A stretch of 64,000 nt of DNA from Bradyrhizobium sp. SRS-191 (GTDB taxonomy: Bacteria > Pseudomonadota > Alphaproteobacteria > Rhizobiales > Xanthobacteraceae): positions 310,001 to 374,000 of the forward strand of contig NZ_JANBVS010000005.1 in assembly GCF_024586915.1 (NCBI RefSeq), written 5' to 3'. Shown piece by piece: positions 1 through 64,000 of the stretch. The notes beneath the pieces are model-generated. The model was given only the letters and a program-made list of their open reading frames with translations, made no database searches and had not been told where the DNA came from. Position numbers and translations under genes: made by a program. Position 1 is the first letter of the stretch; each line of letters opens with the position of its first letter.

Positions 1-242
1 GGCGCCGGACCGGGCTCCGCGGCGATCTGCGCCAGCGGTGCGCTGACCCGCTCGAGCCAGCGTTTCGCCACGGCTTCGCGCAGCGACGCCTTGCTCGGAA
101 AATGGCGGTAGACGGAGCCGTGGCTGACATCGAGCGCTCTCGCGACGTCGACGACCGTCGCTTTGGCGAGCCCGTAACGGCGCAACACGTCCTCGGTCAC
201 TTCGAGGATGCGCTCGGATGTCAGAACCACAGCCTCATTCAT
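1..242 (-). CDS. TetR/AcrR family transcriptional regulator (N-terminal part, cut by window edge)
   Basis: Only the first 80 or so residues are in the window. They form a typical TetR helix-turn-helix: a first helix around SERILEVTEDVLRRYG, then the recognition segment VARALDVSHGSVYRHFPSK. The ligand-binding domain lies beyond the left edge, so the effector cannot be inferred. The start ATG (242-240) overlaps the stop of the small upstream ORF as ATGA, so the two are probably translated together. A perfect palindrome at 489-518 upstream of the pair is a plausible operator. The family assignment is firm; the target is unknown. Confidence 0.9.
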   Translation of the reverse strand, partial: MNEAVVLTSERILEVTEDVLRRYGLAKATVVDVARALDVSHGSVYRHFPSKASLREAVAKRWLERVSAPLAQIAAEPGPA

Positions 243-406
243 GCGTGCACCATATCGGCGTCCGTCGTGTGCGCCTTGATCTGGATCGGCTCGGCCAATT
301 CAGCCGGCCCGCGAAATTTCGCGGCCTGCGCTTCCAGGTGACGGGCAACCTGGAGATTCAGCCAGTCCTGAAATTGTGAGTGCAACAATCGCTTTTCAAT
401 CTTCAT
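239..406 (-). CDS. Small ORF (55 aa) translationally coupled to the TetR gene
   Basis: The frame opens with ATG at 406 behind a GAAGGA ribosome-binding sequence and codes for 55 residues starting MKIEKRLLHSQFQDWLNLQV. Its TGA stop overlaps the TetR start codon in an ATGA arrangement. The product is charged and probably helical, with no signal peptide or membrane segment. I do not recognise the family. The ribosome-binding site, the exact overlap and the position between a candidate operator and the regulator argue for a real gene; it could act as a leader peptide or a partner of the regulator, which is inference only. Confidence 0.6.
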   Translation of the reverse strand: MKIEKRLLHSQFQDWLNLQVARHLEAQAAKFRGPAELAEPIQIKAHTTDADMVHA

Positions 407-488
407 CGAAGCGGTCCTTCGCAGTTGAAGCCGCTGAACCCCAGAGGTCAGACAGTGCTAATTGATCATAACGTCAACATACACCATC

Positions 489-518
489 GCGCTGACAGAT
501 TTCAATATCTGTCAGCGC
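489..518. promoter_or_regulatory. Perfect 12-bp inverted repeat, candidate TetR operator
   Basis: Arms GCGCTGACAGAT and ATCTGTCAGCGC flank the 6-nt spacer TTCAAT. The site lies between the leftward TetR pair (start 406) and rightward purB (start 679). On the minus strand a TTGAAA overlaps the right half of the palindrome, with TATGTT 18 nt downstream, so a bound dimer could cover a -35 element. TetR-family operators often have this size and symmetry. There is no T-run typical of a terminator. Confidence 0.5.
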
Positions 519-678
519 ATTTTCTAAAAATAGCATTATGATACCTGTCGCCACGCCATGACGATCGGAAACCCGCCGTTTGTGTCCCCCCGGCGGCTCT
601 GGTAGAGCACGGCGTAAAATGCTGCTGGCGCGGACGCGATGGTCCCGCCCACCTTCCCTCCCGCCTGGAGAGCCGTCG

Positions 679-1986
<1,308 letters not shown>

Positions 1987-1991
1987 GCCGC

Positions 1992-4430
1992 CTACTGCTC
2001 CGTGGCCTTCCGCTGCAATGACACCGCGGCACTGCCGTGGTTGTTGTCGTAGAACGCGTGCCAATACCGCGGCACGAAGATCGAGGTGTCGTTGACATAG
2101 ACGAACACCTCGCCGTCGCTGCGGGCGGTGAACTCGGCCGACCAGCGGTTGGCGTTGGCCGGATCCTGCTTGAAGTCAGGCAGGTGCTCCTCCAGCCCCG
2201 TGCCTCCGACCCGGACGATCGGCGCAAACCAGTTCGACCACATCAGCCGCTTGTACGGGGTACCCAGCGCCTGTAGCAGCGTTCCATGTCGAAAGCCTGC
2301 GGGTGATGCCGGAATGCTTGCATCCGACCACGGCGTGGTCACGTCGAGCGTGATCACATAGGTCTCGTCCTGGGTGACGTTCAGCCCGGTCGCGTAGCAG
2401 AGCTGCTTGGTCTCGAAGCCGTTCTTGTAGCGCACGCTCTTCCTGGCCTCGACCGGCGTATCGCCGACCTCGATGCCCTCGCCCGTGCCCTTGCAGAACA
2501 GGCCGAGCGTGTTTGCTGTGCCGAAGGCGAGCCACCAGAACAGCCACCACATGATGGCGGTTGGAAAGATCCAGTGCGTCAGGACATAAAAGAACGCCTT
2601 GTAGATGCCGAGCCGACGCAGCCGGTAGACCGCGCTGCGCCAGCCGCTGAGCGCCGGATGGGCGTGAGGCTCGTGCCAGGCGATGCGCGCGACGTCGCGC
2701 AGCCCCTGCTGCAGGCTCGAGCCCCAGAAGCTCAGGACGGCGAGCAGAGCAACACCGATCAGAACGAAGCCGGTGCCGTCGCGAAACGCCACGAACCAGG
2801 GATCGAGCACCTTGGGCAGGAATGACGCCGCGGCGTTGACGATCGGATTCACATACGGACCGAACATCTCGTGGCCGAAGCGCGGGGCATAGATCACGAA
2901 CAGCGGAATCGACGCCACGAACAGCAGCGCGAACATGGTGGAGAAGTAGACCACGCGCCGCAGCCACACCCAGTTCCAGACGTCGTCCTGCACCTTGGAG
3001 CGCGCGGCGCCCGGATCCGCCGGGTGCAGGGCATCGACCGGCGTGTCGGTCGCATCGGTGACGCGATAGGTCTTCGGCACCACCACCGGAACGTAACGAT
3101 CGGTGCCCGATGTGATGCGCTCGAACACGGTGCGATGGATGGTCGCCTTCGGCGGCGGCAGCGCCGTCTGCGGCATGCTGGGGTGCAGGTCGGCGAGAAT
3201 CTCGGCCTGCGGATCGGGCTGCTTCCTGATCATGCGCCAGACGCGCTTGACGTCGGCGCGAAACGACAATTTGTACGGCGGCGCCGCATAGATCTCGAGC
3301 AGATTGCGCGGCTTGTAGCGATAATAGGCCGCGAGGCCCTCGCGCGAGTTGTTGAGCTTGTCGTTCGGATCGATCTCGGGGTCGTAGAGCAGCCTGCGCC
3401 GCTCGTCGAGATAGACGAGGCCGTACGCCATCGCGCGATCGAGCATCCAGTCGAGCGTCACATAGGACAGGCCGTCGCGCGGATAGCCGCCGCCGATGTC
3501 GGAATGCACCCCGGTGAACCAGACCTGGCTGATGCGCTCGCGATCACGCGGCGGCAGGTCGGTGCGCAGCCGCGGCGCCGGCTCGGAGAGCTTCGCCGCC
3601 TCGCTGCGCGGATCATGGTCGACGTCGAACAGCCAATCGGTCTTGTCGGGCCTGCCTTTGACGACGGCGCGGGCGCGCACATAGCGCTCGTCCCAGATCA
3701 CCGGCCGGAACGCATCGCGCTCCTCCTCCAGCGCCAGCGCGTGGCAGGCGCGATGAATCTTGGCGCTCATGAACCGGTCCGGCATCGAGAGCGGCCACAC
3801 CCAGTAGTCGATGGCCCGGATCATTTCCTCGATCGGCCCGCCATAGGCGTCGACCGTGTCCCAGATCCCGACGAAGTGAACGCTCTCCACCTCGATCGGC
3901 GGCGGTTCAGGCGCCAGACCGCGCCAGCTGCGGAGCTCGCGGATTCCCCAGTCGCGAATGCCACGCAGATCGAGGCCGATCTTACCGAGATATTTGAGAA
4001 CGCCGCTGGTGTAGCGCCGGCGGTAGCGGCGATAGGCGTCGGCGGCGAAACGCGCCAGGTCGGCCTCGTTGTTGTTGTAGTCGATCAGACCCTGCCCTGC
4101 GATCATCGCCGCGACGATGCGGATCGTGAAGGCGCCGCGGCTGAAGCCGAAGCAGTAGATGCGATCACCGGGACGGTAGTTGCGGCAGCAGAAGCTGTAC
4201 AGCGCGATCACGTTGCGCTTCAGGCCGAAGCCGAAAATGCCGCCGAGCGCGGCGAACAGCTTGAAGGACGATGTGCCGACGCCGTCGTCGTAAAACGCGA
4301 TCTGCCGGTCGGGATCACGCAGGTCCAGCAGCTGGAACAGCCGCCAGACGTTGGTCTTGAACACGGCCTTGGCGCTGTTGCCGGTCCCATCCGACAGCAG
4401 CACGATGTTCTTTCCCGCGGTCCCGGACAT
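1992..4430 (-). CDS. DUF2235 alpha/beta-hydrolase-like protein with membrane segments
   Basis: The 812-residue protein opens with VLLSDGTGNSAK and carries the nucleophile-elbow GFSRGAF at about residues 94-100, both typical of DUF2235 (T6SS phospholipase effector Tle1-like hydrolase domain). A second conserved block GVHSDIGGGYP with a likely catalytic Asp follows. Unlike soluble Tle1 effectors, the second half contains several hydrophobic segments (for example around FALLFVASIPLFVIYA and IMWWLFWWLAFG), so it is probably a membrane protein. The start at 4430 (MSGTAGKN) fits the family better than the ATG at 4454. No VgrG, Hcp or immunity gene is nearby, so secretion by T6SS is not supported. 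Substrate unknown. Confidence 0.8.
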   Translation of the reverse strand: MSGTAGKNIVLLSDGTGNSAKAVFKTNVWRLFQLLDLRDPDRQIAFYDDGVGTSSFKLFAALGGIFGFGLKRNVIALYSFCCRNYRPGDRIYCFGFSRGAFTIRIVAAMIAGQGLIDYNNNEADLARFAADAYRRYRRRYTSGVLKYLGKIGLDLRGIRDWGIRELRSWRGLAPEPPPIEVESVHFVGIWDTVDAYGGPIEEMIRAIDYWVWPLSMPDRFMSAKIHRACHALALEEERDAFRPVIWDERYVRARAVVKGRPDKTDWLFDVDHDPRSEAAKLSEPAPRLRTDLPPRDRERISQVWFTGVHSDIGGGYPRDGLSYVTLDWMLDRAMAYGLVYLDERRRLLYDPEIDPNDKLNNSREGLAAYYRYKPRNLLEIYAAPPYKLSFRADVKRVWRMIRKQPDPQAEILADLHPSMPQTALPPPKATIHRTVFERITSGTDRYVPVVVPKTYRVTDATDTPVDALHPADPGAARSKVQDDVWNWVWLRRVVYFSTMFALLFVASIPLFVIYAPRFGHEMFGPYVNPIVNAAASFLPKVLDPWFVAFRDGTGFVLIGVALLAVLSFWGSSLQQGLRDVARIAWHEPHAHPALSGWRSAVYRLRRLGIYKAFFYVLTHWIFPTAIMWWLFWWLAFGTANTLGLFCKGTGEGIEVGDTPVEARKSVRYKNGFETKQLCYATGLNVTQDETYVITLDVTTPWSDASIPASPAGFRHGTLLQALGTPYKRLMWSNWFAPIVRVGGTGLEEHLPDFKQDPANANRWSAEFTARSDGEVFVYVNDTSIFVPRYWHAFYDNNHGSAAVSLQRKATEQ

Positions 4431-4575
4431 GAGGCCCCCCGACCCAAATGCCAAAGCACCTCAGCTTGGAAGCCAATTGCAGGAAAAGCAAGCTACAATC
4501 TCTGCACGAGCGCATCGGTGCTGCATCGAGCAGCGGGGAGTTAAACCGGGAACGCCGCCGCGGGCGGACACCGCT

Positions 4576-5340
4576 TCAGTCCGCCTCCTCGCATTTGTCC
4601 TGCTTGACCTTGAACATCTTCCGGAACTGGGTCTCGAGCGCGCTCCGCATCGCCTCCGTCTTCTGGGCGCCGGTGTTGCGGAGGTTGTAATTCACAGCGC
4701 AATTGGTCCAGCCGAAATTGACCAGATAGATCCGCATGCGCTCCGGCCCGTCCGCCTTCTGCGCCTCGGCGGCGTAGCGGGCGACGCAGGCCTTCGGACT
4801 GGCGTTGTCGGCGCAGCCCTGATCGACGGCCTGGCGAAACATCTGCTGCAGGTCGGTCTTGCCCTCGATCGCGTCGACGAAGCGCACGCAGGCGGCGGCG
4901 GGCTGATAGTCGCGCAGCGCCGCGGGAGTCTTGAAGCCGCGGGTCTGTGCCAGCTCGAAATCGCAACTGTCCTTCAGCTCCGCGATCCTGGCGCGGCGGT
5001 AGTCGTCGACACCGGGCAATGCGATGAACTCCAGCCGCGCGGCGGCGTCGAGCGTGGCCTTGCAGGCGCGGTCGATCTTGTCGGGATCGAGCGCCGCGAC
5101 CGCCTTCGGCTCGAACGCCGGCAACGTGCCCGGCGAGTCGAAATCGGACGGGCCGAACAGCAGCCGCACGGTGTTGCGCAGCCGCGTCTCGTCCTGCTTG
5201 GCAGGATCGTACCGGACCGTGAAACGGCAGCCACTGTCCCAGGACATCGTCCGCTCGGCGGCGCCGGCGCCCGCGCAGCCGAGCGCGACGGCGGCAAGCG
5301 CCAAGCGTGAGGCCCATCCGGTCCAGCTTCCTCGCGTCAT
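4576..5340 (-). CDS. Hypothetical secreted protein
   Basis: This 254-residue protein begins with an N-terminal export signal (hydrophobic run ALAAVALGCAGAGA, cleavage likely after AGAAE). The mature part is rich in Asp, Lys and Ala and has several spaced cysteines (SGCRF, RACKA, SCDF, AACVRF, GCADNAS, ACVARY, NCAVNY, KCEEA), suggesting disulfides in the periplasm. No domain is recognised. It is transcribed toward the DUF2235 gene on the same strand with about 145 nt between them, so co-transcription is possible but unproven. Confidence 0.75.
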   Translation of the reverse strand: MTRGSWTGWASRLALAAVALGCAGAGAAERTMSWDSGCRFTVRYDPAKQDETRLRNTVRLLFGPSDFDSPGTLPAFEPKAVAALDPDKIDRACKATLDAAARLEFIALPGVDDYRRARIAELKDSCDFELAQTRGFKTPAALRDYQPAAACVRFVDAIEGKTDLQQMFRQAVDQGCADNASPKACVARYAAEAQKADGPERMRIYLVNFGWTNCAVNYNLRNTGAQKTEAMRSALETQFRKMFKVKQDKCEEAD

Positions 5341-5394
5341 GGCAATCCTCGCAGGTGGCCTATGCCAGCATCCTACCGCGTCCCCGCGCCAAGG

Positions 5395-5601
5395 CTAGCC
5401 CGCGCCGCGTACCATCGGCAGCGTGACGTCATCACGCTTGATGCGATGGTGACAGACGGCGGGTGGGATATGCAGCACGCTCAGCGCCGGCAGCACGTCA
5501 GCGAAGAAGATGTGCCGGTCTTCCCGGGCGCGCGCGACACCGCCCCAGCCGGTGTCGTGTTTCTGATCATGAACGAGAAGGCCCCCTCTGCCGTCGTTGA
5601 G
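5395..5601 (-). pseudogene. Possible gene remnant (C-terminal fragment)
   Basis: A 68-codon open frame on the minus strand encodes HDTGWGGVARARED and ends VTLPMVRGAG before a stop at 5397-5395. Its codon use is like that of real genes around it (mostly G or C in third positions), yet it starts right after an in-frame TAG (5604-5602), with no ATG, GTG or TTG start near the beginning. This looks like the 3' end of a decayed gene whose 5' part was lost. The family is not recognised. A chance open frame remains possible. Confidence 0.3.
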
Positions 5602-5687
5602 CTAGCCGGCGGTCATCGATTTGTGAGCCCACGCCGGTGCAGGTCCGGGCTATGGAGCGCGCGTTGCGCGACCATGGAGGCCTGCAC

Positions 5688-6230
5688 GTGCCGTCGACCG
5701 AGACCACCTACGATCCCCTGCTGCGATGGATTCACTGGGCCACTGCGCTGCTGTTCATTGCCGCCATGCTGATCGGGCTCTATTGCGGGCTGCAGCCGGC
5801 GGGGACGTCGCCGCGCCGCGAACTGCTGGAGATCCACAAATCGCTCGGGATCACGCTGTTTCTGCTGGCGCTGCTCCGCGTGATCGTGAGGGCGCGAACC
5901 ATGGCGCCGCCCGCGCCTGCAACGTTCAGCGCCATCGTCCGCGCGCTGTCTCAGCTCAATCATTGGGCGCTCTATGCGCTGCTGCTGATCATGCCGATCA
6001 CCGGCTACATGTTCTCGTCGGCCGGTGGCTATTCGCTGCGCTATTTCGGGACCTTCAGCTGGCCGCGTTTGTTCGCCGGCGACAAGGCTATCGCCCATGC
6101 CGGCGAGATCACGCACGATACGCTGGCTTATGTCGTGTATCTCGTCGTCGGCCTGCACATCGCGGCGACGCTCTGGCACGAGTTCGTCAAGAAGGACGAG
6201 ACCTTGGCCCGGATGTGGCCGCGGCGGTGA
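5688..6230 (+). CDS. Cytochrome b561 family protein
   Basis: The product (about 180 residues) is a four-helix membrane b-type cytochrome, expected to pass electrons from quinol or superoxide. Helices carry the usual haem-ligand histidines: LLRWIHWATALLF near the start, EIHKSLGIT, LNHWALYALL, and ITHDTLAYVVYLVVGLHIAATLWHEF at the end. I chose the GTG at 5688 because GGAGG lies 7 nt upstream; in-frame ATGs at 5652 and 5637 lack a ribosome-binding site. Its 3' end faces that of ftsH with a palindromic repeat between them. No signs of transfer. Confidence 0.9.
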   Translation: MPSTETTYDPLLRWIHWATALLFIAAMLIGLYCGLQPAGTSPRRELLEIHKSLGITLFLLALLRVIVRARTMAPPAPATFSAIVRALSQLNHWALYALLLIMPITGYMFSSAGGYSLRYFGTFSWPRLFAGDKAIAHAGEITHDTLAYVVYLVVGLHIAATLWHEFVKKDETLARMWPRR

Positions 6231-6314
6231 GCCTGGCTGCGGCTGCGGGCTGAGACCAGCGGTCGAGGGATCGAGCTCCCACCTCGTCAATACGAAGATT
6301 TGCGCGGAGTTGCC

Positions 6315-6453
6315 GTAGGGTGGGCAAAGCGGCCGCCGTCAGGCGGCAGCGTGCCCACCGTCGTGCGGCCAAGCGAGCGGACAGACGGTGGGCACGGCGC
6401 CACCGCGACCTCGTACGCCGAGAGGCCGCGGCTGCGCCTTTGCCCACCCTACG
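6315..6453. repeat. Palindromic intergenic repeat, copy 1
   Basis: The element has inverted outer ends, gtagggtgggcaaagc and gcgcctttgcccaccctac, and an inner inverted repeat of 12 bp (gtgcccaccgtc at 6351-6362, gacggtgggcac at 6384-6395), so the whole can fold into a branched hairpin. A second copy of nearly the same length is at 15541-15677. This copy lies between two converging 3' ends (cytochrome b561 and ftsH). Repeats with these ends are known to me as common in Bradyrhizobium intergenic regions; the function is not established. Confidence 0.85.
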
Positions 6454-6463
6454 CCGTCATGAG

Positions 6464-8311
6464 CTACATCGGCTGCGCCGCCGCCACGAGATCGCCGGCG
6501 CGCTGGTCCTTTTTCAACAATGCCGCGAGCTCGGTCTCGTCGAGCGTCTCCTTGACGAGCAGCCGGCGCGCGGCGCGCTCGAGCACGTCGCGCTTGTCCT
6601 GAAGCAGCTTCCGGGTGCGCTCCAGCGAGGCCGTCACGATCTCCCGCACCTCGGCGTCGATGGCGTCTCCCGCCGCCTCGCCATACTCGGCGCTGCGCGA
6701 GGCGCCGGGCGCGAGGAACGACTGGTTGTCGCGCTCATAGGCGACCGAGCCCAACTGCTCCGACATGCCGTAGCGCGTCACCATCGAGCGCGCGATGTCG
6801 GTGACGCGGCGCAGATCGTCCGCGGCCCCCGTCGACAGATGGCCGTAGACCACGAGCTCCGCGGCGCGGCCGCCGAGCAGCACCGCCATCTTGTTTTCGA
6901 GCTCCTCGCGGGTCATCAGGAAGCGGTCCTCGGTCGGGCGCTGGATGGTGTAGCCGAGCGCGCCGACGCCGCGCGGAATGATCGAGACCTTGTGCACGGG
7001 ATCGGTGCCCGGCAGGCTCATCGCGACGATCGCATGCCCCATCTCGTGATAGGCGACGATCTCGCGCTCCCTGGGATTGAGCAGCCGGTTGCGCTTCTCC
7101 AGGCCCGCCACGATGCGCTCGATCGCGTTGTTGAAATCGTCGAGCGTCACTTCATTGGCGCCGCGCCGCGTCGCCAGCAAGGTCGCCTCGTTGACCAGGT
7201 TGGCGAGATCAGCGCCGGTGAAGCCCGGCGTCAGCGCCGCGACCTTCTCCGGGTCGACGTCGGCCGCGAGCTTGGCCTTCTTCAGATGCACGTTCAGGAT
7301 CTGGATACGGCCCGGCTTGTCCGGACGATCGACCAGCACTTGGCGGTCGAAACGGCCGGCGCGCAGCAGCGCGGGATCGAGGATCTCCGGCCGGTTGGTC
7401 GCCGCCAGCAGCACGAGGCCTGTCGAAGAATCGAAGCCGTCGAGCTCGACCAGCAGCTGGTTCAGCGTCTGCTCCTTCTCGTCATGGCCGCCGGCGAACG
7501 GACCCATGCCGCGGGCACGTCCGAGCGCGTCGAGCTCATCGATGAAGATGATGGCCGGCGCTTTTGCCCGCGCCTGCTCGAACAGGTCGCGGACGCGCGC
7601 GGCACCGACGCCGACGAACATCTCGACGAACTCCGAGCCCGAGATCGAGAAGAACGGCACGCCGGCCTCGCCGGCCACAGCTTTCGCCAGCAGCGTCTTG
7701 CCGGTGCCGGGCGGGCCGACCAGCAGCACGCCCTTGGGCATGCGGCCGCCGAGCCGGCCATAGGATTTGGGGTCCTTCAGGAAGGACACGATTTCGCGCA
7801 GCTCGTCCTTGGCCTCGTCGACCCCGGCGACATCGTCGAAGCGAACGCCGGTGTTGGCCTCGACATAGACCTTGGCCTTGCTCTTGCCGATCTGCATCAG
7901 GCCGCCGCCGAGTCCGCCGGCGCCCCCCATCATCCGCCGCGACAGGAAGTACCAGACGCCGAAGAACAGCGCGATCGGCATGACCAGCGAGAGGATGTCG
8001 CCCAAAATGTTGCTCTCGACGCGGCCGGTGAAGGTCACGTTGGCCTTGGCGAGCTCTTTCGCGAACTCCTGATCGACGCGGGTGGTCGCGAACCGCGTCT
8101 GGCCGCCGGGCAGCGGCTCCTTCAAGGTGCCTTCGAGATAGTTCTCGGAGACGCCGACCTCCTTCACCTTGCCGGCTGACAGCAGGTCCTGAAACTGGCT
8201 GTAGGGAATGACGGCGACCTGGCGATAGCTCGTCCACGCATTGTGGATCATCATCGCGACGAAGATCGCGACAACAGCGTACCAGAGATTGAAGCGGGTC
8301 TGCTTGGTCAT
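6464..8311 (-). CDS. ftsH: ATP-dependent zinc metalloprotease FtsH
   Basis: FtsH is a membrane-anchored AAA+ protease that degrades misassembled membrane proteins and some regulators. This 615-residue copy has one N-terminal membrane helix (about residues 10-27), a periplasmic segment, a second helix (about 105-125), Walker A GPPGTGKT at 199-206, Walker [10 protein letters not shown] at about 254-262, the second region of homology [13 protein letters not shown] and the zinc site HEMGH at 423-427. It is slightly shorter than the usual essential alphaproteobacterial FtsH (about 640) and lacks a long charged tail, so it may be an accessory paralogue. That last point is inference. Confidence 0.95.
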
Positions 8312-8375
8312 GAGTCTCTCAACATGTGATCAGTCGAAACGAGCGGCCGCAAAGTGCGGATCAAGCGGCTTGCCG

Positions 8376-9353
8376 TCAGGTGCCCGCCTGCCCTTCGGGC
8401 TTGGTTGCGGCCTTGGCTTCGGACTTGGGCACGAAGACGGTGACGGCGCGCGGCAATACGCGGAAGCGTGCCGGTGTGAAGGTGACGAGCTCGCCATCGG
8501 CATTGATCGGGCGCGGCCGGCGGGTGCGGATCTCGAACGACGTATCGCGCGAGGCGCGGACCTCCTGCCACAGGCTGTGCCGGCCCTTGCGGAAGTCATA
8601 GGCCATCGCCAGCAGCTTCCAGACGCGGCCGATCTCGAGCGAATAGAGATCGAGATGGGAATCATCGATCTCCGCGCGATGATCGACCGCCATGCCGCCG
8701 CCATAGTAGCGGCCGTTACCGACTGCGATCTGAAGGGTCTTCACGCGCACCGCGCCATCCGACGACACGATCATCGCGCGGAACGGCCGCGCGTTGGTCA
8801 GGACCTTCAGCGCGGTGATGGCATAGCCGAGCCGGCCGAACCGGCGCTTCGTCTCCTTCGTCAATTGCCGCGCGAGCTCGGCGGAGAGCCCGAGGCTGGC
8901 GACGTTGAAGAACGGATGGCCGTTGACGTCGCCGAGATCGATCTCGCGACGATGGCCGGCGGTGATCACGTCGGCCGCGGCCTCCATGTCCTGAGGCAGG
9001 CCAAGCGTGCGCGCGAGATCATTGGCGGTGCCGGCAGGGATGATACCAAGCGGCAGGCCGGTCTTCACCAGCGCTGGAGCTGCCGCATTGAGGCTGCCGT
9101 CGCCGCCGGCGATGACGACCGCCTCGGCGTCATCAGCATGCGCCTCAATCCACGGCGCCACCTCGCGCGGACTGTGCGGAGCCGAGATGACGAGATCATA
9201 GCCCGCAGCGCCGAGCCGCGACACGGCGACACCGGCCGCCTCGCCGCCGGAGCGGCTGCCGCGGTTGAGGATCATCAGCAGCCGGCGCGTCGTCACGCCC
9301 TGACGCGGTGGAGGCGCCTTCGCGATCGATATCTGGTCGTCCCCCGCGCTCAC
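8376..9353 (-). CDS. Diacylglycerol/sphingosine kinase-like lipid kinase (YegS/DagK family)
   Basis: The DAGK catalytic domain is clear: MILNRGSRSGG at the front, the ATP-binding GGDGSLN at about residues 83-89, IIPAGTANDLARTLGLP, and the C-terminal INADGELV block. Such enzymes phosphorylate membrane diacylglycerol or related lipids. The start is uncertain: a GTG at 9353 (VSAGDDQ) follows a GGGG run, while the frame also allows ATG at 9410; both add only non-conserved residues before the domain. It is upstream of ftsH on the same strand with a 64-nt gap, so the two may share a transcript. Confidence 0.88.
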   Translation of the reverse strand: MSAGDDQISIAKAPPPRQGVTTRRLLMILNRGSRSGGEAAGVAVSRLGAAGYDLVISAPHSPREVAPWIEAHADDAEAVVIAGGDGSLNAAAPALVKTGLPLGIIPAGTANDLARTLGLPQDMEAAADVITAGHRREIDLGDVNGHPFFNVASLGLSAELARQLTKETKRRFGRLGYAITALKVLTNARPFRAMIVSSDGAVRVKTLQIAVGNGRYYGGGMAVDHRAEIDDSHLDLYSLEIGRVWKLLAMAYDFRKGRHSLWQEVRASRDTSFEIRTRRPRPINADGELVTFTPARFRVLPRAVTVFVPKSEAKAATKPEGQAGT

Positions 9354-9410
9354 GCCTTGCCCCCGTACACAATATACCAGCCGCCGCGGACCATTCCGCG
9401 CGGGTTCCAT

Positions 9411-9961
9411 AGAAAGGCGCGAGCCGCCGTGCGGGTTCCATCACGATCGCAGCCGCGGCGGGCTTGATCCGGCAACCGCCGGGCCGCGTGGCGGAGCATG
9501 TCGGAATGCAAGGGTCGGGAGCGGAAGCGGCGAAGATTGATAGTTGCAAGCGACGCGTGTGACCGCATCTCGTCAAACTCCCAAGAGAGACAGACCCGAG
9601 GACCTCCCGGCAGCGCTCCGGAGAGCGATACCGGTGAGCGGCATCTGTCATGAAAGAGAGTCCGACATCATAGCCGTGCAAACACCTTTGCAGACTATCA
9701 GAGGGGCCCGGATCTCCGGCCCCCTGGAATTAGTTCGCGGCCGAATGGCTGCAAGGCAGCAGACACTCTGTCGCACCTCGCGTTCATCTTGCTCGTTCAT
9801 CTTGCTGAACATGACGCGAACGACGGGGGTCTTGAAAACCGTCCGGGAGACACCTACGTCCTTCGCACCCCCCTGGTCCGGGCCCCTCTGGTGAAGCTGC
9901 CGGTGCGCTCACGATGTCGGACCTGACATCAATCTCACCGGCCTGATTAAGAGGACCCGTC
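9411..9961. other. Long intergenic region upstream of the TerC gene
   Basis: About 550 nt between the divergent lipid kinase and TerC genes. No convincing gene is seen on either strand. A GC-rich hairpin, aggggcccgga/tccggccccct with one bulge, lies near 9701-9724, and more short inverted repeats follow. TerC/Alx genes elsewhere often sit behind a yybP-ykoY manganese riboswitch; I looked for its conserved loops and could not match them, so this leader is left unassigned. Confidence 0.4.
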
Positions 9962-10939
9962 GTGGAATTCCTGTTCATCGCGTTTGCCGGCAAGCCCCTC
10001 TGGATGTGGCTCGCCTTTCTCGCAATCGTGCTCGCCCTGCTCGTGTTCGACCTCGGCATCGTCCATCGCAAGACGCGCGCAATCTCGGTGCGCGAAAGCC
10101 TCGTGATGAGCGCCGTCTACATCATGCTCGCGCTCGTGTTCGGCGCATGGGTGTGGTGGCAGCTCGGAGCCGAGGCCGGCACGGCCTATCTCACCGCATT
10201 CACGATCGAGAAGGCCCTGGCGATGGACAATGTGTTCGTCATCGCCATGATCTTCAGCTACTTCGCGATCCCGCGCGCCTATCAGCATCGCGTGCTGTTC
10301 TGGGGCATCGTCGGCGTGATCGTGCTGCGCGCGATCATGATCGGACTCGGTGCCGCGATCGTCGCCCAGGCGAGCTGGGTGCTCTATGTATTCGCGCTGT
10401 TCCTGGTCGCTACCGGCGTCAAGATGCTGGTGTTCAAGGACAAGCCGCATGATGTCGGCGCCAATCCGGCGCTCAACTGGATGCGCCGCCGCTTCGACGT
10501 GACGGACCGCCTGCACGAAGAGCGCTTCTTCGTGCGTCAGCCTGACGCGAGCGGCAAGATGACCTGGTTCATGACGCCCCTCTTCCTGGCGCTGATCCTG
10601 ATCGAGTTCGCCGACGTCATCTTCGCCGTCGACAGCGTGCCCGCGATCTTCGCGATCTCGACCGACCCGTTCGTGGTCTACACCTCGAACATCTTCGCGA
10701 TCCTGGGCCTGCGCGCGCTGTACTTTGCGCTGGCCGCGATGGTCGACCGATTCCAGTATCTGAAGCTGGCGCTGGCTGCGGTGCTGATCTTCATCGGCTC
10801 GAAGATCTTCCTGGCCGATCTGCTCGGGTTGGAAAAATTTCCCCCCGCGCTGTCGCTCGGCATCACCTTCGGCCTGCTCGGCGCCGGCATCGCCTACTCG
10901 CTGTGGAAGACCCGTCCGGCGGTCGAGCAGGTGAAGTGA
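9962..10939 (+). CDS. TerC/Alx family integral membrane protein
   Basis: The 325-residue protein has about nine membrane helices and the two acidic membrane motifs of TerC/Alx proteins: EKALAMDNVFVIAMIF (about residues 81-96) and EFADVIFAVDSVPAIFA (about 217-233). Family members such as E. coli Alx export manganese; others are linked to tellurite resistance. The overall layout, including the cytosolic loop RRFDVTDRLHEERFFVR, fits the Alx (TIGR03718) branch. Start is GTG at 9962 with AAGAGGA upstream. ExoD follows after 18 nt, so the two probably share a transcript. Confidence 0.92.
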   Translation: MEFLFIAFAGKPLWMWLAFLAIVLALLVFDLGIVHRKTRAISVRESLVMSAVYIMLALVFGAWVWWQLGAEAGTAYLTAFTIEKALAMDNVFVIAMIFSYFAIPRAYQHRVLFWGIVGVIVLRAIMIGLGAAIVAQASWVLYVFALFLVATGVKMLVFKDKPHDVGANPALNWMRRRFDVTDRLHEERFFVRQPDASGKMTWFMTPLFLALILIEFADVIFAVDSVPAIFAISTDPFVVYTSNIFAILGLRALYFALAAMVDRFQYLKLALAAVLIFIGSKIFLADLLGLEKFPPALSLGITFGLLGAGIAYSLWKTRPAVEQVK

Positions 10940-10957
10940 GAAGCGAGAGGTCGCGGC

Positions 10958-11908
10958 GTGGCAGAGGATATCGCATCCAATGACGAGACCTTGCCGGGGC
11001 CGCGCCGGCACAACGGTCCGATCAGCCGGCGGCTGCTCGCGATCGCGCGCACGGTGCGTTCGGAGGAGCCGTCGGTCGGCGAGTTGTTCGACCGGCTGGA
11101 GTCCGAAGGACTCGGCCTGACGCTGCTGCTGCTGACGATCCCGGCGCTGATCCCGCTGCCGGGGCCGTTCGGCATGGTGTTCGGCACCTTCGTCGCATTG
11201 GTCGCGTTGCAGATCCTGTTCGGTGCCGAGCGGCTGTGGCTGCCGCAAACGCTGCGACAGCGTCCGGTGCCGCAGCGGCTGCTGCGCAAGGTGATCCGCG
11301 CCGGGCTCGACTGGGCGGGCTATGCCGAGCGCGGCCTGCGCGAGGACCGGCTGGTCTGGCTGACCGGCCGCACCGCACGCATGGTCCTGGCCCTGCCGCT
11401 GCTGCTGATGGCCGTCACGATCATTCTTCCGATTCCGATGGGCAATGTGATGCCGGCGCTGGCGCTGATCGCCGCCTCGATCGGCTTCATGGCCGGCGAC
11501 GGGCTGGCGGTGCTGCTGTCGATGCTGATTGCCGCGGCCGCCGTGGTCTGGACCGCAGTGCTACTCTATACCGGCGCGGCCGCGGCGGACTATGCCGCCA
11601 CGCTGCTGGCGCGTCTCGCCGTCGAGCTGCGGACGATGCTGGCGAGCATCGGCGTCGATCTCGGCTTCGCAGCCGGTGTTTCGACCGTGTTTGCGGTCGC
11701 CACGGGCCTCATCGCTCTCGCCTTCTGGGTTCAGACGATCCGCCACACGCGCGGCCGGCGCGCGTCCGTCGATCCCGCATTGGACCCGCGCGAGCGCTCT
11801 CGCGCGATCGCGCGCCGCAGCCGAGGCCTCGTCACGGCGGCAAGCCTGGCGACCGCGGCCGCGGCGATCCTCATCGCAACGCGGCTGATGTTGACCGGAT
11901 GGATCTGA
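10958..11908 (+). CDS. ExoD-family exopolysaccharide synthesis protein
   Basis: The 316-residue protein matches the ExoD family: a cytoplasmic N-terminal part with VGELFDRLESEGLGLTLLLL, the PALIPLPGPFGMVFG segment, and several membrane helices (LLLMAVTIILPIPMGNVMPAL, LAVLLSMLIAAAAVVWTAVLL). ExoD in Sinorhizobium affects exopolysaccharide production and nodule invasion; the biochemical activity is unknown. A C-terminal extension with two more helices is present. Start is GTG at 10958, preceded by GCGAGAGG. It lies 18 nt after the TerC gene. Confidence 0.85.
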   Translation: MAEDIASNDETLPGPRRHNGPISRRLLAIARTVRSEEPSVGELFDRLESEGLGLTLLLLTIPALIPLPGPFGMVFGTFVALVALQILFGAERLWLPQTLRQRPVPQRLLRKVIRAGLDWAGYAERGLREDRLVWLTGRTARMVLALPLLLMAVTIILPIPMGNVMPALALIAASIGFMAGDGLAVLLSMLIAAAAVVWTAVLLYTGAAAADYAATLLARLAVELRTMLASIGVDLGFAAGVSTVFAVATGLIALAFWVQTIRHTRGRRASVDPALDPRERSRAIARRSRGLVTAASLATAAAAILIATRLMLTGWI

Positions 11909-11973
11909 GGTTCCGGGGAGCGGACATATTTTGGTGAGCGGCGTCGGTCGCAGCGCTCGACACTTGTCATTGA

Positions 11974-11995
11974 ACTCGCAATAAAAAATGCGAGT
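11974..11995. repeat. Short inverted repeat upstream of the CYTH-CHAD gene
   Basis: Arms actcgca and tgcgagt are separated by an A-rich 8-nt loop (ataaaaaa). The repeat lies between the ExoD stop and the CYTH-CHAD start. It lacks a T-run after the stem on the plus strand, so it is not a standard terminator; it could be an operator or a weak processing hairpin. Confidence 0.3.
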
Positions 11996-12078
11996 GAAGA
12001 GGTGCTTGCGCGCCCGATGGGGCGGAGACCTGCAAGAATTGCCACTGTTCCGCGTGGAGTGCTGCGGCTATACCAAAG

Positions 12079-13851
12079 ATGACTGTCATCAAACGGTTAC
12101 AGAATCGACAAATGCCCGATTCCAACGCCACCGCGTCGATCCACGGCAGTGACCGTGCGCTCGGCGCGCCGGACGCCAGTGAATCCGCGAGCAGCCGCCA
12201 GAGCCGTGCCGCCGACCCGGCGTCGCAACTCGGTGAGCAGACCGTCTCGAAGCCTGCTGAGGGAGCCGCAGACAGCGACGCCGCCGCGCCGTCCCTTCCT
12301 GATCCGGAGGCCGGCACCGGTCATGAGATCGAGCTCAAGCTGCTCGTCGATCCAACGCAGCTCGCCGGCTTCAATGCCGCGGCGATCGTCGCCGCGCATG
12401 CGCGCAACAAGGGCACGCGCAAGCATCTCAAATCCGTCTACTACGATACGCCCAAGCACGCGCTGTGGAAGAACGGCTTCACCTTGCGGGTCCGCCAGAC
12501 CGGCGCGCGCTTCGTCCAGACCGTGAAGGCGCAACACAGCGACGACCCGCTCAAGCGCGGCGAATGGGAAGCCAGCGTCGCTTCGCTGGAGCCGGACATG
12601 TCCCTCGCCGCGGCGCTGTTGCCCGAAGAGCTGCGCGACACCCTCACCAATGCGACGCTGCAGCCGGTGTTCACCTCCGACGTGCATCGTCACGCGCGGC
12701 TGCTCGATGTCCCCGGCGCGGTCATCGAGATCGCCTTCGACAGCGGCGTCATCAAGGCCGGCGAACACAGCGAGATCGTGAGCGAGATCGAGCTGGAACT
12801 GAAGAACGGCAATCCCGCAGCGATCTACGAGATCGCGCTGCGGCTCGCCGAGCACGGCGACGTCAGGCCATCGATCCGCAGCAAGTCCGCGCGCGGCTTC
12901 GATCTCGCCGCCGGCCGTCCGCCAGGTGCAGAGAAGCCGCGTCGGCCCAGCTTCGATCCGGCGGTGTCGCTGGACGAAGCCTTCGCCATCGTCCTGCGCG
13001 GCAGCCTGCATCATTTGTTGCAGGCCCTGCCGGCCGCCGAGGACGGCGGTGATCCGGAAGGCGTGCACCAGCTGCGCGTCGCGCTGCGCCGCCTGCGCGC
13101 CGCGCTGCACATCATGCGCCCGCTCGGCAGCTCGGCTGCGCTCGACGGCCTCGAGACGGATGCGCGCTGGCTGGCCCAGAACCTGTCTGCTGCGCGCGAT
13201 CTCGACGTCTTCCTCACCCAGACACTGCCCGAGATCGCCGACGCCTGCACCATGGTCGCCGGCTTCGACACGTTGCGCGCACTCGCGGAGCGGCAGCGTG
13301 ACCTCGCCTATCGCAAGCTGCGCATTGCGCTCGCCGACCGCCGCTGCACCTCGTTCGTGCTCGGACTGGGCGCGTGGATCGCAACCCGCGGCTGGCGCAA
13401 CGACGTCTCGCCGGATGAGCTCGGACGGCTCGCCGGGCCGGCGGTCGATTTCGCCGGGCCCGTGCTGTCGGAGCGGCATCAGAGGGTGCTCAAGCGCGGC
13501 CGTCGTTTCAAGAAGCTGCCGGCCGAGCGCCGACACCGGCTGCGGCTGGCGCTGAAGAAGTTGCGTTACAGCATCGACTTCCTGCTGCCGCTCTATGGCC
13601 AGAGCAAGCCGGCGAAGAGATATGCGAGATCGCTCGCCGACCTGCAGGAGCAGCTCGGCCACTACAACGACATGGCCGTCACTGCCGGCGTCATCGAGAC
13701 GCTCGGCACGACCTCGACGGACGCGGCGATCGCCGCCGCCGCGATCACCGGCTGGCATGCGCATGCGATGGCCGGCGTCGAAGACCCGCTGCGCGACGCG
13801 TGGCGTGGCTTCACGAAAACGCCGACACCCTGGCAACCCGAGGAAGCGTGA
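12079..13851 (+). CDS. CYTH and CHAD domain protein (inorganic triphosphatase-like)
   Basis: Two domains are visible. The CYTH domain begins around residue 76 with the ExExK signature in HEIELKLLVD and continues through YYDTPKHALWKNGFTLRVR and EIELELKNGN; it forms a triphosphate-binding tunnel. The CHAD domain occupies about residues 300-580 with conserved histidines and basic residues (VHQLRVALRRLRAALH, RHRLRLALKKLRYSIDFL), and binds polyphosphate. E. coli YgiF has the same order and hydrolyses tripolyphosphate. The first 70 residues are low-complexity and probably disordered; the start could also be ATG 12112. The stop lies in a short duplication (13846-13875). Confidence 0.88.
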   Translation: MTVIKRLQNRQMPDSNATASIHGSDRALGAPDASESASSRQSRAADPASQLGEQTVSKPAEGAADSDAAAPSLPDPEAGTGHEIELKLLVDPTQLAGFNAAAIVAAHARNKGTRKHLKSVYYDTPKHALWKNGFTLRVRQTGARFVQTVKAQHSDDPLKRGEWEASVASLEPDMSLAAALLPEELRDTLTNATLQPVFTSDVHRHARLLDVPGAVIEIAFDSGVIKAGEHSEIVSEIELELKNGNPAAIYEIALRLAEHGDVRPSIRSKSARGFDLAAGRPPGAEKPRRPSFDPAVSLDEAFAIVLRGSLHHLLQALPAAEDGGDPEGVHQLRVALRRLRAALHIMRPLGSSAALDGLETDARWLAQNLSAARDLDVFLTQTLPEIADACTMVAGFDTLRALAERQRDLAYRKLRIALADRRCTSFVLGLGAWIATRGWRNDVSPDELGRLAGPAVDFAGPVLSERHQRVLKRGRRFKKLPAERRHRLRLALKKLRYSIDFLLPLYGQSKPAKRYARSLADLQEQLGHYNDMAVTAGVIETLGTTSTDAAIAAAAITGWHAHAMAGVEDPLRDAWRGFTKTPTPWQPEEA

Positions 13852-13949
13852 CGCGTTGGGAGGCGTGACGCGTTGTTCGATGCGGTCGTCGACGTGTCGC
13901 ATTGATCTGGTTCAAAACGCGCCTTCGCGATATGTGTCAGAGTGAACCC

Positions 13950-14162
13950 ATGAAGATATCCAGCCTGACGTGCCCCCATTGCCACGCCGCCTATGAGATC
14001 GCGGAATCGACCTCCGCCGTGGGCGCCCCTGGCCGGGTCGATTGCGGCATCTGCGGAACGCCGCTGGCCGCATGGAGTGAGCCGAAGCTGCGGGCCTTCC
14101 GTCTGGTGGTGCCGCCGGAGCACAAATACCCCCGCGTACCGGCGCCCGCCCCGCTCGCCTGA
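13950..14162 (+). CDS. Small zinc-ribbon protein
   Basis: The 70-residue product begins MKISSLTCPHCHAAYEIAES and has two cysteine pairs (CPHC and CGIC), the layout of the MJ0042/zinc-ribbon finger found at the front of many alphaproteobacterial proteins. Here the finger stands almost alone, followed only by a basic and proline-rich tail. The ATG at 13950 follows GAGTGA; an ATG at 13932 is also in frame. Likely cytoplasmic, binding zinc; role unknown. Confidence 0.65.
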   Translation: MKISSLTCPHCHAAYEIAESTSAVGAPGRVDCGICGTPLAAWSEPKLRAFRLVVPPEHKYPRVPAPAPLA

Positions 14163-14357
14163 CGCCGCCGTTCCGAAATCCGGAACGTTCCGCATGATTC
14201 GAAGGGATTGACCGCGCATCGCGCATGGCGCCATCGCGGGCTGCAACTTGCCTCGCTTTTTTGACCGGGTCATAGTCCGTCATCGCGCGGTGCCGGCGGC
14301 CGGTCTGCCGCATCCACTGCAGCGTCCCGATCCAACTCAGCGAGTCATCCCCTCCTC

Positions 14358-15530
14358 ATGCCCATCATCAACAGCATCGCCGCCTTGTCCGACGAAATGG
14401 CGGCCTGGCGCCACGACTTCCACGAAAATCCCGAACTGCTTTACGAAGTGCATCGCACCGCCGGCATCGTCGCCGACAAGCTGCGCGCCTTCGGCTGCGA
14501 CGAGGTCGTCACGGGCATCGGCCGCACCGGCGTGGTCGGCGTGATCCGTGGTCGCAACTCGTCCTCCGGCAAGACCATCGGCCTGCGCGCCGACATGGAC
14601 GCGCTGCCGATCGAGGAGACCTCCGGGGTGCCCTATGCGTCGAAGACGCCCGGCCTGATGCATGCCTGCGGCCATGACGGCCACACCGCGATGCTGCTCG
14701 GTGCTGCGAAGCATCTCGCCGAGACGCGCAATTTCGACGGCACCGCGATCGTGATCTTCCAGCCGGCCGAGGAAGGCGGCGCGGGCGGCAAGGCCATGGT
14801 CGACGACGGCCTGATGACGCGCTGGGGCATCCAGGAGGTCTACGGCATGCACAACATGCCCGGCGTGCCGGAAGGCCATTTCGAGATCTCGCCCGGCGCG
14901 ATGCTGGCCTCGGCCGATGCCATCCACATCAAGGTCACCGGCAAGGGCGGCCATGGCGGCGCCGGCCCGCACCGGGCCATCGACAGCATCCTGATCGCCT
15001 CGCAGATCGTCAACGCGCTGCAGTCGATCGTCGCGCGCAACGTCGATCCGCTGAAGTCGGCGGTGATCTCGATCTGCTCGATCCATGGCGGCACGACGTT
15101 CAACGTGATCCCCGAAACGGTCGAGATGCTCGGCACCGTCCGTACGCTCGATCCGGAGATCCGCGACCTCGTCGAGAAGCGCATCGTCGAGGTCGCCGAG
15201 GCCACCGCACGCGCCTATGGCGGCTCGGCGGAAGCGATCTACGAGCGCAAATATCCCGTCACGATGAACCATCCGGCCCAGGCGGCCTTTGCCGCCGATG
15301 TCGCCCGCGACGTCGCAGGCAGCGAGCGCGTCAACGACCGCGCCATCCCGCTGATGGGCGGCGAGGACTTCGCCTTCATGCTCGAAGCCCGCCCCGGCGC
15401 CTTCGTCTTCATCGGCATGGGCCCCGGCAACGAGTGCCACCATCCGGGCTACCGCTTCAACGACAACATTCTCAGCGCCGGCGCGTCCTACTGGGTGAAG
15501 CTGGTCGAAAAGAGCATGCCGGCGAACTGA
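14358..15530 (+). CDS. M20 family amidohydrolase (hippurate hydrolase/aminoacylase-like)
   Basis: This 390-residue enzyme belongs to the M20D group that cleaves N-acyl amino acids or similar amides using two metal ions. Visible motifs are GLRADMDALPIEE (metal-site Asp), HACGHDGHTAM, and QPAEEGGAGGKAMVDDG with the catalytic Glu pair. The dimerisation domain begins near KVTGKGGHGG. A C-terminal GGEDFAFM block and a final HHPGY complete the catalytic domain. Length is normal and the protein has no signal peptide, so it is cytoplasmic. It stands alone; repeat copy 2 begins 10 nt after the stop. The exact substrate is not predictable. Confidence 0.92.
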   Translation: MPIINSIAALSDEMAAWRHDFHENPELLYEVHRTAGIVADKLRAFGCDEVVTGIGRTGVVGVIRGRNSSSGKTIGLRADMDALPIEETSGVPYASKTPGLMHACGHDGHTAMLLGAAKHLAETRNFDGTAIVIFQPAEEGGAGGKAMVDDGLMTRWGIQEVYGMHNMPGVPEGHFEISPGAMLASADAIHIKVTGKGGHGGAGPHRAIDSILIASQIVNALQSIVARNVDPLKSAVISICSIHGGTTFNVIPETVEMLGTVRTLDPEIRDLVEKRIVEVAEATARAYGGSAEAIYERKYPVTMNHPAQAAFAADVARDVAGSERVNDRAIPLMGGEDFAFMLEARPGAFVFIGMGPGNECHHPGYRFNDNILSAGASYWVKLVEKSMPAN

Positions 15531-15540
15531 GCGTCGCCAC

Positions 15541-15677
15541 GTAGGGTGGGCAAAGCGGCCGCCGTAGGCGGCTGCGTGCCCACCGTCGTGCGGCATCCGC
15601 CGCGGCATAATGGTGGGCACGGCGCCGCCACGATCTCGCGCGGCGAGACAGCACGGCCGCGCCTTTGCCCGCCCTAC
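15541..15677. repeat. Palindromic intergenic repeat, copy 2
   Basis: Ends gtagggtgggcaaagc and gcctttgcccgccctac are inverted, with an inner inverted pair gtgcccacc (15576-15584) and ggtgggcac (15612-15620). It is the same element as at 6315-6453 and differs by scattered substitutions and a shorter middle. The element fills most of the gap between the amidohydrolase stop and the EamA gene. Confidence 0.85.
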
Positions 15678-15755
15678 ACACTTCGTTCGCTATCGAAACG
15701 TCTGTCTTCGCAGCGCGGCTAGGAGAGCCCATCCGTCTCCCGCCCGCGAGGCATC

Positions 15756-16649
15756 ATGCCGCGTCGCTCCCACCTCACCCGCGATCTCGCCCTCCTGCTC
15801 GTGCTGTCCACGCTGTGGGGCGCCTCCTACACCTTCATCAAGATCGGCGTCGAGACCATCCCGCCGCTGACGCTGATCGCAGCGCGCACGCTGGTCGCCG
15901 GCCTTCTGCTCGCATCCATCATCCGCGGCCGCGGTCTGGCCTGGCCGCGCGAACCTGCGATCTGGCGGCGTTTCCTGGTCCAGGCCGGGCTCAACAGCGT
16001 CGTTCCCTTCACGCTGATCGCCTGGGCCGAGCGCACCGTCGAGGCCGGCCTCGCCACGATCCTGAACGCCACCTCGCCGATCTTCACCTTCCTGCTGACC
16101 GCGCTCGTCACCCGCCATGAGCCGGTCACCTGGCGCAAGCTCGTCGGCGTCATCGCAGGCCTCGCCGGCACCTGCCTCATCGTCGGCGTCGAGGCGCTGC
16201 AGGGGGTCGGCCAGCAATTATGGGCCCAGCTCGCGATCGTCGCCGCCACCATCTGCTACGCGGGTGCCGCGATCGTCGGAAAGGGCTTCAAGGGTCTCGA
16301 CCCCATGCTGCCTGCTGCCGGCTCATTGCTGTCCGGCGCCGCGATCCTGATCCCGCTCGCGCTCGTCATCGACCATCCCTGGACGCTGGCGCCTTCGCTC
16401 CGCTCGGTGCTGGCGCTGCTCGCCCTTGCGATCATCTCGACCGCCGCCGCGATGGTGATCTACTTCCATCTGGTGCAGACCCTCGGCTCGATCGGCGCCA
16501 CCGCGCAGTCCTATCTGCGGGTCCCGATCGGCGTCGCGATCGCCGTGGCCGCCCTCGGCGAGCACCTCGCGCCGACAGCCTGGATCGGCCTCGCCTGCAT
16601 CGTCATCGGCGTGGTCGCGATGACGCTGCCGGCGCGCAAGCCCGGCTAA
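15756..16649 (+). CDS. EamA (DMT superfamily) transporter
   Basis: The 297-residue protein has ten predicted membrane helices in two EamA repeats; the first begins ALLLVLSTLWGASYTFIKIGV, a classic DMT start, and the second begins AIVAATICYAGAAIVGKGF. Such proteins mostly export amino acids or other metabolites. The product ends in the basic tail PARKPG. Its TAA overlaps the stop of the convergent oxidoreductase gene (both stops lie within 16646-16649). Confidence 0.9.
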   Translation: MPRRSHLTRDLALLLVLSTLWGASYTFIKIGVETIPPLTLIAARTLVAGLLLASIIRGRGLAWPREPAIWRRFLVQAGLNSVVPFTLIAWAERTVEAGLATILNATSPIFTFLLTALVTRHEPVTWRKLVGVIAGLAGTCLIVGVEALQGVGQQLWAQLAIVAATICYAGAAIVGKGFKGLDPMLPAAGSLLSGAAILIPLALVIDHPWTLAPSLRSVLALLALAIISTAAAMVIYFHLVQTLGSIGATAQSYLRVPIGVAIAVAALGEHLAPTAWIGLACIVIGVVAMTLPARKPG

Positions 16650-17659
16650 CCCAGCGCAATCGCGACCTTGCCGAAATGCGCGCCGCTCGACATGTAGTGG
16701 AACGCCTCGCGCGCCTCGGTGAACGGAAACACCCGATCGACCACCGGCTTAACCTGGTGCAACGCGAGCGCGTTCGCCAGCGCCTGGAGATCGTCGACCG
16801 AGCCGACCGTCACGCCCTGCAGCCGCTGCTGCTGCATCACCATCAAGGGCAGCCGCAGTTCCGACGCCGGCGCGCCGGCGAGCACGCCGATGAAGGCGAT
16901 GGTGCCGCCGATCCGGGTGGCGCGGATGGACTCGTTCAGTGTGCCGACGCCACCGACCTCGACCACGAGATCGACACCCTGCCCCGTGATCTCGCGCGCC
17001 TGCTTGCCCCAGTCCGGCGTGGTCTTGTAGTTCAGCGTCACGTCGGCGCCGAGCTCCTTCAGTCGCGCGATCTTCGCCTCGCTCGACGACGTCGCGATCA
17101 CGCGGGCGCCGGCGATCTTTGCAATCTGGAGCGCGAAGATCGAGACGCCGCCGGTGCCCTGCGTCAGCACCGTCTGGCCCGGCCGGATGCCGCCGAGCTT
17201 GACGACCGCGCTCCAGGCGGTGACGCCGGCACACGGCAGGGCCGCCGCTTCGATGTCGCTGAGATGGGCAGGCGTCCTGACCAGCGCCTGCGCGGGGAAG
17301 ACCCGATACTCCGTCAGCGTGCCGTCGACGGCGCCGCCGAGCGCCGCGCGCATCTTGGCTTCGCTCGGCTCCCCGCCGGTCCAGCCCTCGAAAAAGCTGC
17401 CGATGACGCGGTCGCCCCGCGCGAACGAAGCCACACCGTCGCCGACCGCCTCGACGACGCCCGCCCCGTCCGACAGCGGCACCAGCGGAAACTTCTGCTT
17501 GGAGCCGTAGCCGCCCCTGACGGTAAGAAGATCTCGATAGTTGATGCTCGCCGCATTGATCCGCACCAGCACCTCGCCGCGCGCCGGTTGCGGCACCGGC
17601 TTGTCGACCAGCGCCAGCGCATCGATCCCGCCCGGCCCCTGCAGCTCATAGCATCGCAT
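16646..17659 (-). CDS. Zinc-type alcohol dehydrogenase-like / quinone oxidoreductase family protein
   Basis: The 337-residue MDR-family enzyme has an N-terminal GroES-like fold (INYRDLLTVRGGYG, PLSDGAGVVEAVG, GDRVIGSFF) and a Rossmann domain with TQGTGGVSIFALQIAKIAGARVIA binding NAD(P)H. It lacks the structural-zinc cysteine cluster of true alcohol dehydrogenases, which fits the NADPH:quinone reductase side of the family. Start ATG at 17659 has AGGAGA 8 nt upstream; the frame is open further upstream but without family similarity. Confidence 0.9.
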   Translation of the reverse strand: MRCYELQGPGGIDALALVDKPVPQPARGEVLVRINAASINYRDLLTVRGGYGSKQKFPLVPLSDGAGVVEAVGDGVASFARGDRVIGSFFEGWTGGEPSEAKMRAALGGAVDGTLTEYRVFPAQALVRTPAHLSDIEAAALPCAGVTAWSAVVKLGGIRPGQTVLTQGTGGVSIFALQIAKIAGARVIATSSSEAKIARLKELGADVTLNYKTTPDWGKQAREITGQGVDLVVEVGGVGTLNESIRATRIGGTIAFIGVLAGAPASELRLPLMVMQQQRLQGVTVGSVDDLQALANALALHQVKPVVDRVFPFTEAREAFHYMSSGAHFGKVAIALG

Positions 17660-17787
17660 CGGAATGTCTCCTGCCCTCAGCCCGCGCTGTTGCTTCGCGC
17701 ATTGCCCACCGATGGTGGAGCGTTTCGCAGCGACGATCAAGCCGCGCCTGGTTCCGCATGGCGGACAAAAGCCGGAAGGCGCCGGGG

Positions 17788-17937
17788 CTAGCGGGCAGGC
17801 AAGTCTGGCCTCTGCAGTCGGCCGTCGTCGATCAAGGGCATCACGACATGGTCGAGCACGTACTCCGTTCCTACCAAGGTCATGACGATCGAAATCATCA
17901 GCAGGGCAGCCATCAGCATCATGTCGCGTCGATCCAT
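17788..17937 (-). CDS. Putative small membrane protein (49 aa)
   Basis: This short frame encodes MDRRDMMLMAALLMISIVMT followed by a soluble tail ending RPDLPAR. Residues 7-25 form one clear membrane helix with a positively charged cytoplasmic front, so the tail would face the periplasm. Codon choice resembles neighbouring genes. No strong ribosome-binding site is seen, and the protein is unlike any family I can name. It lies alone between the oxidoreductase and the HWE kinase, both also on the minus strand. Confidence 0.45.
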   Translation of the reverse strand: MDRRDMMLMAALLMISIVMTLVGTEYVLDHVVMPLIDDGRLQRPDLPAR

Positions 17938-18207
17938 TGAAGACATACGTCGCAGCGAACCACACGTTTCAGGCTGCCGGCGACGCGATCATATCTCGCC
18001 GATGGAACCGAGAGCGCTCTGAGGAACGGCGCAGCTCAATACACGTTCAAACCGCTGCCTCGCACTGCGGATCGCCTATGGGATGATAAGGCGCGACATC
18101 GTGGTGATCGTCGCCAATCCGCGCGGGCTCGGTCTGAGGACCGCGCTGCTCACATTCGAGATCCGCGACATCAGGCGGAACTGATCGGCACGTCCGCGCA
18201 ACACGCC

Positions 18208-19137
18208 TTACACATCCGCCTCGAACCTGATCCGGCCGAGCAAGCCGCTGTCGCGATACTCCTGCTCGATGCTGCCGCCGATCGCGGCCAGACTCGCCCT
18301 GATCATGCGGGTGCCGAACCCCTCCCCCACCGGCTGCTCGACGACGTGGCCCGACAGCTCGCGCCAGGTCACAAGGCTGCGGCCGCCGTCCTGCGCGAGC
18401 TGCACCTCGAGCCGTCCACCATCACCGCGCAACGCGCCGTATTTGACCGCATTGGTCGCGAGCTCATGAAAAACCAGCGCGAGATTCCGCACGGCCTCTG
18501 GGCCCAGTGGGATGTCCGTCCCCTCCACCGTGACCGCGCCGGATGCGCGATAGGGCTGCAGCTCGGCCTCGAGCAGCATGCGCAGCGTCATCACGCGCTG
18601 ATTGGACCAGGCGAGCGTGTTGGCGCGTGCGACGGCGTCGAGCCTGAGCGCGATCGCCTCGCCTTTCTGATGATCCTCGCCCGACAGGCTCGATCGCACG
18701 ATCGACTGGAACACCGCGAGCTGATTGTTGACGCGGTGCCTGAGCTCGCCCAGCAACAGCTCGCGCGCATGCTCGTTGCGCTTGAGCTCGATCAGCGCCG
18801 CGCGACAGAGATTGGCGAGCCAGATCACGAGCGCAGACGCCGCGAGGAACGCAACGAGATTGACGACCTCCTCATGACCGGGCCGGTCGGTGAAGCCGAT
18901 CAGCACGATCGCGGCCGACAGCCAAGCGGCAAAAACGGCCGCCGGCAGGCCGCCGAGCAGAGTTGCAAACAATACGGCCGGAAAGAACGGAGCATAGGCC
19001 AGGGTCGAGCCGGCGATGTCCAATCCGAAGCGGGAGGCGGCGGACACAGCGACGGCAAGAATCGTCAGCAGAAACGTGGTTGGCGACCACGGCCTGCGCC
19101 GAACAATCCAGTTTGAAAAACTCTGACCCAAGCGCAC
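18208..19137 (-). CDS. HWE/HisKA_2-type membrane sensor histidine kinase
   Basis: The first 115 residues hold four hydrophobic segments similar to the DUF4118/KdpD-type membrane unit (SRFGLDIAGSTLAYAPFFPAV region). The kinase core begins with the phospho-accepting box ELRHRVNNQLAVFQSI, followed by the ATP-binding N-box FHELATNAVKYGAL and the glycine-rich GFGTRMI near the end. This is the HWE/HisKA_2 pattern abundant in rhizobia, often linked to general stress or light responses. No response regulator is adjacent, so the partner is elsewhere. The C-terminus is complete. Confidence 0.9.
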   Translation of the reverse strand: MRLGQSFSNWIVRRRPWSPTTFLLTILAVAVSAASRFGLDIAGSTLAYAPFFPAVLFATLLGGLPAAVFAAWLSAAIVLIGFTDRPGHEEVVNLVAFLAASALVIWLANLCRAALIELKRNEHARELLLGELRHRVNNQLAVFQSIVRSSLSGEDHQKGEAIALRLDAVARANTLAWSNQRVMTLRMLLEAELQPYRASGAVTVEGTDIPLGPEAVRNLALVFHELATNAVKYGALRGDGGRLEVQLAQDGGRSLVTWRELSGHVVEQPVGEGFGTRMIRASLAAIGGSIEQEYRDSGLLGRIRFEADV

Positions 19138-19559
19138 GATTGACCCCGAAATCCACCTCTATCCCCGGGTGCCCACGGGAACAAGCTGAAGGAACTGTCG
19201 ATCGCGCCCGAAATTTTTGGAACCTTTTCCGAGTAGTTGCGTTTAGCCGCGCCGTTGCATCCCGCGGAACTCGTGTTGCCGTCGGACGGAAAGTGGTTCC
19301 GCTCCCACATATGCAGGCAGCCGGCGCCGCCGGGCCGCTAAAGCCGCAGATCACTCATGGCGGCGGCTTGGATGCAGGGGATCGAAGCGCCCTGCGCGAA
19401 AGGCGCCATGTAGGAGTCTTGCTTGTCACGCGCCTGCTTTCGAGCCACGCGTAGCTTGGCACCATCGAGCCTCTCGCCCGATATCCGCACACGAGAGCAA
19501 CGGAGATGAACCTCTAATCGAGGGGCATCTCGTCCTAATCAGATGATAGCCTGAGTGGC
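19138..19559. other. Intergenic region between gor and the HWE kinase gene
   Basis: About 420 nt upstream of the kinase gene (minus strand) and downstream of gor. No open frame with coding character is visible. A small inverted pair cctctaatcgagg lies near 19512-19524. Nothing else is recognised. Confidence 0.5.
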
Positions 19560-20945
19560 CTACTCGGCCGCCTGTCGGACATGCCGCTCGGTCACCGTGC
19601 GCATCGTGACGAGTTCCTCGGCGGCGGAGGGATGCAGGGCGACGGTGGCGTCGAAGTCGGCCTTGGTCGCCTTCATCTTGATGGCGATGGCGACGGCTTG
19701 GGTGATCTCGGCGGCCATGTCGCCGACGATGTGGCAGCCGAGCACGCGGTCAGTCGCGCCGTCGACGACGAGCTTCATCAGCACGCGCGTGTCGCGGCCG
19801 GACATCGTCGCCTTGATCGGGCGGAAACTGGTCTTGTAGATATCGACGCGGTCGTAGAGCTCGCGCGCCTGGGTCTCCGTCAGACCGACGGTGCCGACCT
19901 CGGGCTGGCTGAACACGGCGGTCGGGATATCGGCATGATCGACGCGCACGGTCTTGCCGCCGAACACGGTGTCCGCGAAGGCGTGACCCTCGCGGATCGC
20001 GACCGGTGTCAGGTTGAAGCGGTGGGTGACGTCGCCGATCGCATAGATGCTCGGCACCGAGCTCTGCGAGAACGCATCGACTGCGATGCCGCCATTCCGT
20101 GGATTCATCGCGACGCCGGCCTTCTCCAGGCCCAGATTGGCGACCGCCGGATGACGGCCGATCGCGAACATCACCTTGTCGGAGGCGATGCTGGAGCCGT
20201 TCGACAGATGCGTCGTGTAGTCCTTGCCGTGCTGGTCGACGCTCTTGACCGTGCAGCCGGTCAGGATGGTGATGCCTTCCTTCTCCATCTCCGAGCGGAC
20301 ATGCTTACGGACATCCTCGTCGAAGCCGCGCAGGATGTTGTCGCCGCGATAGACCACGGTAACGTCGGAGCCGAAATTGGCGAAGATGCAGGCGAATTCG
20401 AGCGCGATGTAGCCGCCGCCCTGGATCACGATCCGGCGCGGCAGCTCCTCGAGGTGAAACGCCTCGTTGGAGGAGATGACGTGCTCGATGCCCGGAATCG
20501 GCGTGCCGTGATTGGGCGCGCCACCGGTCGCGATCAGGATGTATTTCGCAGTGACCGTCTCGCCGGTGCCGAGACGCACCGTGTGCGCATCCTCGATCGT
20601 CGCTCGGGTCTTGACGACGCGGGCGCCCGACTTCTCGACATTGGCGGTATAGGCCGCCTCGAGCCGCGCGATCTCCTTGTCCTTGTTGGCGATCAGCGTC
20701 TTCCAGTCGAACGAGGCCTGTGGAATCGTCCAGCCGAAGCCGGCGGCGTCGGCGATCTCCTGGCGGACATGCGAGCCGATCACGAACAGCTTCTTGGGCA
20801 CGCAGCCGCGGATCACGCAGGTGCCGCCCATGCGGTATTCCTCGGCGACAACAACGCGTGCGCCATAGCCGGCCGCGATGCGGGCGGCGCGCACGCCCCC
20901 CGAGCCACCACCGATCACGAACAGGTCGACGTCGAATTCAGCCAT
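19560..20945 (-). CDS. gor: Glutathione-disulfide reductase
   Basis: This 461-residue flavoprotein reduces glutathione disulfide with NADPH and keeps the cytoplasm reduced. It has the FAD-binding GGGSGGVRAARIAAGYGA at the front, the redox-active disulfide GGTCVIRGCVPKK, the NADPH site VIQGGGYIALEFACIF, the second FAD motif IYAIGDVTHRFNLTPVA and the C-terminal active-site His/Glu in ALHPSAAEELVTMR. I start it at ATG 20945 (MAEFDVD), behind GGGGGAGAG; a longer frame reaches 20969. A DUF2059 gene ends 30 nt upstream, and rpiA precedes that, so a small minus-strand operon is likely. Confidence 0.95.
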   Translation of the reverse strand: MAEFDVDLFVIGGGSGGVRAARIAAGYGARVVVAEEYRMGGTCVIRGCVPKKLFVIGSHVRQEIADAAGFGWTIPQASFDWKTLIANKDKEIARLEAAYTANVEKSGARVVKTRATIEDAHTVRLGTGETVTAKYILIATGGAPNHGTPIPGIEHVISSNEAFHLEELPRRIVIQGGGYIALEFACIFANFGSDVTVVYRGDNILRGFDEDVRKHVRSEMEKEGITILTGCTVKSVDQHGKDYTTHLSNGSSIASDKVMFAIGRHPAVANLGLEKAGVAMNPRNGGIAVDAFSQSSVPSIYAIGDVTHRFNLTPVAIREGHAFADTVFGGKTVRVDHADIPTAVFSQPEVGTVGLTETQARELYDRVDIYKTSFRPIKATMSGRDTRVLMKLVVDGATDRVLGCHIVGDMAAEITQAVAIAIKMKATKADFDATVALHPSAAEELVTMRTVTERHVRQAAE

Positions 20946-20975
20946 CTCTCCCCCGACCTGTCCTTGCAACCAGCC

Positions 20976-21503
20976 TCAGATCGGCTTGTTGCGCTTGCGC
21001 ATCTCGGCGCGGAACTGCGCGGTCACCGTATCGGAGAACTCCGCAGCCCACTGGTTCATCGACTGCATGCTCATCTGGATCGCCTTGGGCTCCGCCGCAA
21101 GCAGCTTCTGGCCGATCGGCGACTTATAGAAGGTGACGAGGTTGGCGATCTCGGCGTCGCTGAACTCGTTGCAGTAGATCTGCGCCATCTTCTCGCCGAT
21201 CTCCTTTTCCTTGCCGGCATAGGTCTGCGCGACCATCACGGCGACCTCGTCGAGATCCTTCTGGTAGTTGAGATTGGACTGCAGCAGCGCCTGCTTGGTC
21301 TGCTGCACGATGCCCGGAACGGCATTGGCGTACATTGCAGCCGCATTCTTCATCGCCAGAATCTCGCGCGCGCCGGCCATGCAGGCGGCCGAGGCCGGCT
21401 TCAGTGCCGGTGCCTGGGCCTGCGCCTGCGCGGCAGCCGGACTGGCCGAAGCCAGAGCCAGCACGACGCCGGCGGCCGGCAAGATTCTGAACACGCTCTT
21501 CAT
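20976..21503 (-). CDS. DUF2059 secreted protein
   Basis: The 175-residue protein has a clear signal peptide (AAGVVLALASASPAAAQA) and a helical mature part of the DUF2059 type, with the C-terminal hallmark IANLVTFYKSPIGQKLLAAEP. Family members are periplasmic and of unknown function, often encoded near redox or ribose-phosphate genes in Bradyrhizobium relatives. The start ATG at 21503 follows CAGGAGAC. It sits between rpiA and gor on the same strand. Confidence 0.88.
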   Translation of the reverse strand: MKSVFRILPAAGVVLALASASPAAAQAQAQAPALKPASAACMAGAREILAMKNAAAMYANAVPGIVQQTKQALLQSNLNYQKDLDEVAVMVAQTYAGKEKEIGEKMAQIYCNEFSDAEIANLVTFYKSPIGQKLLAAEPKAIQMSMQSMNQWAAEFSDTVTAQFRAEMRKRNKPI

Positions 21504-21551
21504 TCCAAGTCTCCTGTGAGATTGCGGCCCAAAGCGCAGGTCGTGCTGCGC

Positions 21552-22244
21552 TCAAGGCCGCTGGATAACGCGAATTCCCTGTGCGCCTGCCAGGATCGCC
21601 GTGCTGCCGAGGCCGATGAACAGCCCGTGCTCCACCACGCCCGGAATTGCGCTCAAAAGGCCCGCCAGACGCGGGGGATCCTCGATCTCCCCCAGGCGAA
21701 CATCGACAATCCAGTGGCCGCCATCGGTGACGAAAACGTGGCCATCTGCGGACTTGCGCAAGCTCATTGGCCCGGACACGCCGGCCTTGACGAAGGCTTC
21801 GCTGATCTCGCGCTGCGTCGCGGCGAGGCCGAACGGGATCACCTCGATCGGCAGCGGGAATCGGCCGAGCCGGCTGACCCATTTGCTCTCGTCGGCGATC
21901 ACGATCATGCGACCAGAGGCGCTGGCGACGATCTTCTCGCGCAGCAGCGCGCCGCCGCCGCCCTTGATCAGATCGAGCGCCGGATTGATCTCGTCGGCGC
22001 CATCGATGGTGATGTCGAGCCGGTCGATCTCGTCGAGCGTGGTCAGCGGCACGCCGCAGGCCTCGGCCTGCGCCCGCGTGGCTTCCGAGGTCGGCACGCC
22101 GACGATCTTCATCCCGGCCCGCACCTTCTCGCCGAGCAGGTCGACGAAATGCTTGGCGGTCGAGCCGGTGCCGAGGCCGAGCCGCATGCCGCTCTCGACC
22201 TCCTCCAGCGCGCGCGCCGCCGCCTGCCGTTTCAGTGCGTCCAT
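21552..22244 (-). CDS. rpiA: Ribose-5-phosphate isomerase A
   Basis: RpiA interconverts ribose-5-phosphate and ribulose-5-phosphate in the pentose phosphate and Calvin cycles. The 230-residue product has the phosphate loop [16 protein letters not shown], the substrate and catalytic Asp motif [17 protein letters not shown], and [13 protein letters not shown] with the general-base Glu and Lys. The start at ATG 22244 (MDALKRQ) gives the normal length; an open frame upstream has no family match. It is first in the likely rpiA-DUF2059-gor run and is divergent from gph. Confidence 0.95.
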
Positions 22245-22425
22245 ATCGACCAAGACACCCGCCCCTCGGATGGACCCCCACCGGGCGGGGGCCGAAAACC
22301 GGCGCATATCTAGCGGTGTTTTGCCGCAAGGCCTAGCTCTTGCTGGCTCCCCACGGTCACGAAATCGGACAAAAAGCTGGTCCAGCCCTCTTGCAAGGGC
22401 GAGGGCTGCCCGGTAGCGGATACCG

Positions 22426-23112
22426 ATGCCCATCTCCAGCACCATCGTCTTCGATCTCGACGGCACCCTGGTCGACACGGCGCCGGACCTCATCAACGCG
22501 TTGAACCATATCCTGCAGCGCGAAGGGCTGCGGCCGGTTCCGCTGGCCTCCGCCCGCAAGATGATCGGGCATGGCGCACGCAAGCTGCTGGAGCGCGGCC
22601 TCGAAGCCGAGGGCCGCTTCGCCAGCCCTTCGGACATGGACCGCCTCACGGCCGATTTCATCGCCTTTTACGCCGAGAACATCGCGATCGAATCACGCCC
22701 GTTCGAGGGGCTGGAGGCGGCGCTCGACGAGCTCGCCGGCCGCGGCTGCCAGTTTGCGGTCTGCACCAACAAGCTGGAATGGCTGTCCAAGCGCCTGCTC
22801 GACCAGCTCGGACTCACCTCCCGCTTCGCCGCGATCTGCGGCGCGGACACCTTCGGCGTCGCCAAGCCCGATCCCGTGATCCTGCGTCAGACCATCGCAC
22901 AGGCCGGCGGCGAGATCGGCGCCGCGATCATGGTCGGCGATGCCGGAACCGATGTCGGCGCCGCGCGCCGGGCCGGTGTGCCGGTGATCGGCTGCACCTT
23001 CGGCTACACCGACGTGCCCATCGCGGAGCTCAACCCTGACCACCTGATCGACCACATGCGTGAGTTGCCGGCCGCGGTCGCCGCTCTCGGACCGTCGCTC
23101 AAGATCGGCTGA
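22426..23112 (+). CDS. gph: Phosphoglycolate phosphatase (HAD superfamily)
   Basis: The 228-residue HAD hydrolase begins with the nucleophile motif [15 protein letters not shown] (about residues 8-22), then motif [10 protein letters not shown], motif III lysine in GVAKPDP and the acidic motif [18 protein letters not shown]. The helical cap carries [17 protein letters not shown], typical of Gph. The enzyme removes phosphate from 2-phosphoglycolate made during DNA repair or by Rubisco oxygenation. It is divergent from rpiA with about 180 nt between them. Confidence 0.9.
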
Positions 23113-23357
23113 GCGGAGCGCGGCCGGGACGGCGAGGTCGCGGCGGGCCTCCCCCGGGTCGAGAGCCGCCCCGCGAGCTTGGGATTCCACAGCCGCATCC
23201 CGCTCTAACCGTCTGTCCCCGCAACAAAAAGACACACGATCCGGAGTCTCAACGTTCTGTTGAGAATAGGGTTGACCGCAGTTGCGCCGCTGTTCTGACG
23301 CTCCTATGGTCGCCTTGGGATTGCGGCCGATGGCCGCAGGGTTGTGGGGCGGACATC

Positions 23358-23843
23358 ATGATGCGGCGTGTCATCGCAATTGCGGTTGCGGGAGCCGGCT
23401 TGGCCGGTTGCTCGTCCTTCTCCATGGACAGCTTCAAGATGGCGGCGCCGGAGGTTCCCGTGCAGCTCGAGTCCGTGCCGCCCGGTGCCGAGGCCAAGAC
23501 GTCGATGGGGCAGTCCTGCCGGACCCCCTGCACGGTCCAGGTGCCGGCGCCCGATGCCGGCTTCAGCGTCACCTTCACGATGGATAAATACCTGCCGGCG
23601 ACGGTCCCGGTGCAGGTGATCCGCAACTCCGGCGATTTCAACTCGTCGCCGCCGGTGGTGATGGATCCAAACCCGGTCGTGGCCGAGCTGCAGCCGGCGC
23701 CGGGCGCGCCGCCGAAGGCCGTCAAGCACATGCGGCCGAAGAAGCCAAAGCCGCAGAAAGCCGCGGCAGCGCCGGCCGCCGCCGCGCCCGCGACGACCGG
23801 GTCTGCGTTCCCCGCCCCGATTCCCGGCGCCGCCCGCCAATAG
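23358..23843 (+). CDS. Putative lipoprotein with PEGA-like domain
   Basis: The 161-residue product has a lipoprotein signal: a hydrophobic run ending in the lipobox LAGC at about residue 17. The mature part includes VQLESVPPGAEAKTSMGQSC and TPCTVQVPAPDAGFSVTFTM, which follows the pattern of PEGA surface-layer domains with a likely disulfide. A proline, alanine and lysine-rich tail (KKPKPQKAAAAPAAA) probably spans peptidoglycan. Similar lipoproteins are widespread in Bradyrhizobium relatives; role unknown. Confidence 0.8.
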   Translation: MMRRVIAIAVAGAGLAGCSSFSMDSFKMAAPEVPVQLESVPPGAEAKTSMGQSCRTPCTVQVPAPDAGFSVTFTMDKYLPATVPVQVIRNSGDFNSSPPVVMDPNPVVAELQPAPGAPPKAVKHMRPKKPKPQKAAAAPAAAAPATTGSAFPAPIPGAARQ

Positions 23844-23991
23844 GCCTCCTTCGCGTGCAGCGCAGCAACGACGGCGCGGCCTCCGCGATTGTGAGCCGCG
23901 CGGATCATGATTAGATTGCCTTGTAACTGACATCCGGCCGTGCGCTTCACGCGGTCGCCGCGTGGCATCGCCGCCATCTGCAAGGCCTTCC

Positions 23992-25023
23992 ATGACCGCT
24001 GAGACGTCTGACGACACCGCCCTGACGCGCCCGATGACCGACCCGTTCGGCCGTCGCATCAGCTATCTGCGCGTCTCCGTGACCGATCGCTGCGATCTGC
24101 GCTGCTTCTACTGCATGTCCGAGGACATGACCTTCCTGCCGAAGGCCGACCTGCTGACACTCGAAGAACTCGACCGGCTCTGCTCGGCCTTCATCCACAA
24201 GGGCGTGAAGAAGCTCAGGCTGACCGGCGGCGAGCCGCTAGTCCGGCGCAACGTCATGGGCCTGGTGCGGTCGCTGTCGCGGCATCTCAGGAGCGGTGCG
24301 CTCAACGAGCTGACGATGACGACCAATGCGACCCAGCTCGCCAAATATGCGTCCGAGCTCGCTGATTGCGGCGTCCGCCGCATCAACGTCTCGCTCGACA
24401 CGCTCGATGCCGACAAGTTCCGCACCATCACCCGCTGGGGCGATCTCGACCGCGTGCTCGCCGGCATCGACGCCGCGCAGGCCGCCGGCATCGCGGTGAA
24501 GATCAACGCCGTCGCGCTCAAGAGCATGAACGAGGACGAGATCCCCTCGCTGATCGACTGGGCGCACGGCAAGGGCATGGCGCTGACCTTGATCGAGGTG
24601 ATGCCGATGGGCGAGATCGGCGAAGGCCGCATCGACCAGTATCTGCCGCTGTCGCTGCTGCGCAGCCGCCTCGCCCAGAAATACACGATGACCGATCTCG
24701 ACGAGACCACCGGCGGCCCCGCCCGCTATGTCCGCGTCGCCGAGACCGGCGGCACGATCGGCTTCATCACGCCGATGACGCATAATTTCTGCGAGAGCTG
24801 CAACCGCGTGCGCGTCACCTGCACCGGCACCTTGCACACCTGCCTCGGCCACGAGGATGCGTCCGACCTGCGCAAGCCGTTGCGGGCGTCGGCCAGCGAC
24901 GAGCAGTTGAGCGATGCGATCGACCGCGCCATCGGCCTCAAGCCGAAGGGCCACGATTTCATCATCGACCGCCGCCACAACCGGCCGAGCGTCAGCCGGC
25001 ACATGAGCGTGACCGGCGGCTGA
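23992..25023 (+). CDS. moaA: GTP 3',8-cyclase MoaA (molybdenum cofactor biosynthesis)
   Basis: MoaA is a radical-SAM enzyme that, with MoaC, turns GTP into cyclic pyranopterin monophosphate. The SAM-cluster motif is CDLRCFYC, followed by the GGE motif in [11 protein letters not shown]. The C-terminal cluster cysteines are in [20 protein letters not shown], and the protein ends in the essential GG pair (VTGG). About 343 residues, normal for the family. I start at ATG 23992 (MTAETSDD), preceded by AAGG; ATG 24034 (MTDPFGRR) is also possible. No other moa gene is nearby. Confidence 0.95.
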
Positions 25024-25219
25024 TCGCAGTCGTCAACGCCCAAGGCCAGCAATCAATCAGCGCTGCAGCCAGCCGGCGGTCCGCGCGCCTCGGACGACGC
25101 GCGGTTCTCACGAGAGGAACAAATCACCGGCTTGCGGCACGGTCCGCTGCGGCGTAGCTTTCAACCTGAGATCGCACGTTCGAAAGCACGTTCCTGGTGA
25201 AACCTAGCGGGAGGCAGCG

Positions 25220-25852
25220 ATGGCAGAACCAGTCGCATGGCACCTGTCCGGTGACTATTTCGAGAATTGCAGTTGCAGCCTGCTCTGTCCGTGTCTCATG
25301 TCGGCCGCCCCTCCCCTGACTGCGCAGCCCACCGAGGGATTCTGCAATGTGCCGCTGCTGTTCCACGTCGACACCGGCCGCTATGGCGATGTCGCGCTCG
25401 ACGGCCTCAACGCCGCGGTGATGCTCCACGCGCCGGGCGTGATGGCGAACGGGGACTGGTCGATCGCGGCCTATGTCGATGAGCGCGCCGACGATCAGCA
25501 GACCGAGGCTATGGCCACGATCTTCACCGGCGCCGCCGGCGGCCCCATGGCTGCGTTCACGCCGTTGATCAGCACCAATCTCGGCGTACGCAAAGTCGCC
25601 ATCACCTTCCGGATTGACGGCAAGACGCGGTCCGCCGACATTGCTGACATCTTGCACATGTCCGTCGATCCGCTGCCGACCATGCATCCCAGCGGAGAGA
25701 TGTGGGTGAACATTGGCCATCCCGTCAGCCCGGACCGGATGGCGCTCGCGGTCGGCGCTGCGGGCAACACCTACAACGATCACGGCATGCGCTGGGACAA
25801 TTCCGGCAAGAACGGCCTGTACGCATCGATCAGCTGGACCAACCAGGCCTGA
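25220..25852 (+). CDS. DUF1326 domain protein
   Basis: The 210-residue protein matches DUF1326 from its start: WHLSGDYFENCSCSLLCPC, with a tight cysteine cluster likely to bind a metal ion, then the ALDGLNAAVML and AYVDERADDQQTEAM blocks. It has no signal peptide or membrane segment. The stop overlaps the start of the DUF2182 membrane protein by one base (TGATG), and this pairing recurs in many proteobacteria, which points to a joint function. The biochemical role is not established. Confidence 0.9.
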   Translation: MAEPVAWHLSGDYFENCSCSLLCPCLMSAAPPLTAQPTEGFCNVPLLFHVDTGRYGDVALDGLNAAVMLHAPGVMANGDWSIAAYVDERADDQQTEAMATIFTGAAGGPMAAFTPLISTNLGVRKVAITFRIDGKTRSADIADILHMSVDPLPTMHPSGEMWVNIGHPVSPDRMALAVGAAGNTYNDHGMRWDNSGKNGLYASISWTNQA

Positions 25853-26709
25853 TGCACGTGACGCAAGGCCGGCAGCCCGCCTTGCAGATGACCGATAGCG
25901 CCCTGGAAGCCGTGCTGCGGCGCGACCGCTGGATCGTCGGCGGCGCGGTCGCGATCATGGTCGCCCTGTCCTGGACCTATGTCCTCTGGCTTGCGAACGA
26001 CATGGACATGGGCGGCATGGATATGACCGGCTTTCGTATGATCCCGGCCGGCATCGGCATCATGTTGCCGGCAAGCGAGCCGTGGCACACGATCGAGTTT
26101 GCCTACGTGTTCCTGATGTGGGCGGTGATGATGGTCGGGATGATGGCGCCGTCGGCCGCGCCGATGCTCCTGATGTACGCCCGCGTGGGTCGACAGGTTC
26201 GCGCGCAGGGCCAACCATTCGCTACGACCGGCTGGTTTGCGGCCGGCTATCTGCTGGCCTGGAGCGGCTTTTCGCTGATAGCGACAGGCCTGCAATGGGG
26301 CATCGAGCGGACGGCCCTGCTTGATTCCCGGATGGCGATCGACAACCACCTGCTCGGCGCCGTCGTCCTGATCGCCGCAGGCGCCTATCAGTGGACACCA
26401 CTGAAAGGCGCCTGCCTTGTCCAATGCCAGTCGCCGCTTCTGTTCCTGATGCGCCACGGCGGCTTTCGCGGCGACCTGCAGGGCTGCCTGCTGCTGGGGC
26501 TGCGGCATGGCGGCTATTGCGTCGGCTGCTGCTGGGCTCTGATGGCGCTGCTGTTCGTCGGTGGGATCATGAGCGTGATGTGGATTGCCATCCTGACCCT
26601 GCTCGTCCTGCTTGAAAAACTGGCTCCGGCCGGACGATGGATCGCACGTGCAGCCGGCGTTGCTTGCGTTGCCGCGGGCGCCTGGATGCTGGTATTCCCA
26701 CCACAATGA
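25852..26709 (+). CDS. DUF2182 integral membrane protein (predicted metal-binding)
   Basis: The 285-residue protein has about seven membrane helices and the family hallmark MWAVMMVGMMAPSAAPMLL (about residues 88-106). It is rich in Met, His and Cys in possible metal-binding places: NDMDMGGMDMTGFRM near the start and CLVQCQSPLLFLMRHGG and HGGYCVGCCWALM later. I chose ATG 25852 because it overlaps the DUF1326 stop; the longer frame to 25702 lies inside that gene. Partner of DUF1326, possibly in metal handling (inference). Confidence 0.9.
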   Translation: MHVTQGRQPALQMTDSALEAVLRRDRWIVGGAVAIMVALSWTYVLWLANDMDMGGMDMTGFRMIPAGIGIMLPASEPWHTIEFAYVFLMWAVMMVGMMAPSAAPMLLMYARVGRQVRAQGQPFATTGWFAAGYLLAWSGFSLIATGLQWGIERTALLDSRMAIDNHLLGAVVLIAAGAYQWTPLKGACLVQCQSPLLFLMRHGGFRGDLQGCLLLGLRHGGYCVGCCWALMALLFVGGIMSVMWIAILTLLVLLEKLAPAGRWIARAAGVACVAAGAWMLVFPPQ

Positions 26710-26847
26710 CGCCCAGCGGCGCGCCTCAGGTCGTCGCGAAAAACGCGACTGGCTCTTGGCATTGGATATCGGGGACATGGTAAGCAGGCCGCCAGCAAGG
26801 CGACTCTGTCGCCTGGATTGTCGCAATCAAACTGACGCGAGACGCTC

Positions 26848-27528
26848 GTGCTCCCCTGGAAACTGATCGACACCGCAGACGTGCCGGGCGGCGGCGAGCC
26901 GCTGCGGCTGATGCAGCGCGGCCGCGAGTTCTCGATCAAGCTCGGCTCGAACGAACTGATGAGCAGCCGTCTCTACGGCTCCGAGGAGGCGCTCGCAACG
27001 TTGAGCTGCGCCCGCCTCAAGGACCGCCCTGCCCCGCATCTGCTGATCGGCGGCCTCGGCATGGGCTTCACCTTGCGCGCGGCGTTGAAGGTGCTGGGAC
27101 CGCAGGCGCGCGTCACCGTCGCCGAGCTGGTGCCCGCGGTGATCGCCTGGGCGCGCGGGCCGATGGCTGAACTCTCCGGCGACAGCCTGGCCGATCCGCG
27201 CGTCGACATCCGCGAGGGCGATGTCGTGAAGCTGATCGCGGCCGCGCGAGGCAGCTACGATGCGATCCTGCTCGACGTCGACAATGGTCCGCAGGGCCTG
27301 ACGCGCGAGTCCAATGACGCACTGTATGATCCCTCGGGCCTGCGCACGGCCTTCACGGCGCTGCGCCCCGGCGGCCTGCTCGCCGTGTGGTCGTCACATC
27401 CCGACGACCGCTTCGCCCCGCGCCTGCGCAAATCCGGCTTCACCGCCGAGGAGATCAAGATCCGCGCTACGGGGCGCGGTGGCGGCGGCGCCCGTCACGT
27501 GATCTGGATTGCGACCAGGCCGGCGTAG
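26848..27528 (+). CDS. Spermidine synthase-like methyltransferase-fold protein
   Basis: The 226-residue product has the Rossmann-type fold of spermidine synthases: LIGGLGMGFTLRAALKVL as the nucleotide-binding loop, VTVAELVPAVIAWARG, and the DAILLDVDNGP segment in place of the aminopropyltransferase catalytic Asp region. It lacks the N-terminal beta-domain and the usual gate-keeping residues, so it may be a methyltransferase-like relative rather than a true polyamine enzyme. Start is GTG at 26848. It is the last GC-rich gene before the AT-rich island. Confidence 0.8.
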   Translation: MLPWKLIDTADVPGGGEPLRLMQRGREFSIKLGSNELMSSRLYGSEEALATLSCARLKDRPAPHLLIGGLGMGFTLRAALKVLGPQARVTVAELVPAVIAWARGPMAELSGDSLADPRVDIREGDVVKLIAAARGSYDAILLDVDNGPQGLTRESNDALYDPSGLRTAFTALRPGGLLAVWSSHPDDRFAPRLRKSGFTAEEIKIRATGRGGGGARHVIWIATRPA

Positions 27529-27652
27529 ACCCGAATAAGGTTGCCCGCAAAGCCCCCCTCACACTTACGATTGCGGTAAATTTGCACTCCCCTCCCCAAC
27601 CAGGGAGAGATTACGTGACCGCATCATCACCATCCTAAAGATGCGTTTTCGT

Positions 27653-27680
27653 TTGACACGACTGAGTGCAAAGCTAATCT
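27653..27680 (+). promoter_or_regulatory. Putative sigma-70-type promoter of the TIR-like gene
   Basis: A perfect TTGACA (27653-27658) is followed after 16 nt by TAATCT (27675-27680), a weak -10. Transcription would start near 27687, about 40 nt before the TTG start codon. The region is AT-rich, so the -10 assignment is uncertain. Confidence 0.4.
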
Positions 27681-27725
27681 TAGAGACAAATTTTATTAGT
27701 TTAAAAATATTCTTGGGGCACCAAA

Positions 27726-29171
27726 TTGTTAAAACCACCCGTTAAAATTTTCGTTGCCTATGGGCATGATCACCAGCTTCGAGATACGGTCTCAACTACT
27801 CTTGAGCGTCTCGCAAACCAGCTTGGCTTTCGCATCACAGTTAAAGTTGTGACCGATTCAATCGTCCGAACCGGGACAGGCGCAGTTGGCAGCGAAGTCC
27901 ATAAGACGCTCAAAGCGGTCGATGCAGCGATTATCCTTCTCACATCTGACGATTACGCGATCTCCAAAAATGAATTCAATCGAATCAAAGACGCATCAGC
28001 AGACGTCCGACTTGATGCAAACGAACTCATCAAACGGATGGAGCGACGATCGCGTCAGAACGTAGTGTATGAGATTGGATACCTAAATGCAAAGATTGGC
28101 CAAGAACGTTACTATGTAATAGCAGATGACGGCATTACCGCCTTCGCGAATTTGGGCGATGTTTTTAGAACCAAAAGCTTCGAGGGCAACATCGAACCAT
28201 TGCTCAAGGAATTTCTAACTGACCGACTTAAACTTAAACTTGAACAGCGCCCTCTCTATCAGACGTCACGAGAAATCGAATATTTCGACTTCATTGAAGA
28301 ACTAGAGAATCTTGACGATTCCGAGATACTCGACGACTTCGAGAACGAGTTCTCCGAACTATTGAACGACGACGACCGGATTCTATACATATACGAAAGA
28401 ATCGTATTTGATAGCTATTTTCAAGACTCAATCTGGTGGCGCAAGCAAATCTCGAAGATAAAAAGAAAATCCAAAGAACATCGACTGCTTGTATCGGGAC
28501 TCAATCTAGTTCAAGAGTACATTGCAAGCTGGCGACCTCCAGAGAAAAAAGATTACTCGAACATCCGATTGGTCGCCACCGAACTCAAAGCCAAGATCAC
28601 GGAAATTGAAGCGATTGGCGTCGCCCCAATAGCCAGAATTGTGCTCTATGATTACTTAGGTCTCGCCCTGGATAAATGCGCGCGACGATCAATCGAAATC
28701 GGAAACATCAATGACGCCATAACTGATTGGCGCCTCGCTATATCGGCGCTAGACGCGACGCTCACTCTCGCCGCAGAATTTGAGGATGAGCAGTTACCAC
28801 TTTGGCGAGGCTACGCCGCCTACAATAAAGCTCGAGTTCTTCGGCAATTGTCAGACCACGACAATTCAGTCGGAGCTGAATGGATGGCGACATTCCAAGA
28901 AGCAATTCGATTTCGCCACAAATGGACGCAAACCCCCGTTTTTTTGCCCAACATGGTCAAAGTTGGCCTGTTTACAGAGTACCTGCATGCCAAGGCCACT
29001 CGGATAGAAATGCGACAACCTGGCGAGATTGGTGACTTCGCCATCAGCGATGAATTCGTCACTGAGGCCAGGAAGGAGTTTGAAGAGTGGTTAGCGGGGC
29101 CAGACCAAAATCGGGTCCGCCTTGCCCGAAATGTCATTGACACATGGAATAAGCTGAATAGCAAAACATAG
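27726..29171 (+). CDS. TIR-like domain protein with helical C-terminal region (candidate defence effector)
   Basis: The 481-residue protein starts at TTG with GGGG 7 nt upstream; no ATG occurs nearby. Residues 1-150 match the predicted nucleotide-binding TIR-like family (PF10137): KIFVAYGHD at 7-15, VDAAIILLTSDDYA at 65-78 and RSRQNVVYEIGYLNAKIGQE at 108-127, where Glu116 is the likely catalytic NADase residue. The rest is acidic, then helical and TPR-like (for example SALDATLTLAAEFEDEQLPL and AAYNKARVLRQLSDHDNS), perhaps the sensing part. In CBASS this TIR domain is joined to STING; here neither STING nor a cyclase is adjacent. It stands alone in an AT-rich island. NAD-depleting anti-phage action is inferred, not shown. 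Confidence 0.8.
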   Translation: MLKPPVKIFVAYGHDHQLRDTVSTTLERLANQLGFRITVKVVTDSIVRTGTGAVGSEVHKTLKAVDAAIILLTSDDYAISKNEFNRIKDASADVRLDANELIKRMERRSRQNVVYEIGYLNAKIGQERYYVIADDGITAFANLGDVFRTKSFEGNIEPLLKEFLTDRLKLKLEQRPLYQTSREIEYFDFIEELENLDDSEILDDFENEFSELLNDDDRILYIYERIVFDSYFQDSIWWRKQISKIKRKSKEHRLLVSGLNLVQEYIASWRPPEKKDYSNIRLVATELKAKITEIEAIGVAPIARIVLYDYLGLALDKCARRSIEIGNINDAITDWRLAISALDATLTLAAEFEDEQLPLWRGYAAYNKARVLRQLSDHDNSVGAEWMATFQEAIRFRHKWTQTPVFLPNMVKVGLFTEYLHAKATRIEMRQPGEIGDFAISDEFVTEARKEFEEWLAGPDQNRVRLARNVIDTWNKLNSKT

Positions 29172-29312
29172 GCTGATAGGCGTCGCCGTAGTCCAACAAG
29201 GCACCCTACCAGTCTTTACATTACGCGGCGCGCACGCGGACCGGACGAGAATGGATTAAACACAGCATCCTCCCGCGCATTAATCTGATATGGCCCTATT
29301 TCCTTTGTTCGC

Positions 29313-31178
29313 ATGGCTTCGCTAGGGCTCATTGGCATGACCGTCGATCTTTTGAAGGACACCAAGTCCTATCCGCGGATGACGCGCTGGTTCAATCCGC
29401 TGCTTCTGATCAAGCTCCTCAACAACGTCGTCACCTCAGCGATGTTCGGCCAGTATGCCGACCGGCGCCTGATGGTCGCCGCGCTCGATACGGTGGCGCC
29501 CGAGGAGCACATGGCGCGCGCGACGGCGTTCGCGCGAGGGCTCAGCCCGACGACGAAGGGCCCCGTCTGGATCGACTTCGTCGCCGACCTCGGCGACGGC
29601 TTCGACAGCACCTATGCTGTCGCCTGCCTGCTCGCCCGCCAGACATTGGAGTTCGGCGGCGAAACTCTGCCGCGCGGCGAGATGCTGATCATGGGCGGCG
29701 ACGAGGTCTACCCGCTCGCCAATGCCCAGACCTACCGGAATCAACTGCGCAAGCCTTACCAATGGGCCTCTCCCGACCACGACAAGACCGACGACGACGG
29801 CGTTCCGTTGTTCGCGATCCCCGGCAATCATGACTGGTATGACGGGCTGGTGCAGTTCCTGGCCTATTTCACCCGGCCGACACCGACCCATTTCGGCTCG
29901 TGGCGGACGCAGCAGAAGCGCAGCTATTTCGCGATCCAGCTCACCGAGAGCTGGTGGCTGTGGGCGATGGACATCCAGCTCGCCGACAACATGGACCAGC
30001 CGCAGGCGGACTACTTCAAGCTCATCGCCCAGTCGGACCAGCTCAAGCCGGGATCGAAGATCATCCTGTGCACCGCGGAGCCTGGCTGGCTCTACACCGA
30101 CACCAATATGAGATCATGGGAAATCGTCGACTACGTCCTCGGCATTGCAAGGAAGGCCGACAAGGCGCTGACGATCCCGCTGCTGCTCTCCGGCGACACC
30201 CATCATTACAGCCGCTACCACGCTGAAGACGGCACGCAGTTCGTGACGTCGGGTGGCGGCGGCGCCTTCCTGCACCCGACCCACCAACTGGAGAAGAACG
30301 TCAGCGTGCGCTGGACCGGCACGAAGGTCCCGCTGACGCTCGCCGACAAGCCTGATGGCAAGGAGCCCGCCGTCTACCCGTCGATGCACACCAGCCGTGA
30401 GCTTCTCTGGCGCAATCTGTGGTTCGCGCTGACGAATTGGGATTTCTCGATCCTCATGGGCCTGGTGTATTTCGCCGTCGGCGTCCTGGTCGGTTTGCGC
30501 AACGAGATCGACATCTACGTTCTCGTGGCGCTGGCGTTCGGCGCAGGCATCATCGGCTACACGACGCGACAGGAGCACGTCTCGCTCGCCGACATCTTCA
30601 ACAAATGGCAGCGCCGTCACATCAGGACGGAGTTCGACGAGATCGACCGGGAAAACGTGCCGATCCAGTTCAAGAAGGCGCTGGTCGTCATCGGCACGAG
30701 CGTGCTGCACGCAGCCGCCCACATCGTCACCGCGCTGGCGGCCGCCATCTTCTTCAGGGAGATCAATGGCGATCCCTTTCCCGCGGGTCATCCCTGGTAC
30801 AGCGTCTGGACATGGCTCGGCCTGCTCGCATTGGAAATGGGCGCGGTCGGCTCCGTGCTCGGCAGCAGCTATTTCGGCCTCAACATGCTCATCACCTGCC
30901 GCTGGCTGCGGATGAACCGCAACGACGCCTTCAGCGCGCTGCGCATCGGCCACTACAACAATTTCCTCCGGCTGCGCATCGAAGGCGACGACGTCCAGGT
31001 CCACGCCATCGGCCTCGAGCGCGTGCCTGCGCGTCATGAATGGAGGGCGAACCCCGCCTGCCAGGCCGGCAATCCTGCACAGCCGCAATGGATTGCGGCG
31101 ACTCCCTTGCAGCCGCACCTGATCGAAAAATTCGTGGTCTCCGGCAGATCCGGGCCTGCGACGCGCCCCGAAGCCTGA
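29313..31178 (+). CDS. Membrane-anchored calcineurin-like metallophosphoesterase
   Basis: The 621-residue protein has a calcineurin-like phosphoesterase core: VADLGDGFDST, GGDEVYPLA, the metal and catalytic block IPGNHDWYDG and the C-terminal GDTHHYSRYH. These residues would hold two metal ions. After about residue 365 come four or so membrane helices (MGLVYFAVGVLVGL, LVALAFGAGIIGY, VLHAAAHIVTALAAAIFF, WLGLLALEMGAVGSVLG), then a soluble tail with LRIGHYNNFLRLRIEGDDVQ. The substrate is unknown. It is complete and GC-rich, so not part of the island, and is convergent with the SRPBCC-hydrolase gene. Confidence 0.85.
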   Translation: MASLGLIGMTVDLLKDTKSYPRMTRWFNPLLLIKLLNNVVTSAMFGQYADRRLMVAALDTVAPEEHMARATAFARGLSPTTKGPVWIDFVADLGDGFDSTYAVACLLARQTLEFGGETLPRGEMLIMGGDEVYPLANAQTYRNQLRKPYQWASPDHDKTDDDGVPLFAIPGNHDWYDGLVQFLAYFTRPTPTHFGSWRTQQKRSYFAIQLTESWWLWAMDIQLADNMDQPQADYFKLIAQSDQLKPGSKIILCTAEPGWLYTDTNMRSWEIVDYVLGIARKADKALTIPLLLSGDTHHYSRYHAEDGTQFVTSGGGGAFLHPTHQLEKNVSVRWTGTKVPLTLADKPDGKEPAVYPSMHTSRELLWRNLWFALTNWDFSILMGLVYFAVGVLVGLRNEIDIYVLVALAFGAGIIGYTTRQEHVSLADIFNKWQRRHIRTEFDEIDRENVPIQFKKALVVIGTSVLHAAAHIVTALAAAIFFREINGDPFPAGHPWYSVWTWLGLLALEMGAVGSVLGSSYFGLNMLITCRWLRMNRNDAFSALRIGHYNNFLRLRIEGDDVQVHAIGLERVPARHEWRANPACQAGNPAQPQWIAATPLQPHLIEKFVVSGRSGPATRPEA

Positions 31179-31285
31179 CCATGTCAAGGGCAATGGGACG
31201 AAATCAGCATGACGGCCGGCCCATCCCGCTCTATGCTGTGGCCGCTGCCGGTGGTAGCCGCGAGTTACGACTTATCTGTTCCGTG

Positions 31286-33184
31286 CTACGGCATGGAATA
31301 CCGGCGCGCCGGCAGCACTTTAGTTTGTCTTGCGAGGTCGCGTCCCGACGGGGCGAGGTCGGCAAGAGGACGCCGCAGCGGCAAGCGGAGTGCGGTCCGC
31401 AGTTCCGTGACGGCATCCGGTTCGAGCGACCGGTCCGTGTAGCGGCAGTGCGCGAAGCCCTTCGTCACCCGGAGCTTCACATCCTTGATCCACTCGCCGA
31501 AGCATGGCCGCAGCGGACCGGCGATCGGGTCGCCCGCGATCAGCCCCGTATAGGGAAAGTACAGGTTCGTCCAGCGCGTCAGAGCGAACAGCCCGCCATG
31601 ATGCGGCACCTGAACTGACCGGGTCCGACGCGGGCTTTGCTCGTCCTTGTAGGCATGGGTGAACGTGAACACCTTCCGAAAGATCCCTGCCGCCGGACTT
31701 GGAATTTGTTCGGTCTGCGGAGGACAGGTGGGAAAGGAACGCTCGCGAACAAGGTCGGCGAATTCGGTGGCCGCATCCAGGTTCAGCAGCCAGCGGGCAT
31801 GCGCGAGCGGCGAGCCCGCGGTGACGAAATCGCTGACGCGCCAGAGAAAGCCGTTACGCCGGTACTCCAGCCATGCGGCATGCTGCATCGACTGCACCTG
31901 ATCGACCCCGACGGCCCCGTCGTGAAGGGGACGCGGATTGAGAAGATCCTCGAGCGCCCGCAGCGCGCGGCTGCTGGTTGTCGGCACCGCCTCGCGGCTG
32001 CGGGCATGCCGTGCCCATGCATGGCTGAGGATGTCGTAGGCGATCACGCTGCCGAGGCTGTGGCCATAGACGATGATGCGCGCGTAGCGTCCGCCGTCGT
32101 GCAAGGCTTCGAGCAGCTTGGTGCCGGCCTCGCGGATTTCCTGCCGGCGCGCGATGTTCTCTGCCCGGGGCTCGAGGTAGCGCGCGGCGTCCCCGGCATA
32201 ACCGACGACGAACTCGTCGCGCAACGCCTTGAGCGCGAAGGAACCTATGGCCGGCAGCGCGACCAGCGTGCCGCCCGCAATGCCCTTGAGCCAGCCGGAC
32301 ACATCCAGCGTCATCAGCCACGCGAACGCGATGATCACGGGGACCAGCAGGATGCGGATCAGCCAGACGAGCCGGATCAACGTCGGCGGAATCCGCGAGT
32401 CGCGCGACAGGATCAGTCGCAGCATCCAGCCGTAGACCTGCGCGACGGTGGTGTCGCGGATCAGGTGCGCCCAATATAGTTCGTAGATGTCGGTGGTCGG
32501 CCGCGCCGCGTCGCTGCGAGGCACTGTGGCCACCCGCATCTCGAACAGCGGCGAGACATAGTCCGGCTTCACGAAGTGCAGATCGCCCGCATCAGGATCG
32601 AAGATGTTCGCGACGAACCCGCGCAACAATTGGCCGGGGCGCTGCTCGCCGATGCCGTGAACGACGATGACCGCTTGCCGATCGCGACGGCGGCTGCGCT
32701 CGGCCTGCACCAATATGCGACCTATTCTCGTCAGCGCGCCCTGCCAGGCCTCTAGGCTGGCGCGCAGTTCGGCTTCGCTTTCGATCCCGCTGTGCTGGAT
32801 GCGCAGCCGGGACGTGCCGTTCGGCCGCGGAGACAGCCGGAAGGCCACGCGTGCTTTGGCTGGCGCATCGTCCAATGCGACGATGATCTCGTAGCTGCGA
32901 TGTGGCGGCTGCCCCGCCGCCCTGACCGGCGCCGGATGCCAAGTCAGCGATGTGACTTGTCCACGTCCGGGCCCACCAGAACCGATCCACTGCGACCGTC
33001 GGTGGACGGTCGCGTCCGGCAGGAGGACGATCGCGTTTGACGTAGGAGAAAGCGTGCATCCGTCACCAAGCCAATGGCCGACGACGGCCGGCTCGAACAG
33101 ATATTCGGCGACTTCCGCCGTCGGATAAGGCAGTTCGAGCGCAACGCGGACCGACGGTCGCGGCAGAGCTGTCGTGACAGTCAC
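31286..33184 (-). CDS. SRPBCC-like domain fused to alpha/beta hydrolase (lipase-like)
   Basis: The N-terminal 150 residues resemble an AHSA1/SRPBCC ligand-binding fold (VALELPYPTAEVAEYLFEPA, VVGHWLGDGCTL, RIQHSGI). A linker leads to an alpha/beta hydrolase: VIVVHGIGEQRPGQLLRGF as the oxyanion region and the nucleophile elbow YGHSLGSVIAYDIL. Between them two hydrophobic stretches (LIRILLVPVIIAFAWLM, GGTLVALPAIGSFAL) suggest membrane contact. I start at GTG 33184, 7 nt after GGGGAG; a TTG at 33199 overlaps that site. Substrate unknown; esterase or lipase is inferred from the GHSLG motif. Confidence 0.75.
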   Translation of the reverse strand: MTVTTALPRPSVRVALELPYPTAEVAEYLFEPAVVGHWLGDGCTLSPTSNAIVLLPDATVHRRSQWIGSGGPGRGQVTSLTWHPAPVRAAGQPPHRSYEIIVALDDAPAKARVAFRLSPRPNGTSRLRIQHSGIESEAELRASLEAWQGALTRIGRILVQAERSRRRDRQAVIVVHGIGEQRPGQLLRGFVANIFDPDAGDLHFVKPDYVSPLFEMRVATVPRSDAARPTTDIYELYWAHLIRDTTVAQVYGWMLRLILSRDSRIPPTLIRLVWLIRILLVPVIIAFAWLMTLDVSGWLKGIAGGTLVALPAIGSFALKALRDEFVVGYAGDAARYLEPRAENIARRQEIREAGTKLLEALHDGGRYARIIVYGHSLGSVIAYDILSHAWARHARSREAVPTTSSRALRALEDLLNPRPLHDGAVGVDQVQSMQHAAWLEYRRNGFLWRVSDFVTAGSPLAHARWLLNLDAATEFADLVRERSFPTCPPQTEQIPSPAAGIFRKVFTFTHAYKDEQSPRRTRSVQVPHHGGLFALTRWTNLYFPYTGLIAGDPIAGPLRPCFGEWIKDVKLRVTKGFAHCRYTDRSLEPDAVTELRTALRLPLRRPLADLAPSGRDLARQTKVLPARRYSMP

Positions 33185-33691
33185 AGCCAATCTCCCCAAT
33201 CACCACGTCGCAGAACGGCACGACGGCGAGCCCACGACGGAGAGCCGCGTGCAGCAATACGGACGTTTGCAGCGCCGACCGCCATATCGCGGTCAGGGCG
33301 AGTTGCTACGAGACTACACCCAATGCAGGTCGGGCGGGAGCTTGCGGCGGAACTTTTTTGGCTCATGCCGTGCCATCGAGGTGGCAACGAACTCTTGCAG
33401 AGAATGACCATGGTCGCGACCATGATTGCGATGCAAACGACGCCGTTCACTCTGACCTGTTAGCGGCAACGTGATCGCACGCGAAGTATTGCGTATGTCG
33501 CCGATCGCTGACGCCATCGCGCGTCCAGGACGGACTACACTGCAGCGCGTCAGCGACAATGCTCGTAGGCGTGTCCGGAACCGCAGAGAGGCCGCCGAGT
33601 TGCAGAACAAGCGGAGGAGGACCACGCATTGAGCACCACGCGTCCACCACATCCCCGCTTCATTCGGCATGTCTTGGAAAGAGAGGCGACC
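33185..33691. other. Intergenic region with a 16-bp perfect palindrome
   Basis: About 500 nt between divergent genes with no coding frame I trust. It contains CATGGTCGCGACCATG at 33409-33424, a perfect 16-bp palindrome with no spacer, which could be a regulator site for either gene. Nothing else is recognised. Confidence 0.4.
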
Positions 33692-33961
33692 ATGAAAACA
33701 TCCCTTCTTCTTGCCGGCGCGTTGATCGTCGGTTCCTTGGCTCCGGCGCTCGCTGACGAGTACTACGTCGTGCAGGGACCGAGTCACCGCTGCACCATCA
33801 CCACCACCCGCCCCGCCGACCGCGAGGTCGTGACGCAGATCGGGCCGATGGCGTTCACCAGCCGCGTGGAGGCCGAGGATCGCATCAAGCAAACGAAGGT
33901 CTGCGAGGACGAAGGCACCGTCGGGAGCAGCAGCACCACCACGATCATCAAGGAGAAGTAG
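33692..33961 (+). CDS. Small secreted protein (89 aa)
   Basis: The product has a signal peptide (MKTSLLLAGALIVGSLAPAL, cleaved after ALA) and a short mature domain with two cysteines (HRCTI and KVCED) likely to form a disulfide. The start at 33692 follows GAGAGG and is preferred over the open frame reaching back to 33629. A hairpin terminator follows at 33997-34030. Comparable small exported proteins are frequent in Bradyrhizobium relatives; function unknown. Confidence 0.75.
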   Translation: MKTSLLLAGALIVGSLAPALADEYYVVQGPSHRCTITTTRPADREVVTQIGPMAFTSRVEAEDRIKQTKVCEDEGTVGSSSTTTIIKEK

Positions 33962-33996
33962 TCGGCGGCGGCTTCCTGGAATTCTCCGGGGATGTG

Positions 33997-34030
33997 AAAG
34001 GTCGTGCCCCTTCCAGGGGCGCGGCCTTTC
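33997..34030 (+). terminator. Probable intrinsic terminator
   Basis: A 14-bp stem with two G-T pairs (aaaggtcgtgcccc / ggggcgcggccttt) and loop ttcca, ending in a short T stretch, 35 nt after the small secreted protein gene. Confidence 0.6.
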
Positions 34031-34193
34031 TGATTCCGCGCGACACGTCAGAGACCACACTACTCGTCGCCCGGCGCGGTCTGCGCCGGATCATGCATCG
34101 ATCTCCCTTCCTGCAACCCGGTCGCAGCAACAGAGAGGTTGCGTTCCATGGCCGCCTTGAGTACGTCGCAGCTCTCGGCCGGATCAGGACATC

Positions 34194-35084
34194 ATGCTTT
34201 CGCAATCGCTCAAGCTCGCCGTCGGCAGTCTCGTGGTCGGGACCATCGTGCTCGGGCTGAAGTTTATCGCCTATTGGCTGACCGGCTCTGTTGCCCTCTA
34301 CTCCGACGCGGTCGAGAGCATCGTCAACGTCGTCACGGCGGTGGTCGCGCTGCTCGCGGTGCGCATTGCCGCCAAGCCGCCGGACGCGAATCACCCTTTC
34401 GGCCACCACAAGGTCGAGTACTTCAGCGCGGTGATCGAAGGCGTCATGATCGTCGTCGCGGCGCTGCTGATCATCCACGAGGCCTACGGCAATTTCCGCG
34501 ACCCGCAGCCGTTCTCGGCCCCGGTCGAGGGCCTGGCCGTCAATGGCTTCGCCAGCGTCGTCAATGCCGCCTGGTGCTGGCTGCTGATCACGCGAGGCAA
34601 GCGGCTGCGCTCGCCGGCGCTGGTGGCGGATGGCCGGCATCTCCTGACCGACGTCATCTCCTCGGGCGGTGTGGTGATCGGGCTCGGCCTCGCGGTGGTG
34701 CTGAAGCTGCCCATTCTCGATCCTGCCCTGGCCTTGCTCGTCGCGGTCAACATCCTGTGGTCCGGATGGCAGGTGCTGAAGGAATCGACCGGCGGGCTGA
34801 TGGACGAGGCCGTCTCCGACGCCACGCTCGCGCGCATCCGCCAGATCATCAGCGAGCACGCCGAGGGCGCGCTGGAGGCCCACGACGTCCGCACCCGCCA
34901 TGCCGGCAAGCTCACCTTCATCGAGTTTCACCTGGTCGTTCCCGGCGAGATGTCGGTCAACCAGGCGCATGAGATCTGCGACCGCATCGAAGCCGCCCTG
35001 CGCGAGGACGACGAGCACAGCTGGATCACCATCCACGTCGAGCCGGAAAACAAGGCCAAGCATTCCGGCGTGGTGGTGCTGTGA
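34194..35084 (+). CDS. Cation diffusion facilitator (CDF) metal transporter
   Basis: The 296-residue protein is a CDF exporter with six membrane helices. Metal-site residues are visible in helix 2 (ALYSDAVESIVNVVTA) and helix 5 (VADGRHLLTDVISSGG), and the HPFGHHKVEYFSAV loop after helix 2 is typical. The C-terminal cytosolic domain carries HDVRTRHAGKLTFIEFHLVV and ends with HIVE-like metal-binding positions (ITIHVEPE). Zn, Fe or Mn could be the substrate. It stands alone on the plus strand. Confidence 0.92.
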   Translation: MLSQSLKLAVGSLVVGTIVLGLKFIAYWLTGSVALYSDAVESIVNVVTAVVALLAVRIAAKPPDANHPFGHHKVEYFSAVIEGVMIVVAALLIIHEAYGNFRDPQPFSAPVEGLAVNGFASVVNAAWCWLLITRGKRLRSPALVADGRHLLTDVISSGGVVIGLGLAVVLKLPILDPALALLVAVNILWSGWQVLKESTGGLMDEAVSDATLARIRQIISEHAEGALEAHDVRTRHAGKLTFIEFHLVVPGEMSVNQAHEICDRIEAALREDDEHSWITIHVEPENKAKHSGVVVL

Positions 35085-35443
35085 CTGCGGCGCCCTGACA
35101 TGGGCATCAGCCTCCATGAGCCTCGCGCGACAGCCGCTGGTCGCCCCCTGAAGGCTCCAGCCGCCCACTGATGCAGCGCCGTCTGCCCGCGACGGCATGG
35201 CCGCAAACGCGGCCTGCGACAGTCTGTGACGGGGTGTCGCCAAGACTGCAACATGTTGCGGCAACGCTCATTTTCGCCCATTTTTCCGATTGACGGCAAC
35301 ACGGGGCGCTGAAATGGTGCCCCGGTTTTTGAGAGCCTGCCGGGCCGGATAGGCCGCTGCGCCGCATGCCGCGCAGCCAAGAACGGGCCATGGGGCGGTC
35401 GCAAGACGTTGGCGGCCGTTAAGACATTGGGGGAGGATCAGCG
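35085..35443. other. Region upstream of the TRAP genes: palindrome and terminator-like hairpin
   Basis: No gene is seen in this stretch of about 360 nt. It holds a perfect 12-bp palindrome GCAACATGTTGC (35248-35259) and a hairpin cggggcg/tgccccg (35302-35324) followed by a T-run at 35326-35330. The hairpin could end transcription of the CDF gene or attenuate the TRAP operon; the palindrome could be an operator. Confidence 0.45.
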
Positions 35444-36025
35444 TTGCAAGCGTTGCTGAAATTGAGCCGTGGGATCGATGGGTTTACCGCCTGGACCGGC
35501 AAGCGGCTGGCGTGGCTGATCCTGCTGGCCGTCATCATCTCGACCGTCAACGCCATCATCCGCAAGACGCTCGACACCTCGTCGAACTCCTGGCTGGAGC
35601 TGCAATGGGTGCTGTTCGCCGCAGTGTTCCTGCTGTGCTCGCCCTGGACCCTCCTCGACAACGAGCACATCCGCATCGACATCATCAATGCGATGATGCC
35701 GAAATGGCTGCGTGATACCATCGACGTCGTGGGTCACCTGCTGTTCCTGATGCCGCTCTGCATCGTCATGATCATCACCAGCGTGCCGTTCTTCCTGCGC
35801 TCGTTCGAGATCAACGAGCAATCCAGCAATGCCGGCGGCCTGCCGCAATGGCCGGCAAAATCCCTGATCATGATCGGCTTCGTTTTCCTGCTGGTGCAGG
35901 GCATCTCCGAGCTGATCAAGCGCATCGCCGTGATGCGCGGGCTCATTCCTGATCCGCACGCTGCGAAGTCCCACGGGATCGAAGCCGAGGTCGAGCACCT
36001 CGTCGAAGCGATCGAAAAGAAATAA
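35444..36025 (+). CDS. TRAP transporter small membrane subunit (DctQ)
   Basis: The 193-residue protein has four membrane helices with the family pattern, including SSNSWLELQWVLFAAVFLL (helix 2 with the conserved polar residues) and NEHIRIDIINAMMPKWLRD in the cytosolic loop. It is the small integral subunit of a TRAP importer driven by a sodium gradient. The TTG at 35444 is supported by GGGAGGA 7 nt upstream. The DctM gene follows after 23 nt. It resembles the mannitol/chloroaromatic class (COG4665). Confidence 0.88.
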   Translation: MQALLKLSRGIDGFTAWTGKRLAWLILLAVIISTVNAIIRKTLDTSSNSWLELQWVLFAAVFLLCSPWTLLDNEHIRIDIINAMMPKWLRDTIDVVGHLLFLMPLCIVMIITSVPFFLRSFEINEQSSNAGGLPQWPAKSLIMIGFVFLLVQGISELIKRIAVMRGLIPDPHAAKSHGIEAEVEHLVEAIEKK

Positions 36026-36048
36026 GCGGCGGGCTGGGGGATACTTCA

Positions 36049-37719
36049 ATGACTTCGTTTCTGATCGCCAATATGGCGCCGATCATGTTCGGCTCGCTGG
36101 TCGTCATGCTGCTGCTCGGCTATCCGGCCGCGTTCTCGCTCGGCGCCGTCGGCCTGTTCTATGCCCTCATCGGCATCGAGCTCGGAGAATTCCGGCCGGA
36201 CTTCCTGCAGGCGCTCCCTGAACGCGTCTACGGCGTGATGAACAACGACACGCTGCTGGCCATTCCGTTCTTCACCTTCATGGGTCTGGTGCTGGAACGA
36301 TCCGGCATGGCCGAGGATCTGCTCGACACCATCGGCCAGCTGTTCGGCACCATCCGCGGCGGCCTTGCCTATGCGGTCATCTTCGTCGGCGCGCTGCTCG
36401 CGGCCACCACCGGCGTCGTCGCGGCCTCCGTCATCTCGATGGGCCTGATCTCGCTGCCGATCATGCTGCGCTACGGATATGACCGGCGCCTCGCCTCGGG
36501 CGTGATCGCCGCCTCCGGCACGCTGGCGCAGATCATCCCGCCGTCGCTGGTGCTGATCGTGATGGCCGACCAGCTCGGCAAGTCGGTCGGCGACATGTAC
36601 GAGGGCGCCTTCATCCCCGGCCTCGTGCTGTCGGCGCTCTACGCCGGCTATGCCTTCCTTGTCAGCATGATCTTCCCGAAGGCGGCGCCCGGCCTGCCGC
36701 CGGAAGCAATCGGCTTCCGCGAGGATTCCGGCAGCCGCGGCCTGACCTCGCTGGGCATGCTGTTCCTCGCCTCCTGCGTGTTCGGCTGGTACGTGATGCG
36801 CGGCTCCGAATATCACGGCGCCGATTTCGTCGTGCTCTGCATGTTCTCTGGCATCGTGTTCGCCTTCGCGGTCGCGGTGGTGAACTGGCTGCTGGAGCGC
36901 GCCACGGGATACCGCTTCCTGTCGCGCATGGCGCAGCAGACCACCTTCGTGATGGTGCCGCCGCTGTTCCTGATCTTCCTGGTGCTTGGCACGATCTTCA
37001 TCGGCCTGGCGACCCCGACCGAAGGCGGCGCGATGGGCGCAGCAGGCGCCATCATCCTCGGCGCGATCAAGCGCCGGCTCAGCTTCGACCTGGTCCGACA
37101 GGCCGTCGAGTCCACCGCGAAACTGTCGGCCTTCGTGGTCTTCATCCTGGTCGGCGCGCGCGTGTTCTCGCTGACCTTCTACGGCGTCAACGGCCACGTC
37201 TGGGTCGAGCACCTCTTGACCTCCCTGCCGGGCGGCCAGGTCGGCTTCCTGATCTTCGTCAACGCCTTCGTGTTCGTGCTGGCCTTCTTCCTCGACTTCT
37301 TCGAGTTGGCCTTCATCATCATCCCGCTGCTCGGACCCGCAGCCGAAAAGCTCGGCATCGACCTGATCTGGTTCGGCGTCATCCTCGGCGTCAACATGCA
37401 GACCTCGTTCATGCATCCGCCGTTCGGCTTCGCGCTGTTCTATCTGCGCTCGGTGGCGCCGAAGGATTCGTATCTCGACCGCGTCACCGGCAAGCGGATG
37501 GAGCCGGTCACGACGGGCCAGATCTACTGGGGCGCGGTGCCGTTCGTGGTGATCCAGCTGATCATGGTGATGCTGGTGATCGTGTTCCCCTCGATGGTCA
37601 TGCACTACAAGGGCACCGCCTCGACCGTCGATCCGAACTCGATCAAGATCGACATCCCGCAGATCGACGCGCCGCCGCTCGACTTCGGCCCGCCGCAGAT
37701 CGATCCGCCGAAGCAGTGA
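36049..37719 (+). CDS. TRAP transporter large membrane subunit (DctM)
   Basis: The 556-residue protein is the channel-forming TRAP subunit, with about twelve helices. Family motifs include AIPFFTFMGLVLERSG, AASGTLAQIIPPSLVLIVMA (helix hairpin of the substrate site) and TPTEGGAMGAAGAII, and the C-terminal LGVNMQTSFMHPPFGFALFY. It is longer than standard DctM (about 430) owing to an extra mid segment and a proline-rich tail, as in COG4664 members. A strong bidirectional terminator follows at 37752-37780. Confidence 0.92.
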   Translation: MTSFLIANMAPIMFGSLVVMLLLGYPAAFSLGAVGLFYALIGIELGEFRPDFLQALPERVYGVMNNDTLLAIPFFTFMGLVLERSGMAEDLLDTIGQLFGTIRGGLAYAVIFVGALLAATTGVVAASVISMGLISLPIMLRYGYDRRLASGVIAASGTLAQIIPPSLVLIVMADQLGKSVGDMYEGAFIPGLVLSALYAGYAFLVSMIFPKAAPGLPPEAIGFREDSGSRGLTSLGMLFLASCVFGWYVMRGSEYHGADFVVLCMFSGIVFAFAVAVVNWLLERATGYRFLSRMAQQTTFVMVPPLFLIFLVLGTIFIGLATPTEGGAMGAAGAIILGAIKRRLSFDLVRQAVESTAKLSAFVVFILVGARVFSLTFYGVNGHVWVEHLLTSLPGGQVGFLIFVNAFVFVLAFFLDFFELAFIIIPLLGPAAEKLGIDLIWFGVILGVNMQTSFMHPPFGFALFYLRSVAPKDSYLDRVTGKRMEPVTTGQIYWGAVPFVVIQLIMVMLVIVFPSMVMHYKGTASTVDPNSIKIDIPQIDAPPLDFGPPQIDPPKQ

Positions 37720-37751
37720 CGTCTCACGGCGCCTGATCGCCTCATCAACGA

Positions 37752-37785
37752 AAAACCCCGGCGCAAGGCGCCGGGGTTTTGTTTT
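37752..37785. terminator. Bidirectional intrinsic terminator
   Basis: A perfect 13-bp stem (aaaaccccggcgc / gcgccggggtttt) with loop aag, flanked by A-rich and T-rich runs on the two sides. It serves both the plus-strand TRAP operon and the minus-strand DctP gene ending at 37817. Confidence 0.9.
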
Positions 37786-37816
37786 GCGTTTACGCAGGAA
37801 GAGACGCGGCGCTTGC

Positions 37817-38905
37817 TCAGGCTAGCGGATTGCGCGCCATGAACGCGTCGTAGCCGATCTCGGCGACCTGGAACCAGGAATAGCCGTTGCCGGCGAAGGC
37901 GCTCAGCGATTCCAGCGTCTTCTTGAAGTCGGGGTTGGTGGCCGCGACCTCGGAATGCAGCTCGCGCGCCGCCTTGATGCAGGCCTGCATGATCTCCGGC
38001 GAGAAGCCGTGCAGCTTGGCGCCTGCGGCGAGCAGCCGGCGCAGCGCCGCCGGATTGCTCTGGTCGTATTTCGCCATCATCCAGTTGTTGGCGAAGTGGC
38101 CGGCCTGCTCGAGGATCTTCTGGTAGTGCTTGGGCAGCGCGTTCCAGCGATCCTGGTTGACGAAGGCGAGCAGCATCGGCCCGCCCTCCCACCAGCCCGG
38201 ATAGTAGTAGTGCGGCGCGACCTTGACGAAGCCGAGCTTCTCGTCGTCATACGGGCCGACCCACTCGGCCGCATCGATCGTGCCCTTCTCCAGCGCCGGG
38301 TAGATGTCGCCGCCGGCGATCTGCTGCGGCACCGCGCCGAGCTTCTGCAGCACGCGGCCGGCGAAGCCGCCGACGCGAAATTTCAGGCCCTTGAGATCGT
38401 TGACGCTGGTGAGCTCCTTGCGAAACCAGCCGCCCATCTGGCAACCGGTATTGCCGGCGAGCAGCGAGACCACATTGTACTTCGTGTAGAACTCGTTGAG
38501 GATCTCGCGGCCGCCACCGAGCATGTACCAGGCCTGGTTGATGCGCATGTTCGGTCCGAACGGCACCGACGAGCCGAAGGTGAAGGTCGGGTCCTTGCCG
38601 AAGTAGTAGTAGGACGCAGTGTGGCCGATCTCGACTGTGCCGTTCTGCACGGCGTCGACAACCTGCAGGCCGGGCACGATCTCGCCGGCGGCGAACGGCT
38701 GGATCTGGAATTTGTTGTCGGTGGCCTCGCCGACCATCTTGCACATCATTTCGGCGCCGCCATACAGCGTGTCGAGCGATTTCGGCCAGCTCGTCGGCAT
38801 GCGCCATTTCAGCTCGGGCATCGACTGCGCAATGGCCGGCGCCGCGATCGCTGCGGCTCCGGCAGCGCCGAGACCCGTGACCTTGATGAAGTCTCTCCGC
38901 TTCAT
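37817..38905 (-). CDS. TRAP transporter solute-binding protein (DctP), copy A
   Basis: The 362-residue protein begins MKRRDFIKVTGLGAAG, a twin-arginine signal, so it is exported folded to the periplasm. The mature part is of the mannitol/chloroaromatic TRAP receptor class (COG4663): [41 protein letters not shown] and [20 protein letters not shown]. It is about 60 per cent like the next gene by eye. ATG 38905 follows GGGAGGGGAAAG. It lies opposite DctQM across a shared terminator, and both genes probably serve the same transporter. Confidence 0.9.
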   Translation of the reverse strand: MKRRDFIKVTGLGAAGAAAIAAPAIAQSMPELKWRMPTSWPKSLDTLYGGAEMMCKMVGEATDNKFQIQPFAAGEIVPGLQVVDAVQNGTVEIGHTASYYYFGKDPTFTFGSSVPFGPNMRINQAWYMLGGGREILNEFYTKYNVVSLLAGNTGCQMGGWFRKELTSVNDLKGLKFRVGGFAGRVLQKLGAVPQQIAGGDIYPALEKGTIDAAEWVGPYDDEKLGFVKVAPHYYYPGWWEGGPMLLAFVNQDRWNALPKHYQKILEQAGHFANNWMMAKYDQSNPAALRRLLAAGAKLHGFSPEIMQACIKAARELHSEVAATNPDFKKTLESLSAFAGNGYSWFQVAEIGYDAFMARNPLA

Positions 38906-39030
38906 AATTCTTTCCCCTCCCTTGGGTGATCGTGTTCGTTTCCTGGGCAGCCTTCTTTGTGAGGCTTCAGTTCCAGTGTGGATCAAAGTGCGTCGGAGTG
39001 CCATTGCGAAACGTTGTCGCAACGCAACGC

Positions 39031-39059
39031 AAAAAGCCCGGCCTCTTGCGAGGCCGGGC
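39031..39059 (-). terminator. Intrinsic terminator of DctP copy B
   Basis: On the minus strand a perfect 10-bp stem (gcccggcctc / gaggccgggc) with a GCAA tetraloop is followed by five Ts. It lies 36 nt after the stop of the DctP gene at 39095 and should end its transcript before the promoter region of copy A. Confidence 0.85.
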
Positions 39060-39094
39060 CTGATGTCGATCCGCCGATCTTGGTTAGCTTGCGA

Positions 39095-41495
<2,401 letters not shown>

Positions 41496-41627
41496 GGCGC
41501 GTCTCCTGAAATGCTTCAGAACGCGCCACATCGTCGCGCCCTATCCTGTTGGCCGGACGCGATCTTCCGTCGTTGCCGAAAGGATCGCGCACGCCCCCTG
41601 TTGCGCTGCTTCATAATGAAGCCCGGC

Positions 41628-42074
41628 TCAAAACGCCACCATGGTTCCGATGTCGCCGGAGTTCTCGTCCGGTCCATCGCCGGCCTGCTCTTTCGCAGCC
41701 TCGTAATTCAACTCGATCATCACGCCGTTGGGGTCGCGGACGAAGATCTGCCACAACTCGCCGCCCGGCACCTGCCGCGCATCGAACGGCATGCCCTTGG
41801 ATTCGAGCCGCGCCTTCATGCCGGCGAAGCCGCGGCTGACGAAGGCGACGTGATGCACGACTCCGGAATCCGGCTTCTGGGCCTCCGAGGTCGGCGAGAT
41901 ATCGACCAGATGCACCACCGGCCGGCCCTCGCTGTACATCCAGGCGCCGGGAAACGCGAAGTTCGGCCGGTCGCCGTTCTCGAGCCCGAGCACGTCTTCA
42001 TAGAAGCGCACGGTCTCCTGGAGATTGCGGGTCCGGATGTTGAAATGATCGAGCACGCCGACGCTGACACCCAT
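41628..42074 (-). CDS. VOC (glyoxalase/bleomycin-resistance fold) protein
   Basis: The 148-residue protein has the paired beta-alpha-beta-beta-beta units of the VOC family: VLDHFNIRTRNLQETVRFYEDVLGLE and HHVAFVSRGFAGMKARLESKG, with metal ligands at the usual His and Glu places (LDHFN, HHVAF, VMIELNYE). It may be a dioxygenase, lyase or binding protein. Start ATG 42074 follows CAGGGAG. It is divergent from the oxidoreductase at 42344. Substrate unknown. Confidence 0.88.
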   Translation of the reverse strand: MGVSVGVLDHFNIRTRNLQETVRFYEDVLGLENGDRPNFAFPGAWMYSEGRPVVHLVDISPTSEAQKPDSGVVHHVAFVSRGFAGMKARLESKGMPFDARQVPGGELWQIFVRDPNGVMIELNYEAAKEQAGDGPDENSGDIGTMVAF

Positions 42075-42343
42075 GCGAGACACTCCCTGGCTGTTCGTTG
42101 CTGGTCTGGATTTCGTTGCCGGATGACGGCTTTGCAAGCGGTGATGATGATGCCTCTTTAGCACGATGGCGCGCTTCGCATCCGTCACGAAGGCGTTGCC
42201 CCGGCGTCGCAAGCCGTTATGGTGCGGCGTCCAGCGGACCGCCGGAACCGGCCGGCTGCTGATGTTTTCCTTCAAGAACCGCCCGGCCCGCTCAAGGCCG
42301 TCGGCAGAACCCCCAAGAGAACCCCAAGGGCAAGGTCACTCAT

Positions 42344-43213
42344 ATGGCTAAAGTCGCTTTCATCGGTCTCGGCGTCATGGGTTTCCCCATGGCAGGACAT
42401 CTCGTGAAGAAGGGTGGTCACGAGGTCACGGTCTACAACCGCACCGCGGCCAAGGCGAAGGAATGGGCCGACAAGTTCGGCGGCAAGACCGCCGCGACCC
42501 CGAAGCAGGCCGCCGAGGGCCAGGACTTCGTGATGTGCTGCGTCGGCAACGACAATGATCTGCGCTCGGTGACGATCGGTCCCGACGGCGCCTTTGCCGG
42601 CATGACCAAGGGCGCGACCTTCGTCGACCACACCACGGCCTCGGCTGAAGTGGCACGTGAGCTCGACGCCGCAGCCACCAAGGCCGGCTTCAAATTCATC
42701 GACGCACCCGTCTCCGGCGGCCAGGCCGGTGCCGAGAACGGCGTGCTGACCGTGATGTGCGGCGGCACGGCCGATGCCTATGCCGGCGCCGAGCCGGTCA
42801 TCGCGGCCTATGCGCGGATGTGCAAGCTGCTCGGGCCGGCCGGCTCCGGCCAGCTGACCAAGATGGTCAACCAGATCTGCATCGCCGGCCTCGTGCAGGG
42901 CCTCTCCGAAGGCATCCACTTCGCCAAGAAGTCGGGCCTCGACGTTCCCGCCGTGATCGAGACCATCTCCAAGGGCGCGGCGCAATCCTGGCAGATGGAG
43001 AACCGCTACAAGACCATGAATGACGGCAAATATGACTTTGGTTTTGCTGTGGAATGGATGCGCAAGGACCTGTCGATCTGCCTGAACGAGGCGCGCCACA
43101 ACGGCGCCCACCTGCCGGTCACCGCGCTGGTCGACCAGTTCTACTCCGAGGTCGAGAAGCTCGGCGGCAAGCGCTGGGATACGTCGAGCCTGCTGGCGCG
43201 TCTGGAGAAGTAG
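42344..43213 (+). CDS. 3-hydroxyisobutyrate dehydrogenase-family oxidoreductase
   Basis: The 289-residue enzyme has the N-terminal NAD(P) site FIGLGVMGFPMAGHLVKKG, the family signature DAPVSGGQAGAENGVLTVMCGG and the catalytic lysine in GSGQLTKMVNQ. The C-terminal helical domain is complete. Members reduce or oxidise small beta-hydroxyacids (3-hydroxyisobutyrate, tartronate semialdehyde); the arrangement alone does not fix the substrate. Normal length; a GC-rich hairpin follows the stop. Confidence 0.92.
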   Translation: MAKVAFIGLGVMGFPMAGHLVKKGGHEVTVYNRTAAKAKEWADKFGGKTAATPKQAAEGQDFVMCCVGNDNDLRSVTIGPDGAFAGMTKGATFVDHTTASAEVARELDAAATKAGFKFIDAPVSGGQAGAENGVLTVMCGGTADAYAGAEPVIAAYARMCKLLGPAGSGQLTKMVNQICIAGLVQGLSEGIHFAKKSGLDVPAVIETISKGAAQSWQMENRYKTMNDGKYDFGFAVEWMRKDLSICLNEARHNGAHLPVTALVDQFYSEVEKLGGKRWDTSSLLARLEK

Positions 43214-43238
43214 TCCAGGACTGGTCGACGACATCAAG

Positions 43239-43267
43239 CGGCCGCCGCTCGATTCGAGGGGCGGCCG
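43239..43267 (+). terminator. Possible terminator hairpin
   Basis: An inverted pair cggccgcc/ggcggccg with a 13-nt loop, 26 nt after the oxidoreductase stop. The T-run is weak (ttc), so activity is uncertain. Confidence 0.4.
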
Positions 43268-43447
43268 TTCTGCATTGGGTTCGTACGGCGAGACTCGCGC
43301 CCCCGCCCCCTCGCAGCAATTGGCGCCGGACTTGTTGGCACGGCCTCGGACCTTCCATTGCGCGCCCAGCGACTCGCTGATACCCGTTGCAATCGCTAAT
43401 CGTTCGCATGTGTTGCCGGATCGAGACACGCCGCAGCAGAATGCCCC

Positions 43448-43473
43448 ATATGTGATGTTATAACATTACATAT
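43448..43473. promoter_or_regulatory. 26-bp palindrome upstream of the TonB receptor, Zur-like core
   Basis: The arms ATATGTGATGTTA and TAACATTACATAT are complementary except for one pair, over 13 bp each with no spacer. The core ATGTTATAACAT resembles zinc-uptake regulator (Zur) boxes, which contain GTTATA and TATAAC halves, though with a shorter centre. It lies about 90 nt before the receptor start in an AT-rich patch suited to a promoter. Another FUR-type or a different regulator is possible. Confidence 0.5.
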
Positions 43474-43563
43474 AAGGACATATCGGCTAACTCTCGTCCC
43501 GGTGATCAGGAACGTAAGGGGGGGCGCGGAGGCCGGCTGGCCGGACTCCGCGGTGGGATCGAA

Positions 43564-45942
43564 ATGAGCGCGCGGGATTTCTGGGGTTCGGTAACGTTGG
43601 CGGGGCTGGTGGTGGCGGGCTGTTCAGCCATGACCACGGCCGGCGCGCAGGACAGGCAGCCAGCGAGCGACACGCTGCTGCCGGACGTGACGGTCGACGC
43701 GCCGCGCCAACGGCCAGCCGCCCGCCCGATGCCATCGTCGACGCAGGACGTCCGGCCAACGGCGCGGACGATGCCGCGGCGTCCAACCGCGCCATCGCAG
43801 GCGGCAGCGGGACCGTCGGCCCCGTCCTCCGCTTTGGCCGGGACGCCGCTCAACAGCAACACCACTCCGGCGGCCGCCAGCCGGCTCGGCCTCACGGCGC
43901 GCGAGGTGCCGGCAGCTGTTGACGTCATCGGCGCCGAGACCCTGCGCGAGCAGGGCTACCATACGACCGTCGATGCCGTGAAAGGCGCCGCCGGCGTCAG
44001 CGCCGGCGATGCGCCGAACGATGTCGGCTACGCGATGCGCGGCTTCCAGGGCAACCAGGTCAACGTCCTCTACAATGGCATCAACATCGGCCCGACCGGC
44101 TTCACGGCGCTGACAATGGAAACCTTCAATCTCGATCGCGTCGAGGTGCTGAAGGGCCCCTCCTCGCTGAGCTCGGGCCAGGGAGCGGTCGGCGGTACCA
44201 TCAACTTCGTGACCAAGGCGCCGCAGTCCGGTCCGGTGCAGAACGAGGCCTTCATCGGCTTCGACCAGCGCGGCACGTTCCGCAGCGGCTTCGGCTCCGG
44301 CGGCAGCACCACCGTTCAGGGGCTCGACTATCGCTTCGACATCAGTCGGACCAGGGAGGTCGGCTTCATCGACGACACCGAGTTCAAGAACGTCCACGTC
44401 TCCGGACAATTGAACTATCGCCTGTCCGACAGCTTCAAGACCTTCTTTGCCGCCGAGTTCAAGGACTACAAGGCCAAGCCCTATGAGGGCACGCCGCTGG
44501 TGCCGGTGGCCACTAGCGGCGCGAACGCGACCAGCGGCATCGTGTCGGGCACCAAGATCTCGGCCTATAATGGCAGCGATCTCGGCGCGGTGACGATCGA
44601 CGGCCGCACGCTGTCGACCAACTACAACGTCGTCGACGGCCACAAGACGATCAAGGAATCCTGGGTGCGTAGCGGGTTCGAATGGGACCTCAACAACACC
44701 GTCACGTTGCGGAGCCAGATCTACAACTACAATGCCAGCCGCGACTGGTACAACAACGAATGGTCATCGTTCAACGCGAACACCAACCTGGTCGACCGCG
44801 AGCGTTTCTTTGTCCATCACAACCACAACACGGTCGGCAACATCACCGATGTCACCTGGAACGCCAACCTGTTCGGCCTGGCCAACCGCCTCGTCGGCTC
44901 GGTCGAGAGTTCGCATACCGACTTCTCGCGGCCTGGCGCGGCAAACTTTCCGGGCGAGTCGGTCCCGCTGGTCGGGTTCGACCGCGGCACCTACGGTCTC
45001 CTGACGACGCAAATGCAGACCGCGACCATCAACAATGTCGCGCTCAACATCGAAGATCGGCTGAAGCTGACCGACACGTTCGCCCTGGTCGGCGGACTGC
45101 GCTACAACCCGTTCACGCTCGACCGCACCTGGATCCGAGACGGCGCCGAGCGGCCTGGCTTCCCCTACTCCAAGAGCTGGCAGCCGCTCACCGGCCGCAT
45201 CGGCTATACCTGGGAAGCGCTGCCTGGCACGACGTTCTACAGCCAATATGCAACGGCGACCGACATCTCGGCCGACAGCATCTTCATTCTAACACCAACG
45301 CAGAATCTGACCCTCTCGGACTCCCGCAGCTACGAGACCGGCGTCAAGCAGCTGACGTGGAACGGCCGGGCGGAATGGACCTTCTCGGCCTTCGACATCG
45401 AACGCAACAACGTCTACAGCGCCCAGGCCGGCCAGCAGCTCAACCTCGCCGGCAAGGTGAAGTCGCAGGGCCTCGAATTTTCAGCCGCGGTGCGGCCGAC
45501 ACCGGAGAGCAAGCTGTGGGGCAACGTCGCCTATGTCCGCGCGCGCTATGCCGACTATGATCTCGCCGGCGGCGGCTCGTTCACCGGCAACACGCCACCG
45601 AACATCCCCGCCGTCATCGTCAATGGCGGCGGCTCCTACCGCTTCCTCAATCCGGGCTGGTGGCCGGTCGAGCTCGGCTTCTCCGTGCGCCATGTCGGCG
45701 ACCGCTGGAGCACCGACGCCAACACGGTGAAGCTGCTCGCCTACACCACCGCAGACCTGTTCGCCTTCATCGACCTGCCGAAAGTGCCGATGTTCGCCAC
45801 CGCGACCAGCACCCGCCTCGCCTTCCGCGTCCGCAACGTCACCGACAAGCGCTACGCGGCCTGGAGCGATCCGTTCTATCCCGACCAGATCTTCCTGGGC
45901 GCGCCCCGCACCTACGAGGTCGAAGCCTCGTTCAAGTTCTAG
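43564..45942 (+). CDS. TonB-dependent receptor (siderophore or metal complex)
   Basis: The 792-residue outer-membrane protein starts with a signal-like sequence and a proline and alanine-rich stretch. The plug domain (about residues 115-240) has PAAVDVIGAETLREQGYHTT, GYAMRGFQGNQVNVLYNG and the VEVLKGPSSLSSGQGAVGG block. The barrel follows, ending in the C-terminal aromatic (EVEASFKF) needed for insertion. It is of the siderophore-receptor subfamily. A PepSY gene begins 6 nt after the stop. A palindrome upstream suggests metal-dependent control. Confidence 0.92.
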   Translation: MSARDFWGSVTLAGLVVAGCSAMTTAGAQDRQPASDTLLPDVTVDAPRQRPAARPMPSSTQDVRPTARTMPRRPTAPSQAAAGPSAPSSALAGTPLNSNTTPAAASRLGLTAREVPAAVDVIGAETLREQGYHTTVDAVKGAAGVSAGDAPNDVGYAMRGFQGNQVNVLYNGINIGPTGFTALTMETFNLDRVEVLKGPSSLSSGQGAVGGTINFVTKAPQSGPVQNEAFIGFDQRGTFRSGFGSGGSTTVQGLDYRFDISRTREVGFIDDTEFKNVHVSGQLNYRLSDSFKTFFAAEFKDYKAKPYEGTPLVPVATSGANATSGIVSGTKISAYNGSDLGAVTIDGRTLSTNYNVVDGHKTIKESWVRSGFEWDLNNTVTLRSQIYNYNASRDWYNNEWSSFNANTNLVDRERFFVHHNHNTVGNITDVTWNANLFGLANRLVGSVESSHTDFSRPGAANFPGESVPLVGFDRGTYGLLTTQMQTATINNVALNIEDRLKLTDTFALVGGLRYNPFTLDRTWIRDGAERPGFPYSKSWQPLTGRIGYTWEALPGTTFYSQYATATDISADSIFILTPTQNLTLSDSRSYETGVKQLTWNGRAEWTFSAFDIERNNVYSAQAGQQLNLAGKVKSQGLEFSAAVRPTPESKLWGNVAYVRARYADYDLAGGGSFTGNTPPNIPAVIVNGGGSYRFLNPGWWPVELGFSVRHVGDRWSTDANTVKLLAYTTADLFAFIDLPKVPMFATATSTRLAFRVRNVTDKRYAAWSDPFYPDQIFLGAPRTYEVEASFKF

Positions 45943-45948
45943 AGCGAT

Positions 45949-47397
45949 ATGATCCGGGCGCTGATCCTCACTCATCGCTGGCTCAGCATCCCCCTTGGCC
46001 CGCTGTTCGCGCTGTGGTTCGCCACTGGCATCGTGATGCACTTCGTGCCGTTTCCGGCACAGACCGAGAGCGAGCGGTTTGCCGGGCTGCTGCCGCTCGA
46101 TCTCACCGCAAGTCTCCGCAGCCCAGCGGAAGCCGTCCTCGCGAGCGGCATCGATCGCCCCAGCCGCATTCGACTGTGGCAGCGCGCGGATGGTGCCGTC
46201 TATGTCATCTCCGCCGCCGACCGGAATGCGGCCATTCATGCCGACACGTTGGCAGCGGCCGATGTGACCGCCCCCGATCTCGCGCTGTCCATCGCCCGCC
46301 TGACGGCGCACCAGCGCGGGTTCGTCACCAATGGCGCCGCGGTCGCCGCGCGCGACGACTACGACCAATGGACCGTGCCGGACCGGTTCGATGCGCATCG
46401 CCCGCTCACCCGGATCGCGCTGAACGATGCAGATGAGACCGAGCTCTACGTTTCCTCCCGGACCGGCGAGGTGGTGCTGGACACGACCGGCTTCGAACGC
46501 CGCTGGAATTATCTCGGCAGCGTCATCCACTGGATCTATCCCACGGTGCTGCGCAAGGACTGGTCCGCCTGGAACGTGACGGTGTGGTGGCTGTCGCTCG
46601 CGGCGGTCATTGCTGCCGTGACCGGCGCCCTGCTCGGCCCGCTCAGGCTGCGGCTGCGCAAGGCGCGGCTTGGCTCGCGCTACCGCGGCTGGCACCTGTG
46701 GCATCATTGGGCCGGCCTCGTCTGTACGCAGTTCGTGCTGACCTGGATGGTCAGCGGCTGGCTCTCGATGGACCACGGCCGGCTGTTTGCGACCGGTCAT
46801 CTCACGCCGTCCGAGAACGCCAGTTTCACCGGCGCGCCCGATTGGACGCAACTTTCTGCCGCCCCACTGGCCGCCGGCAGCGGCGAGGTCCGCGAAATCG
46901 AATGGTTCGCATTCGGCGGCCGCCTGCATCGGCGGACGCGCCGCGCGCTGAGCCAGCAGCAGATCTCGGTGCTCGATGGCTCCGCCTGGCGCGTCACCGG
47001 CCGTTTCCTGCAGCCGGCGGAGATCAACGCCGTCACCGCTCGGCTCCGCCCCGACTGCGCGCGATCGATCGAGGTCGAGCCCGGCGACGACTATCCGTTC
47101 TCATCCGACGTGCCGGGCGCCCCGATCCACCGCGTGATCTGCGGCGACACCTGGTATCACGTCGACTCTGCCTCGGGCGCCCTGCTCGAAAGGCTCGATC
47201 CGTCGCGACGCGCCTACCGCTGGCTCTATCAGGCGCTGCACACGCTCGACTTCCCGGCGCTGCTCGCACACGCGACGTTGCGCACCGTCCTCATCATCGG
47301 CCTGTGCGCGGCAGGCTTTGCCTTCAGCCTCACGGGGCTGGTGATCGGCTGGCGACGGCTGCGTGTGCTGGGCGTCGCTGCGCGCCGCAATGGTTAA
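45949..47397 (+). CDS. PepSY-associated membrane protein
   Basis: The 482-residue protein has a first membrane helix (LSIPLGPLFALWFATGIVM), a large periplasmic part with PepSY-like segments, and further helices near VTVWWLSLAAVIAAVTGALLG, WAGLVCTQFVLTWMVSGWLS and TVLIIGLCAAGFAFSLTGLV. Proteins of this type are coupled to TonB receptors and are thought to reduce or process imported metal complexes. The 6-nt spacing implies translation with the receptor. Confidence 0.85.
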   Translation: MIRALILTHRWLSIPLGPLFALWFATGIVMHFVPFPAQTESERFAGLLPLDLTASLRSPAEAVLASGIDRPSRIRLWQRADGAVYVISAADRNAAIHADTLAAADVTAPDLALSIARLTAHQRGFVTNGAAVAARDDYDQWTVPDRFDAHRPLTRIALNDADETELYVSSRTGEVVLDTTGFERRWNYLGSVIHWIYPTVLRKDWSAWNVTVWWLSLAAVIAAVTGALLGPLRLRLRKARLGSRYRGWHLWHHWAGLVCTQFVLTWMVSGWLSMDHGRLFATGHLTPSENASFTGAPDWTQLSAAPLAAGSGEVREIEWFAFGGRLHRRTRRALSQQQISVLDGSAWRVTGRFLQPAEINAVTARLRPDCARSIEVEPGDDYPFSSDVPGAPIHRVICGDTWYHVDSASGALLERLDPSRRAYRWLYQALHTLDFPALLAHATLRTVLIIGLCAAGFAFSLTGLVIGWRRLRVLGVAARRNG

Positions 47398-47410
47398 TTT
47401 TAACGCGCGG

Positions 47411-47438
47411 TTAACGCAAATTTTTCGTTGTCTATAAT
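47411..47438 (+). promoter_or_regulatory. Sigma-70-like promoter of the sensor kinase gene
   Basis: TTAACG (47411-47416) and a perfect TATAAT (47433-47438) are separated by 16 nt, in a short AT-rich patch between the PepSY gene and the kinase. The start of transcription would be near 47445, about 70 nt before the kinase. Confidence 0.55.
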
Positions 47439-47516
47439 CCGTCTTAAGGATTTCGAGCCAGTTATAGAGGATGCAGAAAGCAGCCCGCGCGGCCCCGGGC
47501 AGGATTTGTGTTGTTG

Positions 47517-49115
47517 ATGAGTAAACCCGCGGAAAAGCCCGAGATCGTCGAGCTTCCGGCCGATGCGCCGGCGCTCGCTCCGGCAAGCCAGCGCCGCGCC
47601 GCGCAGCAACGGGTGCGCGAGGCGCGCGACCGGTTAACGTCGACATCCGGAACGCGGCCCGCCTTTGATCGCGAGCTGCTGCGCCAATATGCGCAGACCC
47701 GCATCTCCGCATCCTACATCGTCATCCTGCTGGTCGTGGCGACCGGCCTCATGCTCAGCGTCTGGCTGCATGCCATCGCCGCCGGCGCCTGGACGCTCGG
47801 CGTGCTTTGTATCCATGTCGCCATCGTCCGCAACTGCTCGAACTTCCTCAACGACCAGCCGTCGCTGGCGGCAACGCGGCGCTGGCGCACGCGCTTCGTA
47901 CTGCTCGACCTGCTCTACGGCGTGTGCTGGATGGCGATCCTGATCCATCCGGCATTGGCCGAGGTGTCGGGCACCCTGATGATGTTCCTGATGCTGCTGG
48001 TGATCGCCGTCTCCAGCATGCTCGCGGCGAACCTGCCGATCGCTGCCGTCGCGGTCACCGCGCCGGTGACGGTCGCCATCACGCTGAGCCTGGCGCTGTC
48101 AGGCAACTTCGACAACTATCTGCTCGCAGGATTTGCGATCGCCGCCGAAGGCTATTTCGTGCTGCTCGCCCATCAATTGCACGCAACCACGCTCGCGACC
48201 CTGGAAGCGCGCGCGGAGAAGGATGCGCTGATTGGCGAGCTCGAGCAGGCCAAGGCGATCTCCGACGAAGCGCGCTACCGGGCGGAGGCCGCCAACGTCG
48301 CGAAGTCGCGCTTCCTCGCGCAGATGAGCCACGAGCTGCGCACGCCGCTGAACGCCATCCTCGGCTTCTCCGAGGTGATGAAGAGCGAGATCTTCGGCGC
48401 GCATGCGGTCCCGGTCTACAAGGAATATTCCGCCGACATCCACAATTCCGGCGTCCACCTGCTGAATCTGATCAACGAGATTCTCGACCTCTCGCGCATC
48501 GAGGCCGGTCGCTACGAGCTCAACGAGGAAGCGGTTGCGCTGGTCCACGTGATTGCCGACTGCCATCACCTGCTGAAGCTGCGTGCGACCAGCCGCGGCA
48601 TCACCATTCACGAGGTGTTCGAGCAGAACATGCCGCGTCTCTGGGCGGACGAACGCGCGATCCGCCAGGTGGTGCTCAACCTGCTCTCCAACGCCATCAA
48701 GTTCACGCCGCAGGGCGGCGAGATCTGGCTGAAGGCCGGCTGGACCGCGTCCGGTGGTCAGTATCTCAGCGTCAAGGACACCGGCTCCGGCATCCCCGAG
48801 AACGAGATCCCGATCGTGCTCGCCTCGTTCGGCCAGGGCTCGAACTCGATCAAGTCTGCGGAACAGGGCGCGGGCCTGGGCCTGCCGATCGCCAAGAACC
48901 TGATCGAGATGCATGGCGGCACGTTCACGCTGAAATCGAAGGTCCGCATCGGCACCGAGGTGATCGTCACCTTCCCGCCGGAGCGCGTGATGTCGGCGCT
49001 CGCCCCGCTCTCGGACGAGGCGCCGCCGCTGCAACCGGATCCTGCGACAGCACCCGCTCAGGAGAAGCGGCGCCTGCTGCGCAAACCGATCATGAATGCC
49101 GGAACGGGACTGTGA
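47517..49115 (+). CDS. Membrane sensor histidine kinase (PleC/DivJ-like)
   Basis: About 532 residues. A cytosolic front is followed by about five membrane helices (LVVATGLMLSVWLHAIAAGAW to FAIAAEGYFVLLAHQ), then a coiled region and the kinase core: phospho-acceptor box FLAQMSHELRTPLNAILGF, N-box VVLNLLSNAIKFTP, DTGSGIPENEIP and GAGLGLPIAKNLIEMHGG. It has no PAS domain and no adjacent response regulator. The start is unclear: GTG 47508, TTG 47511, TTG 47514 and ATG 47517 are all in frame; AGGA at 47501-47504 suits the later ones. Confidence 0.9.
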   Translation: MSKPAEKPEIVELPADAPALAPASQRRAAQQRVREARDRLTSTSGTRPAFDRELLRQYAQTRISASYIVILLVVATGLMLSVWLHAIAAGAWTLGVLCIHVAIVRNCSNFLNDQPSLAATRRWRTRFVLLDLLYGVCWMAILIHPALAEVSGTLMMFLMLLVIAVSSMLAANLPIAAVAVTAPVTVAITLSLALSGNFDNYLLAGFAIAAEGYFVLLAHQLHATTLATLEARAEKDALIGELEQAKAISDEARYRAEAANVAKSRFLAQMSHELRTPLNAILGFSEVMKSEIFGAHAVPVYKEYSADIHNSGVHLLNLINEILDLSRIEAGRYELNEEAVALVHVIADCHHLLKLRATSRGITIHEVFEQNMPRLWADERAIRQVVLNLLSNAIKFTPQGGEIWLKAGWTASGGQYLSVKDTGSGIPENEIPIVLASFGQGSNSIKSAEQGAGLGLPIAKNLIEMHGGTFTLKSKVRIGTEVIVTFPPERVMSALAPLSDEAPPLQPDPATAPAQEKRRLLRKPIMNAGTGL

Positions 49116-49162
49116 GATGATGGCACTTGCAAAGCCGGACGAGAACCTCTTCAACTCGCAGC

Positions 49163-49360
49163 ATGAGCCAGGATACCCCCTGCATTGCCGTCTGCATGAT
49201 CGATCCGAAGACCAAGCTGTGCTTCGGCTGCGGTCGCACGCTGCCGGAGATCGCGCGCTGGGGCCGAATGTCGCGCGACGAGCGGCTGGCCGTGATGGAC
49301 GGGCTGCCCACACGCCTGCACGACGCCGGACTGCCCGCGATGGCGCGCAAGCGCGACTGA
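49163..49360 (+). CDS. DUF1289 domain protein
   Basis: The 65-residue protein has the DUF1289 pattern: DTPCIAVCMIDPKTKLCFGC followed by GRTLPEIARWGRMSRDER. Four cysteines probably bind an Fe-S cluster or zinc. Start at ATG 49163 (MSQDTPC). It sits between the kinase and the protease genes with short gaps, possibly one transcript. Confidence 0.85.
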   Translation: MSQDTPCIAVCMIDPKTKLCFGCGRTLPEIARWGRMSRDERLAVMDGLPTRLHDAGLPAMARKRD

Positions 49361-49385
49361 GCGCCGCTCTCATCGGAGGCCGGGC

Positions 49386-49922
49386 ATGAACAAGGCGGTA
49401 CTGGTTCTTGTCACCATGGTGGTCACCGCGAGCGCCGTGATCGTCTACAAGGATCCCGAGCAGGCCGCGCTCGCCAGCGACACCGTCTCGGAGATGCTGC
49501 GCAGCCGGGCCTTCAGGGCCAAGGCAAGTCCGCCGACCAACGCCGTCGAGATCGAGCGCACCAGAGGCGGCGAGTTCGCGCTGCGCGCCAAGATCAACGG
49601 TGTGACCGCGCCGATGGTCGTCGACACCGGCGCCACCTCGGTGGTGCTGACCTGGGAGACCGCCAAGGCCGCGGGCCTGCCGCTCGAGCTCTTGAACTAT
49701 GACGTCGACGTCGAGACTGCGGGCGGCCACACCAAGGCGGCCCGGCTGACGCTCGATCGGCTGGCGATCGGCAAGCTCGTGGAGCGCTCGGTGCCGGCGC
49801 TGGTCGTTCCGCATGGCCAGATGAAGACGAACCTGCTCGGCATGAGCTTTCTCGACCGGCTCGAACGCTTCGAGGTCCGCTCCGACCGGCTGATGCTGCA
49901 CGGCTACCCCGAGCGCAGCTGA
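49386..49922 (+). CDS. Retropepsin-like aspartic protease (TIGR02281 family)
   Basis: The 178-residue product has an N-terminal membrane anchor (VLVLVTMVVTASAVIVY) and one retropepsin-like half with the active-site motif VDTGATSVVL (about residues 79-88) and the second block LLGMSFLDRLERFEV. Such single-domain clan AA enzymes must dimerise. The catalytic domain should face the periplasm. It is common in alphaproteobacteria; a related rickettsial protein cleaves surface proteins. Confidence 0.88.
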   Translation: MNKAVLVLVTMVVTASAVIVYKDPEQAALASDTVSEMLRSRAFRAKASPPTNAVEIERTRGGEFALRAKINGVTAPMVVDTGATSVVLTWETAKAAGLPLELLNYDVDVETAGGHTKAARLTLDRLAIGKLVERSVPALVVPHGQMKTNLLGMSFLDRLERFEVRSDRLMLHGYPERS

Positions 49923-49983
49923 GGCGGCGGCTGCGGCGAACGCTGCCTTGCACGCGCGGCAGATCCCGGCCTACGCTCCCGCC

Positions 49984-51003
49984 ATGGCCGATACCCCGCA
50001 GATCAAGCTCGCCCTGAACGAGACTCCGTTCGGCCCCTCGCCTGCGGCGATCGCGGCCATTCAGGCCGATCTCGCCGGCCTCGCCCGCTACACCGGCCGG
50101 GAGGTCGATGATCTCACAACGGCGATCGCCGCGCGCGAAAACATCCCCGCCGACCAGATCGTGCTCGGCGAGAACCTCAACGTGCTCGGGCTTTATCTCG
50201 CCGCTCACGGCGGTCCCGGCGGCACCTTCGTCTACTCCGAGCCGGGCTACACGGCGCTGGTCGACGCGGTGGCGCTGGCCGGCGGCCGCGTGATCGGCGT
50301 GCCGCTGAATGCGGCGCTGGAGAACGACCTGCCGGCCATCGCGGCGGCCGTGGACGAAACAACGCGCGCGGTCTATCTGGTCAATCCGCACAATCCCTCG
50401 GGCACGGTGAGCGACGCCGCGCTGTTCATCGAGGCGGTTCGCGCCTTGTCGTCGCGCACGCTCGTGATCGTCGACGAGGCCTATCTCGAATTCCTGCCGG
50501 ACTTCGCCGCCCGCACCGTCACGCCGCTGCTCCGCGAGGGTTGCAATGTCGCGGTGTTCAGGACGTTCTCCAAGATCTACGGCCTCGCAAGTCTCGCCAT
50601 CGGGTATACCCTGGCGCCGAAGCCGCTGGCCGCAGGACTGAAGCAGATAGGCATCGGCGCCTTCTTCGGGCTGAACCGGCTCAGTCTCGTGGCCGCGTTG
50701 GCGAGCCTTGGTGAGCACGACTACATCGTCGATGTTCGCGCCAAGGTCGCGGCCGAGCGCGAGGCTTGGCATGCGCTGCTGCGCGATCGCGGCCGCGGCT
50801 TCAGCGCCTCGCATGCCAATTTCGTGTTCTTCGATTGCGGCCGGCCGCATGCGGATGCGGCCGCGGCGCTCGCCGCCCGCGGCATCGACATCGGCCGCGC
50901 ACAGCCGGGTTTTGCGACATGGCTGCGCATCTCGATCGGACTGCCGGACGAAAACGCGGTCGCGCGCCAAGCCGTGGCCGACCTGCTGCCGGCGAACGAA
51001 TAG
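49984..51003 (+). CDS. PLP-dependent aminotransferase, histidinol-phosphate aminotransferase-like
   Basis: This 339-residue fold-type I enzyme has IKLALNETPFGPSP at the front, YTGREVDDLTTAIAARENI, VNPHNPSG, the Asp/Tyr pair DEAYLEF and the PLP lysine in FRTFSKIYGLASLAIGY. It resembles HisC but is short and separate from other his genes, so it may act on another amino acid. ATG 49984 is preferred over 49948. It converges on dusA with one base between the stops. Confidence 0.88.
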   Translation: MADTPQIKLALNETPFGPSPAAIAAIQADLAGLARYTGREVDDLTTAIAARENIPADQIVLGENLNVLGLYLAAHGGPGGTFVYSEPGYTALVDAVALAGGRVIGVPLNAALENDLPAIAAAVDETTRAVYLVNPHNPSGTVSDAALFIEAVRALSSRTLVIVDEAYLEFLPDFAARTVTPLLREGCNVAVFRTFSKIYGLASLAIGYTLAPKPLAAGLKQIGIGAFFGLNRLSLVAALASLGEHDYIVDVRAKVAAEREAWHALLRDRGRGFSASHANFVFFDCGRPHADAAAALAARGIDIGRAQPGFATWLRISIGLPDENAVARQAVADLLPANE

Positions 51004-51004
51004 G

Positions 51005-52054
51005 TCAGGCGAGCGCGGCCACCGGCTGACGCTGCTCGATCATCGCGACCGCCTCGCGCAACACCTCGATCCCGGCGTCGGGCTTCACGCCGCGCTCGGA
51101 GAGGTGACGGCGGAAGGCGCGCGCGCCAGGCACCGCGTGATAGGCCCCGACGAGATGCCGCGTGATCGCGTGCAGCCGCGTCCCCTGCCCGAGCTGGCGT
51201 TCGATATAGGGCTCGAGCGCCGCCAGCGCGTCCTTCATGCTCGAATGCGGCGCGGCCTCGCCAAACAGCACGGGATCGATGTCGAGCAATCGCCACGGCT
51301 CCTGATAGGCGGCGCGGCCGAGCATCACGCCATCGACATGAGCGAGATGAGCTTGCGCCGCTTCGATGCTGCTGATGCCGCCATTGATGATGATCGGCAC
51401 GTGCAGCAGCCGCGCCTTCAGCCGGTACACCCTGCCGTAGTCGAGCGGCGGGATGTCGCGGTTCTCCTTCGGCGACAGACCGTTCAGCCACGCCTTGCGC
51501 GCATGCACGATCAGCGCGTCGGCGCCACTGTCGACGACCGCATCCGCCAGCGCATCGAGCGCGATCTCCGGATCCTGGTCATCGATGCCGATGCGGCACT
51601 TGACGGTGACGGGAATGCGCACCGCGCGCTTCATCGCTGCGACGCAGGCCGCAACGAGCGCCGGCTCCGCCATCAGGCACGCGCCGAAGCGGCCATCCTT
51701 GACCCGGTCCGACGGGCAGCCGACATTCAGGTTGATTTCGTCGTAGCCGAAGTCTTCGCCGATCTTGGCTGAGGTCGCGAGATCCGCCGGATCCGAGCCG
51801 CCGAGCTGCAGCGCCACCGGATGCTCGCTGGCATCGAAGCCGAGCAGCCGCTGCCGGTCGCCGTGAATGACGGCCCCGGTCGTCACCATCTCGGTATAGA
51901 GCAGCGCCCGCCGCGACAGCAGCCGATGGAACACCCGGCAATACCGGTCAGTCCAATCCATCATCGGCGCCACGGAGAAGCGGCCGGCTCCCACCGATCC
52001 ATATTTCAACGTCGACTCAAGCACTTGGAGAGGGATCCCCGATCCGGATCGCAA
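51005..52054 (-). CDS. dusA: tRNA-dihydrouridine synthase A
   Basis: DusA reduces uridines in the tRNA D-loop using FMN and NADPH. The TIM barrel shows SVAPMMDWTDRYCRVFHR, the catalytic cysteine in NVGCPSDRVKDGRFGACLM, and DGVMLGRAAYQEPW for FMN phosphate binding. The C-terminal helical tRNA-binding part is complete (HAITRHLVGAYHAVPGA). The start is uncertain: TTG 52054 opens the frame, while GTG 52024 or a later start also keep the barrel whole. Confidence 0.92.
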   Translation of the reverse strand: MRSGSGIPLQVLESTLKYGSVGAGRFSVAPMMDWTDRYCRVFHRLLSRRALLYTEMVTTGAVIHGDRQRLLGFDASEHPVALQLGGSDPADLATSAKIGEDFGYDEINLNVGCPSDRVKDGRFGACLMAEPALVAACVAAMKRAVRIPVTVKCRIGIDDQDPEIALDALADAVVDSGADALIVHARKAWLNGLSPKENRDIPPLDYGRVYRLKARLLHVPIIINGGISSIEAAQAHLAHVDGVMLGRAAYQEPWRLLDIDPVLFGEAAPHSSMKDALAALEPYIERQLGQGTRLHAITRHLVGAYHAVPGARAFRRHLSERGVKPDAGIEVLREAVAMIEQRQPVAALA

Positions 52055-52285
52055 AGGGACGCAGCCCCTGCTGTCTCATGATGTCCGCGGCGGCCGCCGC
52101 TCGAAACAGGCAGGTAATGCCAACGGTCCCCGCTCGCAAGCGCAAAGACGGCAAGACCGGGCGTCGCCGGTCTCACCGTGTGCGGAGACAGTTGTGTCGC
52201 AGGCTGATGCGGCGGGCCGCGCGTCTTTCCATGCGGGCGCCTCTCAGGCACCCGAACAGCCTTCGCAGGCCCCCGCGCGCGGAGA

Positions 52286-53179
52286 TCAGAGCCGGTAGTA
52301 TCGTTCCGCGTTGTCGTGAAACAGCTTGCGGCGGTCGCCTGAGGCGAAGTCCGACGTGATCTCCTTGAAGGCATCGAACAGTTTGTCGTAGCTGCTGAAC
52401 AGCTTGTCGACCGGGAAGTTGCTGGCGAACATGCAGCGTTCGACGCCGAAGGCCTCAATGGCGGTGAGCACGTAGGGGCGGAAGGAGTCGACCGTCCAGG
52501 TCCAGTCGCCCATGCCGAGACCGGAGATCTTGCACGCGACGTTCGGAGCCTGGGCCAGCAGCTTCATGCCGGTCTTCCAGGCCTCGAAATGATCGGGGCC
52601 ATCGACCTGCATGCCGGTGTGGTTGAGGATGATCTGCGTGTCCGGAAAATCTCGCGCGAGCTCATAGGCCTCCTGCATTTGCGGGTAGTAGAGCTGAAGG
52701 TCGAAGGACAGGCCGAGGTCACGCAGCATGGCAAAGCCGCGCCGCCACTCCGGCTCGCGACAGACGCCGGGCCGGTCGAGATAGGTCTTGGCCGGATCGG
52801 CGTGATAGTTCAGCGACTGGCGGATGCCGCGGAAATTCGGATAGGCCAGGTGTCGTTCGAGCACGTCGCGCACGTTCGGCTGCGCCAGATTGGCATAGCC
52901 GACGATGCCGTGAGGAAAGCCGTGCTTGTCAGCGACGCCCTGCAGCCACTTCGTCTCGCCGACCGGATCCTTGGGATCGAAGCCGACGTCGAGATGGACC
53001 GACTTGACGACGTTCTGGTTCTTGCAGTCGGCGAGGAAGTCCTCGATCAAATAGCTGTGGTTGATCGCGGTGTAGTCGCCGAAGGCCGAGGGCTTCACGC
53101 CGTCGCTGAGCCACGGGTAATAGTGGTTCTCGAGATCGTAGAGATGGTGGTGCGGGTCGATGATGGGAAAATCGGTCAT
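52286..53179 (-). CDS. Amidohydrolase-2 family (lactonase-like) enzyme
   Basis: The 297-residue TIM-barrel hydrolase begins MTDFPIIDPHHHLYDLENHY, with the metal-binding HxH pair, and has ILNHTGMQVDGP and FASNFPVDKLFSSY later. This COG3618 group includes L-fuconolactonase and other sugar-lactone hydrolases. Start ATG 53179. It is last in the minus-strand catabolic cluster, so hydrolysing a sugar lactone made by the SDR dehydrogenase is a reasonable guess but unproven. Confidence 0.88.
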   Translation of the reverse strand: MTDFPIIDPHHHLYDLENHYYPWLSDGVKPSAFGDYTAINHSYLIEDFLADCKNQNVVKSVHLDVGFDPKDPVGETKWLQGVADKHGFPHGIVGYANLAQPNVRDVLERHLAYPNFRGIRQSLNYHADPAKTYLDRPGVCREPEWRRGFAMLRDLGLSFDLQLYYPQMQEAYELARDFPDTQIILNHTGMQVDGPDHFEAWKTGMKLLAQAPNVACKISGLGMGDWTWTVDSFRPYVLTAIEAFGVERCMFASNFPVDKLFSSYDKLFDAFKEITSDFASGDRRKLFHDNAERYYRL

Positions 53180-53261
53180 GGTGGCATCCTCGATCAGGGA
53201 TCGTCCGGACATGGGTGCGGGCGCCCGATGAATCAGGCGCCCGCTGCGATGCCTTGCGCGA

Positions 53262-54254
53262 TCAGTAGTCGCCGGCGGACGGCGGATAGACGCGCTTCAG
53301 CTTGGCCTGGGCTTCCGGCGTGCCGACATTGCTGGAGGTCACGAGCGACAGCGGCAGCGGCAGGCTCTGAGTCACGGCCGCGCCGGTCAGGGCGTTGTAG
53401 ACCTGCTGCACGCCCTCGATGCCCTGCCCGCCGGCCTCCTGCAGGAACAGGCCCTGCACGACGCCTTCACGCAACAGCTTGACGGTGGTCGGGCTGCCAT
53501 CGGATGTGGCGAGGCCGACCTTGCCGACGAGGCCGCGGGTCTGCAGCGCCTTGGCCGCGCCGGTCGCCGCCTCATCATACATACCGTAGATCGCCTTGAC
53601 GTCGGGATGCGCGGTCAGGAGGTCGTTGGCCTGGTCGACGGCTTCGCGGACGGTCAGGCCCTTGGTCTGCAGAATCTGCACCAGCTCGCAACCATCCGCC
53701 TGGAACGACTCCTTGGCGCCGGCGAGATATTTCTGCGCATTCTCGCGATCCTGCGGCAGTGACAGCATCCCGACCTTGTTGCCGCCGCGCTCCTTGGCGA
53801 GCGCGCAGACGAACTTGCCTTCGGCCTTGCCGCCGTCGAAATTGTTGGCGGTCACCGCCGACGTATAGTCGGTCTCGCCCGGCTGCGGGCCGATGCCGGC
53901 AAACGCGATCGGGATCTTCTTCTCCTTCAGCAGCTTCAGCACCGGCGGCGTGCTGGTCGAGCTGACCGGACCCATCACGATGGCGTCGACGCCGCGGGTG
54001 ATCGCGGTGCGCACGTTGGTCATCTGGTCGGCCGGCGAATTGTGCGAATCCATCTCGATATAGGTCATGCCGAGCTCGGCCGCCTTGGTCTTGGCGCCGT
54101 AGCCGACCCACTGCCAATAGGAGATGTCGAGCGACGGCGCGATATAGGCGACCGTGAACTTCTTCGCGCCCTCGGCGGCAGATGCCGGCTGCAGAGCCGC
54201 GGCCATGACGGCTGAGACAGCGATGGCGAACAGGCCTTGAGATCGTCTTTTCAT
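53262..54254 (-). CDS. Sugar ABC transporter substrate-binding protein (ribose type)
   Basis: The 330-residue protein has a signal peptide ([18 protein letters not shown]) and a type I periplasmic-binding fold: [54 protein letters not shown] and [16 protein letters not shown]. It delivers a sugar or related solute to the permease and ATPase encoded just upstream. ATG 54254 follows GGAGGAAAG. The pocket residues do not identify the ligand. Confidence 0.9.
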
Positions 54255-54302
54255 GCTTTCCTCCAAGTGTTTTATGAACGTTTCGTGGGTGGTGCAGCTA
54301 TC

Positions 54303-55310
54303 TCAGCTACGGACCTTCGTGGCGCGGTCGATCAGGACCGCGACGAGGATGACGGCTCCCGTGACGGTTCCTTGCCAGAAGCTGTTGATGCCGATCAGGT
54401 TGACGCCGTTCTGGATGACCGTGATCATGATCGCGCCGAGCATGGCGCCGATCGCCGAGCCGGTGCCGCCGAACAGGCTGGCGCCGCCGATCACGCAAGC
54501 CGCGATCGCCTGCAGCATGAGGTTGGCGCCGGCGGTCGATTCCGAGTTGCTGATGTAGGACAGGCTCAGCAGGCTGGCGAAGGACGCCGCCAGGCCGGAC
54601 GCGACATAGACGCCGAAGCGCACGCCGTGCACGGGAATGCCGAGCAGACGGGCCGCCTTGTCGTTGCTGCCGATGGCGAACACCCAGCGGCCGACGACGA
54701 GCTTGCGCAGCACGAATTCAAGGGCGATCACGGCAATGGCGCAGAACAGCACGAAGTTGGTGACGCCGGGGATCAGCTCGCCGCCATTGAGCTTCCAGAA
54801 ATTCGCATCCGCAATCGCGATCGAGTGACCGTCGGTGATGACGAAGGAGAGACTGGCGCCGATCGCGTAGGTGATCAGGGTGACGACGAACGGTGCGAGG
54901 CCGACGATGGTGACGAGGCCGCCATTGATCGCGCCGACGGCCGCGCCGACGCCGAGGCTGATCAGGCAGGCGATCGGCCACGGCAGGCCGGCGGAGAAGC
55001 ACAGGCCTGCGACCATGCCGGTCAGCGAGAAGGTCGAGCCGACCGACAGATCGATGCCGCTGGTGGCGATCACCAGGAACACGCCGAGCGACATCAGGAT
55101 CAGCGGCGCAGCCGCCTGGGCGATGTTGGCGAGATTGCCCCAGGTCAGCACGTAAGGCGACCAGAAGCTGATACCCACGAGCAGAACGACGATAGCGATC
55201 GCGATCGCGATCTCCGAGCGATAGGTGCGCGTCAGCCGGACGGCCAGTGAGGCGCGCTTGCCAGGCTTGGGCCGCTGGGCCGCGCGCTGATCGATCACCA
55301 CTTCCGTCAT
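54303..55310 (-). CDS. Sugar ABC transporter permease (RbsC type)
   Basis: The 335-residue permease has about ten helices, with family blocks GVFLVIATSGIDLSVGSTF, AINGGLVTIVGLAPFVVTL and the late GGASLFGGTGSAIGAMLGA. I start at ATG 55310, with AAGAGGA just upstream; ATG 55331 is also possible. It follows the ATPase gene closely (about 31 nt) and precedes the binding protein gene by 48 nt, forming a complete importer. Confidence 0.9.
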   Translation of the reverse strand: MTEVVIDQRAAQRPKPGKRASLAVRLTRTYRSEIAIAIAIVVLLVGISFWSPYVLTWGNLANIAQAAAPLILMSLGVFLVIATSGIDLSVGSTFSLTGMVAGLCFSAGLPWPIACLISLGVGAAVGAINGGLVTIVGLAPFVVTLITYAIGASLSFVITDGHSIAIADANFWKLNGGELIPGVTNFVLFCAIAVIALEFVLRKLVVGRWVFAIGSNDKAARLLGIPVHGVRFGVYVASGLAASFASLLSLSYISNSESTAGANLMLQAIAACVIGGASLFGGTGSAIGAMLGAIMITVIQNGVNLIGINSFWQGTVTGAVILVAVLIDRATKVRS

Positions 55311-55341
55311 GTTATCCTCTTGCTTGCTCATGCGCCGGCAG

Positions 55342-56865
55342 TCACGCCGCCATTCCGGTCGCGCGCGACAGCGAGACCTCGTCGAGCTCGTCGTGCCCGA
55401 GAATGCCGCTGACCTGGCCGCCGAGATCGAAGGCGATCACCCGGTCGCAGACCGCGATCAGCTCGGTGAACTCGGTCGACCACCATACCACGACGCAGCC
55501 CGCGGCGGCGGCATCGCGGATCATCGCGTAGATCTCGCGCTTGGTGCCGATGTCGACGCCGCGCGTCGGCTCCTCCAGCACCAGGATCTTCGGCGCCGGC
55601 GCGAGCCAGCGCGCCAGCAACAGCTTCTGCTGCGTGCCGCCGCTCACGGTCTGCGGCAGCGCGTCGATCGAGCTCGCCTTGATCGACAGCGTATCGAGCG
55701 CGGTCTGCGCGGCCGCGGCTTCGCCTGATGAGGCCAGGATATGGCGGCCGGCGACCCGTGCGGCCGCGACGATGTTGTCGAGGATCGGCAAGGTCGCGAG
55801 GATGCCCTTCTCGGCGCGATCGCCGGAGACGTAGCCGACCCCTGCCCTCACGGCTTGCGCGGGACTTGCGAATGTCACGTCGGTGCCATCGATCGTGAGG
55901 CGCCAACCGCCGGACCGCCGCGCACCGATCAGGGTCTCGATGACGCCGGACGGCCCGGCGGGCGCACCGGCAAGCCCGAGCACCTCGCCCGAGCCGACGC
56001 TCAGGGAGACGCCCGAACCGCGGAGCACAATCTGCGTGCGTGCCGAGGTAGCGATCGTGCTGCGCGGCGCAGCCTGCGGCAAGGCGCTGCTCTTCTGCCC
56101 CATCGCCTCCACGATCGCCTCATCGCTGATCTCGGAGAGCGACGCGCGGTCGAGCACCGAGCGCCCGTCGCGCAGCACGGTGCAGACGTCGGCGAGCGCG
56201 CGGATCTCGCCCATGCGATGCGACACCAGGAGCGTGCTGATGCCCTGCTGCGCCAGGCGGCGGAGAATGCCGAACAGCCGCTCGGTCTCGGAGAACGTGA
56301 GATTGGCGGTGGGCTCGTCCAGCAGCAGGACGCGTGCGCCGGAGCTCAGCGCCCGGGCGATCTCGACGAACTGCCGCTCGTGCAGGTCGAGCTGCGCCAC
56401 CGGCCAGTCCAGCGCCCGCTCCGCCAGCTCCTGGTCGACCAGCGCCAGCGCGGCATGCGCCTCCTCGAAGCATTCAGCCTCGCTCAGCCGCGCAAGAGCG
56501 CGCTTGCGATGCGGCAAGGTGATGTTCTCGGCCACCGACAGATGCGGCAGCAGCGCCAGCTCCTGGAACACGACGGCGATCGCATTGGCGTCGGGATCCT
56601 CGCGGCCGTCGATGCTGATTGATCCGCCATCATGGCGGTGCGAGCCCGAGATGATGCGGATCAGGGTCGACTTGCCCGCACCGTTGCCACCGAGCAGCGC
56701 GTGAATCTCGCCGCGCCGGATCCGCAAATTGGCGCCGCGCAGCACATGCGTGGCTCCAAAGCTCTTCTCGATGGCCTTGGCTTCGAGGACGAACGAAGTG
56801 GCGTTCGTCTCGCCTTGGGTCTCACGCACCGCTGACATGTCAGAACTCACGCTCACCTGCTTCAT
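55342..56865 (-). CDS. Sugar ABC transporter ATPase, double NBD (RbsA type)
   Basis: The 507-residue protein has two nucleotide-binding domains. The first has Walker A GGNGAGKST (59-67), Q-loop FQELALL, a degenerate signature (LDLHERQFVEIARAL) and Walker B VLLLDEPTANL. The second has signature VSGGTQQKLLLARWLAP and LVLEEPTRGVDIGTK, but its Walker A region reads GLAGAPAGPSGVIETLIGA, with neither the lysine nor the GAGRTE loop usual for RbsA relatives, and Glu replaces Asp in Walker B. Only one site probably hydrolyses ATP. It begins 9 nt after the TRAP gene. Confidence 0.9.
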   Translation of the reverse strand: MKQVSVSSDMSAVRETQGETNATSFVLEAKAIEKSFGATHVLRGANLRIRRGEIHALLGGNGAGKSTLIRIISGSHRHDGGSISIDGREDPDANAIAVVFQELALLPHLSVAENITLPHRKRALARLSEAECFEEAHAALALVDQELAERALDWPVAQLDLHERQFVEIARALSSGARVLLLDEPTANLTFSETERLFGILRRLAQQGISTLLVSHRMGEIRALADVCTVLRDGRSVLDRASLSEISDEAIVEAMGQKSSALPQAAPRSTIATSARTQIVLRGSGVSLSVGSGEVLGLAGAPAGPSGVIETLIGARRSGGWRLTIDGTDVTFASPAQAVRAGVGYVSGDRAEKGILATLPILDNIVAAARVAGRHILASSGEAAAAQTALDTLSIKASSIDALPQTVSGGTQQKLLLARWLAPAPKILVLEEPTRGVDIGTKREIYAMIRDAAAAGCVVVWWSTEFTELIAVCDRVIAFDLGGQVSGILGHDELDEVSLSRATGMAA

Positions 56866-56873
56866 CCCGATGC

Positions 56874-58733
56874 TCAGAGGAATCCGATCGACAGCCAGGG
56901 GATGAAGGCCACGAGCAGCAGACCGAGCACGAGCGCTCCGAGATAGGGCCAGATGCGCGTCAGCCCGGCATTGGGATCAATCTGACCGATCGAGCACGCG
57001 GCGTAGTAGCCGAGGCCGAAGGGCGGCGCGAACAGGCCGATGCCCATCGCCAGGATGATCACCATCGCGTAGTGCACCTCGTGCACGCCGAGCAGCTTGG
57101 CGGCCGGGAACAGCAGCGGCCCGAACAGCACCATCGCCGGCAAGCCTTCGAGAATGCTGCCGAGCAGAATGAACACCCCGATCGAAATCAGCAGGAAGCC
57201 GTATTTGCCGCCGGGCACCGACGTCATCATCGCCGCCAGCGCGTGCGAGAAGTTCGATTGCGTGAGCGCCCAGGCCATCGCAGTCGCCGCGCCGATGATG
57301 AAGAGAATCGCGCCCGACAAGGCCGCGGTGTGGACCAGCGCCAGATAGAGCTTGCGCCAGTCGAACCGGCGATAGACCAGCAGGCCGACGATGATGGCGT
57401 AGGCGATGCCGATGGTCGACACTTCGGTGGCTGTCGCCACGCCTTCCGTGACGGCGGTGCGGATCAAGACCGGCAGCAGCAGCGCGGGGATCGCGGTGAT
57501 CAGCGCCGCGCGGATCGTAGCCCAGGACGCACGCTCACGGATGATCCCCTCCGGCTCGACCATGCGGCGCTTGGCGACGATCGCCAGCGCCACCGCCAGC
57601 ACCAGGCCCGGGACGATGCCGCCGGTGAACAGCGCAGAGATCGAGACGCCGGCGACAGAGCCGATGATGATCAGCACGATCGAGGGCGGGATGGTCTCGG
57701 CCATCGCGCCGGAGGCCGCGAGCAGCGACACCAGCTCGCCGTCATGGATGCCGCGCCGCTTCATGTCGGGAAACAGCACCGGCGCAACCGCGGCCATGTC
57801 GGCCGTCTTGGCGCCGGAGATGCCGGACACGAGCAGGATCGCGCCCAGCAGCACATAGGACAGGCCGCCGCGGACATGGCCAACCAGCGACACCAGGAAG
57901 CCGACCATCGCCTCGGCCATTCGCGTCATCACGATGAGATGACCAAGCAGGATGAACAGCGGGATGGCGAGCAGCACCAGCGAGGAGACACCCTCGTCGA
58001 TGCGGCTGGTGACGACCTCGAGCGGTGCGGTGGTGACCGTCAGCAGATAGGCAACGGTGGCGAGGCCGAAGCAGAATGCGATAGGCACGCCGGCGAGCAC
58101 GGCCGCGCCGAGCAGCAGCGCGAAGAAGACGATGAGATTCCAGTTGCCGAGCGCCTTCAGCGCCGGCGCGGCGCCCCACAGCACGAGCGCAATGGCCGCG
58201 AGCAGCACCAGCGTGATCGCGAGATCGCGCGAGGCATGGCGGGTCATGCGCAGCAACGCGGTCGCGAGCATCAGGCCGATGCCGACCGGCACGGCGCCGG
58301 CGCGCAGGCTGTCGGACAGCCCGAGCGCCGGCGTCTCGACGAAAGACTGGCCATGGGCGTAGTCGATCGCGGGATGCAGCAGGATGCCCAGGAACAGCGC
58401 CGGGGCCATCAAGGCAAGGCTCTCCAGCACCGCGCGCACGCGCGGGCTGACGCGGTCGACCAGCGCGGTCATCCGCATGTGCTCGCCACGGCTGAGCGCA
58501 AGCACCGCGCCGAACATCGCGAGCCAGAGAAAGGTGATCGACGCGAGCTCGTCGGCCCAGGTCAGCGGCCGGTTGAAGACGAAACGCGACGTCACACCGG
58601 TGAACAGGATCCCGACTTCCGCGACCAGGGCGATCACGGCCGGAATCTCGATCAGCTTCGTCAGGACCCGTTCGAGCCCGTCGACGACGCCGTGCTTCGT
58701 GGAGGCTGCCAAGGACGCGTCGACGCTGTTCAT
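56874..58733 (-). CDS. Fused TRAP transporter permease (DctQM)
   Basis: The 619-residue protein joins the small and large TRAP membrane subunits. Residues up to about 180 are DctQ-like (TSRFVFNRPLTWADELASITF), and the rest is DctM: AIPLFILLGHLIVMTRMAEAM, AASGAMAETIPPSIVLIIIG and APPFGLGYYAACS. Its ATG (58733-58731) overlaps the DctP stop as ATGA, so the two are translationally coupled. It is the second solute importer of this locus beside the ABC system. Confidence 0.92.
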   Translation of the reverse strand: MNSVDASLAASTKHGVVDGLERVLTKLIEIPAVIALVAEVGILFTGVTSRFVFNRPLTWADELASITFLWLAMFGAVLALSRGEHMRMTALVDRVSPRVRAVLESLALMAPALFLGILLHPAIDYAHGQSFVETPALGLSDSLRAGAVPVGIGLMLATALLRMTRHASRDLAITLVLLAAIALVLWGAAPALKALGNWNLIVFFALLLGAAVLAGVPIAFCFGLATVAYLLTVTTAPLEVVTSRIDEGVSSLVLLAIPLFILLGHLIVMTRMAEAMVGFLVSLVGHVRGGLSYVLLGAILLVSGISGAKTADMAAVAPVLFPDMKRRGIHDGELVSLLAASGAMAETIPPSIVLIIIGSVAGVSISALFTGGIVPGLVLAVALAIVAKRRMVEPEGIIRERASWATIRAALITAIPALLLPVLIRTAVTEGVATATEVSTIGIAYAIIVGLLVYRRFDWRKLYLALVHTAALSGAILFIIGAATAMAWALTQSNFSHALAAMMTSVPGGKYGFLLISIGVFILLGSILEGLPAMVLFGPLLFPAAKLLGVHEVHYAMVIILAMGIGLFAPPFGLGYYAACSIGQIDPNAGLTRIWPYLGALVLGLLLVAFIPWLSIGFL

Positions 58734-59758
58734 CCGAGCTCTCCGACGTTGGACTGCAGGATGGTCCAGGCCTCCTCGCCGAACTTGCCGCGCCAATCCT
58801 TGTAGAAGCTGCTCTTGCCGAGCGCGGTGCGGAACGCGTTCTTGTCGACGTCGACGAAGGTGAAACCCTTGGCGGCGAGATCGGCGCGCAGGCTCTGGCT
58901 GAGCGCGGCGATGTCGGCGCGCTCGTCGTCGGCCGACTTGCCGAACTCGCGGGTGACGATCGCCTGCAGGTCCGACGGCAGCTTGCCGAAGGCGGCGCGG
59001 TTGCCGAGGATCCAGTAGGCGTCCCAGACATGGCTGGTGAGCGAGCAGTATTTCTGGACCTCGTAGAGCTTGGCGGTCGCAATGATCGGCAGCGGGTTCT
59101 CCTGCCCCTCGACCACCTTGGTCTGAAGCGAGGTGTAGACCTCGTTGAAATTGATCGGGGTCGGACCGGCGCCGAGCGCCTGGAACAGGCTGGTCAGGAT
59201 CGGCGCGGCCGGCACGCGAATCTTGAAGCTCTTGAGATCATCCGGCGTCTTGATCTCGCGGGTCGACGACGTGACCTGGCGAAAGCCATTGTCCCAGGGT
59301 TTTGAGAGCGCGATGGCGCCGGTCTTCTCGATGTCCTTGCGAATGTGATCACCGAGGCTGCCGTCCATCGCCTTCCACACCTGATCGTAGGACGAGAAAG
59401 CGAAGCCGGTGTTGACGATGCCGGCGAGCGGCACCCGCGTGGCGAGCACGGAGCTCGCGATGTTGATCGCATCGACCGCGCCGACGCGAACCTGCGAGAT
59501 CAGGTCCGTATCGGAGCCGAGCTGATTGGCGGGATAGAGGTTGATCTCCAGGCGGCCGCCGCTGGCTTCCTTGATGCGGTTGGCGGCCTCTTGCGCCCGC
59601 TTGTTGACCGGATGCGACGGGTCCTGCCCGGTCGCAAGCTTCATCGTGAACTCGGCCGCGTTCGCATAACGCGAGATCGCGAATGTGAAAGGCAGAGCTG
59701 CTGCTGCCGTGATCAATTGCCGACGCGTCGTCCCCTTGGTCCCCTTGCGCATTTCCAT
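58730..59758 (-). CDS. TRAP transporter solute-binding protein (DctP)
   Basis: The 342-residue protein carries a twin-arginine-like leader (TTRRQLITAAAALPFTFA) and a classical DctP domain: MKLATGQDPSHPVNKRAQEA, the RVPAAPILTSLFQALGAGP segment with the arginine that binds carboxylates, and EVYTSLQTKVVEGQENPL. It belongs to the dicarboxylate/sugar-acid class and differs from the pair at 37.8-40.2 kb. The conserved Arg favours an acid ligand. Start ATG at 59758. Confidence 0.92.
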   Translation of the reverse strand: MEMRKGTKGTTRRQLITAAAALPFTFAISRYANAAEFTMKLATGQDPSHPVNKRAQEAANRIKEASGGRLEINLYPANQLGSDTDLISQVRVGAVDAINIASSVLATRVPLAGIVNTGFAFSSYDQVWKAMDGSLGDHIRKDIEKTGAIALSKPWDNGFRQVTSSTREIKTPDDLKSFKIRVPAAPILTSLFQALGAGPTPINFNEVYTSLQTKVVEGQENPLPIIATAKLYEVQKYCSLTSHVWDAYWILGNRAAFGKLPSDLQAIVTREFGKSADDERADIAALSQSLRADLAAKGFTFVDVDKNAFRTALGKSSFYKDWRGKFGEEAWTILQSNVGELG

Positions 59759-59828
59759 CCCTCCAGTATGAAATTATTTTTATGGGCCGGCGCCATGGCG
59801 CCGGCGATGAATGAGAGCGGTTGGCCCG

Positions 59829-60842
59829 CTATGTGAGCCAGCCCTTCACCTGCCTTGCGACCTCCGAGAGCGAGATGCCGTAGCGGTCGTGCAGCGTCGG
59901 CAGCGCGCCGGCGTCGAGGAATTCGTCGGGTATCCCGATCTGCCGGAACGGCACGTGCACCCCCGAACGCATCAACACCCCGGCGACAGCCTCGCCGAGA
60001 CCGCCGATCAAGGTATGGTTCTCGGCGACCACCACGAGACGCCCGGATCGGCCGGCCTCGCGCAGGATGGTCTCGGCGTCCAGCGGCTTGATCGTCGGCA
60101 CGTGCAGTACGGCGACATCGACGCGATCATCGGATAGCGCCTTGGCCGCCTCGAGCGCGCGCATCGTCATCAGGCCGGACGAGATCATCAGCACGTCCCG
60201 GCCGTCGCGCAGCAGCTTGGCCTTGCCGAGCTCGAATTTGTAGTCGTACTCGTCGAGCACCAGCGGCACCTGGCCGCGCAGCAGGCGCATGTAGACCGGC
60301 CCCTGATGGGCGGCCATCGCAGGCACGACCTGCTCGATCTCATGCGCGTCGCAGGGATCGATCACCGTCATGTTCGGCATCGCGCGCATCAGCGCCAGAT
60401 CCTCGGCCGCCTGGTGGCTCGGGCCGTAGCCGGAGGTCAGGCCGGGCAGCGCGCAGACGATCTTCACATTGCGATCTTCCTCGGCGATCGTCTGATGGAT
60501 GAAGTCGTAGGCGCGGCGCGAGGCGAACACGGCGTAGGTCGTCGCGAACGGCATGAAGCCTTCGGCGGCGAGGCCCGACGCGGCGCCGAACAGCAGCTGC
60601 TCGGCCATGCCCATCTGATAGTAGCGATCGGGAAACTCCTTCGCGAAGATGTGCAGATCGGTGTATTTGCCGAGGTCCGCCGTCATACCGACGATTTCGG
60701 GCCTGTGGCGCGCCAGTTCGACCAGCGCGTGGCCGAACGGCGCCGGCTTGGTGCGCTGCCCCTCGGAGGCGATCGAGGCGATCATCGCCGAGGTCGTCAG
60801 GCGCGGCTTGCTCAGATCCGGAGCGGGTCTTGTCGATTTCAT
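59829..60842 (-). CDS. Transketolase, C-terminal (pyrimidine-binding) subunit
   Basis: The 337-residue subunit carries the transketolase pyrimidine domain (PAPFGHALVELARHRPEIVG, YYQMGMAEQLLFGAASGLAA with the catalytic Glu) and the C-terminal domain (GRLVVVAENHTLIGGLGEAV). It pairs with the upstream thiamine-diphosphate subunit to move two-carbon ketol units between sugars. Its ATG at 60842 overlaps the N-subunit stop by one base. Split transketolases of this kind usually belong to accessory sugar pathways. The N-terminal 30 residues are not conserved. Confidence 0.9.
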   Translation of the reverse strand: MKSTRPAPDLSKPRLTTSAMIASIASEGQRTKPAPFGHALVELARHRPEIVGMTADLGKYTDLHIFAKEFPDRYYQMGMAEQLLFGAASGLAAEGFMPFATTYAVFASRRAYDFIHQTIAEEDRNVKIVCALPGLTSGYGPSHQAAEDLALMRAMPNMTVIDPCDAHEIEQVVPAMAAHQGPVYMRLLRGQVPLVLDEYDYKFELGKAKLLRDGRDVLMISSGLMTMRALEAAKALSDDRVDVAVLHVPTIKPLDAETILREAGRSGRLVVVAENHTLIGGLGEAVAGVLMRSGVHVPFRQIGIPDEFLDAGALPTLHDRYGISLSEVARQVKGWLT

Positions 60843-61690
60843 CAGGGCCTCCCGGCGTCGAGCGCGGCGATCGCGAGCTGCCATTCATACGGCTCGACGC
60901 GGATGAAGTGGTTCTTCTCGCGTTGTTCGAGGAAGGGCACGCCCTTGCCCATCAACGTGTCGGCGACGATCATGCGCGGCTTCGGCGCTTCGAGCATCTT
61001 GGCCGCGTCGAAAGCGGCGACCACGGCGTCGAGATCATTGCCGTCGACGCGCTGCACGAACCAGCCGAAGGCTTCCAGCCGGTCCACCAGCGGCTCGAAG
61101 CTCATCACCTGGGTCGAGGGGCCGTCGGCCTGCTGATTGTTGACGTCGACGATCCCAATCAGGTTGTCGAGCTTGTAATGGCTGGCGGACGAGATCGCCT
61201 CCCACACCGAGCCCTCGTCGAGCTCTCCGTCGGAGAACAGCGTGTAGACGCGCGAGGACGATTTCTTCCGCTTCAGCCCAAGGCCCATGCCGACGGCGAT
61301 GCTGAGGCCGAGGCCCAGCGAGCCGCCCGACATTTCCATGCCCGGCGTGTAGGACGCCATGCCGGACATCGGCAGCCGGCTGTCGTCGCTGCCGTAGGTC
61401 TCGAGCTCGGCCTCAGGCACGATGCCGGCCTCGATCAGCGCGGCGTAAAGCGCGATGGCGTAGTGACCGTTCGACAAAAGAAAACGATCGCGCTCCTCCC
61501 AAGTGGGATCCTCGGGCCGGTAGCGCATCGCGTGAAAATAAGCCGTCGCCAGCACGTCGGAGATATCGAGCGCCTGGGCGATGTAGCCCTGCCCCTGCAC
61601 CTCGCCCATGCGCAGCGCATGGCGGCGGATATTGTAGGCGCGCTGCGCCAGGGTCGGCGCGTTGACGAGCCGGTTGGTTGCGGTGTCCAT
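60842..61690 (-). CDS. Transketolase, N-terminal (thiamine-diphosphate-binding) subunit
   Basis: The 282-residue subunit has the thiamine-diphosphate motif SDGELDEGSVWEAISSASHY ending in DVNN, the RFLLSNGHYAIALYAAL segment with the reactive His, and GGSLGLGLSIAVGMGLG. It works only with the downstream C-terminal subunit. The SDR gene lies 14 nt upstream. Together with the transporters this suggests growth on a sugar that is cleaved by ketol transfer. Confidence 0.9.
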   Translation of the reverse strand: MDTATNRLVNAPTLAQRAYNIRRHALRMGEVQGQGYIAQALDISDVLATAYFHAMRYRPEDPTWEERDRFLLSNGHYAIALYAALIEAGIVPEAELETYGSDDSRLPMSGMASYTPGMEMSGGSLGLGLSIAVGMGLGLKRKKSSSRVYTLFSDGELDEGSVWEAISSASHYKLDNLIGIVDVNNQQADGPSTQVMSFEPLVDRLEAFGWFVQRVDGNDLDAVVAAFDAAKMLEAPKPRMIVADTLMGKGVPFLEQREKNHFIRVEPYEWQLAIAALDAGRP

Positions 61691-61704
61691 GATCTCAGAC
61701 CTTG

Positions 61705-62454
61705 CTAGTGGATCAGCATGCCGCCGTTGACGTCGATCACCGCGCCCGTGACATAGGCGGACAGATCCGACGCCAGGAAGGTGTAGATGCCGGCGACATC
61801 GTCGGCGGTGCCGAGACGGTTCAGCGGAATGCCCTCGAGGATCTTGGCCTTCATCTCATCGGTCAGCTTGCCGGCCGTGATGTCGGTGCCGATCAGGCCG
61901 GGCGTCACGCAGTTGACCCGGATGCCGTCATTGCCGAACTCGCGCGCCATCGCCTTGGCGAGGCCGAGCACGCCGGCCTTCGCGGCGGAGTAATGCGGGC
62001 CGCCGAAAATGCCGCCGCCGCGCTGTGCCGAGACCGACGACATGCAGGCGATCGAGCCCGATTTGCGGGCGCGCATATGCGGGATCACCGCCTGCGACAG
62101 GAACAGCACGCCCTTGAGATTGACGTCCTGGATGCGATCCCAATCGTCCGGCGTGATGTCGAGCAGCTTGACCGGCTGGGTGATGCCGGCATTGTTGATG
62201 AGGATGTCGATGACGCCGAACTTGGCGACGACCTGCGCGACGGCGTCATTGCAGGAGCTCTTGTCGGCGACGTTGCAGCCGAGCCCGAGATGCTGATCGC
62301 CGAGCGTCGCAGCCGCATCGGCTGCCGCAGCTGCATCGATGTCGAGGATGGCGACGCGCGCCCCTTCGGCGGCGAACCGTCGCGCGGTAGCGAGCCCGAT
62401 GCCGCGCCTCGAAGCTGCGCCCGAGATGATCGCCGTTTTGCCGCTGAGCAGCAT
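61705..62454 (-). CDS. Short-chain dehydrogenase/reductase
   Basis: The 249-residue SDR has the cofactor site IISGAASRRGIGLATARRF, NNAGITQ, and the catalytic Ser-Tyr-Lys set (SSVSAQRG and HYSAAKAGVLG). Asp at the end of strand 2 (ILDIDAA) favours NAD. It is the first gene of the minus-strand cluster; ATG 62454 follows GGGAGGAC. It probably oxidises the imported sugar or alcohol, which is inference from context. Confidence 0.92.
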   Translation of the reverse strand: MLLSGKTAIISGAASRRGIGLATARRFAAEGARVAILDIDAAAAADAAATLGDQHLGLGCNVADKSSCNDAVAQVVAKFGVIDILINNAGITQPVKLLDITPDDWDRIQDVNLKGVLFLSQAVIPHMRARKSGSIACMSSVSAQRGGGIFGGPHYSAAKAGVLGLAKAMAREFGNDGIRVNCVTPGLIGTDITAGKLTDEMKAKILEGIPLNRLGTADDVAGIYTFLASDLSAYVTGAVIDVNGGMLIH

Positions 62455-62542
62455 CCTTAGGTCCTCCCAAAGTGTCGTTGTGTTGGGCTTGACCATGGCG
62501 GGGCGGAGAGGCGACGACAAACGCACAGTTGTCACGGATAAA

Positions 62543-62555
62543 TGAATCTGGTTCA
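62543..62555. promoter_or_regulatory. LysR-type binding site (TGAA-N5-TTCA)
   Basis: TGAATCTGGTTCA is an inverted repeat of the T-N11-A form used by LysR regulators. It lies 8 nt before the LysR gene and 89 nt before the divergent SDR gene, so a bound regulator could repress itself and activate the cluster. A short site of this kind can occur by chance. Confidence 0.45.
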
Positions 62556-62563
62556 CTCATGGC

Positions 62564-63445
62564 ATGCTGTCCAATATCCCGATCTCGTCAATCAAGGCGT
62601 TTGAGGCCGCCGCCCGGACCGGTTCCTTTCGCGATGCAGCGAATGAGCTTCACCTGACGCCGAGCGCGGTGAGCCACGCCATCCGCAAGCTGGAGACCAC
62701 CCTGCGCACGGTGTTGTTCGAGCGCACGGCACGGTCCGTGCGGCTGACGCCGGCCGGCGAGAACCTGATGCGCCATGCCGGCGCCGCCTTCGACCAACTG
62801 CGCCGAGGCCTCGAAGAGGTCGCCGCACGCGGTCCGCAACTGGTCCGCGTGCATTCGGCGCCGAGCTTCGCGGCGCAATGGCTGACGCCACGATTGGCGC
62901 GCTTCCTCGCCGCCCATCCGAAGCTCGAGGTGCGGCTGTCGGCCAATACCGACTATGCGCGTTTCAAGAACGACGATTTCGACATCGACATTGTCTACGG
63001 CCAGCCGCATGCCGAGGGCGTCGAGGTCGTTCCGCTCGCGGAGGAGACCGTGACGCCGCTATGCGCGCCGGCGCTGGCGGCGACGATCAAGCGGCCGGCC
63101 GACCTGCTGGACCGGACGCTGATCCGCTCCGATGTCAAGCAGGTGCAGTGGCACCAATGGTTCGCCGCCAACGGCCTCGAGGCTCCTGCCCTGCACGGCA
63201 TGCGCTTCGACCGCAGCTTCCTGGCGCTGGCGACTGCCGCCGAAGGCCTCGGCGTTGCGCTTGAATCAACCCTGCTGGCCGAGCGCGAGCTCGCCGCAGG
63301 ACGTCTCGTGGCGCCGCTCGCGGGCCGTGCGAACGACGTGCGCTACGTCGGCCATCGCCTGGTGTTTCCGCGCAACGCTCACCAACGTACGGCCGTACGC
63401 GCCTTCGCGGACTGGATTACATCCGAGCTCAGTTCAAATGGCTGA
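62564..63445 (+). CDS. LysR family transcriptional regulator (GcvA-like)
   Basis: The 293-residue regulator has the winged helix-turn-helix near the N-terminus (SSIKAFEAAARTGSFRDAA, HLTPSAVSHAIRKLE, LFERTARSVRLTPAG) and a two-lobe effector domain (QLVRVHSAPSFAAQWLTPRL start). The effector domain resembles that of GcvA-type members. It is divergent from the ten-kilobase catabolic cluster and is its most likely regulator. The frame is complete. Confidence 0.92.
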   Translation: MLSNIPISSIKAFEAAARTGSFRDAANELHLTPSAVSHAIRKLETTLRTVLFERTARSVRLTPAGENLMRHAGAAFDQLRRGLEEVAARGPQLVRVHSAPSFAAQWLTPRLARFLAAHPKLEVRLSANTDYARFKNDDFDIDIVYGQPHAEGVEVVPLAEETVTPLCAPALAATIKRPADLLDRTLIRSDVKQVQWHQWFAANGLEAPALHGMRFDRSFLALATAAEGLGVALESTLLAERELAAGRLVAPLAGRANDVRYVGHRLVFPRNAHQRTAVRAFADWITSELSSNG

Positions 63446-63487
63446 CGACGCTCGTTCTCGACGGGCCGGCATCACACCCGCGCGTGA

Positions 63488-64000
63488 TCATCGCTTCCTG
63501 GCCGTCGAGCGGCCCGCCGCTTCATCGCCTGCTGCTCCAGCATTCGAGGCACGCGCGCCGTTCCACTTGCCCGTCGCGACGAGCGTGAGCAGCGTCGCGC
63601 GGCAGAGGGCGTGGACACTGGACACCGCGTGGCTGAGCGGCCGGTCGACCGGATGGGCGAGGTGTACCGAACGCTTGATCTCCGGCTGCTTGATCGGCCA
63701 CGCCAACAGGCGTTCGCTCTGCACGTCACGTGCAATCGCGTTATAGGGCAGGATCGAATAGCCGATCCCCTCCTCGACCAGTCCCTTGATGTTGGCGTAG
63801 GAGTCGACCTCGATCACCGGCTCGAGCGACAGCCCGCGCGCGGTCGCCTCGCGCTCCAGCAGCATGCGCAGGCCATGGTCCGCGCTCGGCAGGATCAGCG
63901 GAAGCTGGGTCACGTTGGCGTAGGCGACGGCGCCCGATGCGGGCGGCTTGACGCCGGCCAGAGGCACCGTCGGGCCGAGCAGCCAGAGCTCCTCGGTGAT
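63488..64000 (-). CDS. LysR family regulator, C-terminal part (cut by window edge)
   Basis: About 170 residues of an effector-binding domain are visible, beginning ITEELWLLGPTVPLAGVKPP and continuing with LPLILPSADHGLRMLLERE, VEVDSYANIKGLVEEGIGYS-like pattern and ILPYNAIARDV, all typical of the Nac/Cbl branch of LysR regulators. The helix-turn-helix lies beyond the right edge. It is convergent with the GcvA-like gene and ends in a low-complexity tail. Confidence 0.88.
   Translation of the reverse strand: MTEELWLLGPTVPLAGVKPPASGAVAYANVTQLPLILPSADHGLRMLLEREATARGLSLEPVIEVDSYANIKGLVEEGIGYSILPYNAIARDVQSERLLAWPIKQPEIKRSVHLAHPVDRPLSHAVSSVHALCRATLLTLVATGKWNGARASNAGAAGDEAAGRSTARKR

Follow-up and report, generated by a model that had tools for sequence, protein, structure and literature searches.

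A recurring gene module with a split transketolase-like ThDP enzyme lacking the canonical substrate residues, and its putative role in sugar-acid catabolism

Why should one bacterial locus carry two importers of different type together with a single enzyme set that includes two transketolase halves? This question is raised by positions 52286-62454 of the window, the 64,000-nucleotide stretch of Bradyrhizobium sp. SRS-191 DNA analysed here. Open reading frame coordinates and Pfam place nine genes in this region, all on the minus strand, and their main domain matches exceed the Pfam gathering scores. Read along that strand, they encode an SDR oxidoreductase (61705-62454; adh_short_C2, 232 bits; the frame opens at 62556); TkN (60842-61690; Transketolase_N, 130 bits) and TkC (59829-60842; Transket_pyr and Transketolase_C; the frame opens at 60884), the N- and C-terminal halves of a split transketolase-like ThDP enzyme; the TRAP solute-binding protein DctP (58730-59758; DctP, 246 bits); a single-chain TRAP DctQ-DctM fusion (56874-58733; DctM 337.5 and DctQ 91 bits; the frame opens at 58796); an RbsA-like double ATPase (55342-56865; two ABC_tran stretches); an RbsC-like permease (54303-55331; BPD_transp_2, 115 bits); an RbsB-like CUT2 substrate-binding protein, SBP (53262-54266; Peripla_BP_4, 151.7 bits; likely start 54254); and an amidohydrolase, AH (52286-53212; Amidohydro_2, Pfam 163 bits; the start may be 53179), which is probably a sugar-acid lactonase. 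A GcvA-like LysR-type regulator gene (62564-63445, plus strand; HTH_1 and LysR_substrate) lies divergently across a promoter region of 109 bases between SDR and LysR (62455-62563), read directly. The layout given in an earlier note on this DNA, nine same-strand genes headed by a divergent LysR gene, is present in full, and its overlapping or short joints are found as well. With the chosen start codons, on which all joint and gap lengths depend, the TkN stop and the TkC start have one base in common (TGATG), the DctP stop overlaps the DctQM start as ATGA, and gaps of 14 bases between SDR and TkN, 8 bases between RbsA and DctQM and 31-82 bases elsewhere make up the likely joints. Such an arrangement would suit a single co-transcribed operon.

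Because the gene set recurs in other genomes, it represents more than chance. We define a core locus as a fetched locus in which TkN or TkC reaches at least 60% identity, and among 131 such loci both transketolase halves are present in 130. An SDR of at least 50% identity is found in 120 of 130 core loci, and 117 of 130 have a LysR gene close to the core; no SDR at 50% identity is seen in 11 of the 131, where some contigs end near. The importer varies from locus to locus, with a fused TRAP in 50 loci, a split TRAP in 25 plus 5 and an MFS importer in 28 plus 2, the second figures being loci that also carry the ABC-amidohydrolase block, while no importer of the kinds sought is found in 21 of the 131, again with some contigs ending near. 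The core is present in 22 of 398 sampled genomes at 64% identity or more, and it is spread over chromosomes and plasmids of Alpha-, Beta- and Gammaproteobacteria plus an Arthrobacter plasmid. For example, the window SDR is 67% identical to the SDR of an Acinetobacter core module, to which the structure in PDB entry 7krk (deposited under the name 3-oxoacyl-ACP reductase) is 98% identical. The gene set is thus a recurring module with SDR-TkN-TkC as its core and a TRAP or MFS importer in most cases. TRAP and MFS importers replace each other while the enzymes stay, as expected for an organic acid that both importer types can carry.

This module can do without its ABC-amidohydrolase half, which is an optional addition outside the core. 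Together with a second importer the block occurs in 7 of the 131 core loci, five with a separate-permease TRAP and two with an MFS importer; its combination with a fused DctQM TRAP is seen only in the window among the loci fetched. The pairing of two importers with one enzyme set, called uncommon in the earlier note, is therefore real in the window but is not unique to it. It could be argued that two unrelated pathways merely adjoin here, ABC-AH serving another sugar and TRAP-SDR-TkN/TkC a separate acid, and the 124 of 131 core loci that lack the block fit such a view, as does a close relative, Bradyrhizobium SSBR45G (L040), with no block match in the stretch examined. However, close orthologues of AH and SBP occur in the same 4 of the 398 sampled genomes, in every case at most 10 kb from the core, a co-occurrence with a chance of 7e-6, or 1.3e-4 when the window's genome is left out, if genomes are treated as unrelated. 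Six plasmid regions, opened at AH matches among the 30 listed of 142 found, contain SDR, TkN, TkC, TRAP, ABC and AH in six of six, and the NZ_CP023065 plasmid region agrees with this pairing. In Aminobacter the block stands before the SDR gene and in the other five regions it comes after the TRAP genes; block and core have thus stayed together despite rearrangement. A block without the core was not seen among the four AH/SBP orthologues of the 398 genomes and the six plasmid regions. We consider two separate pathways very unlikely.

What the block acts on is suggested by its families only in outline. RbsB, RbsC and double-ATPase RbsA homologues are all present, as in a CUT2 (RbsABC-type) importer. 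The best solved relatives of the RbsB-like protein are ribose-binding proteins, at about 95 bits, and among the models shown no sugar-specific equivalog cut-off is reached by the CUT2 genes of the window. An assignment of AH as an L-fuconolactonase was rejected on its score, since the L-fucono-1,5-lactonase model NF052480, the only lactonase model matched, gives 102.4 bits against a cut-off of 400; three AH relatives scanned likewise fall below the lactonase model cut-off. Relatives of AH at 45-53% identity have an enolase-superfamily (MR_MLE) gene nearby in the three loci checked.

The central question is what TkN and TkC do. Transketolase N, pyrimidine and C domains (PF00456, PF02779, PF02780) score over cut-off in the two chains, and their closest solved relatives are 6yak for TkN (217 bits) and 6yaj for TkC (245 bits), the split transketolase of Carboxydothermus hydrogenoformans (PMC7661550), with which they have the two-chain fold and the ThDP machinery in common. 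We compared 122 TkN and 121 TkC sequences at 50% identity or more, using E. coli numbering. The catalytic Glu, H66 and H473 are kept in every one of them. The position of H100, in contrast to 6YAK/6YAJ, is Ser in 122 of 122 TkN rows and that of H26 is Tyr in 121 and Phe in one, donor-side losses that are also seen when TkN is aligned to 6yak and human transketolase. In all 121 TkC rows S385 is replaced by Tyr and H461 by Leu, and D469 corresponds to a deletion beside a Tyr, all five residues being retained in 6YAK/6YAJ. H261 and R520 are kept, R520 as the sole survivor among the acceptor-side residues S385, H461, D469 and R520. In the accessible text of PMC7661550, H66, H100, G114 and H473 are given as donor-binding residues of transketolase, mutations at R358, S385, D469 and R520 are described to alter aldehyde acceptance, and DXP synthase is stated to have Phe at the H100 position. 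Ser matches neither of these enzymes, transketolase having His and DXP synthase Phe at this position, so the donor type cannot be read from it; nor is this polar residue proof of a DXP-synthase-like acetyl transfer. TkN and TkC thus keep the ThDP machinery and lack the canonical substrate residues in essentially every member compared. With these residues lost, the word transketolase names a fold, and ordinary ketol transfer is an extrapolation from it.

This bears on the reaction favoured in the earlier note. Its sugar-acid catabolism, SDR oxidation and lactone opening agree with the genes present and with the joint conservation of the two halves of the locus, but its ketol transfer goes beyond what the altered donor and acceptor residues support. 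In classical ketol transfer the SDR would form a keto-acid with a terminal ketol, such as 4-oxo-pentonate, 5-oxo-gluconate or 3-oxo-tetronate, from which TkN/TkC would pass glycolaldehyde to glyceraldehyde 3-phosphate, giving xylulose 5-phosphate together with a small aldehyde acid to be reduced by accessory dehydrogenases. The retained R520 is consistent with this, and so are neighbours of the core, namely a canonical transketolase in 32 of 130 loci, a HIBADH-type dehydrogenase in 28 of 130 and a D-2-hydroxyacid dehydrogenase in 24 of 130. One representative HIBADH-type protein reaches 312 of the 350 bits set for the L-threonate dehydrogenase model; a HIBADH-type tetronate dehydrogenase is absent from the nine genes of the window. 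Against this stands the alteration of H100, S385, H461 and D469, and we judge classical ketol transfer to be unlikely. The canonical transketolase neighbours are also compatible with ordinary pentose-phosphate ketol transfer, a point against the reading that we prefer below.

The TRAP importer offers another clue to the substrate. DctP, DctQ and DctM are all present, as in a DctP-type TRAP system (TIGR00787, 228.7 bits, cut-off 175; TIGR00786, 292.3 bits, cut-off 268). The closest solved chain to the window DctP is 4oan_A (370.7 bits), whose ligand density was reportedly modelled as 2-acetolactate, and the accessible part of PMC5812351 counts this compound among TRAP ligands. This clue might point to a 3-oxo acid branched at C2 and resembling 3-oxo-isoapionate, 2-C-methylerythronate or 2-acetolactate, which TkN/TkC would cleave in the manner of a reversed acetolactate synthase to pyruvate or hydroxypyruvate. 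In 9 of 22 further neighbourhoods, sister TRAPs of the window's subfamily adjoin genes resembling OiaK, a kinase, and OiaX, a RuBisCO-like decarboxylase, names taken from NCBIfam NF042436 and NF042437, whose families are named for acting on 3-oxo-isoapionate; one such pair, taken as representative, reaches 284/700 and 414/700 bits, well below cut-off. One sister TRAP lies beside an acyl-CoA synthetase and a 2-hydroxyacyl-CoA lyase, and in L174 and L175, though in these two loci only, TkN is flanked by an oxidoreductase of the DRL (DXP-reductoisomerase-like) type. However, the 2-acetolactate clue is weak because the 4oan orthologue of this genome (85%) sits at a separate locus, G000:C1, with different neighbours, among them an acyl-CoA synthetase gene. 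The DctP of the window belongs to another clade, as a paralogue at 53%, and other core loci have MFS importers or a distant TRAP at 33-37% to 4oan. We judge a branched substrate of this kind to be unlikely.

The reading that we prefer, held with about even confidence and built on gene families and neighbourhoods, is a kinase-free operon by which a small sugar acid and its lactone would be catabolized, the acid being preferably of C4-C5 size and perhaps branched. The CUT2 importer would carry the lactone, as the neutral form, or else the parent sugar, and the amidohydrolase would open the lactone to the acid, while the TRAP importer, or MFS in other loci, would bring in the free acid directly; the two importers would thus serve the neutral and charged forms of one nutrient. 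By oxidizing one of the acid's secondary hydroxyl groups, the SDR would yield an alpha-hydroxy-beta-keto (3-oxo) acid. The 3-oxo position may be important, as judged by analogy with neighbours in other loci rather than in the window. TkN and TkC would assemble as a ThDP-dependent heterotetramer whose substrate pocket is remodelled, cleaving the C-C bond beside the new ketone without a kinase to give either a 2-oxo acid or an aldehyde acid and handing a two-carbon fragment to an acceptor. More tentatively, and with some doubt, TkN/TkC could be a distinct ThDP class, a two-chain lyase/transferase, its pocket rebuilt, for splitting an unphosphorylated and perhaps branched 3-oxo sugar acid, as a third route beside the kinase-RuBisCO-like and kinase-decarboxylase routes.

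Known systems resemble this locus in part. The oxidative pathways of the L-fucose/L-rhamnose type combine an SDR, an amidohydrolase lactonase, an enolase-type dehydratase and a CUT2 ABC importer. The window likewise has SDR, amidohydrolase and CUT2 genes, and the AH relatives noted above adjoin enolase-superfamily genes, but the nine genes include no dehydratase, hydrolase or aldolase and have TkN/TkC instead. In D-apionate/3-oxo-isoapionate catabolism, with whose OiaK/OiaX-like genes the sister TRAPs are associated, an intermediate of the 3-oxo acid kind could plausibly be shared. In contrast to that route, Pfam detects neither OiaK nor OiaX among the nine genes, which carry a split ThDP enzyme in place of a kinase and RuBisCO-like protein; near the core, at the thresholds used, OiaK-like genes occur in 0 of 130 loci and a RuBisCO-like gene in one (L075). 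In R. leguminosarum RL2718-2722, as described in the available part of PMC3333776, two transketolase genes adjoin an arabinogalactan-induced CUT2 ABC importer and an SDR gene, a likeness to the window by description only, and that part mentions no amidohydrolase. The accessible text of a later mutant screen (PMC11103875) names only a different transketolase as commonly needed in rhizospheres. The S. pneumoniae ula2 operon, according to the available portion of PMC4324149, carries tktN and tktC with an ascorbate-type PTS; by description it too is a sugar-acid operon with a split transketolase, differing in PTS import from the ABC and TRAP importers of the window. As far as PMC5996035 could be consulted, Bradyrhizobium blr2168, a 'putative transketolase alpha subunit' that may or may not correspond to the window gene, was detected on mannitol only.

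No description of this gene set or pathway was found in a search of open-access literature that took in few subscription journals. What appears to be new from the alignments is that TkN and TkC retain the ThDP machinery while the canonical substrate residues are replaced family-wide. If our proposal is true, a catabolic pathway that is widespread, and frequent in plant-associated bacteria, has been masked by the label 'transketolase', the PDB already holds in 7krk a near-identical counterpart of the Acinetobacter module SDR, and new ThDP chemistry of biocatalytic use may be expected. The two binding proteins are screenable handles for naming the nutrient, and the tight link between the optional lactone-uptake block and the core allows one to test directly whether the two importers serve two forms of a single compound.

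Among TIM-barrel neighbours of the core, an assignment as hydroxypyruvate isomerase was rejected, as no NCBIfam match is obtained in L171, L179 or L236, and the neighbour in L240 matches no more than an epimerase family, and that weakly. In L179 the core is adjoined by a GolD/DthD-type dehydrogenase, a dihydroxyacetone-kinase family gene, an RpiB-type isomerase and a transaldolase, neighbours that hint at a link to D-threitol, though only in this one locus of 131.

The operon proposed in the earlier note is real: nine genes with short joints lie on the minus strand between 52286 and 62454, encoding an amidohydrolase (AH), RbsB-, RbsC- and RbsA-like ABC importer components, a fused DctQM, DctP, the two halves of a split transketolase-like ThDP enzyme (TkC, 59829-60842; TkN, 60842-61690) and an SDR, and the families assigned to the locus exceed their Pfam gathering scores. 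TkN and TkC have one base in common, DctP and DctQM join by an ATGA overlap, and a divergent LysR gene (62564-63445) lies across a gap of 109 bases from the SDR gene. After the LysR gene, a second LysR-type substrate-binding domain (63488-64000, minus strand) is truncated by the window end. The transporter, lactonase-like and SDR families are the ordinary part of this locus. What merits attention is a transketolase with a rebuilt substrate pocket, carried in a module that is conserved and apparently unstudied; no published description of the gene set was found in the open-access literature searched, a scope outside which most subscription papers fall.

Among solved structures, TkN and TkC come closest to the two chains of the split transketolase from C. 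hydrogenoformans, to which both halves were aligned, TkN being aligned to human transketolase as well. By E. coli numbering, H26 is replaced by Tyr, H100 by Ser, S385 by Tyr and H461 by Leu in the window, and at D469 TkC has a one-residue deletion with an adjacent Tyr. Among rows from the fetched loci with at least 50% identity, Ser stands at H100 in all 122 TkN rows, and the H26 position is Tyr in 121 and Phe in 1, while S385 is replaced by Tyr and H461 by Leu in all 121 TkC rows; such rows show no variation at H66, H261, H473, R520 and the catalytic Glu, and the residue pattern decays below 50% identity. For H26, H261 and H461, residue numbers and roles follow general background on transketolase. 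One source (PMC7661550) lists H66, H100, G114 and H473 as donor-binding in transketolase, states that mutating R358, S385, D469 or R520 alters aldehyde acceptance, and describes H100 as the position that tells transketolase, with His, from DXP synthase, with Phe; there, pyruvate use by another transketolase rises with H100F or H100L. The Ser of the TkN family matches neither enzyme, so our conclusion goes no further than a change in donor and acceptor recognition that has since stayed constant. Two relatives at 53-55% (L181 and L182) share the H26 and H100 substitutions and adjoin galactonate-dehydratase-like genes (274.7 and 247.4 of 311 bits) and CUT2-like importer genes, surroundings that would again be sugar-acid territory.

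Loci with the SDR-TkN-TkC core were gathered with TkN from the best 80 of 588 named loci, stretches from other genomes and eleven plasmid regions. In 131 fetched loci, TkN or TkC reaches 60% identity or more, and both halves are present in 130 (127 distinct TkN stretches, with three identical pairs), counts that are not independent since Bradyrhizobium and Burkholderiaceae are over-represented. Nearest among the named fetched loci to the window's own genome (7.62 Mb) are those of Bradyrhizobium sp. STM 3809 and SSBR45G (TkN 93-94% identical). Near the core, 120 of the 130 have an SDR of at least 50% identity and 117 have a LysR gene. Importers across the 131 loci are fused TRAP (50), split TRAP (25), MFS (28), split TRAP with ABC (5) and MFS with ABC (2), with none of the kinds sought in 21. 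The smallest modules, in Pantoea, Acinetobacter and Arthrobacter plasmid records, consist of SDR, MFS, TkN and TkC, and the core would therefore seem to be enough for a pathway that feeds its products directly into central metabolism. The SDR of the Acinetobacter core (L234, 5819-6568), 67% identical to the window SDR, is 98% identical to a solved structure (PDB 7krk/7krm) that was deposited as a 3-oxoacyl-ACP reductase; contrary to that name, the protein is probably a member of the core-module pathway.

The ABC importer genes and AH form a block whose distribution was followed in 398 sampled genomes of the phylum. A TkN of at least 64% identity occurs in 22 of these (26 within the E-value limit, less four with weaker matches at 43-56%) and AH at 72% or more in 4 (41 within the limit, the rest, at most 53%, left out); the RbsB-like binding protein (SBP) at 67% or more is found in the same 4 genomes, a fifth reaching only 32%. 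In all four, no more than 10 kb separates the AH and SBP orthologues from the core, for which the chance is 7e-6, or 1.3e-4 for three of three without the window's genome, kinship not being corrected. On plasmids, AH matches 142 records, and six of the 30 listed among these were examined (R. etli, A. fabrum, Aminobacter, Sinorhizobium, Phyllobacterium and Neorhizobium). Each of these plasmids is typed conjugative in PLSDB and carries the core (SDR, TkN and TkC), a split TRAP and the block of ABC genes and AH, which precedes the core in Aminobacter and follows it in the other five; matches to LysR, TkN, the TRAP permease and SBP are broken in the Neorhizobium copy. Nine accessions are common to the AH and TkN plasmid matches listed, with AH and TkN 8.3-8.4 kb apart in eight; in the ninth, NZ_CP023065, a second TkN place is equally near AH. 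A Bradyrhizobium locus (L040) with DNA 87% identical to the window over 56865-63430 has no match to the block within the stretch compared. The block is therefore an optional addition, found only together with the core in every region examined. The three kinds of acid importer with which it is paired point to a second supply route for the same acid, most simply as the lactone. The sole matching lactonase model gave scores below its cut-off for AH and the three relatives scanned. Among the AH relatives at 45-53%, three loci (L215, L216 and L217) have an enolase-superfamily gene nearby, and L215 an FAA-hydrolase also, company likewise found in oxidative sugar pathways. In seven fetched loci where the AH block is absent, an SMP-30/gluconolactonase-like gene (in L044, 8462-9352, with a PF08450 match) lies 3' of the core on the opposite strand and is perhaps another lactonase.

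The closest solved relative of the window DctP is 4oan (370.7 bits versus 148 for the next), a structure reportedly modelled with 2-acetolactate. This ligand cannot be transferred to the window protein, because the 4oan orthologue in the same genome is a separate gene (85%, C1) adjoining an acyl-CoA synthetase, and because, in a 53-row tree, 20 of 22 core-associated fused-TRAP DctPs (the window's and 21 picked from the 50 fused-TRAP loci) group in a supported clade of their own (99/98). 2-Acetolactate is named among TRAP ligands in a review (PMC5812351). Among 22 further TRAP neighbourhoods (L271-L292), nine have, with the transporter, an OiaK-like kinase gene and an OiaX-like gene for a RuBisCO-like protein, both families being named after 3-oxo-isoapionate enzymes, and three have the OiaK-like gene alone; the nine cassettes (L274-L281 and L287) possibly represent another uncharacterised 3-oxo acid pathway, and eight of them contain a small glyoxalase-like protein. 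Another neighbourhood (L273, C61 of the window's genome) joins TRAP to acyl-CoA synthetase-like and 2-hydroxyacyl-CoA lyase genes, which is suggestive of 2-hydroxyacid degradation. Near the core itself, a canonical transketolase occurs in 32 of 130 loci, a HIBADH-type dehydrogenase, nearest to L-threonate dehydrogenase, in 28 and a D-2-hydroxyacid dehydrogenase in 24. Together with the sister TRAP neighbours, these accessory genes lead us to favour a C4-C5 acid as the substrate, with a 3-oxo acid as its oxidation product; linear and branched acids both fit. Eleven of the 131 core loci have no SDR of at least 50% identity, and the HIBADH-type gene is present in four of these (L081, L131, L138 and L173), as though it could stand in for the SDR; the Arthrobacter locus, also among the eleven, does contain an SDR below the threshold. 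A DRL-type (PF21135) oxidoreductase of 450-460 aa is found repeatedly next to TkN/TkC, AH-like or TRAP genes, assigned by Pfam in L174, L175 and L291 and by eye in L221 and L290.

Elsewhere in the window, a CAP12/Pycsar-type TIR-domain protein of 481 aa is encoded at 27726-29171 on the plus strand (Pfam 60 bits; PADLOC PDC-S35), a possible anti-phage effector gene and perhaps an acquired one. It lies in a low-GC stretch (53% at 28001-30000 versus about 65%).
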